A DNA stretch of 35,330 nt from positions 73,291-108,620 of the forward strand of contig JAJPJL010000083.1 of assembly GCA_021324255.1 (NCBI GenBank). The letters run 5' to 3'. This DNA comes from Bacillota bacterium (lineage in GTDB: Bacteria; Sysuimicrobiota; Sysuimicrobiia; Sysuimicrobiales; Segetimicrobiaceae). The notes beneath the pieces are model-generated. The model saw only the letters and a program-made list of their open reading frames with translations. It was not told the DNA's origin and did not search any database. Positions 1 to 35,330 of this stretch are shown in pieces; position 1 is the stretch's first letter, and the number at the start of each line of letters is the position of its first letter. A program made the translations under genes and the position numbers.

Positions 1-1098
1 CACGCGCCGCTGGCCGCAGAGCTCGATGAAGTGGGCGCCTTTTTCCGCGCTCTCCACGAACAGCACCCCGTTGTTCGCGAGGATCCCCACGGGAATGCCG
101 TGGATCCGCGCAAACCCCGTGACGAGGGTGGTGCCGTACAGCGCCTTGAACTCGTGGAACCGGCTCCCGTCCACGATCCGCGCGATGACCTCGCGCGCGT
201 CGAACTGGCGGCGCAGGTCCCGCGGGAGCACGCCGTAGAGCTCGCGGGGATCGTACCGCGGCTCCTCCGGCTCCGCCAGATCGAGGGACGGCGCCTTGAC
301 GCGATTGAACCCGCCGGCGATGTCGCGAACGATGGCGATCGCATCGGCGTCGTCCCTCGCCAGGTAGTCCGTGACGCCGCTCCGGCGGCAGTGGACGTCG
401 GCGCCGCCGAGCTCCTCCGCGCTCACGTCCTCGCCGGTCGCGGCGCGCACGAGCGGCGGGCCGCCCAGAAACACCGTGCCCGTGCCCCGGACGATCACGG
501 CTTCGTCGGACATCGCGGGCACGTACGCCCCGCCGGCCGTGCACGAGCCCATCACGGCGGCGACCTGCGGCACGCCCGCGGCCGAGAGCCGCGCCTGATT
601 GAAGAAGATGCGGCCGAAGTGATCCCGGTCCGGAAACACCTCGGCCTGGAGCGGGAGAAACGCCCCCCCCGAATCCACGAGGTAGATGCACGGCAGCCGG
701 TTCTCGAGGGCGATCTCCTGGGCCCGCAGGTGCTTCTTGACGGTCACGGGATAGTAGGTGCCGCCCTTGACGGTGGCGTCGTTGGCGACGATCACGCACT
801 CGCAGCCGCGCACGCGCCCGATGCCGGTGACGAGGCCAGCGGCCGGGGCCTCGCCGTCATACATGTCCCACGCGGCGAGCGGCGCGATCTCGAGGAACGG
901 CGACCCCGCGTCGAGCAGCCGGTCGACGCGTTCGCGCGCCGTCCACTTGCCCTGCGCGCGCTGCCGCTCCCGGGCCCCGCCCCCCTCGCGCACACGCGCC
1001 AGGCGTTCTCGGAGGGTGCGAGCGAGTCCCTCGTGATAGGCCCGGTTGTCGTTGAACTCCTGCGACCGCGTGTCGACGTGAGACTCGAGGACGCTCAT
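1..1098 (-). CDS. acyl-CoA carboxylase, carboxyltransferase (beta) subunit, methylcrotonyl-CoA carboxylase-like; 3' end off window
   Basis: Partial: 366 codons are present, starting at ATG 1096-1098, and the C-terminal part lies beyond position 1. The protein begins [18 protein letters not shown] and contains the carboxyltransferase N-domain: [21 protein letters not shown], a [20 protein letters not shown]-type stretch, [15 protein letters not shown], then [15 protein letters not shown] and [15 protein letters not shown], which carry the glycine-rich oxyanion and acyl-CoA loops. The visible part ends in [10 protein letters not shown], just before the biotin-side loop of the family. The order and wording fit methylcrotonyl-CoA carboxylase beta better than propionyl- or acetyl-CoA carboxylase, but acyl specificity is not decided by this part. 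It transfers carboxyl from carboxybiotin to an acyl-CoA in the cytoplasm. The biotin-carrying alpha subunit would be expected downstream, outside the window. The upstream ribosome site is weak. Confidence 0.9.
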
Positions 1099-1177
1099 CA
1101 CCTGGGTATTCCGTCCGCGCGCCGAGCGCACCTCCGGCGCCGGGCGCGGCCGCGCGCGTCCCGCGGCCGCGGGAGCC

Positions 1178-2071
1178 CTACGACTCCGGCGGCGAGGCTC
1201 CGGCGTGTTCCAGCGCGGCGCGGATCTCGTCGCGCGCCTCGGGCCCGAGCGCCGGCACGGGCGCGACCGGGTCGCCGACCTCGAATCCCTGCAGCTCGAG
1301 CCCGGCCTTCACGCACGCCGCGAGCGCGTGCCGCTGAAACACCTCGTTGAGCCGCCAGAGCCGCCGTTGCAGGCGCTCGGCCTCATCCCACCGACCCCGC
1401 CGGGCGAGGTCGTACAGGGCGACGCAGCGCTCGGGCAGGAGACACGCCGGCCCGGCCATCCAGCCGACCCCGCCGAGCCGGAAGACCAGGAGCGGTACGT
1501 GCGCGGACGCGCTGAACACCCGGAGGCGGTGCCCGGCGTGGTTCAACACGGTGAGGATCTTGCCGGTCTCGCCCGACGCCTCCTAGAAGTACCGGACGGT
1601 GGGAAGTTCGCTCAGGGCCACGATCAGATCCGGCGTCAGCTCGGCGCCGAGCAGCTTCGGGTTCGAGTACACGACGAGCGGGCACGGCAGCTCCCGCGCC
1701 ACGCCGGAGAAAAACTCAACGATCGCCGTTCGGGACAGGGCGAAGTACGTCTGCAGGATCACCACGATGCCCTGCGCGCCGAGCTCCACCATGCGGCGCC
1801 CCTGCTCGATCGCGTCGTGGGTCGCGTAGGCCGCCACGCCGGGCACCACGGGGACGCGGCCCCGGGCCGCCTCCACGGTGATCCGCACGATCTCCTCTCG
1901 CTGGCGGCGGGTCAGATACGGAAACTCGCCCGTGCTGCCGAGCGGGCTCAGGCCGTGGACGCCCGCGTTGATGAGGTGCTCGACCAGCCGCCGCAGGGTG
2001 TGCTCGCGCACCCGCCCCGAGGCGTCGAGCGGAGACACCAGATACGGGAAGATGCCGTGGAACGGCTCCAT
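1178..2071 (-). pseudogene. DapA/NAL-family aldolase with in-frame TAG at the catalytic lysine codon
   Basis: A 298-codon frame from ATG 2069-2071 to TAG 1178-1180, the normal length for the dihydrodipicolinate synthase/N-acetylneuraminate lyase superfamily. It begins MEPFHGIFPYLVSPLDASG. The substrate-loop motif GSTGE is at 45-49 and the conserved tyrosine is in YSNP at 135. Codon 163 (1583-1585) reads TAG where the family has the Schiff-base lysine: VRYF-stop-EASGETGK against the usual GIK-EASG. The frame continues in register with convincing sequence to the end, so this is a single nonsense codon and not a frameshift. As written the product is a 162-residue fragment plus an untranslated or re-initiated C-terminal part. 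The arginine that follows YNxP in true DapA is Leu here, so the substrate is probably not that of DapA. It may be a recent pseudogene, a sequence error, or a readthrough gene. Confidence 0.85.
1583..1585 (-). other. in-frame amber codon at the Schiff-base lysine position of the DapA-family gene
   Basis: On the minus strand the codons read TAC TTC TAG GAG GCG TCG GGC GAG, giving Y-F-stop-E-A-S-G-E. The family consensus at this point is [IF]-K-[ED]-[AS]-S-G, with the lysine forming the covalent imine with substrate. A single A-to-T change would turn AAG into TAG. This gene's own terminator and those of at least seven neighbours in the window are also TAG, so TAG is a working stop here. Confidence 0.85.
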
Positions 2072-2074
2072 ACC

Positions 2075-2094
2075 GGTGGGACGTTCGTCCCACC
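2075..2094 (-). promoter_or_regulatory. 9-bp-arm inverted repeat abutting the DapA-family start codon
   Basis: The arms GGTGGGACG (2075-2083) and CGTCCCACC (2086-2094) are perfectly complementary with two bases between them, ending three bases before the ATG at 2071. As RNA this would be an 8-bp stem with a 4-base loop occupying the place where the ribosome site should be. It could be a translation-blocking hairpin, a DNA operator, or part of a terminator for the SYLF gene upstream. A second hairpin adjoins it at 2096-2114. Confidence 0.55.
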
Positions 2095-2095
2095 C

Positions 2096-2114
2096 GCAGC
2101 GCCTTCCTCGCTGC
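2096..2114 (-). promoter_or_regulatory. 6-bp hairpin with ribosome-site-like loop, upstream of the DapA-family gene
   Basis: The arms GCAGCG (2096-2101) and CGCTGC (2109-2114) pair perfectly. The 7-base loop reads AGGAAGG on the minus strand, which resembles a ribosome-binding site but sits about 30 bases from the ATG. It lies in the 80-base gap between the SYLF stop and the aldolase start and is next to the stronger repeat at 2075-2094. Its role is unknown. Confidence 0.35.
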
Positions 2115-2151
2115 TCCGAAATCGCCGGCCCGCTCCGCCGCCGGCGCGGGC

Positions 2152-2733
2152 CTACCGGTAGATGCGGGTGATCTTGGCGCCCTGCAGCGTCAGGTTGTAC
2201 ATCAGCCCCTTCTGGTCGAACACGTACGCGACCACGGGCGCGTTGAGCGTCGTGGTATTGATGGACGCCTGCCCGCCCACGGTGACCAGGACAACCGACC
2301 CGTTGACGCCGACCTGCCAGTTTTTGCCGGCGAGCGCCGTTTGCCGGAAGTGCTCCAGAGCCTGCCGTTGCAGGAACGCGATGACGATCGACTTCCGCTG
2401 CGCGCCGAACTGCAGGCCCCATGACCCTGCGGCGATACTGTAGTACGCGACGCTCCGGCCGCGCATGCGCAGCACGCCTTCGCCGTACTCGCCGCCGATG
2501 CCCACACCGGCCTGGATCACCTCGGGAAACACGAGCACGCCGACCGCATCCCGCAGGACGGCGCTCCCGCCTCGTACCTGGCTGCGGAACAGCGCGAGGG
2601 TCTGGTCCGCCGACGCGTTGATCCTCGCGGCGGATGCGGCATCTGACGGGACCGGCAGCAGGACGACGCCCGCCGTCACGCACAGCGCGAGCGCTGTCGC
2701 GAGGTATCGCCCGCCTTGAGGCCCTCTCTTCAT
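2152..2733 (-). CDS. SYLF/YSC84-domain lipid-binding exported protein
   Basis: 193 residues from ATG 2731-2733, chosen over an upstream in-frame ATG at 2793 because a GGAGGA ribosome site sits about 8 bases before it and a clean signal peptide follows: MKRGPQGGRYLATALALCVTAGVVLLPVPSDAASA. The mature part is a YSC84/SYLF domain: DQTLALFR, LRDAVGVLVFPEVIQAGVGIGGEYGEGVL, YYSIAAGSWGLQFGAQRKSIVIAFL, and a C-terminal GLMYNLTLQGAKITRIYR. SYLF domains bind membrane lipids, phosphoinositides in eukaryotes. In bacteria they are small secreted or envelope proteins of unclear role. It stands alone between gaps of about 80 bases (downstream) and 228 bases (upstream). The stop is TAG. Confidence 0.88.
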   Translation of the reverse strand: MKRGPQGGRYLATALALCVTAGVVLLPVPSDAASAARINASADQTLALFRSQVRGGSAVLRDAVGVLVFPEVIQAGVGIGGEYGEGVLRMRGRSVAYYSIAAGSWGLQFGAQRKSIVIAFLQRQALEHFRQTALAGKNWQVGVNGSVVLVTVGGQASINTTTLNAPVVAYVFDQKGLMYNLTLQGAKITRIYR

Positions 2734-2775
2734 ACCAGTCGTCCTCCTCGGCTCGGAAGTGCAGCGCGACCTTGA

Positions 2776-2810
2776 TAAGAGAAATTTTGCCACGTTGCGT
2801 CGCTTTCAAA
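2776..2810 (-). promoter_or_regulatory. possible promoter for the SYLF gene
   Basis: Within a GC-rich surround this stretch is notably AT-rich. On the minus strand it has TTGAAA (2804-2809) followed after about 16 bases by AAATTT, in the right place and direction upstream of the start at 2733. The -10 match is poor, so this is a weak call. Confidence 0.25.
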
Positions 2811-2906
2811 CGTTTCCGCGGCCACGCCCGTGCCGCCTCGTCCCGGTGGGCGCAGCAGGCCGGCGCCGGCACCTCGGTGACAGCCGCGCGCCGGGGCCGG
2901 ACGAGA

Positions 2907-2936
2907 GCGGCCGGCGGGGATCGTCCCGCCGGCCGC
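2907..2936 (-). terminator. 12-bp perfect hairpin downstream of the 66-residue secreted protein gene
   Basis: The arms GCGGCCGGCGGG (2907-2918) and CCCGCCGGCCGC (2925-2936) are exact complements with a 6-base loop. The hairpin starts 26 bases after the stop codon of the gene ending at 2962 and precedes the SYLF promoter region. There is no T-run after it, so it would act as a weak or factor-assisted terminator or as an mRNA end-stabilising stem. Confidence 0.5.
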
Positions 2937-2961
2937 CGTGTCACCCGGTCCTGCGGCGCCG

Positions 2962-3162
2962 TTACTGGCCGTTGCCGTCTCCCTGACCGTTGCCCTGCAG
3001 GTACACCGGGGATTGCAGATCGGCGGGAGCCAGGTCGGCGCCGTTCTGCTGCACGGGCCCGACCGTCGCCGTTTGATCACCGGCCGGTTGCGCCGTGGCC
3101 GCCGCGGCCGGCGCCAGTGCGGCGACGGCCCCGAGTGCAAGCACCGCAAGAGTGCGACGCAT
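2962..3162 (-). CDS. small secreted protein, 66 residues, glycine/glutamine/asparagine-rich tail
   Basis: ATG 3160-3162 is preceded by an AAGGGGG ribosome site 8 bases upstream. The protein is MRRTLAVLALGAVAALAPAA, a textbook signal peptide with an Ala-x-Ala cleavage area near ATAQP, then about 40 residues: GDQTATVGPVQQNGADLAPADLQSP and a tail NGQGDGNGQ. The mature part is short, hydrophilic and Cys-free, with no recognisable domain. The strong ribosome site, signal peptide and following hairpin (2907-2936) support a real gene. I do not recognise the family; it may be a small exported surface or matrix protein. Confidence 0.7.
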   Translation of the reverse strand: MRRTLAVLALGAVAALAPAAAATAQPAGDQTATVGPVQQNGADLAPADLQSPVYLQGNGQGDGNGQ

Positions 3163-3247
3163 CAGTAGTGCCCCCTTCTGTCCGATGGATATCGTGCGTA
3201 TGGACGCCGGCGGTGACTCGCTCCGCGCCGACGTGTTCGTGCGTCGC

Positions 3248-3589
3248 TCAGGCCGCCGGCGGGGGTGGAAGCGCGATATCGAGGAGCTCGGAGCGAAGCC
3301 AGATGCGGTTCGGGCCGGTGGAGCCCGCGGTGACGAGCCCGGTGCGCCGCGGCGCCGCCTGCGGATGCGGCTCGGCACCGCCCGCGGGCGCGCTGAGGCC
3401 GGTGGCGCCGGCGTGGTCCACCGGCACGCTGAGCACCGGAGGAAGGATCCGGCAGAGATGGTGCGGCACCGCGGCGCCGCGGAGGAACAGCACGCCCGGC
3501 AGGCAGCAGATCAGCAGCGTCACGCAGGCCGGCGTCGTCGTGGCGCTCACCCCGTCTGTATGATCTCGAGGGATACCCGGTGTGCGCAT
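3248..3589 (-). CDS. hypothetical small protein with one hydrophobic segment (doubtful)
   Basis: 113 residues from ATG 3587-3589, or about 100 residues from an in-frame GTG at 3550 that gives VSATTTPACVTLLICCLPGVLFLRGAA as a hydrophobic N-terminus. Neither start has a good ribosome site. The rest is Pro/Ala/Gly-rich with no recognisable motif and ends LLDIALPPPPAA. It fills the gap between the protease gene and the small secreted protein and has the same strand as all neighbours, which is the main support. In a genome this GC-rich, a frame of this length can be chance. Confidence 0.35.
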   Translation of the reverse strand: MRTPGIPRDHTDGVSATTTPACVTLLICCLPGVLFLRGAAVPHHLCRILPPVLSVPVDHAGATGLSAPAGGAEPHPQAAPRRTGLVTAGSTGPNRIWLRSELLDIALPPPPAA

Positions 3590-3672
3590 CGCGCGGGATC
3601 ACGTCACGTCCTACGACACCGTAGCGTCCGGACCCGCACGGTTTGGTGAAGAACCGATGAAGATCGCGTAAC

Positions 3673-5070
3673 TTACGCGCGCCGCGGAGCCCCGTGGGTG
3701 TGGGTCTGCCATGCCGCGGGCGGCACGGTGCGCGCCGGCGGCGCCGCCGCGGTGCCGAGCGCGTGGAGCGCCGCCTGCAACTGCGTGTCCTGCCCGCGCT
3801 CCATGTCGTTCGCCGTCAGGGCCACGTTGAGATCGGGCGTGACTCCCACGCCTTCGACCCGCTCGTTGTTTGGCGTGAGAATCGACTCGACGGTCACGGA
3901 CATGCCGCCTTCGGGCAGCGCCACCATGATCGACCCGCCGAGCGCGCCCGCCGTCTTGGCGCCGACGATCGTGGCGCGGCCGTAGTCTTTGAAGGCGCCG
4001 GCGAGGATCTCCGAGGCCGACGCGCTTTGACCGTCCACGAGCACGACGAGCGGCGTACCGGGGAGGACCGGCTGTCCCGACGTCTCCAGGACGCTCGGCG
4101 CCTGCCCGCGCTCATGGATCCTGGCGAGCACGGTGCCCGCGGGCAAGAACACCCCGCCGACGCTGGCTGCCTCGGTGATCAAGCCGCCGGGGTTGCCGCG
4201 CAGATCGAGCACCGCGGATCGGATCGGCCCCTGCGCCTGCAACGCTTGGATGCCGGCGCGCAATTGCCGGCCCGCGCCCTGCGAGAATTCGAAGACCTGC
4301 AGGTAGGCCACGCCGGGGGCGATCAGGCTCGCCCGCACGGGCGGTACCTGAATCGGGGCGCGGGTCACCGAGACCTGCATCGACTGACCGCTCCGCTCGA
4401 TGGTCAGGGTCACCGATGAGCCCGCGGTCCCGCGGATCCACTGGCTCGCGTCGGACGTCGTCTTGTTGGCGAGCGACCGGCCGTCCACCGCGACCAGCCG
4501 GTCGAACCGCTTCAACCCCGCCTGTTCGGCGGGAGAGCCGGGAAAGACGTTGACGATCCAGATCGACTGCGTCCCGGAAGAATCCTTCTGAGAGGTGATC
4601 TCGACGCCGATCCCCGTGAAGCTGGGGTTTCCCGTGACCTGACGCTGCGTCTCGCGGAACGCCTGCGGCGGCAGATAGTACGTGTGGCTGTCGTGCAGCG
4701 ACGCCAGCATGCCCGCCGTCGCCACGTACGCGAGCTGCGTCCCGCTCGCTCCCGCCGGGACGGCTTGCGCCGCGCGGGAGAACTCCGCGGCAAACTGCGT
4801 GTCCGCGTCGACCTCCGGCGTGCCCGGTGCGATGTCCGGCAGCGCGTCCGCGCCCAGCTTCGTGGCCGCGCGCATGGCGGCGATGCCGGCGTTGAGCAGC
4901 TGCACGGGATCGACCGGCTCGACGTACGCCTGCTCGAGGACCCTAAGCGCGGTGACGGTGAGCGACGCGTCCGCCGCCGACGCCGGCGCAAGGCCGGCGA
5001 CGGGCACGAGCAGCAACACGGCGACGACGGCCGCGAGCCACGACCGTCCGATGATGCGCGCAGACAGCAT
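3673..5070 (-). CDS. S41 family C-terminal processing protease with PDZ domain
   Basis: 465 residues from ATG 5068-5070, which has a G-rich site upstream; an in-frame GTG at 5082 would add four residues. The signal peptide is MLSARIIGRSWLAAVVAVLLLVPVAGLAPASA. A PDZ domain follows around 135-220: GIGVEI, VFPGSPAEQAGLKRFDRLVAVDGRSL. Then the S41 core: SAVLDLRGNPGGLITEA, and the nucleophile motif GQSASASEILAGAFKDYGRATIVG with Ser351 in the position of Ser452 of E. coli Tsp. The lysine of the Ser/Lys dyad (GKG in Tsp) is Ala376 here (KTAGALGG); the nearby Lys372 is not aligned with it. It would act outside the membrane, cleaving or tethering exported proteins. It stands alone, with gaps on both sides. 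Confidence 0.88.
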   Translation of the reverse strand: MLSARIIGRSWLAAVVAVLLLVPVAGLAPASAADASLTVTALRVLEQAYVEPVDPVQLLNAGIAAMRAATKLGADALPDIAPGTPEVDADTQFAAEFSRAAQAVPAGASGTQLAYVATAGMLASLHDSHTYYLPPQAFRETQRQVTGNPSFTGIGVEITSQKDSSGTQSIWIVNVFPGSPAEQAGLKRFDRLVAVDGRSLANKTTSDASQWIRGTAGSSVTLTIERSGQSMQVSVTRAPIQVPPVRASLIAPGVAYLQVFEFSQGAGRQLRAGIQALQAQGPIRSAVLDLRGNPGGLITEAASVGGVFLPAGTVLARIHERGQAPSVLETSGQPVLPGTPLVVLVDGQSASASEILAGAFKDYGRATIVGAKTAGALGGSIMVALPEGGMSVTVESILTPNNERVEGVGVTPDLNVALTANDMERGQDTQLQAALHALGTAAAPPARTVPPAAWQTHTHGAPRRA

Positions 5071-5203
5071 CGGTTGCAGCACCCCCCGGGCCCGAGCGGC
5101 GACGCGACGTCGGGCACGCCGATCGGCCTACTACCATTGTGCCCGCGTTTCGGCCGCGGACGCATGAAGAACGTGTAACAGCTGGCGCGGCCGCTCCGCG
5201 CCG

Positions 5204-7513
5204 TCAGCCCCCGGAGAGGAGCCCCAACGCCCGCGCGATCTTCTCCGGTGTGATCGGAAGATCCGTGATCCGAACCCCGACGGCATCCTCGACGGCGTTG
5301 GCGATCGCCGCCGCCGGCGGTCCGATCGGGGGTTCGCCGATGCCGCGGGCGGCAAACGGGCCCTTGCCGTCGCCGGACTCGATGATGATCGGCTCGACGT
5401 CGGGCACATCGAGCGCGCTCGGGATGAGGTACGACGCGAAGCTCGTGGTCAGGTTGACGCCGCGGTCCACGATGATCTCCTCCATCAGCCCGTAGCCGAG
5501 GCCCATCACCGCGCCCCCCTGCACCTGGCCTTCCACGCTCTGCGGATTGATCGCCCGGCCGACGTCGTGGCAGGCGACGTGGCGCCGCACGGACGCCGCG
5601 CCGGTGTCCACGTCGACCTCGACCTCCACGGCGTGCGCGCCGAACGTGTAGTCCGGAAAGACCCGCCCGCCTCCCCGCTCGAGATCCACCGGGTCGCCCG
5701 CGGGCGCGTGGTAGACGCCGAGGTGACTGCGCGGCACGCCCAGGCGGGCGCACTCCTTGACCACGTCCGCGAGCAGGACGCGCCGCTCCGGTCCCGCGGT
5801 CGCCGCGCCGTCTGCGAGCGCCACCTGCTCTACCGGGGTCTCGAGCAGCCGGGCGGCGACCCTGCGCACCTCGTCGTGGAGCTGCGTCGCGGCCACGAGC
5901 ACCGCGTTCCCCGACATGTACAGTTGCCGGGTCGCGGTGGTCGTGCCTGCCAGCGGCGTCAACGCGCTGTCCGCGATGTGCACCGTGACCCGGTCGGGCT
6001 CCACCCCGAGGGCCTCCGCGGCGATCTGGCACAGCGACGAGGCCTGCCCCCCGCCGACGTCCGGGACGCCGCAACGCACCACGACGCTGCCGTCGGCCTC
6101 GAGCCCCACCCAGGCGCTCGCCCAGTCCCTGAGCCACACGAGGCGGCCGTAGGGCTGCAGGTTGCAGGCCAGGCCCCGGCCGACGCGGTGTCTCGGGCTC
6201 GACGGTGCCCGCGGCGGGCCGAGCGCGGCCCAGGCCCGCTCGGCCGCCTCGGCGACCGCGACGTGCGTGTCCAGCGCCTGCCCCACCGGCAGGCGGTCGC
6301 CCCGGCGGAGCGCGCTCCGCCGGCGCACCTCCACGGGATCCAGGCCCAGGCGGCGCGCAATCTGGTCGATCTGCGACTCGTACCCCAGCACCATCTGCAT
6401 CGCCCCGAACCCGCGCATCGCGCTCGTCGGCGGGTTGTTCGTGTAGACGGCCCGGGCGTCCACGGCCACGTGCGGCACCCGGTACGGCCCGGCCGCGGTC
6501 ACCGTCGCATAGAGCAGCACGAGCGCGCTCAGGTACGCGTAGGCGCCGGCATCGGCCGTGAGCTCGATGCGGTGGGCCAGGAGCGTGCCGTCTCGTGCCG
6601 CGCCCGTCCGGTACCGGAGCGTAAACGGATGGCGCTTGGGACGCGCGAGCAGGGACTCCTGCCTCGACCACACCATGCGCACCGGCCGGCCGGTGCGGTA
6701 CGCCAGCAGCCCGAGAAAGACCTCGACGGTGACGTCCTCCTTGCCGCCGAAGCCGCCGCCCACGTACGGGCCGATCACGCGCACCTTGTTGTGGGGCAGG
6801 CCGAGCACGTCGGCGACGTCGCGGAAGTGCTCGATGACCTGGGTCGACGCGCGCACGACCACGACGCCGTCCGCGTCGATCCACGCCACGCCGGCTTCCG
6901 GCTCGAGGTAGGCGTGGTCGATGAGCCCGCACCGGTACGTCTGCTCCACGACCGCGTGCGCCCGCGCGAGCGCTGTGTCCGCGTCGCCGCACCGCACGCG
7001 CCAGGTCGCGAGCACGTTGCCCTCCTCGTGGACGCGCGGCGCGTCCGGCCGGAGCGCATCCTCCGTGGTGAAGACCCCCGGCTGGGCCTCGTAGGCGACG
7101 TCGATGAGCTCGAGGGCCCGGTCCGCGATCTCCCGTGTCTCGGCCGCGACGAGCGCGACGGCCTCGCCCTGGTACCGGACCTGATCGTCCGCCAGCACCT
7201 GGACGCGGGCGCGCAGCGGGCCGACGACGCTGGTCTGCCCCGGCACGTCCGTCCACAGGATGTTGTGCGGGACGTCGCGCGCGGTGAGCACGGCCGCGAC
7301 GCCCGGACACGCCGCCGCCCGGCTCGTGTCGATCCGCGTGATGCGGGCCGCCGGATACGGCGAGCGCAGGACGGCGCCCTCGAGCATGCCCGGCATCTGC
7401 CAGTCCGCGGCGTAGAGCGTGCGGGCCAGGACCTTGTCGCGCGCGTCGTGGCGCGGCAGCCGCCGGCCGACGACGCGGAGGCGCTCCCGTGTCGCGGCGG
7501 GGGATTCAGCCAC
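5204..7513 (-). CDS. xanthine dehydrogenase-family molybdopterin-binding large subunit (module 1)
   Basis: 769 residues from GTG 7511-7513, overlapping the small-subunit stop by 8 bases. The N-terminal a/b hammerhead domain (VGRRLPRHDARDKVLARTLYAADW) is followed by the two molybdopterin domains. Signature sites are YVGGGFGGKEDVT, SAMRGFGAMQ (its Arg matches the substrate-binding Arg of xanthine oxidase), VGGGQASSLCQIAAEALG, TRQLYMSGNA, and ARGIGEPPIGPP, whose Glu is the catalytic base of the family. The CO-dehydrogenase active-site loop AYRCSFR is absent, so this is a ring or aldehyde hydroxylase and not a form I CO dehydrogenase. Substrate unknown; purines, N-heterocycles or aldehydes are the usual ones. 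It works with the next two genes as an L2M2S2-type cytoplasmic enzyme. Confidence 0.92.
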   Translation of the reverse strand: MAESPAATRERLRVVGRRLPRHDARDKVLARTLYAADWQMPGMLEGAVLRSPYPAARITRIDTSRAAACPGVAAVLTARDVPHNILWTDVPGQTSVVGPLRARVQVLADDQVRYQGEAVALVAAETREIADRALELIDVAYEAQPGVFTTEDALRPDAPRVHEEGNVLATWRVRCGDADTALARAHAVVEQTYRCGLIDHAYLEPEAGVAWIDADGVVVVRASTQVIEHFRDVADVLGLPHNKVRVIGPYVGGGFGGKEDVTVEVFLGLLAYRTGRPVRMVWSRQESLLARPKRHPFTLRYRTGAARDGTLLAHRIELTADAGAYAYLSALVLLYATVTAAGPYRVPHVAVDARAVYTNNPPTSAMRGFGAMQMVLGYESQIDQIARRLGLDPVEVRRRSALRRGDRLPVGQALDTHVAVAEAAERAWAALGPPRAPSSPRHRVGRGLACNLQPYGRLVWLRDWASAWVGLEADGSVVVRCGVPDVGGGQASSLCQIAAEALGVEPDRVTVHIADSALTPLAGTTTATRQLYMSGNAVLVAATQLHDEVRRVAARLLETPVEQVALADGAATAGPERRVLLADVVKECARLGVPRSHLGVYHAPAGDPVDLERGGGRVFPDYTFGAHAVEVEVDVDTGAASVRRHVACHDVGRAINPQSVEGQVQGGAVMGLGYGLMEEIIVDRGVNLTTSFASYLIPSALDVPDVEPIIIESGDGKGPFAARGIGEPPIGPPAAAIANAVEDAVGVRITDLPITPEKIARALGLLSGG

Positions 7514-7979
7514 GGGCGGCTCCCTCCGCGCAGGCCGCGATCGCGTCGATGATCTTCGTGTAGCCGGTGCAGCGGCAGAGGTTGCCCGCGATCGCCCGGC
7601 GGATCTCCGCGCGGCTCGCCCGCGGCCGGTCTCGCAGCAGCGCGTACGCGGTGAGCAGCATCCCGGGCGTGCAAAACCCGCACTGCGCGGCCCCATGCGC
7701 CACGAACGCGGACTGCAGCGGGTGCGGCGCGCCCGCGTCGCCGAGGCCGCGCACCGTCATGAGATCGCGCCCCTGCGCGCGCGCGGCGAGCACCAGGCAG
7801 CTGCTCACCGGCTCGCCGTCCAGGAGCACGGTGCACGTGCCGCACACGCCTTCCCCGCACCCTTCCTTCACGTCCACGGCCCCGCGGGCGCGGAGGACCT
7901 CGAGCAGCGTCCGGTGCGCCGCGGTCTGGGCCTCGCACGGCTCTCCGTTGAGCGTGAACGCGATCCGAAGTTCGGTCAC
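7506..7979 (-). CDS. 2Fe-2S small subunit of molybdenum hydroxylase (module 1)
   Basis: 157 residues from GTG 7977-7979, overlapping the stop of the FAD subunit as GTGA. The plant-type ferredoxin cluster is Cys41, 46, 49 and 61 in EGCGEGVCGTCTVLLDG. The helical-domain cluster is Cys100 and 103 (QCGFCTPGML) with Cys135 and 137 (NLCRCTGY). All eight ligands are present. It passes electrons from the molybdenum site in the large subunit to the FAD of the medium subunit. Length and motif spacing are normal for CoxS/HcrC-type proteins. Confidence 0.94.
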   Translation of the reverse strand: MTELRIAFTLNGEPCEAQTAAHRTLLEVLRARGAVDVKEGCGEGVCGTCTVLLDGEPVSSCLVLAARAQGRDLMTVRGLGDAGAPHPLQSAFVAHGAAQCGFCTPGMLLTAYALLRDRPRASRAEIRRAIAGNLCRCTGYTKIIDAIAACAEGAARG

Positions 7980-8851
7980 ACGATGGCCCTCCCCGCGGCC
8001 TCCGCCGCCCGCTCCAGCGCACGGGCCGTCAGCACGGCCGCGAGGTGCCGGCGGTACTCGGCCGACGCGTGGATGTCACCCTCGGGGTCGATCTCGAGCG
8101 GCCGCTCCGCGACGGCGCGCCGGATGGCGCCCGACTCGAGCCGCTCGCCGCGGAGCGCCGCCTCGAGGCGGTCGAGCCGCGCCGGCACCGGTCCGACGCC
8201 GGCCAGCGCGACGCGGGCGCGCGCCACCGCACCGCCGTCGAGCTCCACCACGGCGACGGCGGCCACCACCGCGAAGTCGCCCGCGCGCCGGCTGAACTCC
8301 TCCACGGCGAAGCCGGCCCCCGGCGAGGGCAGCGGCAGCCGCACGGCGGTGAGGAGCTCGCCGGGGGCGAGCGCGGTCGTCAGCATGCCCACGAAGAAGT
8401 CGCCGGCGTCCACGACGCGCTCGCCGCGCGCGCTTCGCAGCACCACCGCGCCGTCCAGCGCCCGCAGGACCGCGGGCAGCTCGGCGGCGGGATCGGCGTG
8501 AGCCACGCTGCCGCCGACGGTGCCCAGGGCCCGGACCCGCGCGTTGCCGATGAGCGCCGCCGCCTCCTGGAGCAGCGGGCAGAGGGCGAGCAGCCCCTCG
8601 CCGCGCTCCAGCGCGCGATGCCGGACGAGCGCGCCCACCTCGAGCGCGCCGGGGGTCCTCCGGACCGCGCGGAGCTCGTGCAGGCGGTCGAGGTCCACGA
8701 CGAGCCGTGGCCGCGCCAGCCGCAGCGTGAGGAGCGGCACGAGGCTCTGGCCGCCGGCGAGCGGGCGCGCGTCCTCGCCGCGCTCCCGGAGCAGGTCCAG
8801 CGCGTCGGCGAGCGTCGCGGGCGCTTCGTAGTCAAACGGCGCGGCGGGCAT
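7976..8851 (-). CDS. FAD-binding medium subunit of molybdenum hydroxylase (module 1)
   Basis: 291 residues from ATG 8849-8851, with GGGAG upstream. It is a CoxM-type flavoprotein: FAD loops ARPLAGGQSLVPLLTLRLARP (about 29-49) and ALGTVGGSVAHADPAAELPAV (about 108-128), then the CO dehydrogenase flavoprotein C-terminal domain with FSRRAGDFAVVAAVAVVELDGG and DIHASAEYRRHLAAVLTARALE. It takes electrons from the iron-sulfur subunit and hands them to an acceptor not identified here. It is the first gene of module 1 and follows a 110-base gap after the SDR gene, where a separate promoter could lie. Confidence 0.93.
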   Translation of the reverse strand: MPAAPFDYEAPATLADALDLLRERGEDARPLAGGQSLVPLLTLRLARPRLVVDLDRLHELRAVRRTPGALEVGALVRHRALERGEGLLALCPLLQEAAALIGNARVRALGTVGGSVAHADPAAELPAVLRALDGAVVLRSARGERVVDAGDFFVGMLTTALAPGELLTAVRLPLPSPGAGFAVEEFSRRAGDFAVVAAVAVVELDGGAVARARVALAGVGPVPARLDRLEAALRGERLESGAIRRAVAERPLEIDPEGDIHASAEYRRHLAAVLTARALERAAEAAGRAIV

Positions 8852-8895
8852 CGGTGCTCCCTACGACACCGGGTCGGTGGCCATGCTGTCCGTCA

Positions 8896-8923
8896 TTGCC
8901 GAACTCCGGCAAGGGTTCGAACC
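8896..8923. promoter_or_regulatory. dyad cluster in the gap before Mo-hydroxylase module 1
   Basis: The 110-base gap 8852-8961 contains a 6-bp inverted repeat (TTGCCG at 8896-8901, CGGCAA at 8907-8912) directly followed by the perfect 10-base palindrome GGTTCGAACC (8914-8923). It is the only sizeable gap between the liv-hyu unit and module 1. This could be an operator for module 1 or a weak terminator for the SDR gene. The palindrome resembles a tRNA T-loop, but no tRNA can be folded around it. Confidence 0.35.
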
Positions 8924-8961
8924 GGCCGGCCCATCTCTCGTCACACATCAAAGACGCCGCG

Positions 8962-9747
8962 CTAGACGTCCCATCCGCCGTCGACGACGAGGTCATGGCC
9001 GGTGATCTGCCGGCTTTCGTCCGATGCCAGAAACGCGACCGCGTGCGCGACGTCGTCGTCCGTGGAGAACCGGCGCAGCGCCATCTCCCCCACATATTCG
9101 TCGAACACGTCCCGCTCGGTCGTGCCGCGCACCCGCGCCTTCTCCGCGATGATCCCCGTCATGCGCCCGCCTTCCACGACGCCCGGGCAGATCGCGTTGA
9201 CGTTGATGTTGAACGGCCCGACCTCCAGCGCCAGCGTCCTCGTGAGCCCGCGCACGGCCCATTTCGACGCCGAGTACGGCGCGCGATACCGGTATCCGCG
9301 CAGGCCGGACGTGCCCGCGATGTTGATGATCTTGCCGGAGCGCTGCGCGATCATCACCGGCACGACGGCCCGGCAGCAGAGAAACGTGCCCTTGAGGTTC
9401 ACGGCCAGGACGTGATCCCAGGCCGCGGGATCGACGGCGTAAAGCGGCGTCTCCACGGGGCCGGTGACGCCCGCGGCGTTGACGAGCACGTCGATCCGTC
9501 CAAACTCGGAACGTGTGCGGTCCACCAGGTTCGCGACCTGGGCCTCCGCCGTGACGTCGGTGGGCACGGCGAGGTGCCGGCCGCCGTGCTCCAGCCCGCG
9601 CAGCCGGTCCACGAGCGCCGCCAGCGGCGCCGCGTCGCGCGCCGCCGCCACGACGTGGGCGCCTTCCCGCGCCAGGCGGGTGCAGATCGCGCCTCCCATC
9701 CCCTTGGCCGCCCCCGTCACGATCGCGACCCGGTCATGCAGCTTCAC
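8962..9747 (-). CDS. SDR family NAD(P)-dependent oxidoreductase
   Basis: 261 residues from GTG 9745-9747, chosen because it overlaps the hyuB stop as GTGA and has GGGAGG 9 bases upstream; an upstream start at 9768 is less likely. Classical SDR: nucleotide motif TGAAKGMG (11-18), LVNAAG (88-93), YSASK (Tyr158, Lys162), and the C-terminal ITGHDLVVDGG. The residue usually occupied by the catalytic serine, 13 before the tyrosine, is Gly145 within NIAGTSG; Thr146 or Ser147 may replace it. It interconverts an alcohol and a ketone in the cytoplasm. As last gene of the liv-hyu unit it probably acts on an intermediate of that pathway. The stop is TAG. Confidence 0.9.
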   Translation of the reverse strand: MKLHDRVAIVTGAAKGMGGAICTRLAREGAHVVAAARDAAPLAALVDRLRGLEHGGRHLAVPTDVTAEAQVANLVDRTRSEFGRIDVLVNAAGVTGPVETPLYAVDPAAWDHVLAVNLKGTFLCCRAVVPVMIAQRSGKIINIAGTSGLRGYRYRAPYSASKWAVRGLTRTLALEVGPFNINVNAICPGVVEGGRMTGIIAEKARVRGTTERDVFDEYVGEMALRRFSTDDDVAHAVAFLASDESRQITGHDLVVDGGWDV

Positions 9748-11414
9748 GGCCGCTCCCTCCCGGTCCACGGATTCCGCGCCTCGGGCGCCGCGGTGACGTA
9801 CCCATCAACGGCGTCGGCTTCGGCGAGCTCGCGGGGCCGCTCCTCCGGCGGGCCAAACCCGCCCCCGCCGCAGCTCTCCACGATCACCACCGCGCCTTGC
9901 CCCAGGTCGCGGTTCTCCTTTCCGCCGACGGCCGCGCGGCGGTCCCCCTCCACGCAGACCACGCGAAACGGCGCCCCGGCCTCCCCGCCAAAGACGCCCC
10001 AGGGCGGGATCCGCATCCGCTCCACCATCGTCGACAGTTCCGCGCGCGGGGCCAAGAGCCGGTAGGCGCGGCGGAGCCCCAGCCCGCCCCGGTGACGGCC
10101 GCGACCTCCGCTGTCCGGCACGAGCTCGCAGCACTCCACCCGCAGCGGGTATTCGCTCTCGATCACCTCGACCGGGGTGTTCATGACGTTGCTCATGTGC
10201 ACGCGGATGCCGTTGAGGCCGTCCCTCGCCGCGCTCGCGCCCTCGCCGCCGCCGTGCACCTCGTACAAGATGAACGGCCGGCCGTCCGCTCGTGCGCCGC
10301 TCACCATCACGAGCCCGGACGTGCCCGGCCCGCCGGCGACGACGCGGTCGGGGAGCGCCGGGGCCAGCGCCCGGAACACGGCGTCAACCACGCGCTGGGA
10401 CGTCTCGTGGTTCCCGCCGACGCGCGGCGCGTCCGGACCGGGATCCAGGATGGACCGCGGCGGGATGTGGAGCGTAATCGGCCGGTAGCACCCGGCGTTC
10501 GCCGGGATCTCGGGGCCGAGCAGCGCGCGGGCCGCGTAAAACACCGCGGACGCGGTGACGAACCGCGTGGCGTTGAGCGGTCCCGGGACCTCCGGCGCCG
10601 TGCCCGCGAAGTCCAGGTGCAGCGTTCCGGCGCCGGCGCGGACGCGCACGGCGATGCGCAGCGGCCCGCTGCCGGCGCCGTCGTCGTCGAGCCAGTCCTC
10701 GCCGGCGTAGTCGCCCGGGGGCAGCGCGGCGATCGCGGCCCGCATCTGCGCCTCGGACTCGTCGAGGAACCGCGCCGCGCAGCCCTCGACCACCTCGGCG
10801 CCAAACCGATCGAAGACCTCGAGGAGGCGCGCCGCCGCTACCGCGTTCGCGGCGTACTGCGCGAGCAGATCCCCGCGCCGCTCGTCGCGCCCACGAACGT
10901 TGCTCAGCACCAGGTCCAGCATCCGCTCGTTGGGCTCGCCCCGCACGAACAGCGGCACCGGCGGAATGCAGAGCCCCTCCGCGTACCGGTCGCGCGCTCC
11001 GGCCACGTAGCTCCCGCGCCGGGCTCCGCCGATGTCCGGCCAATGCGCGAGGTTGACCGCGAACGCCACCAGCCGGCCCCCGTGAAAGATCGGCGTGATC
11101 GCCTTGACGTCGGGGAGGTGATTGCCCCCGACCTCGGGGTCGTTGGTCACGTACACGTCCCCCGGGTGGAGATCGTCCGCGGGCACGCGCCTCAGCAGTT
11201 CCTCCACGGTGAACGCCATCACGCCGAGGTGAATCGGGATGTCGCGGCCCTGCGCGATGAGGCGGCCCCGCGCGTCGGTCAGCGCGCACGAGAGGTCCCC
11301 GGCCTCCTTGAGGACCGGGGAGCGCGCGGAGCGCATGAGCACAACGCGCATCTCCTCCGCGATGGACAGGACCGCGTGGCGGACGACCTCCAGGGTCACG
11401 GGATCCGGCGTCAC
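9744..11414 (-). CDS. hyuB: hydantoinase B/oxoprolinase family protein
   Basis: 556 residues from GTG 11412-11414, overlapping the hyuA stop as GTGA. It opens VTPDPVTLEVVRHAVLSIAEEMRVVLMRSARSPVLKEAGDLSCALTDARG, the usual HyuB N-terminus, and continues with HPGDVYVTNDPEVGGNHLPDVKAITPIF, FAVNLAHWPDIGG, LDFAGTAPEVPGPLNATRFVTASAVFYAARAL and EVHGGGEGASAARDGLNGIRVHMSNVMNTPVEVIE. Length is typical. With HyuA it forms the ATP-dependent amidohydrolase/carboxylase family (N-methylhydantoinase, 5-oxoprolinase, acetophenone or acetone carboxylase relatives). The substrate cannot be read from the sequence, but ring opening of a cyclic amide fits the Liv and DUF1989 neighbours. Confidence 0.92.
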   Translation of the reverse strand: MTPDPVTLEVVRHAVLSIAEEMRVVLMRSARSPVLKEAGDLSCALTDARGRLIAQGRDIPIHLGVMAFTVEELLRRVPADDLHPGDVYVTNDPEVGGNHLPDVKAITPIFHGGRLVAFAVNLAHWPDIGGARRGSYVAGARDRYAEGLCIPPVPLFVRGEPNERMLDLVLSNVRGRDERRGDLLAQYAANAVAAARLLEVFDRFGAEVVEGCAARFLDESEAQMRAAIAALPPGDYAGEDWLDDDGAGSGPLRIAVRVRAGAGTLHLDFAGTAPEVPGPLNATRFVTASAVFYAARALLGPEIPANAGCYRPITLHIPPRSILDPGPDAPRVGGNHETSQRVVDAVFRALAPALPDRVVAGGPGTSGLVMVSGARADGRPFILYEVHGGGEGASAARDGLNGIRVHMSNVMNTPVEVIESEYPLRVECCELVPDSGGRGRHRGGLGLRRAYRLLAPRAELSTMVERMRIPPWGVFGGEAGAPFRVVCVEGDRRAAVGGKENRDLGQGAVVIVESCGGGGFGPPEERPRELAEADAVDGYVTAAPEARNPWTGRERP

Positions 11415-13408
11415 GACGGCTCGATCCACAGGAGCCCCGCCGCATCTCGCCGCGCGCTCTGCCCGGGATAGACGAGAGCGGTGCACCAGGGATCCTCGAC
11501 GATCGCCGGCCCGGGGCATGCGCGGCCGCACGGCACGCCCATCCTCGAGTGGACGGGCGCCTCGACCCACCCGGTCCCGTAGAAAAAGACCGGGCGCGAC
11601 CGCGCGGCGGCGGCCCCGGCGGCCGGCGCGACGAGCCTGGCCTCCCGCTCCGGGACCATAGCGGCCGCCCGCACGGCGACTCCCTCCACCGGCTCGTCCG
11701 TCGCGTACTGGTAGCGGAGACGGTGCAGCGCCAAAAACCTGGCCCGCACCGCCGCGCCGTCGAGCCCCGGCGCAACCGGCACCTCGAGCTCGTAGTTTTG
11801 CCCGACATAGCGCAGGTCGATCGACCGCTGGAGGACGACCCTGCCGGGCGGCACGCCGTCGTCGAGGCACCGCGCGAGGAGGTCGGCCTCCAGCTCGCGA
11901 AGCGGCCCCTCCCAGGCCTCGGGCCCGTCGTCCGCGAGGCGCACGCGGGCGCTCTGCACCGCATCGTAGCGGCGGTCCGCGAGGGCGCACCCACAGGCGG
12001 AGAAGACGCCCGCGTAGGCCGGGACGAGCGCCCGCGGCATGCCGGCGAGCGCCGCCAGACGGCCGGCGTGGATCGGACCGGCGCCGCCGTACGCGACCAG
12101 GGTCAGCGCCCTCGGATCGACGCCGCGCTCGAGCGACACCGTGCGGATCGCCCTGAGCATCGCCGCGTTTGCGATCTCCACGATCCCCGCGGCCGCCTCC
12201 GGCACGCCCATCCCGAAGCGCGCGGCGAGCGGCTCGATCGCGCGCCGGGCGAGGTCCGGATCGAGCCTGACGCCGCCGATCGCGCCGGCCTCGCTCAGCA
12301 CGCCGAGGACGACGTAGGCGTCCGTCACAGTCGCGCGCTCGCCGCCCCGCCCGTAGCAGGCCGGTCCCGGCTCCGCCCCCGCGCTCTCCGGACCGACCTT
12401 GAGCGCTCCCGCCCGGTCGACCCACGCGATGGATCCCCCGCCCGCGCCGATGCTCTCGACGGCCACGGACCGCAACCGGACCGGTTGGCCGAGCACCCGG
12501 CGTTCCGTGACCGACTCCGCCAGCCCGTCGCGGATCAGGCAGACGTCGGTAGAGGTGCCGCCCATGTCGAGCGCCACCGCGTCCCGGATGCCCGCGCCGG
12601 CGATCACCGCCCGCGCCGCCGCCACGCCGGCCGCCGGCCCCGACATGTAGAGCGCAAGCGGGCGATCCACGACCTGGCGCGCGGACGCCACGCCGCCGTT
12701 CGATTGCATGAGCTCGAGCGGCGCCCGGACGCCGCCCGCGCGGAGCCCGGCCTCGAGATCGCCGAGGTGCCGCGCCACGAGCGGTCTGACGCGCGCGTGC
12801 GCGCACGTCGTGTGCGAGCGTTCGTACTCGCGGAACTCGGGATTGACCGCGGACGACAGGCACACGTGGCGGACATGCGGGCCGAGCAGCGCGGCGGCCC
12901 GGCGCTCGTGGACCGGATTGGCGTAGGCGTGGAGGAAGCAGACCGCGACGGCCTCGACCTCGGCGCCCCGCAACGCGTCCGCGAGCGCCCTGACCTCGCT
13001 CTCCGCGAGCGGCACGAGGACGCGCCCCTGGTGGTCGATGCGCTCCGTGACCTCGAACCGCAGCGCCCGGGGCACCGCGGGCGCCGCGCGGCCCGGGACG
13101 TCCAGCCGGTACAGGTGGTCGCGCTGCTGCCGCCCGATCTCCAGCACGTCGCGGAACCCGCGCGTGGTGACGAGGGCGACCCGAGCGCCGGCGCCCGCCA
13201 CGAGCGCGTTGGTCACGACCGTGGTTCCGTACGTCAGCCGGGCCACGCCGCCGTGGCCAACGGCCCGCAGGCCGTCCATGAGCGCTCGGGAAGGATCAGG
13301 CGACGCCGGCCGCTTGACGACGTGCGGCGGGCCGCCGCCCGGCGCCACCATGACCAGGTCGGTGAATGTCCCCCCCGCGTCGATGCCGACGGCCGCGGGT
13401 GCCGTCAC
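11411..13408 (-). CDS. hyuA: hydantoinase A/oxoprolinase family protein
   Basis: 665 residues from GTG 13406-13408, overlapping the preceding stop as GTGA. The N-terminal hydantoinase/oxoprolinase domain carries the phosphate-binding loop GIDAGGTFTDLV (8-19); YGTTVVTNALV follows. The central hydantoinase A domain has SAVNPEFREYERSHTTCAHARV, LMQSNGGVA, YMSGPAAGVAAARAV and the second nucleotide loop ALDMGGTSTDVCLI, then SIGAGGGSIAWVD and YGGAGPIHAGRLA. This is the ATP-using subunit of the HyuAB pair; it activates the amide or keto substrate by phosphorylation. Subfamily (hydantoinase, oxoprolinase or carboxylase) is unresolved; no gamma-type third subunit is adjacent, which disfavours an acetone carboxylase role. 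Confidence 0.92.
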   Translation of the reverse strand: MTAPAAVGIDAGGTFTDLVMVAPGGGPPHVVKRPASPDPSRALMDGLRAVGHGGVARLTYGTTVVTNALVAGAGARVALVTTRGFRDVLEIGRQQRDHLYRLDVPGRAAPAVPRALRFEVTERIDHQGRVLVPLAESEVRALADALRGAEVEAVAVCFLHAYANPVHERRAAALLGPHVRHVCLSSAVNPEFREYERSHTTCAHARVRPLVARHLGDLEAGLRAGGVRAPLELMQSNGGVASARQVVDRPLALYMSGPAAGVAAARAVIAGAGIRDAVALDMGGTSTDVCLIRDGLAESVTERRVLGQPVRLRSVAVESIGAGGGSIAWVDRAGALKVGPESAGAEPGPACYGRGGERATVTDAYVVLGVLSEAGAIGGVRLDPDLARRAIEPLAARFGMGVPEAAAGIVEIANAAMLRAIRTVSLERGVDPRALTLVAYGGAGPIHAGRLAALAGMPRALVPAYAGVFSACGCALADRRYDAVQSARVRLADDGPEAWEGPLRELEADLLARCLDDGVPPGRVVLQRSIDLRYVGQNYELEVPVAPGLDGAAVRARFLALHRLRYQYATDEPVEGVAVRAAAMVPEREARLVAPAAGAAAARSRPVFFYGTGWVEAPVHSRMGVPCGRACPGPAIVEDPWCTALVYPGQSARRDAAGLLWIEPS

Positions 13409-14463
13409 GACCGCCCGGGGTCCTCGGCGCGGCCGCGCCCGGGCGGCGCCGCGCACCGGGCCGGCTCGGCCTCTCCGGAGCGCCCCGGCACGTAGCCGCG
13501 CCGCTTGTCGACGACGTTCAGGAGCGGCGCGCCCCGCAGCCACCGCGCGAAGTTGGTCCGGAAGAGCGCCGCGAGGTCCTCGAGCGACCCCGCAAAGTCG
13601 CCGGACATGTGCGGCGACACGATCACCCCCGGCACATCCCACAGGGGATCGTCTGGGGGGAGCGGCTCGCGGGCAAACACGTCGAGGGCCGCCCCGGCGA
13701 TGCGCCCGGCGCGCAGGGCCCCAAGCAGCGCCCCTTCGTCCATGATCGCGCCGCGGCCGACGTTGATGAGGCGCGCGCCTGGCTTCATCCGCGCGAACAC
13801 GCCCGCGCCGATCATGCCGCGCGTCTCGGGCGTCAGGGGGGTGGCGATCACGAGGTAGTCCGCGTCGCCCACCACGCGTGCCAGCTCGGACGCCGGGACG
13901 ACCGTCCCGAGATCGGGATCCCGCGGCCGCGCCGTCCGCGCCACCCCGGTGACCCGCATCCCGACCGCGTGCGCCAGCCGGCCGATCGCGCGTCCGATGC
14001 CGCCGGCGCCGACGACGACGACGGTCCGCCCGCCGAGCATCCCGGTCTCGCGGTGCTCCCACGCGTGCCGACGCTGCCGGGCGATCGTGCCCGGCAGATC
14101 CTTTTCGAACGCCAGCATCAGGCCGAGCACGTACTCGCCGATGGCCTGGTCGAAGACGCCCCGCGAGTTCGTCACGATCACGTCGCTCTCGACGAGCTCG
14201 GGAAACAGGACCGTATCGACGCCCGCGGCGGCGACGTGGATCCACCGGAGATCGCGGGCGTCGGCCCAGGCGTCGCGAAGGATGGAGGTGCGGAAGTTCC
14301 AGACCAAGAGGGCGTGCGCGTCCCGGAGCGCCGCGCGCAACGCGGCGAGGTCCCAGGCGTACCGGATCACCGCGGCGTCGGTGACGCCGCCGAGCGCCGG
14401 CCCGCCGGGGCCGCCGTCCGTCAGCACGGCCACCACGGGCCTGGACGGCGGGGCGGGCCTCAC
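13405..14463 (-). CDS. D-isomer-specific 2-hydroxyacid dehydrogenase
   Basis: 352 residues from GTG 14461-14463, overlapping the E1 beta stop as GTGA. The NAD-binding domain has VGAGGIG (151-157) and the catalytic residues are in place: Arg237 (NVGRGAIMDEGAL), Glu266 (DVFAREPLPPDDPLW) and His285 (VSPHMSG). It belongs to the GhrA/glyoxylate-reductase-like branch that reduces 2-oxo acids or oxidises D-2-hydroxy acids. The C-terminus carries an unusual extra tail of about 30 residues rich in Arg, Gly and Pro after NVVDKRRGYVPG. Set between the E1 genes and hyuA, it could supply the 2-oxo acid that the E1 decarboxylates, or remove it. Confidence 0.9.
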   Translation of the reverse strand: MRPAPPSRPVVAVLTDGGPGGPALGGVTDAAVIRYAWDLAALRAALRDAHALLVWNFRTSILRDAWADARDLRWIHVAAAGVDTVLFPELVESDVIVTNSRGVFDQAIGEYVLGLMLAFEKDLPGTIARQRRHAWEHRETGMLGGRTVVVVGAGGIGRAIGRLAHAVGMRVTGVARTARPRDPDLGTVVPASELARVVGDADYLVIATPLTPETRGMIGAGVFARMKPGARLINVGRGAIMDEGALLGALRAGRIAGAALDVFAREPLPPDDPLWDVPGVIVSPHMSGDFAGSLEDLAALFRTNFARWLRGAPLLNVVDKRRGYVPGRSGEAEPARCAAPPGRGRAEDPGRS

Positions 14464-15425
14464 CACCGCGCGAGCCGCACGATCGCCTCGCGGATCCGCC
14501 CGGCGCTCGGCAGGTAAGCGCCCTCCAGCGGGGGCGCGTACGGGACGGGCGTATTTGGGGCGGCGACGCGCGACACCGGCGCGTCGAGCGACGTAAAGAG
14601 ATGCTCGCCGATGTAGGACGCGATCTCGGCGCCGAGGCCGCCCCGGAGCCGGTCCTCGTGGACCACGAGCAGGCGGCTCGTGCGCGCCACGGACTCCGCG
14701 ACGGTCTCGAGGTCGAGCGGCAAGAGCGTACGCAGGTCGATGACCTCCGCCTCGACGCCGTCCCGTGCCGCGGCCTCGGCCGCCTCCAGCGATCGGTGCG
14801 CCATCATGCCGTAGGTCGCCACGGTGACGTCGCGGCCGGGCCGGCGCACCGCCGCGCGGCCCAAGGGCACAAACGCGAGCCCGCCGTCGACCGGCCCGCG
14901 CAACGACCGATACAGCGCCTTGTGCTCGAGAAACAGCACCGGGTTCGGATCGGCGATCGCGGACAGCAGCAGCCCCTTCGCGTCCTGCGGCGTCGACGGC
15001 AGCACGATCTTGAGCCCCGGCGCGTGAAAGAAGTACGCCTCCACGGACTGCGAGTGAAACGGCCCGCCGTGCGTCCCCGCCCCGCACGGCGCCCGCACGA
15101 CGAGCGGCACGCATCCCCCGGCCCGGTACGCCGACGTCGCCGCGACATTGACCAGCTGGTTGAACGCGTTGGAGATGAAGTCGGCAAACTGCATCTCCGC
15201 GACGGGACGCAGGCCCACGAGCGCGGCGCCCACGGCCGCGCCGACGATGCCCGCTTCGCTGATCGGCGTGTCGATCACGCGGCGGTCCCCGAACTCGTCG
15301 AGGAGGCCCTTGGTCAGCTTGAACGCGCCGCCGTACACCGCGACGTCCTCACCCAGCACGATCACCGACGGATCGGCGCGCATGGCCTCGCGGAGCCCGT
15401 CCGCGATCGCCTCGAGGTACGTCAT
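14460..15425 (-). CDS. 2-oxoacid dehydrogenase E1 component, beta subunit
   Basis: 321 residues from ATG 15423-15425, whose A is shared with the alpha stop (TGATG). Transketolase-like pyrimidine-binding domain: LREAMRADPSVIVLGEDVAVYGGAFKLTKGL, then DTPISEAGIVGAAVGAALVGLRPVAEMQFADF, with the Glu that assists thiamine diphosphate in ISEAG. HGGPFHSQSVEAYFFHAPGLKIVLPSTPQDAKGLL and the C-terminal DVTVATYGMMAHRSLEAA and VIDLRTLLPLD follow. Normal length for PdhB/AcoB/BkdB. With the alpha subunit it decarboxylates a 2-oxo acid. No E2 or E3 gene is in the window, so it must borrow them or release a different product. Confidence 0.92.
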   Translation of the reverse strand: MTYLEAIADGLREAMRADPSVIVLGEDVAVYGGAFKLTKGLLDEFGDRRVIDTPISEAGIVGAAVGAALVGLRPVAEMQFADFISNAFNQLVNVAATSAYRAGGCVPLVVRAPCGAGTHGGPFHSQSVEAYFFHAPGLKIVLPSTPQDAKGLLLSAIADPNPVLFLEHKALYRSLRGPVDGGLAFVPLGRAAVRRPGRDVTVATYGMMAHRSLEAAEAAARDGVEAEVIDLRTLLPLDLETVAESVARTSRLLVVHEDRLRGGLGAEIASYIGEHLFTSLDAPVSRVAAPNTPVPYAPPLEGAYLPSAGRIREAIVRLARW

Positions 15426-16492
15426 CACGGCCACGGGCGGGCCTCGCAGTAGACGCCGCGCTCGAGCTCGGACGGATCCGGGGGCGGGCTGGCCTCGGCC
15501 CACGCCTGGGCCGCGTCCACCTCGGCGATCACGCCGGCCCGGACGGCCTCCGCCTCGCCGGCGTCGAGCACCCCGAGCTCGCGGAGCCGCGCCTCGAAGC
15601 GCGCCACGGGATCGCGCGGGCGCCACTCGTCGAGCAGCGCCTGCGGCACGTAGGACGCGTCGTCGGCCTCGGAGTGCCCGCGGATCCGCATCGTGCAGCA
15701 CTCCACGAAGCTCGGCCCCTCGCCGCGCCGCGCCCGGTCCACCGCCGCCCGGGCCGCGCCGTAGACGGCGAGCACGTCGTTGCCGTCCACCGCGCAGGCC
15801 GGCATCCCGTACCCCGCCATGCGCTCGACGATCGGACCGCAGACTTCCTGCGCCACCGGCGTGGACAGCGCGAACTGGTTGTTCCAGCAGATGAGCACCA
15901 GCGGCAGCCGCTGCACCGCCGCGAGGTTGGCGCCCTCGTGGAACTCGCCGGTCGCGAGCGCTCCCTCGCCGAAGAACGCCATGGCCACGCGCTCCTCCCG
16001 CCGGATCGCAAAGGCGAGCGCGGCGCCGGCCGCGACCGCCACGTTCGCGCCGATGTAGTCGGTGTGGAGCAGGATGCGCGGGCCGAGCCCGCCGATGTGC
16101 AGGTTGCCTTCACGTCCCCGCGTCGGCGACCCCGTCCGGCCGAGGAAGTTCGCGAAGTACAGCCGCACCGGCATCCCGAGCACGAGGCGCGCCCCGAGGT
16201 CCCGATGGAGCGTCGCCGCCACGTCCGGCGAGCCGAGCGCGTAGGCCGCGCCGACGGCGATGGCCTCGTGGCCGTAGCCGGTGAAGCAGGCGCCGACGAC
16301 GGCGCCCTGCCGGTACAGGTGGACGATCCGCTCCTCCGCGGCGCGCTGGAGGAGCATGTACCGGTATAGCGCGCGCAGATCGTCGGCGCCGAGCTCCTCC
16401 GGCGCCCCATGCGGCGGCGCGGCGCGACCCGGCTGCACCGTCCGCGGCGCGCCGGCTCCCCCAGGCGGCGCGGGGCCGTCACCAGCCGCCAT
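15425..16492 (-). CDS. 2-oxoacid dehydrogenase E1 component, alpha subunit
   Basis: 355 residues from ATG 16490-16492, which overlaps the SDR stop by 14 bases; a longer frame to 16597 would run through the SDR. The first 30 residues are Gly/Pro-rich. The core has LLQRAAEERIVHLYRQG, FTGYGHEAIAVGAAYAL, a thiamine diphosphate motif read as GEG-x27-NN (GEG at 175-177, NN at 204-205, usually GDG), FHEGANLAAVQRLPLVLICWNN, and the regulatory loop MRIRGHSEADDASYVP. It resembles acetoin and pyruvate dehydrogenase E1 alpha. Substrate uncertain. Tight coupling to the beta gene and flanking redox genes supports a dedicated catabolic role, not central pyruvate metabolism. Confidence 0.9.
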   Translation of the reverse strand: MAAGDGPAPPGGAGAPRTVQPGRAAPPHGAPEELGADDLRALYRYMLLQRAAEERIVHLYRQGAVVGACFTGYGHEAIAVGAAYALGSPDVAATLHRDLGARLVLGMPVRLYFANFLGRTGSPTRGREGNLHIGGLGPRILLHTDYIGANVAVAAGAALAFAIRREERVAMAFFGEGALATGEFHEGANLAAVQRLPLVLICWNNQFALSTPVAQEVCGPIVERMAGYGMPACAVDGNDVLAVYGAARAAVDRARRGEGPSFVECCTMRIRGHSEADDASYVPQALLDEWRPRDPVARFEARLRELGVLDAGEAEAVRAGVIAEVDAAQAWAEASPPPDPSELERGVYCEARPWP

Positions 16493-17240
16493 ACGCCACC
16501 CACCCGCCGTCCACCGTGATGCACGACCCGGTGATGTAGCTGGCGTCGTCCGAGGCCAGAAACGCGGCCGCCCGGGCCACCTCGTCGACGGTCCCAAACC
16601 GGCCGAGCGGCGTCCGCCGCTCGATGTCGGCGTTGGTGTAGTCGCCGGCCACCTGATCGCGCTCGTCCATCGCCGTCTTGATGTACGCCGGGTCGATGGA
16701 GACCACGCGGATGCCCTTGCTCGCCCACTCGGCCGCGAGCACCTTGGTCAGGCCGATCAACCCGTGCTTGCTGGCGCAGTACGCGGCGCGCTTGGGGAGG
16801 CCGACCTCGCCGAGGATCGAGGAGATGTTCAGGATCACGCCGCGCCGCTGCGCCAGCATGAGCCGGGCCGCAGCCTGCGCGCAAAAGAACGCGCCCGTCA
16901 GGTTCGTGTCGATCGTCCGCCGCCACCCTTCCTCCGGCAGCGTCTCGGACGGCCCGATCATCGAGGTGCCCGCGTTGTTCACGAGGACGTCGAGGCGGCC
17001 CCACCGCTCCGCCGCCGCGGCCGCCAGCCGCTCCGCGGTGCTGCGGTCGGCGACGTCCCCGGCGACGGCGACGGCGTCGTGGCCGCCGTCCCGGAGGGCC
17101 CGGGCGACGCGCTCGGCCCGGTCGGGCGACCGCGAATGGACCACCACGCGCGCCCCCTCGCGCGCATACGCCCAGGCGATGGCCTCGCCGATCCCGGCGC
17201 TCGATCCTGTGATGACCGCCACGCGGTCGCGGAGCCGCAT
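16479..17240 (-). CDS. SDR family NAD(P)-dependent oxidoreductase
   Basis: 253 residues from ATG 17238-17240, with a strong GGAGGGAGGA site just upstream. Complete classical SDR: TGSSAGIG (11-18), LVNNAG (86-91), Ser141 in NISSILG, Tyr154 and Lys158 in YCASK, and the C-terminal YITGSCITVDGGW. It differs from the SDR at 8962-9747 in having the normal catalytic serine. It lies 14 bases after the DUF1989 gene and overlaps E1 alpha. Likely reaction: NAD(P)-dependent oxidation or reduction of a hydroxyl or keto intermediate of the same pathway. Substrate not deducible. Confidence 0.92.
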   Translation of the reverse strand: MRLRDRVAVITGSSAGIGEAIAWAYAREGARVVVHSRSPDRAERVARALRDGGHDAVAVAGDVADRSTAERLAAAAAERWGRLDVLVNNAGTSMIGPSETLPEEGWRRTIDTNLTGAFFCAQAAARLMLAQRRGVILNISSILGEVGLPKRAAYCASKHGLIGLTKVLAAEWASKGIRVVSIDPAYIKTAMDERDQVAGDYTNADIERRTPLGRFGTVDEVARAAAFLASDDASYITGSCITVDGGWVAYGGW

Positions 17241-17254
17241 CGATGTCCTCCCTC

Positions 17255-18079
17255 CTACGTCCCGAGGCCGTGGAGGCCGTGGTAGCCCGCCGGCGCCGGC
17301 GGAACCCAGCCGGCAAGCAGCGGCGGCGCCGGCCGGTACACCTCGACGCCGAGCGGCCGGCACGTGACGAGCGGATCGCCGCGCGCGGGCCCCCACATCG
17401 GCACCGACAGGTCGCCGTGCGGACACGTCGAGATGGCGCAGAGCAGGTCGATCTCGGCGAAAAACTCGAAGAAGTCGCCCCGCCTGGCCGGGCTCGCCTT
17501 GGCGAAGTAGCGCCCGTCCCGGCGGAGCCCCGTGACCATGAAGATGTTCAGGACGTCGTGGACGTCCAGTTCGGTGAGACGGTACGGCGCCACCGCGCGG
17601 ACGAGATTGGAGTGGCAGGTACGGTCGAACTCCTCTCCGTTCAGCATCTGGTGGATGTAGGGATCGCACCGCGTCCCGAGGAGATCGTGGCAGCCGGCGC
17701 CGTCCTCGTCCACGCCGTAGCGCACCGTATCGCGGGTGATCGTGAGCATCGGGCGCAGGTACGGCAGGCACGACCAGAGCCGGTGATAGGTCGTGACGTG
17801 CGTCCCCTGCAACTGGCGCGTGCGCGCCGCCCAGAAACGCTCCCGCGGATTGTCGCGGTGCCAGGCGTTGAAGTCCGCCACCTGGGGTCCCTCGACCGCG
17901 ACGATGCGGCACAGGTGCCCCGCCGGTACCGGCCACGCCCGGCCGGATCGCATGGGCACGATGAATCGCTCGACGAGCGTGCGCTGCTCTTCCTCCCGCG
18001 CCAGCCGCCCGTAAAACTCGCGGTCGACGTCGAGCGGAGTTCCCGGACCGTGGTCGTACAGCGGAGGCGGTTCAGCCAT
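17255..18079 (-). CDS. DUF1989 / urea carboxylase-associated family protein
   Basis: 274 residues from ATG 18077-18079, 3 bases after the livF stop. Family features: VPAGHLCRIVAVEGPQVADFNAWHRDNPRERFWAARTRQLQGTHVTTYHRLWSCLPYLRPMLTITRDT, then a Cys/His-rich stretch GCHDLLGTRCDPYIHQ, a CHSNL motif and ISTCPHGDLSVPMW. The conserved cysteines and histidines suggest a metal site. Proteins of this family sit beside urea carboxylase, allophanate hydrolase or other nitrogen-compound genes, but their reaction is not established. Its place between the Liv transporter and the catabolic enzymes supports a nitrogenous substrate for the whole unit. Confidence 0.85.
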   Translation of the reverse strand: MAEPPPLYDHGPGTPLDVDREFYGRLAREEEQRTLVERFIVPMRSGRAWPVPAGHLCRIVAVEGPQVADFNAWHRDNPRERFWAARTRQLQGTHVTTYHRLWSCLPYLRPMLTITRDTVRYGVDEDGAGCHDLLGTRCDPYIHQMLNGEEFDRTCHSNLVRAVAPYRLTELDVHDVLNIFMVTGLRRDGRYFAKASPARRGDFFEFFAEIDLLCAISTCPHGDLSVPMWGPARGDPLVTCRPLGVEVYRPAPPLLAGWVPPAPAGYHGLHGLGT

Positions 18080-18082
18080 CTC

Positions 18083-18811
18083 TCACCCCTGTGCGCGCAG
18101 CGGGGCGCCGACGCCCAGATAGGCCTGCCGGACCCGTTCGTTCTTGGCCAGGTCCGCGCTCGGTCCCTCCAGCGCCACGCGCCCGTTCTCGAGGACGTAG
18201 GCGCGCCGGGCCAGCCTGAGCGCCGCGCTGGCGTTCTGTTCGACGAGCAGGACGGTGGTGCCGTCACGGTTGATCTCCGCGATGGTCTGGATGATGAGGC
18301 GCACGAGCACCGGCGCGAGCCCCATGGACGGTTCGTCGAGGAGGAGGAGCCGCGGCCTCGTCATGAGCGCCCGGGCGATGGCCAGCATCTGCTGCTCCCC
18401 GCCCGACAGCGTGCCGGCGAGCTGCGCCCGCCGCTCCCGCAGCCGCGGAAAGAGCGCAAAGACCCGGTCCAGCGCGGCCTGGGGCACCCGCGGTTCGGCA
18501 TAGGCTCCGAGGCGCAGGTTTTCGTCGACCGTCATGAGGGAGAAGATCCACCGCCCCTCGGGCACCTGCGTCAGTCCGAGACGCACGATCTCGTGCGCCG
18601 GACGCCGGTCGATCCGCTCGCCGGCAAACCACACCTCCCCGGAGCGCGGCCGGAGCAGCCCGGAGATCGTGCGCAGCGCCGTCGTCTTGCCCGCGCCGTT
18701 GGCCCCCAGGAGCGCCACGATCTCCCCGTCGGCGACGTCCAGGGAGATGCCGTGGAGCGCCTCGATGCTCCCGTACGCGGTGACGAGATTGCGCACCTCG
18801 AGCAGGCTCAT
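18083..18811 (-). CDS. livF: branched-chain amino acid-type ABC transporter ATP-binding protein
   Basis: 242 residues, ATG overlapping the livG stop as ATGA. Walker A GANGAGKTT (36-44), Q-loop in LTQVPEGRWIFSLMTVDENL (the PEGR[WR]IF wording is characteristic of LivF), ABC signature LSGGEQQMLAIARAL, Walker B LLLLDEPSMGL, and the H-loop position held by LLVEQN as usual for LivF. It drives import with LivG at the inner face of the membrane. It is the last gene of the transporter set livK-H-M-G-F. Confidence 0.95.
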   Translation of the reverse strand: MSLLEVRNLVTAYGSIEALHGISLDVADGEIVALLGANGAGKTTALRTISGLLRPRSGEVWFAGERIDRRPAHEIVRLGLTQVPEGRWIFSLMTVDENLRLGAYAEPRVPQAALDRVFALFPRLRERRAQLAGTLSGGEQQMLAIARALMTRPRLLLLDEPSMGLAPVLVRLIIQTIAEINRDGTTVLLVEQNASAALRLARRAYVLENGRVALEGPSADLAKNERVRQAYLGVGAPLRAQG

Positions 18812-19626
18812 GCGTCGTCGTCCCGGCCGAGGTACGCCTCGATGACTTGCGGATCTTGCTGGATGGCGGCGGGCGCGCCCTCCGCGATGCGCACCCCGTG
18901 GTTCAGCACGATGACGCGGTCGCTGATGCCCATCACGACGCTCATGTCGTGCTCGATGAACAGCACCGTGACCCCGGCCTCGCGGATGCGGCCGACGAGC
19001 TGGACGAGCGCCGCCTTTTCCGCGGGATTCATGCCGCTCGCCGGCTCGTCCAGGATGAGGAGCCGCGGGGCCGTGGCGAGCGCGCGGGCGATTTCCAGCC
19101 GCCGCTGGTCACCGTACGCCAGCTCGCGGGCGCGGTAGTGCGCGCGGTCCGCCAGCCCGACAAACGTCAGCCAGCGGTAGGTCTCCTCGCGCGCCCAGGT
19201 CTCCTCCCGCCGGTGCCGCGCCGTGTGCAGCAGGGAGTCCAGCGTACCCGCCCGCGTCCGCCCGTGCAGGCCGATCATCACGTTCTCGTCCACATCGAGG
19301 TCGGGAAACAGCCGGATCATCTGGAACGTGCGGGCGATCCCCCGCCGCACCACGAGGTCCGGGCGCATACCGGTGACGTCGACGCCCTCGAACACGATCC
19401 GGCCCGCGGTGGGGCGAAGAAAGCCCGTGATGCAGTTGAACACCGTCGTCTTGCCGGCGCCGTTCGGGCCGATGATGCTGAGGATCTCCCGGTGGCGCAC
19501 GTCGAGAGAGACCGCGGAAACGGCGACGAGGCCGCCGAAGCGGACGGTGAGCGCGTCGACGTCGAGGATGGCCCCGTTGGACGCGCCGGGGCCGGCGGCC
19601 GGTGCGGGCGCGGGCGGGACCGGCAC
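18808..19626 (-). CDS. livG: branched-chain amino acid-type ABC transporter ATP-binding protein
   Basis: 272 residues from GTG 19624-19626, 7 bases after the livM stop. An Ala/Pro-rich lead of about 20 residues precedes ILDVDALTVRFGGLVAV. Walker A GPNGAGKTT (53-61), LivG-type ARTFQMIRLFPDLDVDENVMIGLH, signature variant LAYGDQRRLEIARAL, Walker B LLILDEPASGMNPAEK, and FIEHDMSVVMGISDRVIVLNHG. It is paired with LivF. Confidence 0.95.
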   Translation of the reverse strand: MPVPPAPAPAAGPGASNGAILDVDALTVRFGGLVAVSAVSLDVRHREILSIIGPNGAGKTTVFNCITGFLRPTAGRIVFEGVDVTGMRPDLVVRRGIARTFQMIRLFPDLDVDENVMIGLHGRTRAGTLDSLLHTARHRREETWAREETYRWLTFVGLADRAHYRARELAYGDQRRLEIARALATAPRLLILDEPASGMNPAEKAALVQLVGRIREAGVTVLFIEHDMSVVMGISDRVIVLNHGVRIAEGAPAAIQQDPQVIEAYLGRDDDA

Positions 19627-19633
19627 CGCGCCC

Positions 19634-20641
19634 CTACTCCGTCGTGGCGGCCGCGTCGGCCGCGACGACGGCGGCGGCGCTCGCTTCCGAGACCGCGACG
19701 GCCCGCCGCTCGATCTGGCCGATGCGGCTCGGCCACAGCCCCTGCGGCCGCATGAGCATCAAGATGATGAGGCCGATCCCGAACGCGAACATCCGCACCT
19801 GGTCGAACGCGCGCAGCACTTCGGGGAGGACCACGATGACCGCGGCGGCCAGGACCACGCCCGGGAGACTCCCCATCCCGCCCAGGATGATGACCATGAG
19901 GATCGTGACCGACTGGATGAACGTGAAGCTGGACGGGTTGATCGCCGTGAGCTTGACGGCGAAGAACGACCCCGCGGCGCCCGCGAACACCGCCCCGAGC
20001 ACGTAGGCCATCAGCTTGGAGTGTACGGGGTAGATGCCGACCGCCTGGGCCGCCGCCTCGTCCTCGCGAATCGCGAGCCAGGCCCGGCCGAGGCGCGACC
20101 GGGCGAGATTGTAGCTGCCGGCGAGGACCACGAGCGCGAAGGCGAGCCCGAGGAAGTAGAGGGCCTGCGGGGAGCGGAGCACGAGCCCGCCGATCGTCGG
20201 GTGGGGGATCCCGTACAGCCCTTCGGGGCCGCCCGTGAACGTGAGGTTCGTGGCCGCGATCCGGACGATCTCGCCGAAGCCGAGCGTCACGATCGCGAGA
20301 TAGTCGCTCCTGAGGCGCAGCGTCGGCGTGCCGATCACCACGCCCGACAGCGCCGTGAAGCACGCCGCCGCGGGGAGCGTCCACCAGAACGCGAGGTGGG
20401 CGTCGTCCATCAGGATCGCCGTCGTGTACGCGCCGATAGCGAAGAACGCCGCGTACCCCAGGTCCAGGAGGCCCGCGTAGCCCACGACCACGTTGAGGCC
20501 GAGCCCCAGCATGACGTAGACGAGCACGAGCGTCCCCACGTCGATCAGGTACGGCGTGCCCGCGATCGGCAGGCCGAGGGCGACGGCGATGACCGCGGCG
20601 ATGAGCGCGCCCCGAACCCACCGGCGGCCCAGCGCGTTCAC
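19634..20641 (-). CDS. livM: branched-chain amino acid-type ABC transporter permease LivM
   Basis: 335 residues from GTG 20639-20641, overlapping the livH stop as GTGA. Multi-spanning: ALIAAVIAVALGLPIAG, LVLVYVMLGLGLNVVVGYAGLLDLGYAAFFAIGAYTTAIL (the LivM signature), the cytoplasmic loop LARSRLGRAWLAIREDEAAAQAVGI, and VTILMVIILGGMGSLPGVVLAAAVIVVLPEVLR. A Glu- and Ala-rich tail of about 30 residues follows the last helix. The stop is TAG. Confidence 0.95.
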   Translation of the reverse strand: MNALGRRWVRGALIAAVIAVALGLPIAGTPYLIDVGTLVLVYVMLGLGLNVVVGYAGLLDLGYAAFFAIGAYTTAILMDDAHLAFWWTLPAAACFTALSGVVIGTPTLRLRSDYLAIVTLGFGEIVRIAATNLTFTGGPEGLYGIPHPTIGGLVLRSPQALYFLGLAFALVVLAGSYNLARSRLGRAWLAIREDEAAAQAVGIYPVHSKLMAYVLGAVFAGAAGSFFAVKLTAINPSSFTFIQSVTILMVIILGGMGSLPGVVLAAAVIVVLPEVLRAFDQVRMFAFGIGLIILMLMRPQGLWPSRIGQIERRAVAVSEASAAAVVAADAAATTE

Positions 20642-21537
20642 ATCCGTTCGACGACGCGCTCGCCGAGGAGCCCGCGCGGGCGGACCACGAGGATGACGAT
20701 CAGGATGCCGAACGCGACCACGTCCTTCCACCGGCTCGAGAAGTACCCCGCCGCGAGCCCCTCCAGCACGCCGAGGAGAAAGCCGCCGACGACCGCGCCG
20801 GGGATGTTGCCGATGCCGCCCAGGACGGCCGCGGTAAAGGCCTTGAGCCCGATCAGGAACCCCATCAGAAACGAGATCTGCGAGTAGTAGAGGCCCGTCA
20901 GCACCCCGGCGAACGCCGCCAGGGTCGACCCGAGGAAGAACGTCACGGCGATCACGCGGTTGACGTCGATCCCCATCAGGCGCGCGGCGTCCTGGTTGAT
21001 CGCGAGCGCGCGCATCGCCATCCCGATCTTGGTGCGGTGCACGACCACGTACAGCGCCGTCATCAGGACGAGGCCGGAGACGAAGATGATGATCTGGAGG
21101 CCCGACACGGAAATGTCGCCCAGGGCCATGCCGGGGCTGTCGAAGAGGTGCGGGTACACCAAAAACGACGGGCTGTAGATGAGAAACAAGCCGTACTCCA
21201 GCGTGAGCGACGCGCCGATCGCGGAGATGAGGATCGACAGGCGCGCGTGCAAGAGCGGGCGGTACGCCACCCGGTAGACGAGCATCCCGAGCAGCCCCGT
21301 GCACCCCATGGACACCACGAGACCGAGCAGCGTCGTCAGGATCGGGTTGTCGACGTGCAGGAGGCGGAGCAGGCCGTACGTGGACAACCCCAGGAACGCG
21401 CCGACCGCGTAGATGTCGCCGTGCGCGAAGTTGATGAGCCGGATGATGCCGTACACCATGGTGTAACCGAGCGCGATGAGCGCGTAAAACGCCCCCACCG
21501 TGAGGCCGTTCACCAGTTGCTGCAGTGCGACGGTCAT
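20638..21537 (-). CDS. livH: branched-chain amino acid-type ABC transporter permease LivH
   Basis: 299 residues. N-terminus MTVALQQLVNGLTVGAFYALIALGYTMVYGIIRLINFAHGDIYAVGAFLG is the LivH signature. The coupling loop is HRTKIGMAMRALAINQDAARLMGIDVNRVIA, then FLGSTLAAFAGVLTGL and LKAFTAAVLGGIGNIPGAVVGGFLLGVLE. It forms the membrane channel with LivM. It is preceded by a 69-base gap with a strong hairpin that separates it from livK. Confidence 0.95.
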   Translation of the reverse strand: MTVALQQLVNGLTVGAFYALIALGYTMVYGIIRLINFAHGDIYAVGAFLGLSTYGLLRLLHVDNPILTTLLGLVVSMGCTGLLGMLVYRVAYRPLLHARLSILISAIGASLTLEYGLFLIYSPSFLVYPHLFDSPGMALGDISVSGLQIIIFVSGLVLMTALYVVVHRTKIGMAMRALAINQDAARLMGIDVNRVIAVTFFLGSTLAAFAGVLTGLYYSQISFLMGFLIGLKAFTAAVLGGIGNIPGAVVGGFLLGVLEGLAAGYFSSRWKDVVAFGILIVILVVRPRGLLGERVVERM

Positions 21538-21558
21538 GCCGCGCCGGAGGCCGGGCCG

Positions 21559-21587
21559 GGGGACGCCCCGCCGTGCGGGGCGTCCCC
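21559..21587 (-). terminator. 13-bp perfect hairpin between livK and livH
   Basis: The arms GGGGACGCCCCGC (21559-21571) and GCGGGGCGTCCCC (21575-21587) are exact complements with a 3-base loop, 20 bases after the livK stop. No T-run follows, so complete termination is unlikely. In binding-protein transporters such stems commonly protect the upstream mRNA or cut readthrough, so that binding protein exceeds permease. That role is inferred from position. Confidence 0.65.
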
Positions 21588-21606
21588 GGAAGACGCTATG
21601 GACGCA

Positions 21607-22737
21607 TCACGAGGAAACGTTGTAGGGCGTGAACTTGCCGCCCTTGATGATGTAGGGAATGTAGAGGATCGTGGTGCGGTCGCCCTTCTTGTCGAAGCCG
21701 ATGGTGCCGGTCGCGCCCTTGTAGTCCTTGGTCGCCGCGATCGCCTTGATGATCGCCGCACGGTCGGTGCTGTGCGCCCGCTGGATCGCGTTGATCACCA
21801 CGTTGACGGCGTCGTACTCCAGCGCGGAGTACGGCCCGGGATCCTGGTTGAAGCGCTTCTTGTACCGTTCCACGAAGGCTCGTGCCGTCCCGAGATCCTG
21901 CGGCAGCGGGGTCGACGTCACAAACACGCCCTCGGCCGCCGCGCCGGCCTCCGTGACAAACGTCGGGTCGTTGTTGGCGTCCCCCGCCATGAACTTCCCG
22001 GACACGCCGAGGTCCTTGAACTGCTTGGCCAGCAGCCCGCCTTCCGGATAGTAGCCGGTGAAGTACGTCACGTCGGGCTTGAGGCTCTTGACCTTGGTCA
22101 GCACCGCGGAGAAGTCTTTCTCGCCCGGCGTGATCGCGTCGAAGAACACCACCTGCACGCCGGGTTTGCCGTCCAGCGCCGCTTTGGTCGCGTCGGCGAG
22201 GCCCTTGGCATACACGGTGTTGTCGTGGATGATCGCGATGCGGTGGGCCTTGAGGGTCTTCATCATGAAGCCCGCGGCGTACGGCCCCTGCTGATCGTCG
22301 CGGCCGATGACCCGAAAGACGTTCTCGAACCCTTGGTCCGTCAGCTTGGGGTTGCTGGAGGCGTCGGCGACGAACGCCACGCCGCTGTCATGGTAGACGG
22401 CGCTGGCGGGAATGGCGGCCGACGAACAGTACCCGCCGGCCACGGCGACGACGCCGGCGTCGACGAGCTTGTGCGCCGCGGTCACGCTCTGCTGCGCGTC
22501 GCACGCGTCGTCGAAGGACATGATCTCGAGCTTACGCCCGAGGACGCCGCCCTTGGCGTTCCACTCCTCGACGGCGAGCGTCGCCGCCTTGGAGATGTCG
22601 TCGCCCATCTTGGCGTTGCCGCCGGACAACGGCACCGGGACGCCGATCTTGATCGTCGCGCCCTGGGCTCCCGCGCCGAGCGCGGTCACGGGCACGAGCA
22701 GTGCGAGCACTGCCACTACGGCACACCACTTTCGCAT
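21607..22737 (-). CDS. livK: branched-chain amino acid-type ABC transporter substrate-binding protein
   Basis: 376 residues from ATG 22735-22737, with GGAGGAGGGA 5 bases upstream; the longer frame to 22830 lacks such a site and would bury the signal peptide MRKWCAVVAVLALLVPVTALGAGAQG. The mature protein is a type I periplasmic binding protein: IKIGVPVPLSGGNAKMGDDISKAATLAVEEWNAKGGVLGRKLEIMSFDDACDAQQSV, YCSSAAIPASAVYHDSGV, and the C-terminal GPYSALEYDAVNVVINAI. No lipobox cysteine is placed at the cleavage region. The ligand could be an amino acid, amide, urea or aromatic acid; the family is broad. It leads the 13-gene unit ending at 8962. Confidence 0.94.
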   Translation of the reverse strand: MRKWCAVVAVLALLVPVTALGAGAQGATIKIGVPVPLSGGNAKMGDDISKAATLAVEEWNAKGGVLGRKLEIMSFDDACDAQQSVTAAHKLVDAGVVAVAGGYCSSAAIPASAVYHDSGVAFVADASSNPKLTDQGFENVFRVIGRDDQQGPYAAGFMMKTLKAHRIAIIHDNTVYAKGLADATKAALDGKPGVQVVFFDAITPGEKDFSAVLTKVKSLKPDVTYFTGYYPEGGLLAKQFKDLGVSGKFMAGDANNDPTFVTEAGAAAEGVFVTSTPLPQDLGTARAFVERYKKRFNQDPGPYSALEYDAVNVVINAIQRAHSTDRAAIIKAIAATKDYKGATGTIGFDKKGDRTTILYIPYIIKGGKFTPYNVSS

Positions 22738-22928
22738 GCTGTCCCTCCTCCCCGGATCTAGGGCGTGCAGTGTCGCGGTCGCACACGAGCGGGTGCGTAT
22801 GCCGAGCACGCTTCTCCGCACCGGAGGCAAGTCCTCCTCGGCCCGGGCCGGTCGGGGATTCGCAGGGGTTTACGCACGCTGCACTAAGCGCCCCGGCCCG
22901 CAAGCTCGGTCCGCACATCGATCCAGGG

Positions 22929-23690
22929 TCAGCCGAGGAACGTCCGCTCGGGATCCAGGGTGCGCAGGATCGCGAGTTCGCGTTCGGCGGGCGGCGGGAG
23001 GTGCGGCACGTCCGCCGGGGCCGGAAGCTCGAAGCCGGTGTGCTCTCGTACCTCCTCGAGCCTCACGCCCGGCTGCAACGCCTCCAGGCGCATCCGCGCC
23101 GTGGCGGGGTCGAAGCCCATGAGGGCCAAATTGGTCACCACCTTGGTCACGCGCCCAAACAGGAGTCCCGCGCGCCGCCGGCCGTCGGGGCCGTCCACGT
23201 GGCCCGGGCTCGTCACGAAGTCGACCCGCTCCACGAACCGGCGCCGCTCGTGCGTGGTCACGATGAGGATCTCCCGGCAGTGCGAGATGATGTCGCATGC
23301 GCCCCCGCTGCCCGGCAGGCGCACGCGGGGCCGCTCGGGCGGTCCGATGAAGCTGGTGTTGACGTTGCCGTACGGGTCGACTTGCGCGCCTCCCAGGAAG
23401 CCGTAATCGTAGAAGCCCCGCTGCGCGTACAGGAAGATCTGGGTGATCGACGGGAGCAGCACGCCCCGCCGCGCCGCGCGCATCTCGTTGGTGGAGATCG
23501 GCAGGCGCCCCGGCGCCATCTCGGGGCCGATGACGCCGCCTTCCAGCACGATCGTGAGGTTCGGCGCGTGCGTCGTCTGGGCCAGGACCGACGCCAGCAG
23601 CGGCGTGCCGACGCCCGCGAACACGATCTTGCGATCCTCGAGCAGCCGGGCGGCGCTCACCGCGAGCAGCTCGGAGGCGGTATACGTCAT
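22929..23690 (-). CDS. CoA-transferase, beta subunit (glutaconate CoA-transferase B-like)
   Basis: 253 residues from ATG 23688-23690, one base after the alpha stop. Family I CoA-transferase: MTYTASELLAVSAARLLEDRKIVFAGVGTPLLASVLAQ, then TIVLEGGVIGP with Glu50 at the position of the catalytic glutamate that forms the CoA thioester, and YDYGFLGGAQVDPYGNVNTSFIG. C-terminal GFDPATARMRLEALQPGVRLEEVREHTGFEL is typical of GctB/IpdB-like proteins. It transfers CoA between acids, or, in the IpdAB branch, opens a ring as a hydrolase; presence of the Glu favours transferase. It ends the second unit. A gap of 190 bases separates it from livK. Confidence 0.88.
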   Translation of the reverse strand: MTYTASELLAVSAARLLEDRKIVFAGVGTPLLASVLAQTTHAPNLTIVLEGGVIGPEMAPGRLPISTNEMRAARRGVLLPSITQIFLYAQRGFYDYGFLGGAQVDPYGNVNTSFIGPPERPRVRLPGSGGACDIISHCREILIVTTHERRRFVERVDFVTSPGHVDGPDGRRRAGLLFGRVTKVVTNLALMGFDPATARMRLEALQPGVRLEEVREHTGFELPAPADVPHLPPPAERELAILRTLDPERTFLG

Positions 23691-23691
23691 G

Positions 23692-24642
23692 TCAGCGGCT
23701 GAGCTCCTGTGCCGCCCGGCGCCGTTCCAGCAGGCGGCCGACCCCGAACCGCTCCAAGTACGCCTCGAAGGTCTCCGGCCCGTACACGTAGTCGTCCAGG
23801 TGGCGCCGCGCGGCGTCCGCGCCGCCTGAGGCCACGCCGCGGGCATACGCGTCGATGTGCGCGAGATCCGCTTCGTACAGGCCGTAGCACTCGTGCGGGT
23901 ACGCTCCGTACGGCGCCTCCACCACCGCGTCCACCGCGAAGAACGGGATGATGGTCCGGTCCGCGTGCCGGCGCAGGTCCTCCGGGTCCACGATCTCCTC
24001 CGCGCTCACGATCACGGCCGCCGCCGCCACCGCGAGGTCGGCGTCCATGTGCGGATACCCGTCGATCTGCGCGTTGCCGAACGGGTCCGCCCGGTGCACG
24101 TGCAGCAGGGCCACGTCGGGAAAGAGCGCGGGGACCAGGCACAGCCGCTCGCCGGTAAACGGGCACGTCATCGTGCGGGCGCCGGCGCGCGCCAGCAGGT
24201 CGGAGCCGAGCATGGACAGCGTCGGCAGAAACGGGACGCCCATCGCCGCCGCGCGATACCGCAGGCCGAGGGCGAGGTGACTCCACTCGTCGAAGCGGAC
24301 CCGGCCCGACTCCACGAACTCCCGCACGATGCGCGACAGCCCCCACGGAAGCCCGATCCCCGCCCAGCTCGTCACGATGCCCCGGGCCGCGCCGGCCACC
24401 ATGAACAGTTCGCCTTCGTAGCACAGCAGGTTGCGCGAGAGCGTGAGGTCGCGGCGCCGCTGCCGCAGCAGTTCCCGGAGCGTCACCCACGGCGTGCGCG
24501 AATACAGGCACCCGCCGATCGCGATGTGGTCGCCGTCCCGGACGAGCTCGGCGGCCCGCTCGACCGGCATCCGCTTGTCGCGCCGCGATCGATCCTTGGC
24601 CTCGAGGCGCCGGCGCGCCTCGACGAACGACGCGTCGCTCAT
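23692..24642 (-). CDS. CoA-transferase, alpha subunit (glutaconate CoA-transferase A-like)
   Basis: 316 residues from ATG 24640-24642, overlapping the monooxygenase stop as ATGA. The CoA-transferase fold starts at MPVERAAELVRDGDHIAIGGCLYSRTPWVTLRELLRQ; FDEWSHLALGLRYRAAAMGVPFLPTLSMLGSDL and VALLHVHRADPFGNAQIDGYPHMDADLA are typical of the GctA group. An N-terminal charged segment of about 25 residues precedes the core. It acts with the beta subunit encoded immediately downstream, and the pair probably activates a carboxylic acid produced by the oxidative steps encoded upstream. Confidence 0.9.
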   Translation of the reverse strand: MSDASFVEARRRLEAKDRSRRDKRMPVERAAELVRDGDHIAIGGCLYSRTPWVTLRELLRQRRRDLTLSRNLLCYEGELFMVAGAARGIVTSWAGIGLPWGLSRIVREFVESGRVRFDEWSHLALGLRYRAAAMGVPFLPTLSMLGSDLLARAGARTMTCPFTGERLCLVPALFPDVALLHVHRADPFGNAQIDGYPHMDADLAVAAAAVIVSAEEIVDPEDLRRHADRTIIPFFAVDAVVEAPYGAYPHECYGLYEADLAHIDAYARGVASGGADAARRHLDDYVYGPETFEAYLERFGVGRLLERRRAAQELSR

Positions 24643-25613
24643 CGTCGCGGGCCTCCGGCGCCGAGGCCCAGGCGCGGCAGCACGTCCCGGGCGACCGCCT
24701 CCAGCTGGTCGATCCGGTACTCGTGCGGGACGAGGACCACGTGCTCCACGCCCGCTTCGATCTGCGCCGCGAGCTGCTCGGCGCACTGGGCGGCCGTGCC
24801 CCGAATCGCGCTGTCCATCGTCGACTCGCTCCACGGCGCCATGTCGAAGTACCGTCCGAGAAACTCGCGCACCCGCCGGTCCGCGTCCTCGTACGACGCG
24901 GCGACGCAGATCGGGAGCTGGCTCACATTGTGGAGCGTCGCCGGATCCCGGCCGGCCTCAGCCGCGAGCGCGCGGAGGCGCGCCCAGGTCCGGCCGAAGC
25001 TCTCCGCGGTGTAGAAGTACGTGAGCCACCCGTCGGCGTGGCGCACGAGGCGCCGCAGGACCGCGTCGACGTAGCCCCCGAGCAGGATGGGCGGGCGCGG
25101 CCGCTGCGCGGGCTTGGGCAGCATCACCGCGTGCGTCAGCACGTGGCCGTCCCAGCGGCCACTCACGTCGTCCTCGGTCCACAGCCGCGTGATGATCTCC
25201 AGGTCGCGCGCGACGCGCTTTCCGCGTTCCTTGAACGGGACCGCGCAGGCCTCGAACTCACGCTCGTACCACCCGCCGGCGACGCCGAGAATGAGGCGGC
25301 CCTTGGAGATCTGGTCCACGCTGGCGAGCACCTTGGCCAGCACCACCGGGTTGCGGAGCGGGAGGACGAGCACGCCGGTGCCGAGCCGGAGGCGCTCGGT
25401 CCGCATCGCGACCGCGGTCAGCGTCGACAACGCCTCGAGAAACGGAAACGGCCGCCGCGCGCCGAGCAAGATGTGGTCCCACGCCCACGCGGACGCGTAC
25501 CCGAGCGCCTCCGCCCGCGACGCGTACGCCAGGATCTCGTCGATCAGGGGCTCCTCCGGGGCCTGGGCGAAGTTTTTGAGCGCCACCCCGATCTCGACGC
25601 GGGACACGGCCAT
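24639..25613 (-). CDS. LLM class flavin- or F420-dependent oxidoreductase
   Basis: 324 residues from ATG 25611-25613, one base after the large-subunit stop, with GGGGAGG upstream. Luciferase-like TIM barrel: EIGVALKNFAQAPEEPLIDEILAYASRAEALGYASAWAWDHILLG, RLRLGTGVLVLPLRNPVVLAKVLASVDQISKGRLILGVAGGWYEREFEA (this wording is typical of the F420-linked group), and PRPPILLGGYVDAVLRRLVRHADGWL. Either F420 or FMN could be the cofactor; no F420 biosynthesis gene is in the window. Likely role: oxygenation or hydride transfer on an intermediate between the hydroxylase upstream and the CoA-transferase downstream. Confidence 0.9.
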   Translation of the reverse strand: MAVSRVEIGVALKNFAQAPEEPLIDEILAYASRAEALGYASAWAWDHILLGARRPFPFLEALSTLTAVAMRTERLRLGTGVLVLPLRNPVVLAKVLASVDQISKGRLILGVAGGWYEREFEACAVPFKERGKRVARDLEIITRLWTEDDVSGRWDGHVLTHAVMLPKPAQRPRPPILLGGYVDAVLRRLVRHADGWLTYFYTAESFGRTWARLRALAAEAGRDPATLHNVSQLPICVAASYEDADRRVREFLGRYFDMAPWSESTMDSAIRGTAAQCAEQLAAQIEAGVEHVVLVPHEYRIDQLEAVARDVLPRLGLGAGGPRR

Positions 25614-25614
25614 G

Positions 25615-27942
25615 CTACCTCCCCTCGTTTGTCCCCGCGCGCTCCGCCAGGGCGCGAAACACGCGCTCCGGGGTGATGGGCAGTTCGAGCGGCCGCGCGC
25701 CGGTGGCGTCGGCGATCGCGCTGGCGATGGCCGCGAGCGGCGGCCCCGTCGGGGGCTCGCCGATGCCGCGCGCACCGAACGGCCCGCGGCCCTCTCCCGA
25801 CTCGACGGCGATGGCCTGGCTGTCGGGAAGGTCCGGGGCCACCGGCATGAGGTAGTTTGCGAACAGCGTCGTGAGGTTGACGCCGGCCTCGAGGGCGATC
25901 TCCTCGCCGAGCGCCTGGCCGATGCCCATCGCGGCGCCCCCCTGGATCTGTCCGGCGACGCTCTGCGGGTTGATCGCCCGGCCCACGTCGTGGCACGCGA
26001 CGTACTTGAGCAGCCGCGTCGCCCCGGTCTCGACGTCCACCTCGACTTCCGCGGCGTGGCATCCATACGTGTAGTCGGGGAACGTCCGCCCCTGCCCGGT
26101 TTCGAGGTCCGGGGGCGCGGACCGCTCACCCTGGAACGTGGACAGGCGCGACACGGGCACGCCGCGCCGGGCGCACTCCGCGACGACGCGGGCCAGCGGC
26201 ACGCACCGGTCGGGGGCTCCCGCGACGCCGGCGTGGTCGTCCGCGAACTCCAGGTCCGCCTCGGCGGCTTCCAGGAGCGACGCCGCCACGGGGGCGATCC
26301 CGGCCCGCAGCTCGCGCGCACAACACAGCGCCGCGTTCCCGGACATGTAGAGCTGGCGCGTCGCGAACGTGCCGCCCGTGAGCGGGGTGAGGGCGCTGTC
26401 CCCCACGTGCACGCGGATGCGCTCGACCGACACGCCCAGCACCTCGGCCGCGATCTGCGCGAGCGAGGCGGCCTGTCCGCCGCCGAGGTCGGGCACGCCG
26501 GCGCGGATGACGAGGGAGCCGTCGGCCTCGAACCCGAGCCACGCGCTCGCGCGGTCCTGAAACCACACCGTCCGCCCGTACGGCTGCATGTTGCACGCGA
26601 TGCCCCGGCCCACGCGCGCCCCGGGGCCGGAGGGCCGGCTCGGTTCGCCGAGCGCGTCCTGGGCCCGGCGGAGGAGCTCGGGGAGCGCCACGTACGTGCT
26701 CGCCGCCTCCCCGGTGGGGAGGCGGTCGCCTTTGCGCAGGAAGTTGCGCTCGCGGATGGCCGCAGGCGACATCCCGAGCGCGGCGGCGAGGAGATCCATC
26801 TGCGCCTCGTAGGCGAACGTGACCTGCATCGCCCCGAAGCCGCGCATCGCGCTCGCGGGGACGTTGTTGGTGAACACCGCCCGGGCGTCGATCCGCACAT
26901 GGGGAACGCAGTACGGGCCCGCCCCCGTGACGAGCGCGGCAAACAGCACGCGCGGGCTGAGCAGCGGGTACGGTCCGGCATCGGCGAGCAGGCTGATCTC
27001 CTGCGCCACCAGGCTCCCGTCCCGCGCCGCCCCGGTCTTGTAGCGCATCACAAACGCGTGCCGCTTCGGGCGCGCCAGCAGCGACTCGGCCCGGTCCCAC
27101 ACCATGCGCACCGGGCGTCCCGTGGCCCACGCCAGCGCCGCCACGTACGGTTCGGCGGTCATGTCCTCCTTGCCGCCGAAGCCGCCGCCGAGAAACGGCG
27201 CGATGACGCGCACGCGATTGTGCGGCAGGCCCAGGATCTCGGCGAGCGCGCGAAAGTGCTCGACGACCTGGGACGAGGCTCTGACCGTGACGACGCCGTC
27301 GGCCTCCACCCACGCGACGCCCGCCTCGGGCTCGAGGTAGGCGTGGTCCACGCGCTGCGTGCGGTAGGTGCGCTCCACGACGGCCGCGGCGCCGCGGAAA
27401 CCCGTCTCCACGTCGCCCCGGCGGAGCTTCCAGTGTACGAACACGTTGTCCCGGCCGTCGTGGACCCGCTCGGCGCCGCGCCGCGCCGCGGCCTCCGCGT
27501 CATGGACCCCCGGCAGCGGCTCATACTCCACCTCGATCGCAGCGAGCGCCGCGCGGGCGGCCGCGTCCGTCGCCGCCGCGACGATCGCCACCGGCTCGCC
27601 CTGATAGCGCACGACGCCGTCGGCGAGGACGGGCGTCGTGAACCGGAGCAGCCCGGCCCCGGTGGGATCCTCCTCGACGCCGTTGCGCGGGAGGTCGCCC
27701 GCCGTGAGCACGGCCGCGACGCCCGGAAGCGCCCGCGCCCGCGCGACGTCGAGACGCCGGATCCGCGCGCACGGGTAGATCGACCGCAGCACCCGGCCCA
27801 CGAGCATCCCCGGCAGCTGCCAGTCCGCCGCGTACTGGGTCGTCCCGCGGACCTTGTCGGCGACGTCGAAGCGCGGTAGCGCCTTGCCGATGACCCGATA
27901 GGCTGCGGGGGAAACGCCGCCGCTTGCGGGCTCAGGGATCAC
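25615..27942 (-). CDS. xanthine dehydrogenase-family molybdopterin-binding large subunit (module 2)
   Basis: 775 residues from GTG 27940-27942, which overlaps the small-subunit stop by 11 bases and has GAGAGGA upstream. Same domain order and motifs as the large subunit at 5204-7513: VIGKALPRFDVADKVRGTTQYAADW, FLGGGFGGKEDMTAE, SAMRGFGAMQ, LGGGQAASLAQIAAEVLG, TRQLYMSGNA, and ARGIGEPPTGPP with the catalytic Glu. It too lacks the AYRCSFR loop of CO dehydrogenase. The two proteins are clearly paralogues and differ most in the segment after VLTA (NGVEEDPTGAGLLRF here) and in surface stretches. Substrate unknown. The stop is TAG. Confidence 0.92.
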   Translation of the reverse strand: MIPEPASGGVSPAAYRVIGKALPRFDVADKVRGTTQYAADWQLPGMLVGRVLRSIYPCARIRRLDVARARALPGVAAVLTAGDLPRNGVEEDPTGAGLLRFTTPVLADGVVRYQGEPVAIVAAATDAAARAALAAIEVEYEPLPGVHDAEAAARRGAERVHDGRDNVFVHWKLRRGDVETGFRGAAAVVERTYRTQRVDHAYLEPEAGVAWVEADGVVTVRASSQVVEHFRALAEILGLPHNRVRVIAPFLGGGFGGKEDMTAEPYVAALAWATGRPVRMVWDRAESLLARPKRHAFVMRYKTGAARDGSLVAQEISLLADAGPYPLLSPRVLFAALVTGAGPYCVPHVRIDARAVFTNNVPASAMRGFGAMQVTFAYEAQMDLLAAALGMSPAAIRERNFLRKGDRLPTGEAASTYVALPELLRRAQDALGEPSRPSGPGARVGRGIACNMQPYGRTVWFQDRASAWLGFEADGSLVIRAGVPDLGGGQAASLAQIAAEVLGVSVERIRVHVGDSALTPLTGGTFATRQLYMSGNAALCCARELRAGIAPVAASLLEAAEADLEFADDHAGVAGAPDRCVPLARVVAECARRGVPVSRLSTFQGERSAPPDLETGQGRTFPDYTYGCHAAEVEVDVETGATRLLKYVACHDVGRAINPQSVAGQIQGGAAMGIGQALGEEIALEAGVNLTTLFANYLMPVAPDLPDSQAIAVESGEGRGPFGARGIGEPPTGPPLAAIASAIADATGARPLELPITPERVFRALAERAGTNEGR

Positions 27943-28486
27943 GGAGGACGTCCTCTCGTCCCGGCCGGGCGCGCACGCAGGCCTCGACCGCGTCCACGAT
28001 CCTGGCGTACCCCGTACACCGGCACAGGTTGCCGCCGAGCGCCGCGCGGATCTCGGCGCGTGTCGGATGGGGATGTTTCTCCAGGAAGGCGTAGGCGGTG
28101 AGCAGCATCCCCGGCGTGCAGAAGCCGCACTGCGCTGCCTCGTGGGCCACAAACGCGCGCTGGAGCGGATGCATGCCGTCCGCCGCCGCGCCCGTGGCGC
28201 CCGCCGGCGAGGCGAGCCCGCGGACCGTCGTGACCGTGCGTCCCTGCGCGTGCACGCCGAGCGTCAGGCAGGCGTTGATGGGGGCTCCATCCAGCAGCAC
28301 CGTGCATGTGCCGCACACGCCCTCGCCGCAGCCGTACTTCACCTCCGTCGCGCCGAGGGTGTCTCGAAGCACCGCGAGCAGCGTTTCCTGCGGGGCGGCC
28401 CACACGTCCACCGGCCGGCCGTTGAGGACGAAGCGGAGCGCCGCCCGCTCGGGGTATTCGCGGGATGCCGCCGGTGATACGCTCAC
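27932..28486 (-). CDS. 2Fe-2S small subunit of molybdenum hydroxylase (module 2)
   Basis: 184 residues from GTG 28484-28486, overlapping the FAD-subunit stop as GTGA. All eight cluster ligands are present: Cys53, 58, 61 and 73 (YGCGEGVCGTCTVLLDG) and Cys120, 123, 155 and 157 (QCGFCTPGML, NLCRCTGY). It is longer than its module 1 counterpart by an N-terminal lead of about 15 residues, an Ala/Gly insert before HPLQRAFVAHEAAQ, and a charged C-terminal tail. Electron transfer from molybdopterin to FAD. Confidence 0.94.
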   Translation of the reverse strand: MSVSPAASREYPERAALRFVLNGRPVDVWAAPQETLLAVLRDTLGATEVKYGCGEGVCGTCTVLLDGAPINACLTLGVHAQGRTVTTVRGLASPAGATGAAADGMHPLQRAFVAHEAAQCGFCTPGMLLTAYAFLEKHPHPTRAEIRAALGGNLCRCTGYARIVDAVEACVRARPGREDVLRDP

Positions 28487-29388
28487 GAGCGCACGGCACC
28501 CGGCCCGGCGTCCGGCGACGCGCCGCCGGCCCGCGCGGCGGCCGCCCGGAGCGCCCGCCGGGCCATGACGCGCGCCATCGCGCGGCGGTACTCCGCGGAT
28601 GCGTGCACGTCCGATTCCGGCGCCACCTCGTCGCGGACGGCATCCGCGGCCTCGTCGAGCGCGCGATCGCCCGGTGGTTGCCCGACCAGGAGGCGCTCCG
28701 CGGCCCGCATGCGCAGCGCGGACGGCCCGACGCCGCCCATGGCCACGGCGGCGTGCGTGCAGCGGCCGGCGCCGTCGAGCCCAAGCACCGCGCACGCGGA
28801 GACCATGGCAAAATCGCCGGACCGGCGGACGAGCTCCGCCAGCCCGTGCCCCATCCGCGCGCCGTGCGCCGGCAGCCGGAGGGCCGTCACGACCTCGGCC
28901 GGCCCGAGCGCGGTCTCCAGGTAGCCGCGGAAAAACTCGTGGGCCGGGATGTCGCGGGCGCCGTCCGGGCCGCGGACCTCGATCGTGGCCCCGAGCGCCG
29001 TCGCGACGAGCGGCACCTCCGCCGCCGGGTCGGCGTGGGCCAGGCTGCCGCCGACCGTGCCCCGGTGCCGCACCCGGATGTTGCCGATGAGCGGCGCCGC
29101 GTCCGCGAGCGCCGGGCACCGAGCGCGAAGCCGCGGATCGGTCTCCACGGCGCAATGCCGCACGAGCGCGCCCACGCGGACGTCATCGCCGCCGGCCTCG
29201 ATCCGGTCGAGGCCGGGAATCCCGTTCACATCGATGAGCACGCCGGGACGGGCCAACCCGAGCATCATGAGGGGCAGCAGGCTCTGGCCGCCGGCGAGCA
29301 GCTTGGCCTCGTCCCCGTGCTCGCGCAGCAGCGCGATCGCCTCATCCAGGGTCTGCGGCGCGAAGTACCGGAACGGAGGCAGGTACAC
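28483..29388 (-). CDS. FAD-binding medium subunit of molybdenum hydroxylase (module 2)
   Basis: 301 residues from GTG 29386-29388, 18 bases after the pxpA stop. FAD loops KLLAGGQSLLPLMMLGLARPG (about 29-49) and RGTVGGSLAHADPAAEVPLV; C-terminal domain with LVRRSGDFAMVSACAVLGLD and DVHASAEYRRAMARVMARRALR. Same architecture as the protein at 7976-8851. The absence of a real gap upstream places this module in one transcript with pxpA and the cysteine synthase-like gene. Confidence 0.93.
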   Translation of the reverse strand: MYLPPFRYFAPQTLDEAIALLREHGDEAKLLAGGQSLLPLMMLGLARPGVLIDVNGIPGLDRIEAGGDDVRVGALVRHCAVETDPRLRARCPALADAAPLIGNIRVRHRGTVGGSLAHADPAAEVPLVATALGATIEVRGPDGARDIPAHEFFRGYLETALGPAEVVTALRLPAHGARMGHGLAELVRRSGDFAMVSACAVLGLDGAGRCTHAAVAMGGVGPSALRMRAAERLLVGQPPGDRALDEAADAVRDEVAPESDVHASAEYRRAMARVMARRALRAAAARAGGASPDAGPGAVRS

Positions 29389-29406
29389 GCGCGGGCCGTC
29401 CCGGGT

Positions 29407-30195
29407 TCAACGCGCCCGGGCGAATGTTCCGAGCGGCGCGACCGCGATGCCGGCCGCCTCGAGCATGCGGCGGAGCCGCTGCACCGCGACGTGGGACGGT
29501 CCGTGATCGCCGTGGAGGCAGATCGTGTCGACCTGCACCTCCACGGTCGCCCCGTCATCCGTCTCGAACCGGCCGTCGCGCGACGCGGCGACGGCGCGGC
29601 GGCACATCGCCTCCGGATCGGTCAGCATGGCGCCGGCCCGCCGCCGGCTCACGAGCGTCCCGTCGGCGTTGTAGCCGCGGTCCAGGAAGAACTCCCGGGC
29701 GACGGCCATCCCCGCGGCCGTCGCGTGCGCGCAGAGGCGGGAGTGCGGCGTGGCGACGATCGCGAGTTCGGGATCGGCGCGCTTGATCGCCGCCACGATG
29801 GCCTGGGCCGTGCCGTCGTCGACCTCGGCCACGTTGTACAGCGCGCCGTGCGGCTTGACGTGTTGCAGCCGCCCGCCAAACGCCTCCACCATGCCCTTGA
29901 CCGCGGCGACCTGATAGAGCACCAAGTCCTCCACATCGCGGGGTGCGAGGTCCATCCGTCGGCGGCCGAAGCCGACGAGGTCGGGGTAGCCCGGGTGCGC
30001 CCCAATCGCGACCTCGTGCTCGCGCAGCAACTCGATGGTCGTACGGATCGTCGCGGGATCGCTCGCGTGAAACCCGCACGCGATGTGCGCGGACGTCAGG
30101 TACGGGACGATGTCGCGGTCGCGGCCCATCGGCCACGGTCCCGGCGATTCGCCCATGTCGGCCGCGATGTCGACTTGCCGCCGCGCTGCTGCCAT
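29407..30195 (-). CDS. pxpA: 5-oxoprolinase subunit PxpA (LamB/YcsF family)
   Basis: 262 residues from ATG 30193-30195. Family signatures: VDIAADMGES, TSAHIACGFHASDPATIRTTIELLREHEVAIGAHPGYPDLVGFGRRRMDL, QHVKPHGALYNV, REFFLDRGYNADGTLVSRRRAGAMLTD, and ICLHGDHGPSHVAVQRLR. Conserved Asp, His and Arg residues match the family. PxpA normally works with PxpB and PxpC to hydrolyse 5-oxoproline to glutamate with ATP. Neither partner is adjacent here, and the HyuAB pair lies 16 kb away, so it may act on another lactam or with remote partners. Close spacing to both neighbours (16 and 18 bases) indicates cotranscription. Confidence 0.93.
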   Translation of the reverse strand: MAAARRQVDIAADMGESPGPWPMGRDRDIVPYLTSAHIACGFHASDPATIRTTIELLREHEVAIGAHPGYPDLVGFGRRRMDLAPRDVEDLVLYQVAAVKGMVEAFGGRLQHVKPHGALYNVAEVDDGTAQAIVAAIKRADPELAIVATPHSRLCAHATAAGMAVAREFFLDRGYNADGTLVSRRRAGAMLTDPEAMCRRAVAASRDGRFETDDGATVEVQVDTICLHGDHGPSHVAVQRLRRMLEAAGIAVAPLGTFARAR

Positions 30196-30211
30196 CGTGC
30201 CCCCCTTTGCG

Positions 30212-31252
30212 CTAGTTGATGATCACGAGGCGCTTCGCGGCCAGCCGCGCCGCGTCCGCCGGCCTCGGGACATGCGGACGCTCCGGCACGTCCAGCGCGG
30301 GCTCGGCGCCGCCCAGTTCGGTCGAGAGGTACCGCAGGCCGTTGTCGTTGATCATCGTGACGATGGTGCGGAGGTCGGGCCGCGCGCGCGCGAGCTTGAC
30401 GCAGGCCGCGACGTTGCAGCCGGAGGAGATCCCGCAGAAGATGCCCTCCTCCCGGGCGAGGCGGCGCGCCATGGCGACGGCGTCGTCCGAGGACACCGTG
30501 ATCACCCCGTCGACCCACTGGAGGTCCAGCACGTCCGGGATGAAGCCGTCCCCGATGCCTTCGATGCGATGCGGCCCCCAGCCGCGGCCGGAGAGGATCG
30601 CGCACTCCTCGGGCTCCACGGCGAAGCCGAGCACCTCGGGCCGGCGGCCCTTGAGGTACGAGCACACGCCGGTGAGCGTCCCGCCCGTGCCCTGCGCGGC
30701 CACAAACGCGTCGAGCCGGCCCGAGGTCTGGTCCCAGATCTCCGGGCCGGTCGTCTCGGCGTGCGCCCGCGCGTTGTCGGCGTTCGAAAACTGGCCGACC
30801 TCCCAGATCCGGTCGCCGTGCTCCCGGCGTAGCTCCCGCACCTTGTCGAGCACCAGATCCACGTCGCTCTCGCCGCCCGGCGTCAGCACGAGCTCCGCCC
30901 CGTAGGCCCGGATCGTCTGCTGGCGTTCGCGGCTCATCCCCTCCGGCATGACGATGATCACGCGGTACCCCTTGGCCGCGCCCACCATGGCCGTCGCGAT
31001 GCCGGTGTTGCCGGTCGTTCCTTCGATCATGATCATGCCCGGGCGGAGTTCGCCGCGCCGTTCCGCCTCCCGGACCAGAAACGGGAGAATCCGATCCTTG
31101 ACGCTGCCGCTCGGCCCAAAATACTCCAGCTTGCCGTAGATCGCGGCGGCAACATCCGCGACGACGCGCCGGAGGCGCACGAGCGGAGTCAGGCCCGCGG
31201 TGTCGAGGATCGAGCCGGCCGGGCGGCGCCGGCGGTCCCAGTCGATATCCAT
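30212..31252 (-). CDS. cysteine synthase-like PLP-dependent enzyme
   Basis: 346 residues from ATG 31250-31252; an in-frame GTG at 31261 is an alternative. Fold type II PLP enzyme: Lys52 in GPSGSVKDR binds PLP, the substrate loop is IEGTTGNTGIA, the phosphate loop is GTGGTLTGV, and GIFCGISSGCNVAA matches the CysK/CysM Ser-binding region. The C-terminus is about 30 residues longer than CysK and carries PERPHVPRPADAARLAAKRLVIIN. It could make cysteine or related beta-substituted amino acids, or belong to the cystathionine beta-synthase-like branch without regulatory domains. It starts the pxpA-Mo hydroxylase unit. The stop is TAG. Confidence 0.88.
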   Translation of the reverse strand: MDIDWDRRRRPAGSILDTAGLTPLVRLRRVVADVAAAIYGKLEYFGPSGSVKDRILPFLVREAERRGELRPGMIMIEGTTGNTGIATAMVGAAKGYRVIIVMPEGMSRERQQTIRAYGAELVLTPGGESDVDLVLDKVRELRREHGDRIWEVGQFSNADNARAHAETTGPEIWDQTSGRLDAFVAAQGTGGTLTGVCSYLKGRRPEVLGFAVEPEECAILSGRGWGPHRIEGIGDGFIPDVLDLQWVDGVITVSSDDAVAMARRLAREEGIFCGISSGCNVAACVKLARARPDLRTIVTMINDNGLRYLSTELGGAEPALDVPERPHVPRPADAARLAAKRLVIIN

Positions 31253-31387
31253 ATCCCACACGTTCGCTCGGGGCCGCCCAGGTCCTCCGCGGGACGAGCC
31301 CTGCGTGCCGAGACCGACGGTGCCGCCTACGGCGTGAGGCGGTGCGGCCGGGCAGGTCCAGCGCGTTCGCCGGGCGGGTGAGCCGCG
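31253..31387. other. non-coding gap between dppC and the cysteine synthase-like gene
   Basis: 135 bases with no open frame I trust. A short inverted repeat CCGCCT...AGGCGG lies near 31325-31345. This is the likeliest site for an internal promoter of the 31252-22929 unit, but no convincing -35/-10 pair is visible. Confidence 0.4.
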
Positions 31388-32290
31388 TTAGTGCAGGCGG
31401 GGATCCAACGCGTCCCGGAGGCCGTCCCCGAACATGTTGAACCCCATCACGCTCAAAAAGATCGCCGCGCCGGGGATCGTCGAGACCCACCAGGCCTGTT
31501 GGAGGTACGTGCGTCCCTCGGCCACCATCGCGCCCCACTCCGGCGCCGGCGGCTGCACCCCGAGCCCGAGGAAGCTCAGGCCCACGCCCGCGAGGATGGC
31601 CGTCCCGAGGCGCAGGGTCAGCAGCACCACGACGGGGGCCAGGACGTTGGGCAGCACGTGTGCCCGGACGATGTGCATCGCGGTGCCGCCGACCGCGCAT
31701 GCCACCTCCACGTAGCTTTCCTCCTTGACCGCGAGCACGTTTCCCCGGACGAGCCGGCACACGCCCGGCACCCCCGAGATGCCGATCGCCAGCATGACGT
31801 TGTGCAACCCCGGGCCGAGGACGGCGACGATACCGATCGCGAGCAGCAGCTCGGGAAACGCCAGCCACACATCGATGATGCGCATGATCAGATCATCGAT
31901 GCGGCCCCCCGCGTACCCCGCGGCGACGCCGAGCGGCAGCCCGACGACGAACGAGACGACCACCGACACGGCGCCGACGACGAGCGAGATGCGCCCGCCG
32001 TAGGCCACACGGCTCAGGACATCCCGTCCGTACGAATCCGTTCCCAGGGGGTACGCGGCCGTGGGCGGCTCCAGGCGCGCGCCAAAGTGCGGCTCGGCCG
32101 GGTCGTAGCGGGACACGTATGGCGCGAGGAGCGAGAGCAGCAGCAGACCGGCAACGAGCACGATCCCCAGGGTCGCGCCGCGGTGCCGCGCCACGCGGCG
32201 AAGCCCGATGGCCCCGTGCGAGCGCGCGCGGGCCGGACGGGCCGCCGCGCGGGCCTCAACTGTATCGGATTCTCGGGTCGACGAGAGCAT
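31388..32290 (-). CDS. dppC: dipeptide/oligopeptide-type ABC transporter permease DppC
   Basis: 300 residues from ATG 32288-32290, overlapping dppB by 35 bases. A charged, Arg/Ala-rich lead of about 40 residues precedes the first helix LGIVLVAGLLLLSLLAPYVSRYDP, which is the usual DppC start. PLGTDSYGRDVLSRVAYGGRISL is the family signature. The coupling loop is YVEVACAVGGTAMHIVRAHVLPNVLAPVVV (EAA-type), and the end FNMFGDGLRDALDPRLH is standard. No dppD or dppF ATPase follows; the next gene is the cysteine synthase-like enzyme. Confidence 0.94.
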   Translation of the reverse strand: MLSSTRESDTVEARAAARPARARSHGAIGLRRVARHRGATLGIVLVAGLLLLSLLAPYVSRYDPAEPHFGARLEPPTAAYPLGTDSYGRDVLSRVAYGGRISLVVGAVSVVVSFVVGLPLGVAAGYAGGRIDDLIMRIIDVWLAFPELLLAIGIVAVLGPGLHNVMLAIGISGVPGVCRLVRGNVLAVKEESYVEVACAVGGTAMHIVRAHVLPNVLAPVVVLLTLRLGTAILAGVGLSFLGLGVQPPAPEWGAMVAEGRTYLQQAWWVSTIPGAAIFLSVMGFNMFGDGLRDALDPRLH

Positions 32291-33176
32291 ACAACAAATC
32301 GATGGCCAGGTTGACGGCGACGAAGATCGTCGCCGCGACCAGCACGATGCCCTGAATCATCGGGATGTCTCGATTGAAGATGGCGTCGATGGCCAAGCGG
32401 CCGAGCCCCGGCCAGCCGAAGACGGTTTCCACGATCACCGCGCCGCCGAGCAGCCCCGCGACCTGCAGGCCGATGATGGACAGCACGGGAATGAGGGCGT
32501 TCCGGAGTCCGTGGCGGTACAGCACCCGCCACTCGCGCATGCCCTTGGCCCGCGCCGTGCGGATGAATTCCTGCCGCAGCACTTCCAACAAGCTGCTGCG
32601 GCTGAGGCGCGCGATGATCGACGCGGCCGACGTGCCGAGCGTGACGGCGGGCAGGATGAGGCTCCCGGGCGTATCCGCGCCCGCGGCCGGGAGCCACCGC
32701 AGATAGTACGAGAAGATCAGGATCAGCACCAGGCCGAACCAGAAGCTCGGCAGCGAGATCCCCGCGAGCGCGGCGACCATCGCGGCGTAGTCCGGCAGCC
32801 GCCGGTGTTGGAGCGCGGCGATCATGCCGAGGACCAGGCCGAGGGCGATCGCGACGACCATGCTGGCCGCCGTGAGCTGGAGCGTGTACGGCAGCCGCAG
32901 CGCGATCTCGCCGGAGACAGGCCGGCCGGATCTGATCGACCGCCCGAAGTCGCCGTGCAGCGCCCGCCACGCGAAGACGCCGTACTGCACGGCGAGCGGC
33001 CGGTCCAGGCCGAGGGTGTGCCGCAGCGCCGCGGCCTGCGCGGGCGTACCGTAATCCTGCAGCATGACCTGCACCGGATCTCCCGGCACGAGGTGCACCA
33101 TGAGGAACACGAGAACCGACACGCTCACCAGGACCGGTGCGAGCTGCAACAGCCGCTGCGCAGCGTAGCGTTGCAT
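32256..33176 (-). CDS. dppB: dipeptide/oligopeptide-type ABC transporter permease DppB
   Basis: 306 residues, ATG 33174-33176, 9 bases after the dppA stop. MQRYAAQRLLQLAPVLVSVSVLVFLMVHLVPGDPVQVML is the DppB N-terminus; DFGRSIRSGRPVSGEIALRLPYTLQL, the coupling loop FIRTARAKGMREWRVLYRHGLRNALIPVLSIIG, and VETVFGWPGLGRLAIDAIFNRDIPMIQGIVL follow. C-terminus DLLYALVDPRIRYS is typical. It forms the channel with DppC. Confidence 0.95.
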   Translation of the reverse strand: MQRYAAQRLLQLAPVLVSVSVLVFLMVHLVPGDPVQVMLQDYGTPAQAAALRHTLGLDRPLAVQYGVFAWRALHGDFGRSIRSGRPVSGEIALRLPYTLQLTAASMVVAIALGLVLGMIAALQHRRLPDYAAMVAALAGISLPSFWFGLVLILIFSYYLRWLPAAGADTPGSLILPAVTLGTSAASIIARLSRSSLLEVLRQEFIRTARAKGMREWRVLYRHGLRNALIPVLSIIGLQVAGLLGGAVIVETVFGWPGLGRLAIDAIFNRDIPMIQGIVLVAATIFVAVNLAIDLLYALVDPRIRYS

Positions 33177-33185
33177 CAGGCGGCG

Positions 33186-34847
33186 CTATTTTTGGATGTA
33201 CACGTCGTTCGTCAGCAGGTCCCCGTACTTGTCGACGTAGAGATCACGGACCCACGGCTGTGCAAAGGTGACCGCGTACGGGCTCGCGAGCGGGATCCAC
33301 GGCGCCTGCTCGAGCAGCGTCTCCTGGAGCTCGCGGTACACCTCGAGCCGCTTCGCGGGGTCGACCGTCACCCGCCCCTCGTCCAACAGCCGGTCCACCT
33401 GCGGATTGGAGAAGTGGACGCGGTTCGTCGTGGCCATGCGGCTGCTGTGGAAGAAGTAGTAGAGGATGTCCGCATCCGGCCAGCCGTAGCTGATGAGGAT
33501 GGCGTCGTGCTGTCCGCTCGGGGTCCGCGCGAGAAGCGTCGCGGTCTCGATCTGCTCGATGTTCATCTGGACGCCGACCTGCTTGAGCTGGTTCTGCAGG
33601 ACGACGCCGATCCGGACGTTCGTCTCGAGGGGAAACGTCCACGCGGTGAAGGCAAGCGGCCGGCCGTCCTTCTGCACGACGCCGTTGGCGCCGGGCTTCC
33701 AGCCCGCTTCCGCGAGCAGCCGGCGCGCTCGATCGGGATCGTGATGGTACGCGTGCTTGAGGCCCTTGCTGTACCCCCAGATCGTCGGTGCGAGCGGGCT
33801 ATCCATCGGCACGGCCAGCTTTTCCAGCGCGTAATCGACGACCTCATCCCGGTTGATCGCCCACCCGAGAGCCTGCCGCACCCGCACGTCGGAGAAGATC
33901 GGCTTGGTCACGTTGAGGCCGAGATAGTAGCCGCCGTCGGTCGGCGTTCGAAACACCTGATACTTGTTGGTCTGGATGAGCCGGCTCACGGCCTGCGCCG
34001 GCGCCTGCGGCAGGATGTCGAGGTCTCCCCGCTCGAACGCGATCACCCGCGTCGATTCGTCGGGAATGATGCGCACCACGGCGCCGTCGACGTACGGGGC
34101 GCCGCGATTCTTGTAGAATCTCGGGGCCCAGGCGTAGTCGGCGTAGCGGTCGAGCACGATCCGGTCTCCGGGAATCCACTGCCGGAACTTGAACGGTCCC
34201 GCGCCGACCGGGGTCTGCCCGTAGTTGGGCCCGAGCTTGGCGATCGCCGCCGGCGAGAGCATCGCGAGAAAGATGATGCGCAGGGACGAAAAGATCGGCG
34301 CGTACGGCTGCTTGAACACCAGCCGCGCGGTCACGTCGTCCGGGGTTTCGACGTGATCGATTGGGCCGATCCAGCTGGCGCCGGGCGCCGCGGTCTGCGG
34401 ATCCACGAGCCGGGAGATCGTCGCCTGCACCGCGTGCGACGTAAACGGCGTGCCGTCGTGAAACTTGACGCCGGGGTGGAGCTTGAAGGTGATGACCTTG
34501 CCTCCCTCCCCGATCGCCCACGAATCCGCCAGCTCGGGCAGAAAGGCGTCCGAACTGCGGTCCGCCGAGACGAGCATGTTGTACAGGAGAAAGTGCGACG
34601 CGTCCCCCGACGGTGTCTTCTGGGGATCGAGCGACGGCGGATCCTGGGCCAGGACCAGGGTGAGCGTGCCGCCCCGCCGCGGCGCACCCTGCGCCGCCGC
34701 GCCGGCCTGCGGGCTCGCGAGCCCCGACAGCCACCCCGACGCGGCCGCCCCCGCGCCCGCCACCGCCGCTCGCGTCAGCAAGCGGCGCCGCGCAATTTTC
34801 GTGTTGCGGTCCTCCCGGTCCCCCGGCCGGCTCGCCCACGCCCTCAT
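33186..34847 (-). CDS. dppA: Tat-exported substrate-binding protein of a peptide-type ABC transporter (SBP family 5)
   Basis: 553 residues from ATG 34845-34847, with GGGGGGAGG upstream. A twin-arginine signal is visible: ARRRLLTRAAVAGAGAAASGWLSGLASPQAGA with arginines at 20-22, so export is folded via Tat. The mature protein has family 5 landmarks: GGTLTLVLAQDPPSLDPQ, FKLHPGVKFHDGTPFTSHAV, GAGPFKFRQWIPGDRIVL, RVIAFERGDLDIL, VRQALGWAINRDEVV and DPDRARRLLAEAGW. Ligands of the family range from peptides and nickel to glutathione and opines. Here 5-oxoproline-containing or other amide compounds are possible given pxpA downstream. The stop is TAG. Confidence 0.93.
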   Translation of the reverse strand: MRAWASRPGDREDRNTKIARRRLLTRAAVAGAGAAASGWLSGLASPQAGAAAQGAPRRGGTLTLVLAQDPPSLDPQKTPSGDASHFLLYNMLVSADRSSDAFLPELADSWAIGEGGKVITFKLHPGVKFHDGTPFTSHAVQATISRLVDPQTAAPGASWIGPIDHVETPDDVTARLVFKQPYAPIFSSLRIIFLAMLSPAAIAKLGPNYGQTPVGAGPFKFRQWIPGDRIVLDRYADYAWAPRFYKNRGAPYVDGAVVRIIPDESTRVIAFERGDLDILPQAPAQAVSRLIQTNKYQVFRTPTDGGYYLGLNVTKPIFSDVRVRQALGWAINRDEVVDYALEKLAVPMDSPLAPTIWGYSKGLKHAYHHDPDRARRLLAEAGWKPGANGVVQKDGRPLAFTAWTFPLETNVRIGVVLQNQLKQVGVQMNIEQIETATLLARTPSGQHDAILISYGWPDADILYYFFHSSRMATTNRVHFSNPQVDRLLDEGRVTVDPAKRLEVYRELQETLLEQAPWIPLASPYAVTFAQPWVRDLYVDKYGDLLTNDVYIQK

Positions 34848-34873
34848 TCCGTCCGCCTCCCCCCGTTTCCGAC

Positions 34874-34896
34874 TAGCGTACGCGAATAGTACGCTA
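34874..34896. promoter_or_regulatory. 8-bp inverted repeat TAGCGTAC-N7-GTACGCTA before dppA
   Basis: The arms TAGCGTAC (34874-34881) and GTACGCTA (34889-34896) are exact complements with a 7-base AT-richer spacer. The right arm includes the stop codon of the 64-residue gene, and the left arm ends about 27 bases before the dppA ATG, just ahead of its ribosome site. Arm length and spacing fit a dimeric repressor operator; a small mRNA stem is the alternative. Confidence 0.5.
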
Positions 34897-35088
34897 CCGC
34901 TTCGGGCGGAGATCCGCGCCGAACGACCGGCGCAGCAGCCGGCCGGCCGGCTTCTTGACCGCGGCGAGGCCGGGATCCCACGGATACGGCCCCGCCGGGG
35001 TGCCGGGGCGCAACTGCTGGCTCACCATCTCGATCTTGCGGGGCTTCGCGCTCCGCGTGCTTCCGCTCTGCCGTTGGTCCCTGCGCAT
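34894..35088 (-). CDS. small basic protein, 64 residues, unknown function
   Basis: ATG 35086-35088 is preceded by GAGGAGGCG at ideal distance, the main reason for calling the gene. The protein begins MRRDQRQSGSTRSAKPRKIEMVSQQLRPG and ends RLLRRSFGADLRPKR; it is strongly basic with a central Pro/Gly segment, no cysteines and no membrane helix. I recognise no family. It is the first gene of the dpp set, 46 bases before dppA. It could be an RNA- or DNA-binding peptide or a short leader gene for the operon. The stop is TAG within an inverted repeat. Confidence 0.6.
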   Translation of the reverse strand: MRRDQRQSGSTRSAKPRKIEMVSQQLRPGTPAGPYPWDPGLAAVKKPAGRLLRRSFGADLRPKR

Positions 35089-35330
35089 CTACGCCTCCTC
35101 GGGTCTGTTCTCGGGAGATCCGCGGTGCTTGCGGCGTTCCCGCCACGTTCACGCTGGCTTACGCGCACGATATTTTCAGGATAACATAGCGGCTCGTCCG
35201 GTGCTTGGGGTCCCCGGCACCGCCAGGAATTTCGGAATGGGCGGTGTCGGCCCGACTGGGATGAATCAAGAGCGGCAGTTTCCGGCACATGTGAAGATTT
35301 CGGCTTTACGAACATCGGTGCGGGGGGGGC
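35089..35330. other. non-coding right edge with AT-rich spot, probable promoter area of the dpp set
   Basis: No trustworthy gene. Around 35170-35187 the minus strand reads TATGTTATCCTGAAAATA, much richer in AT than the surroundings and about 85-100 bases before the ATG at 35088, a plausible promoter position. No clear -35 element is seen. The window ends in a run of about nine G. Confidence 0.4.

Follow-up and report, generated by a model that had tools for sequence, protein, structure and literature searches.

An in-frame amber codon at the Schiff-base lysine position of a DapA-superfamily aldolase gene, probably a very recent single-base change

In its assembled form, an aldolase gene of an uncultured high-GC Bacillota bacterium carries an amber codon, TAG, at the position of the catalytic Schiff-base lysine. 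Lysine is encoded at this position in the relatives, the frame was under purifying selection in the past, and no suppressor machinery was detected in the genome. Probably this gene underwent a single, very recent AAG-to-TAG change, which is either fixed or a strain polymorphism that the assembly captured; the division of weight between mutation and sequencing error is a matter of judgement. In kind, it is an ordinary single-base nonsense event or a sequencing error. The gene lies in a stretch of 35,330 nucleotides (the window) of a 3.7-Mb draft genome (G000; 142 contigs, 94.85% complete, contamination estimate 3.7%).

The aldolase gene and its neighbourhood

The gene occupies positions 1178..2071 of the window on the minus strand. 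When TAG is read as a sense codon, translation of the frame 2071-1178 gives 297 open codons with one internal stop, at codon 163 (1583..1585, minus strand), where the minus strand reads ...GTC CGG TAC TTC TAG GAG GCG TCG GGC GAG.... A second TAG (1178..1180, minus strand) is the genuine terminator of the gene, as seen from translation and from comparison with the sister genome G001, whose counterpart ends in TAG as well.

Translation, Pfam PF00701, PDB 3eb2 and dN/dS identify the frame as a DHDPS/DapA-superfamily (class I) aldolase gene of a 3eb2-like subgroup with one amber interruption. In a profile search, the read-through product matches PF00701 over the full length of the family (174.9 bits, positions 2-288 of 289); the Schiff-base lysine of the family, present in 111 relatives, is missing from the product as assembled, since codon 163 is TAG. 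The best solved relative is PDB 3eb2, a putative dihydrodipicolinate synthetase (342.5 bits), and codon 163 aligns with the lysine of its YIKDAS motif. The gene thus shares with the 3eb2 group a full-length alignment (342 bits) and the RY[IF]K[DE]AS motif frame, but differs from it in that the motif lysine codon is TAG. The earlier note had described a single TAG in an otherwise open DapA-family frame, falling on the Schiff-base lysine, and this description is borne out by the translation, PF00701, the 111 relatives and 3eb2.

The aldolase scores 136.6 bits against the dapA equivalog TIGR00674 (curated cut-off 206.15) and reaches the cut-off of none of the specific NCBIfam equivalogs, dapA included. 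The true DapA of this genome is probably encoded by a different gene (L001), which scores 327.7 bits to PF00701.

A gene of the acyl-CoA carboxyltransferase family, truncated where the window ends, is located downstream (1..1098, minus strand; PF01039, 348 bits; synteny). A gene of this family adjoins the aldolase also in G001 and in a second genome of the genus, G002, and hydroxymethylglutaryl-CoA lyase is encoded further along in G002. Immediately upstream of the aldolase there is a gene for a SYLF/Ysc84-domain lipoprotein (2152..2733, minus strand; PF04366, 40.2 bits; NF049970, 167.7 bits, below the cut-off of 200). It is carried by a segment of ~0.7-0.8 kb (window 2108-2885) that separates the aldolase from a short secreted-peptide-like gene; G001 lacks this segment at the corresponding place. 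As a guess, this indel could have separated the aldolase from its promoter and relaxed the need for the enzyme; a simple scan found no promoter-like site.

Comparison with the sister gave several other observations. At window ~22850-22916, G001 has ~9.9 kb of extra sequence (G001 C10 87249-97141), a large interspecies indel. Outside the window, a ~2-kb segment of G000 (C10:57760-59713) is inverted relative to the sister. The stretches ~5243-7910 and 25666-28384 of the window each match, at ~68-69% identity, the sister sequence that corresponds to the other one, and so may hold two genes that are old paralogs.

The lysine codon in relatives and constraint on the frame

Intact counterparts of the aldolase occur in two genomes of the genus, with 92% and 80% identity, and in four further genomes of the family (66-69%). 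The closest of these is the sister G001 (Bacillota bacterium isolate Centralia_MAG_233; same genus, 92% identity). Among 114 aligned places, the codon-163 position is AAG in 98, AAA in 13 and Ile in one, and the remaining two are the locus itself, fetched twice. The single Ile (L022) is a one-column misalignment beside the lysine of the IKET motif of that same protein. All properly aligned relatives therefore have AAG or AAA; an in-frame TAG is conserved in none of them, and a branch of the family naturally devoid of the lysine can be ruled out. Comparison of the codon in sister genomes had been suggested as a check in the earlier note, and it gave plain AAG at the place of the stop both in G001 (92% identical) and in G002 (80%). 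Because these sister codons are AAG, the change is a single base on the lineage of G000 itself. At the preceding codon, G000 and G002 share TTC, and G001 has TTT.

Pairwise dN/dS of the aldolase against G001 is 0.207 for the whole gene and 0.148 for the part after the stop. Changes were assigned to branches by one outgroup, G002, with 14 sites left ambiguous; this gave 15 synonymous and 12 non-synonymous changes on the own branch against 22 and 9 on the sister branch. The two ratios do not differ significantly (Fisher P 0.28), and there is no sign of decay. Under neutrality ~40 non-synonymous changes would be expected on the own branch instead of 12 (P ~2e-7), and after the stop ~16 instead of 3, which accompany 6 synonymous ones (P ~7e-5). 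Most residues special to this copy are found elsewhere in the family. Non-synonymous changes are few against the neutral expectation, and therefore the frame either lost its function only very recently or has kept it to this day. These substitution counts indicate purifying selection on the frame for most of its lineage, and an old pseudogene is ruled out by the strong constraint along the own branch. The lack of decay is predicted equally well by an error in the consensus, for which the constrained remainder of the frame also speaks.

Decoding machinery and the background of stops

To use pyrrolysine, a cell needs specific enzymes for its biosynthesis, an amber suppressor tRNA dedicated to it and a synthetase (PMC3941956). 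The best PylS match in the genome reaches 22.8 bits (cut-off 178.15). Comparable matches below the cut-off occur in control genomes and are presumably ordinary class II synthetases; no PylS over the cut-off was found in any of the 12 genomes of the family. For PylD, the best score in the genome is 19.6 bits (cut-off 150.05). The tRNA model RF00005 gave 45 genome matches over the cut-off and four weak ones. No CUA anticodon was found among the ARAGORN tRNAs at the strong matches, and the four weak ones gave no ARAGORN tRNA, in a screen which an odd tRNA-Pyl below the sensitivity of RF00005 could escape and which covered a genome 95% complete. The genome also encodes RF1 (502.5 bits), which terminates translation at TAG codons.

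TAG is a normal terminator in these genomes. It ends 44 of ~118 conserved genes of G000 and 35 of 119 of G001 in the compared stretches (~29-37%), and the nine TAG terminators named in the earlier note are all TAG on the minus strand. As in pyrrolysine-containing enzymes, where UAG is decoded via tRNA-Pyl and PylS, an in-frame TAG stands at a catalytic position; unlike them, this case lacks PylS, PylD and a CUA tRNA, the relatives have lysine, and RF1 and TAG stops are in normal use. Decoding of the codon as pyrrolysine or by a suppressor was rejected on the basis of the PylS, PylD, RF1 and tRNA searches. Two of the three options raised in the earlier note, readthrough or suppressor decoding and the insertion of pyrrolysine, are thus not supported, and the search for pyl genes and an amber suppressor tRNA that it had proposed came back negative for PylS, PylD and a CUA tRNA.

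Mid-gene stops were scanned in 508 kb of G000 against 978 kb of the sister, with a filter on codon-position GC (coding periodicity), because most of what looser scans flagged lay in upstream extensions or in antisense shadow frames; 124 genes with 48,092 codons were judged. Apart from the aldolase, no convincing mid-gene stop was found in these 124 genes, and there was among them no second lysine-to-TAG case or amber-recoding pattern. On the contig of the aldolase, its stop is the sole convincing one among 72 genes; the other listed stops fall close to 5' ends, in frames that had been extended too far. The only other listed case, a frame close to the beginning of contig C45 with two TGG-to-TGA changes, was set aside by judgement as a probable shadow frame, since the changes fall at third positions only. 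This result weighs against recoding as a general feature and against an assembly rich in errors throughout; it agrees with a single isolated event.

The coincidence of the stop with the catalytic residue was also evaluated. Of the 298 codons of the sister gene, 61 can turn into a stop by one substitution, and 49 can turn into TAG. Since a stop at any of the 61 would destroy the gene just as well, the chance that it falls on the catalytic lysine is ~1 in 60 per broken gene, before equally striking residues are counted. Such a position is unremarkable in an item selected from a reading of the whole genome, and the meaning which the earlier note had attached to it is not upheld.

Competing readings and consequences

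The remaining option of the earlier note, a young one-base nonsense mutation or a consensus error, is favored by the AAG of the sister, the constrained rest of the frame and the failure to find decoding machinery. An ordinary single-nonsense pseudogene and an ordinary MAG consensus error both resemble the present case in the one base change, the intact sister copy and the lack of decoding machinery, and differ from it in that here the base has fallen by chance on the catalytic residue. Consensus or assembly error, with AAG in the cells, one wrong base in the assembly and an intact gene, would give the same sequence picture as a true mutation; the lesion is single and isolated, and the assembly is a draft of 142 contigs whose contamination is estimated at 3.7%. 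Against it, no other convincing nonsense codon occurs in ~48,000 compared codons, so that the assembly is not generally error-rich. Such an error is considered rather unlikely, with an appreciable share of the probability.

Other readings carry far less weight. The gene could be split in two, with a restart at a downstream GTG (~codon 175) and a two-chain protein; a 123-aa GTG frame at 1549-1178 agrees with this, but the catalytic lysine is in neither piece, frames of this sort are common in the present high-GC sequence, with 158 ORFs of at least 80 aa, and no close relative is split, which makes the proposal very improbable. A full-length aldolase would be made if TAG were decoded as lysine or pyrrolysine, whether through a Pyl system, through a suppressor tRNA or by programmed readthrough; this reading would account for the exact position of the stop and for the conserved downstream half. 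It is opposed by the missing PylS, PylD and CUA tRNA, the presence of RF1, the common use of TAG as a stop, including at the end of the aldolase itself, the plain AAG of the sister species and the lack of a second lysine-to-TAG case in 124 genes. This decoding is nearly excluded by the missing machinery, with a small gap left by the 95% completeness. A lineage-specific amber codon decoded as lysine or an analogue by a divergent suppressor tRNA, encoded in the missing 5% or below the sensitivity of the tRNA model, is barely conceivable.

With a very recent nonsense change as the preferred reading, an ancestral aldolase gene with AAG at codon 163 would have been maintained by purifying selection until a single substitution, AAG to TAG, became fixed or arose as a strain polymorphism. 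Translation should then stop after 162 residues, inside the TIM barrel and ahead of the catalytic lysine; owing to this truncation, no active aldolase would be made. We infer both the loss of the product and the reality of the base in the cells.

No natural case of this kind was found in literature searches; decoding of the stop would make the gene a striking natural example of stop-codon recoding at a Schiff-base lysine. As it stands, the case matters only for annotation: the MAG probably has one aldolase that is either inactive or mis-sequenced, and a stop at a catalytic site is by itself no evidence for recoding.
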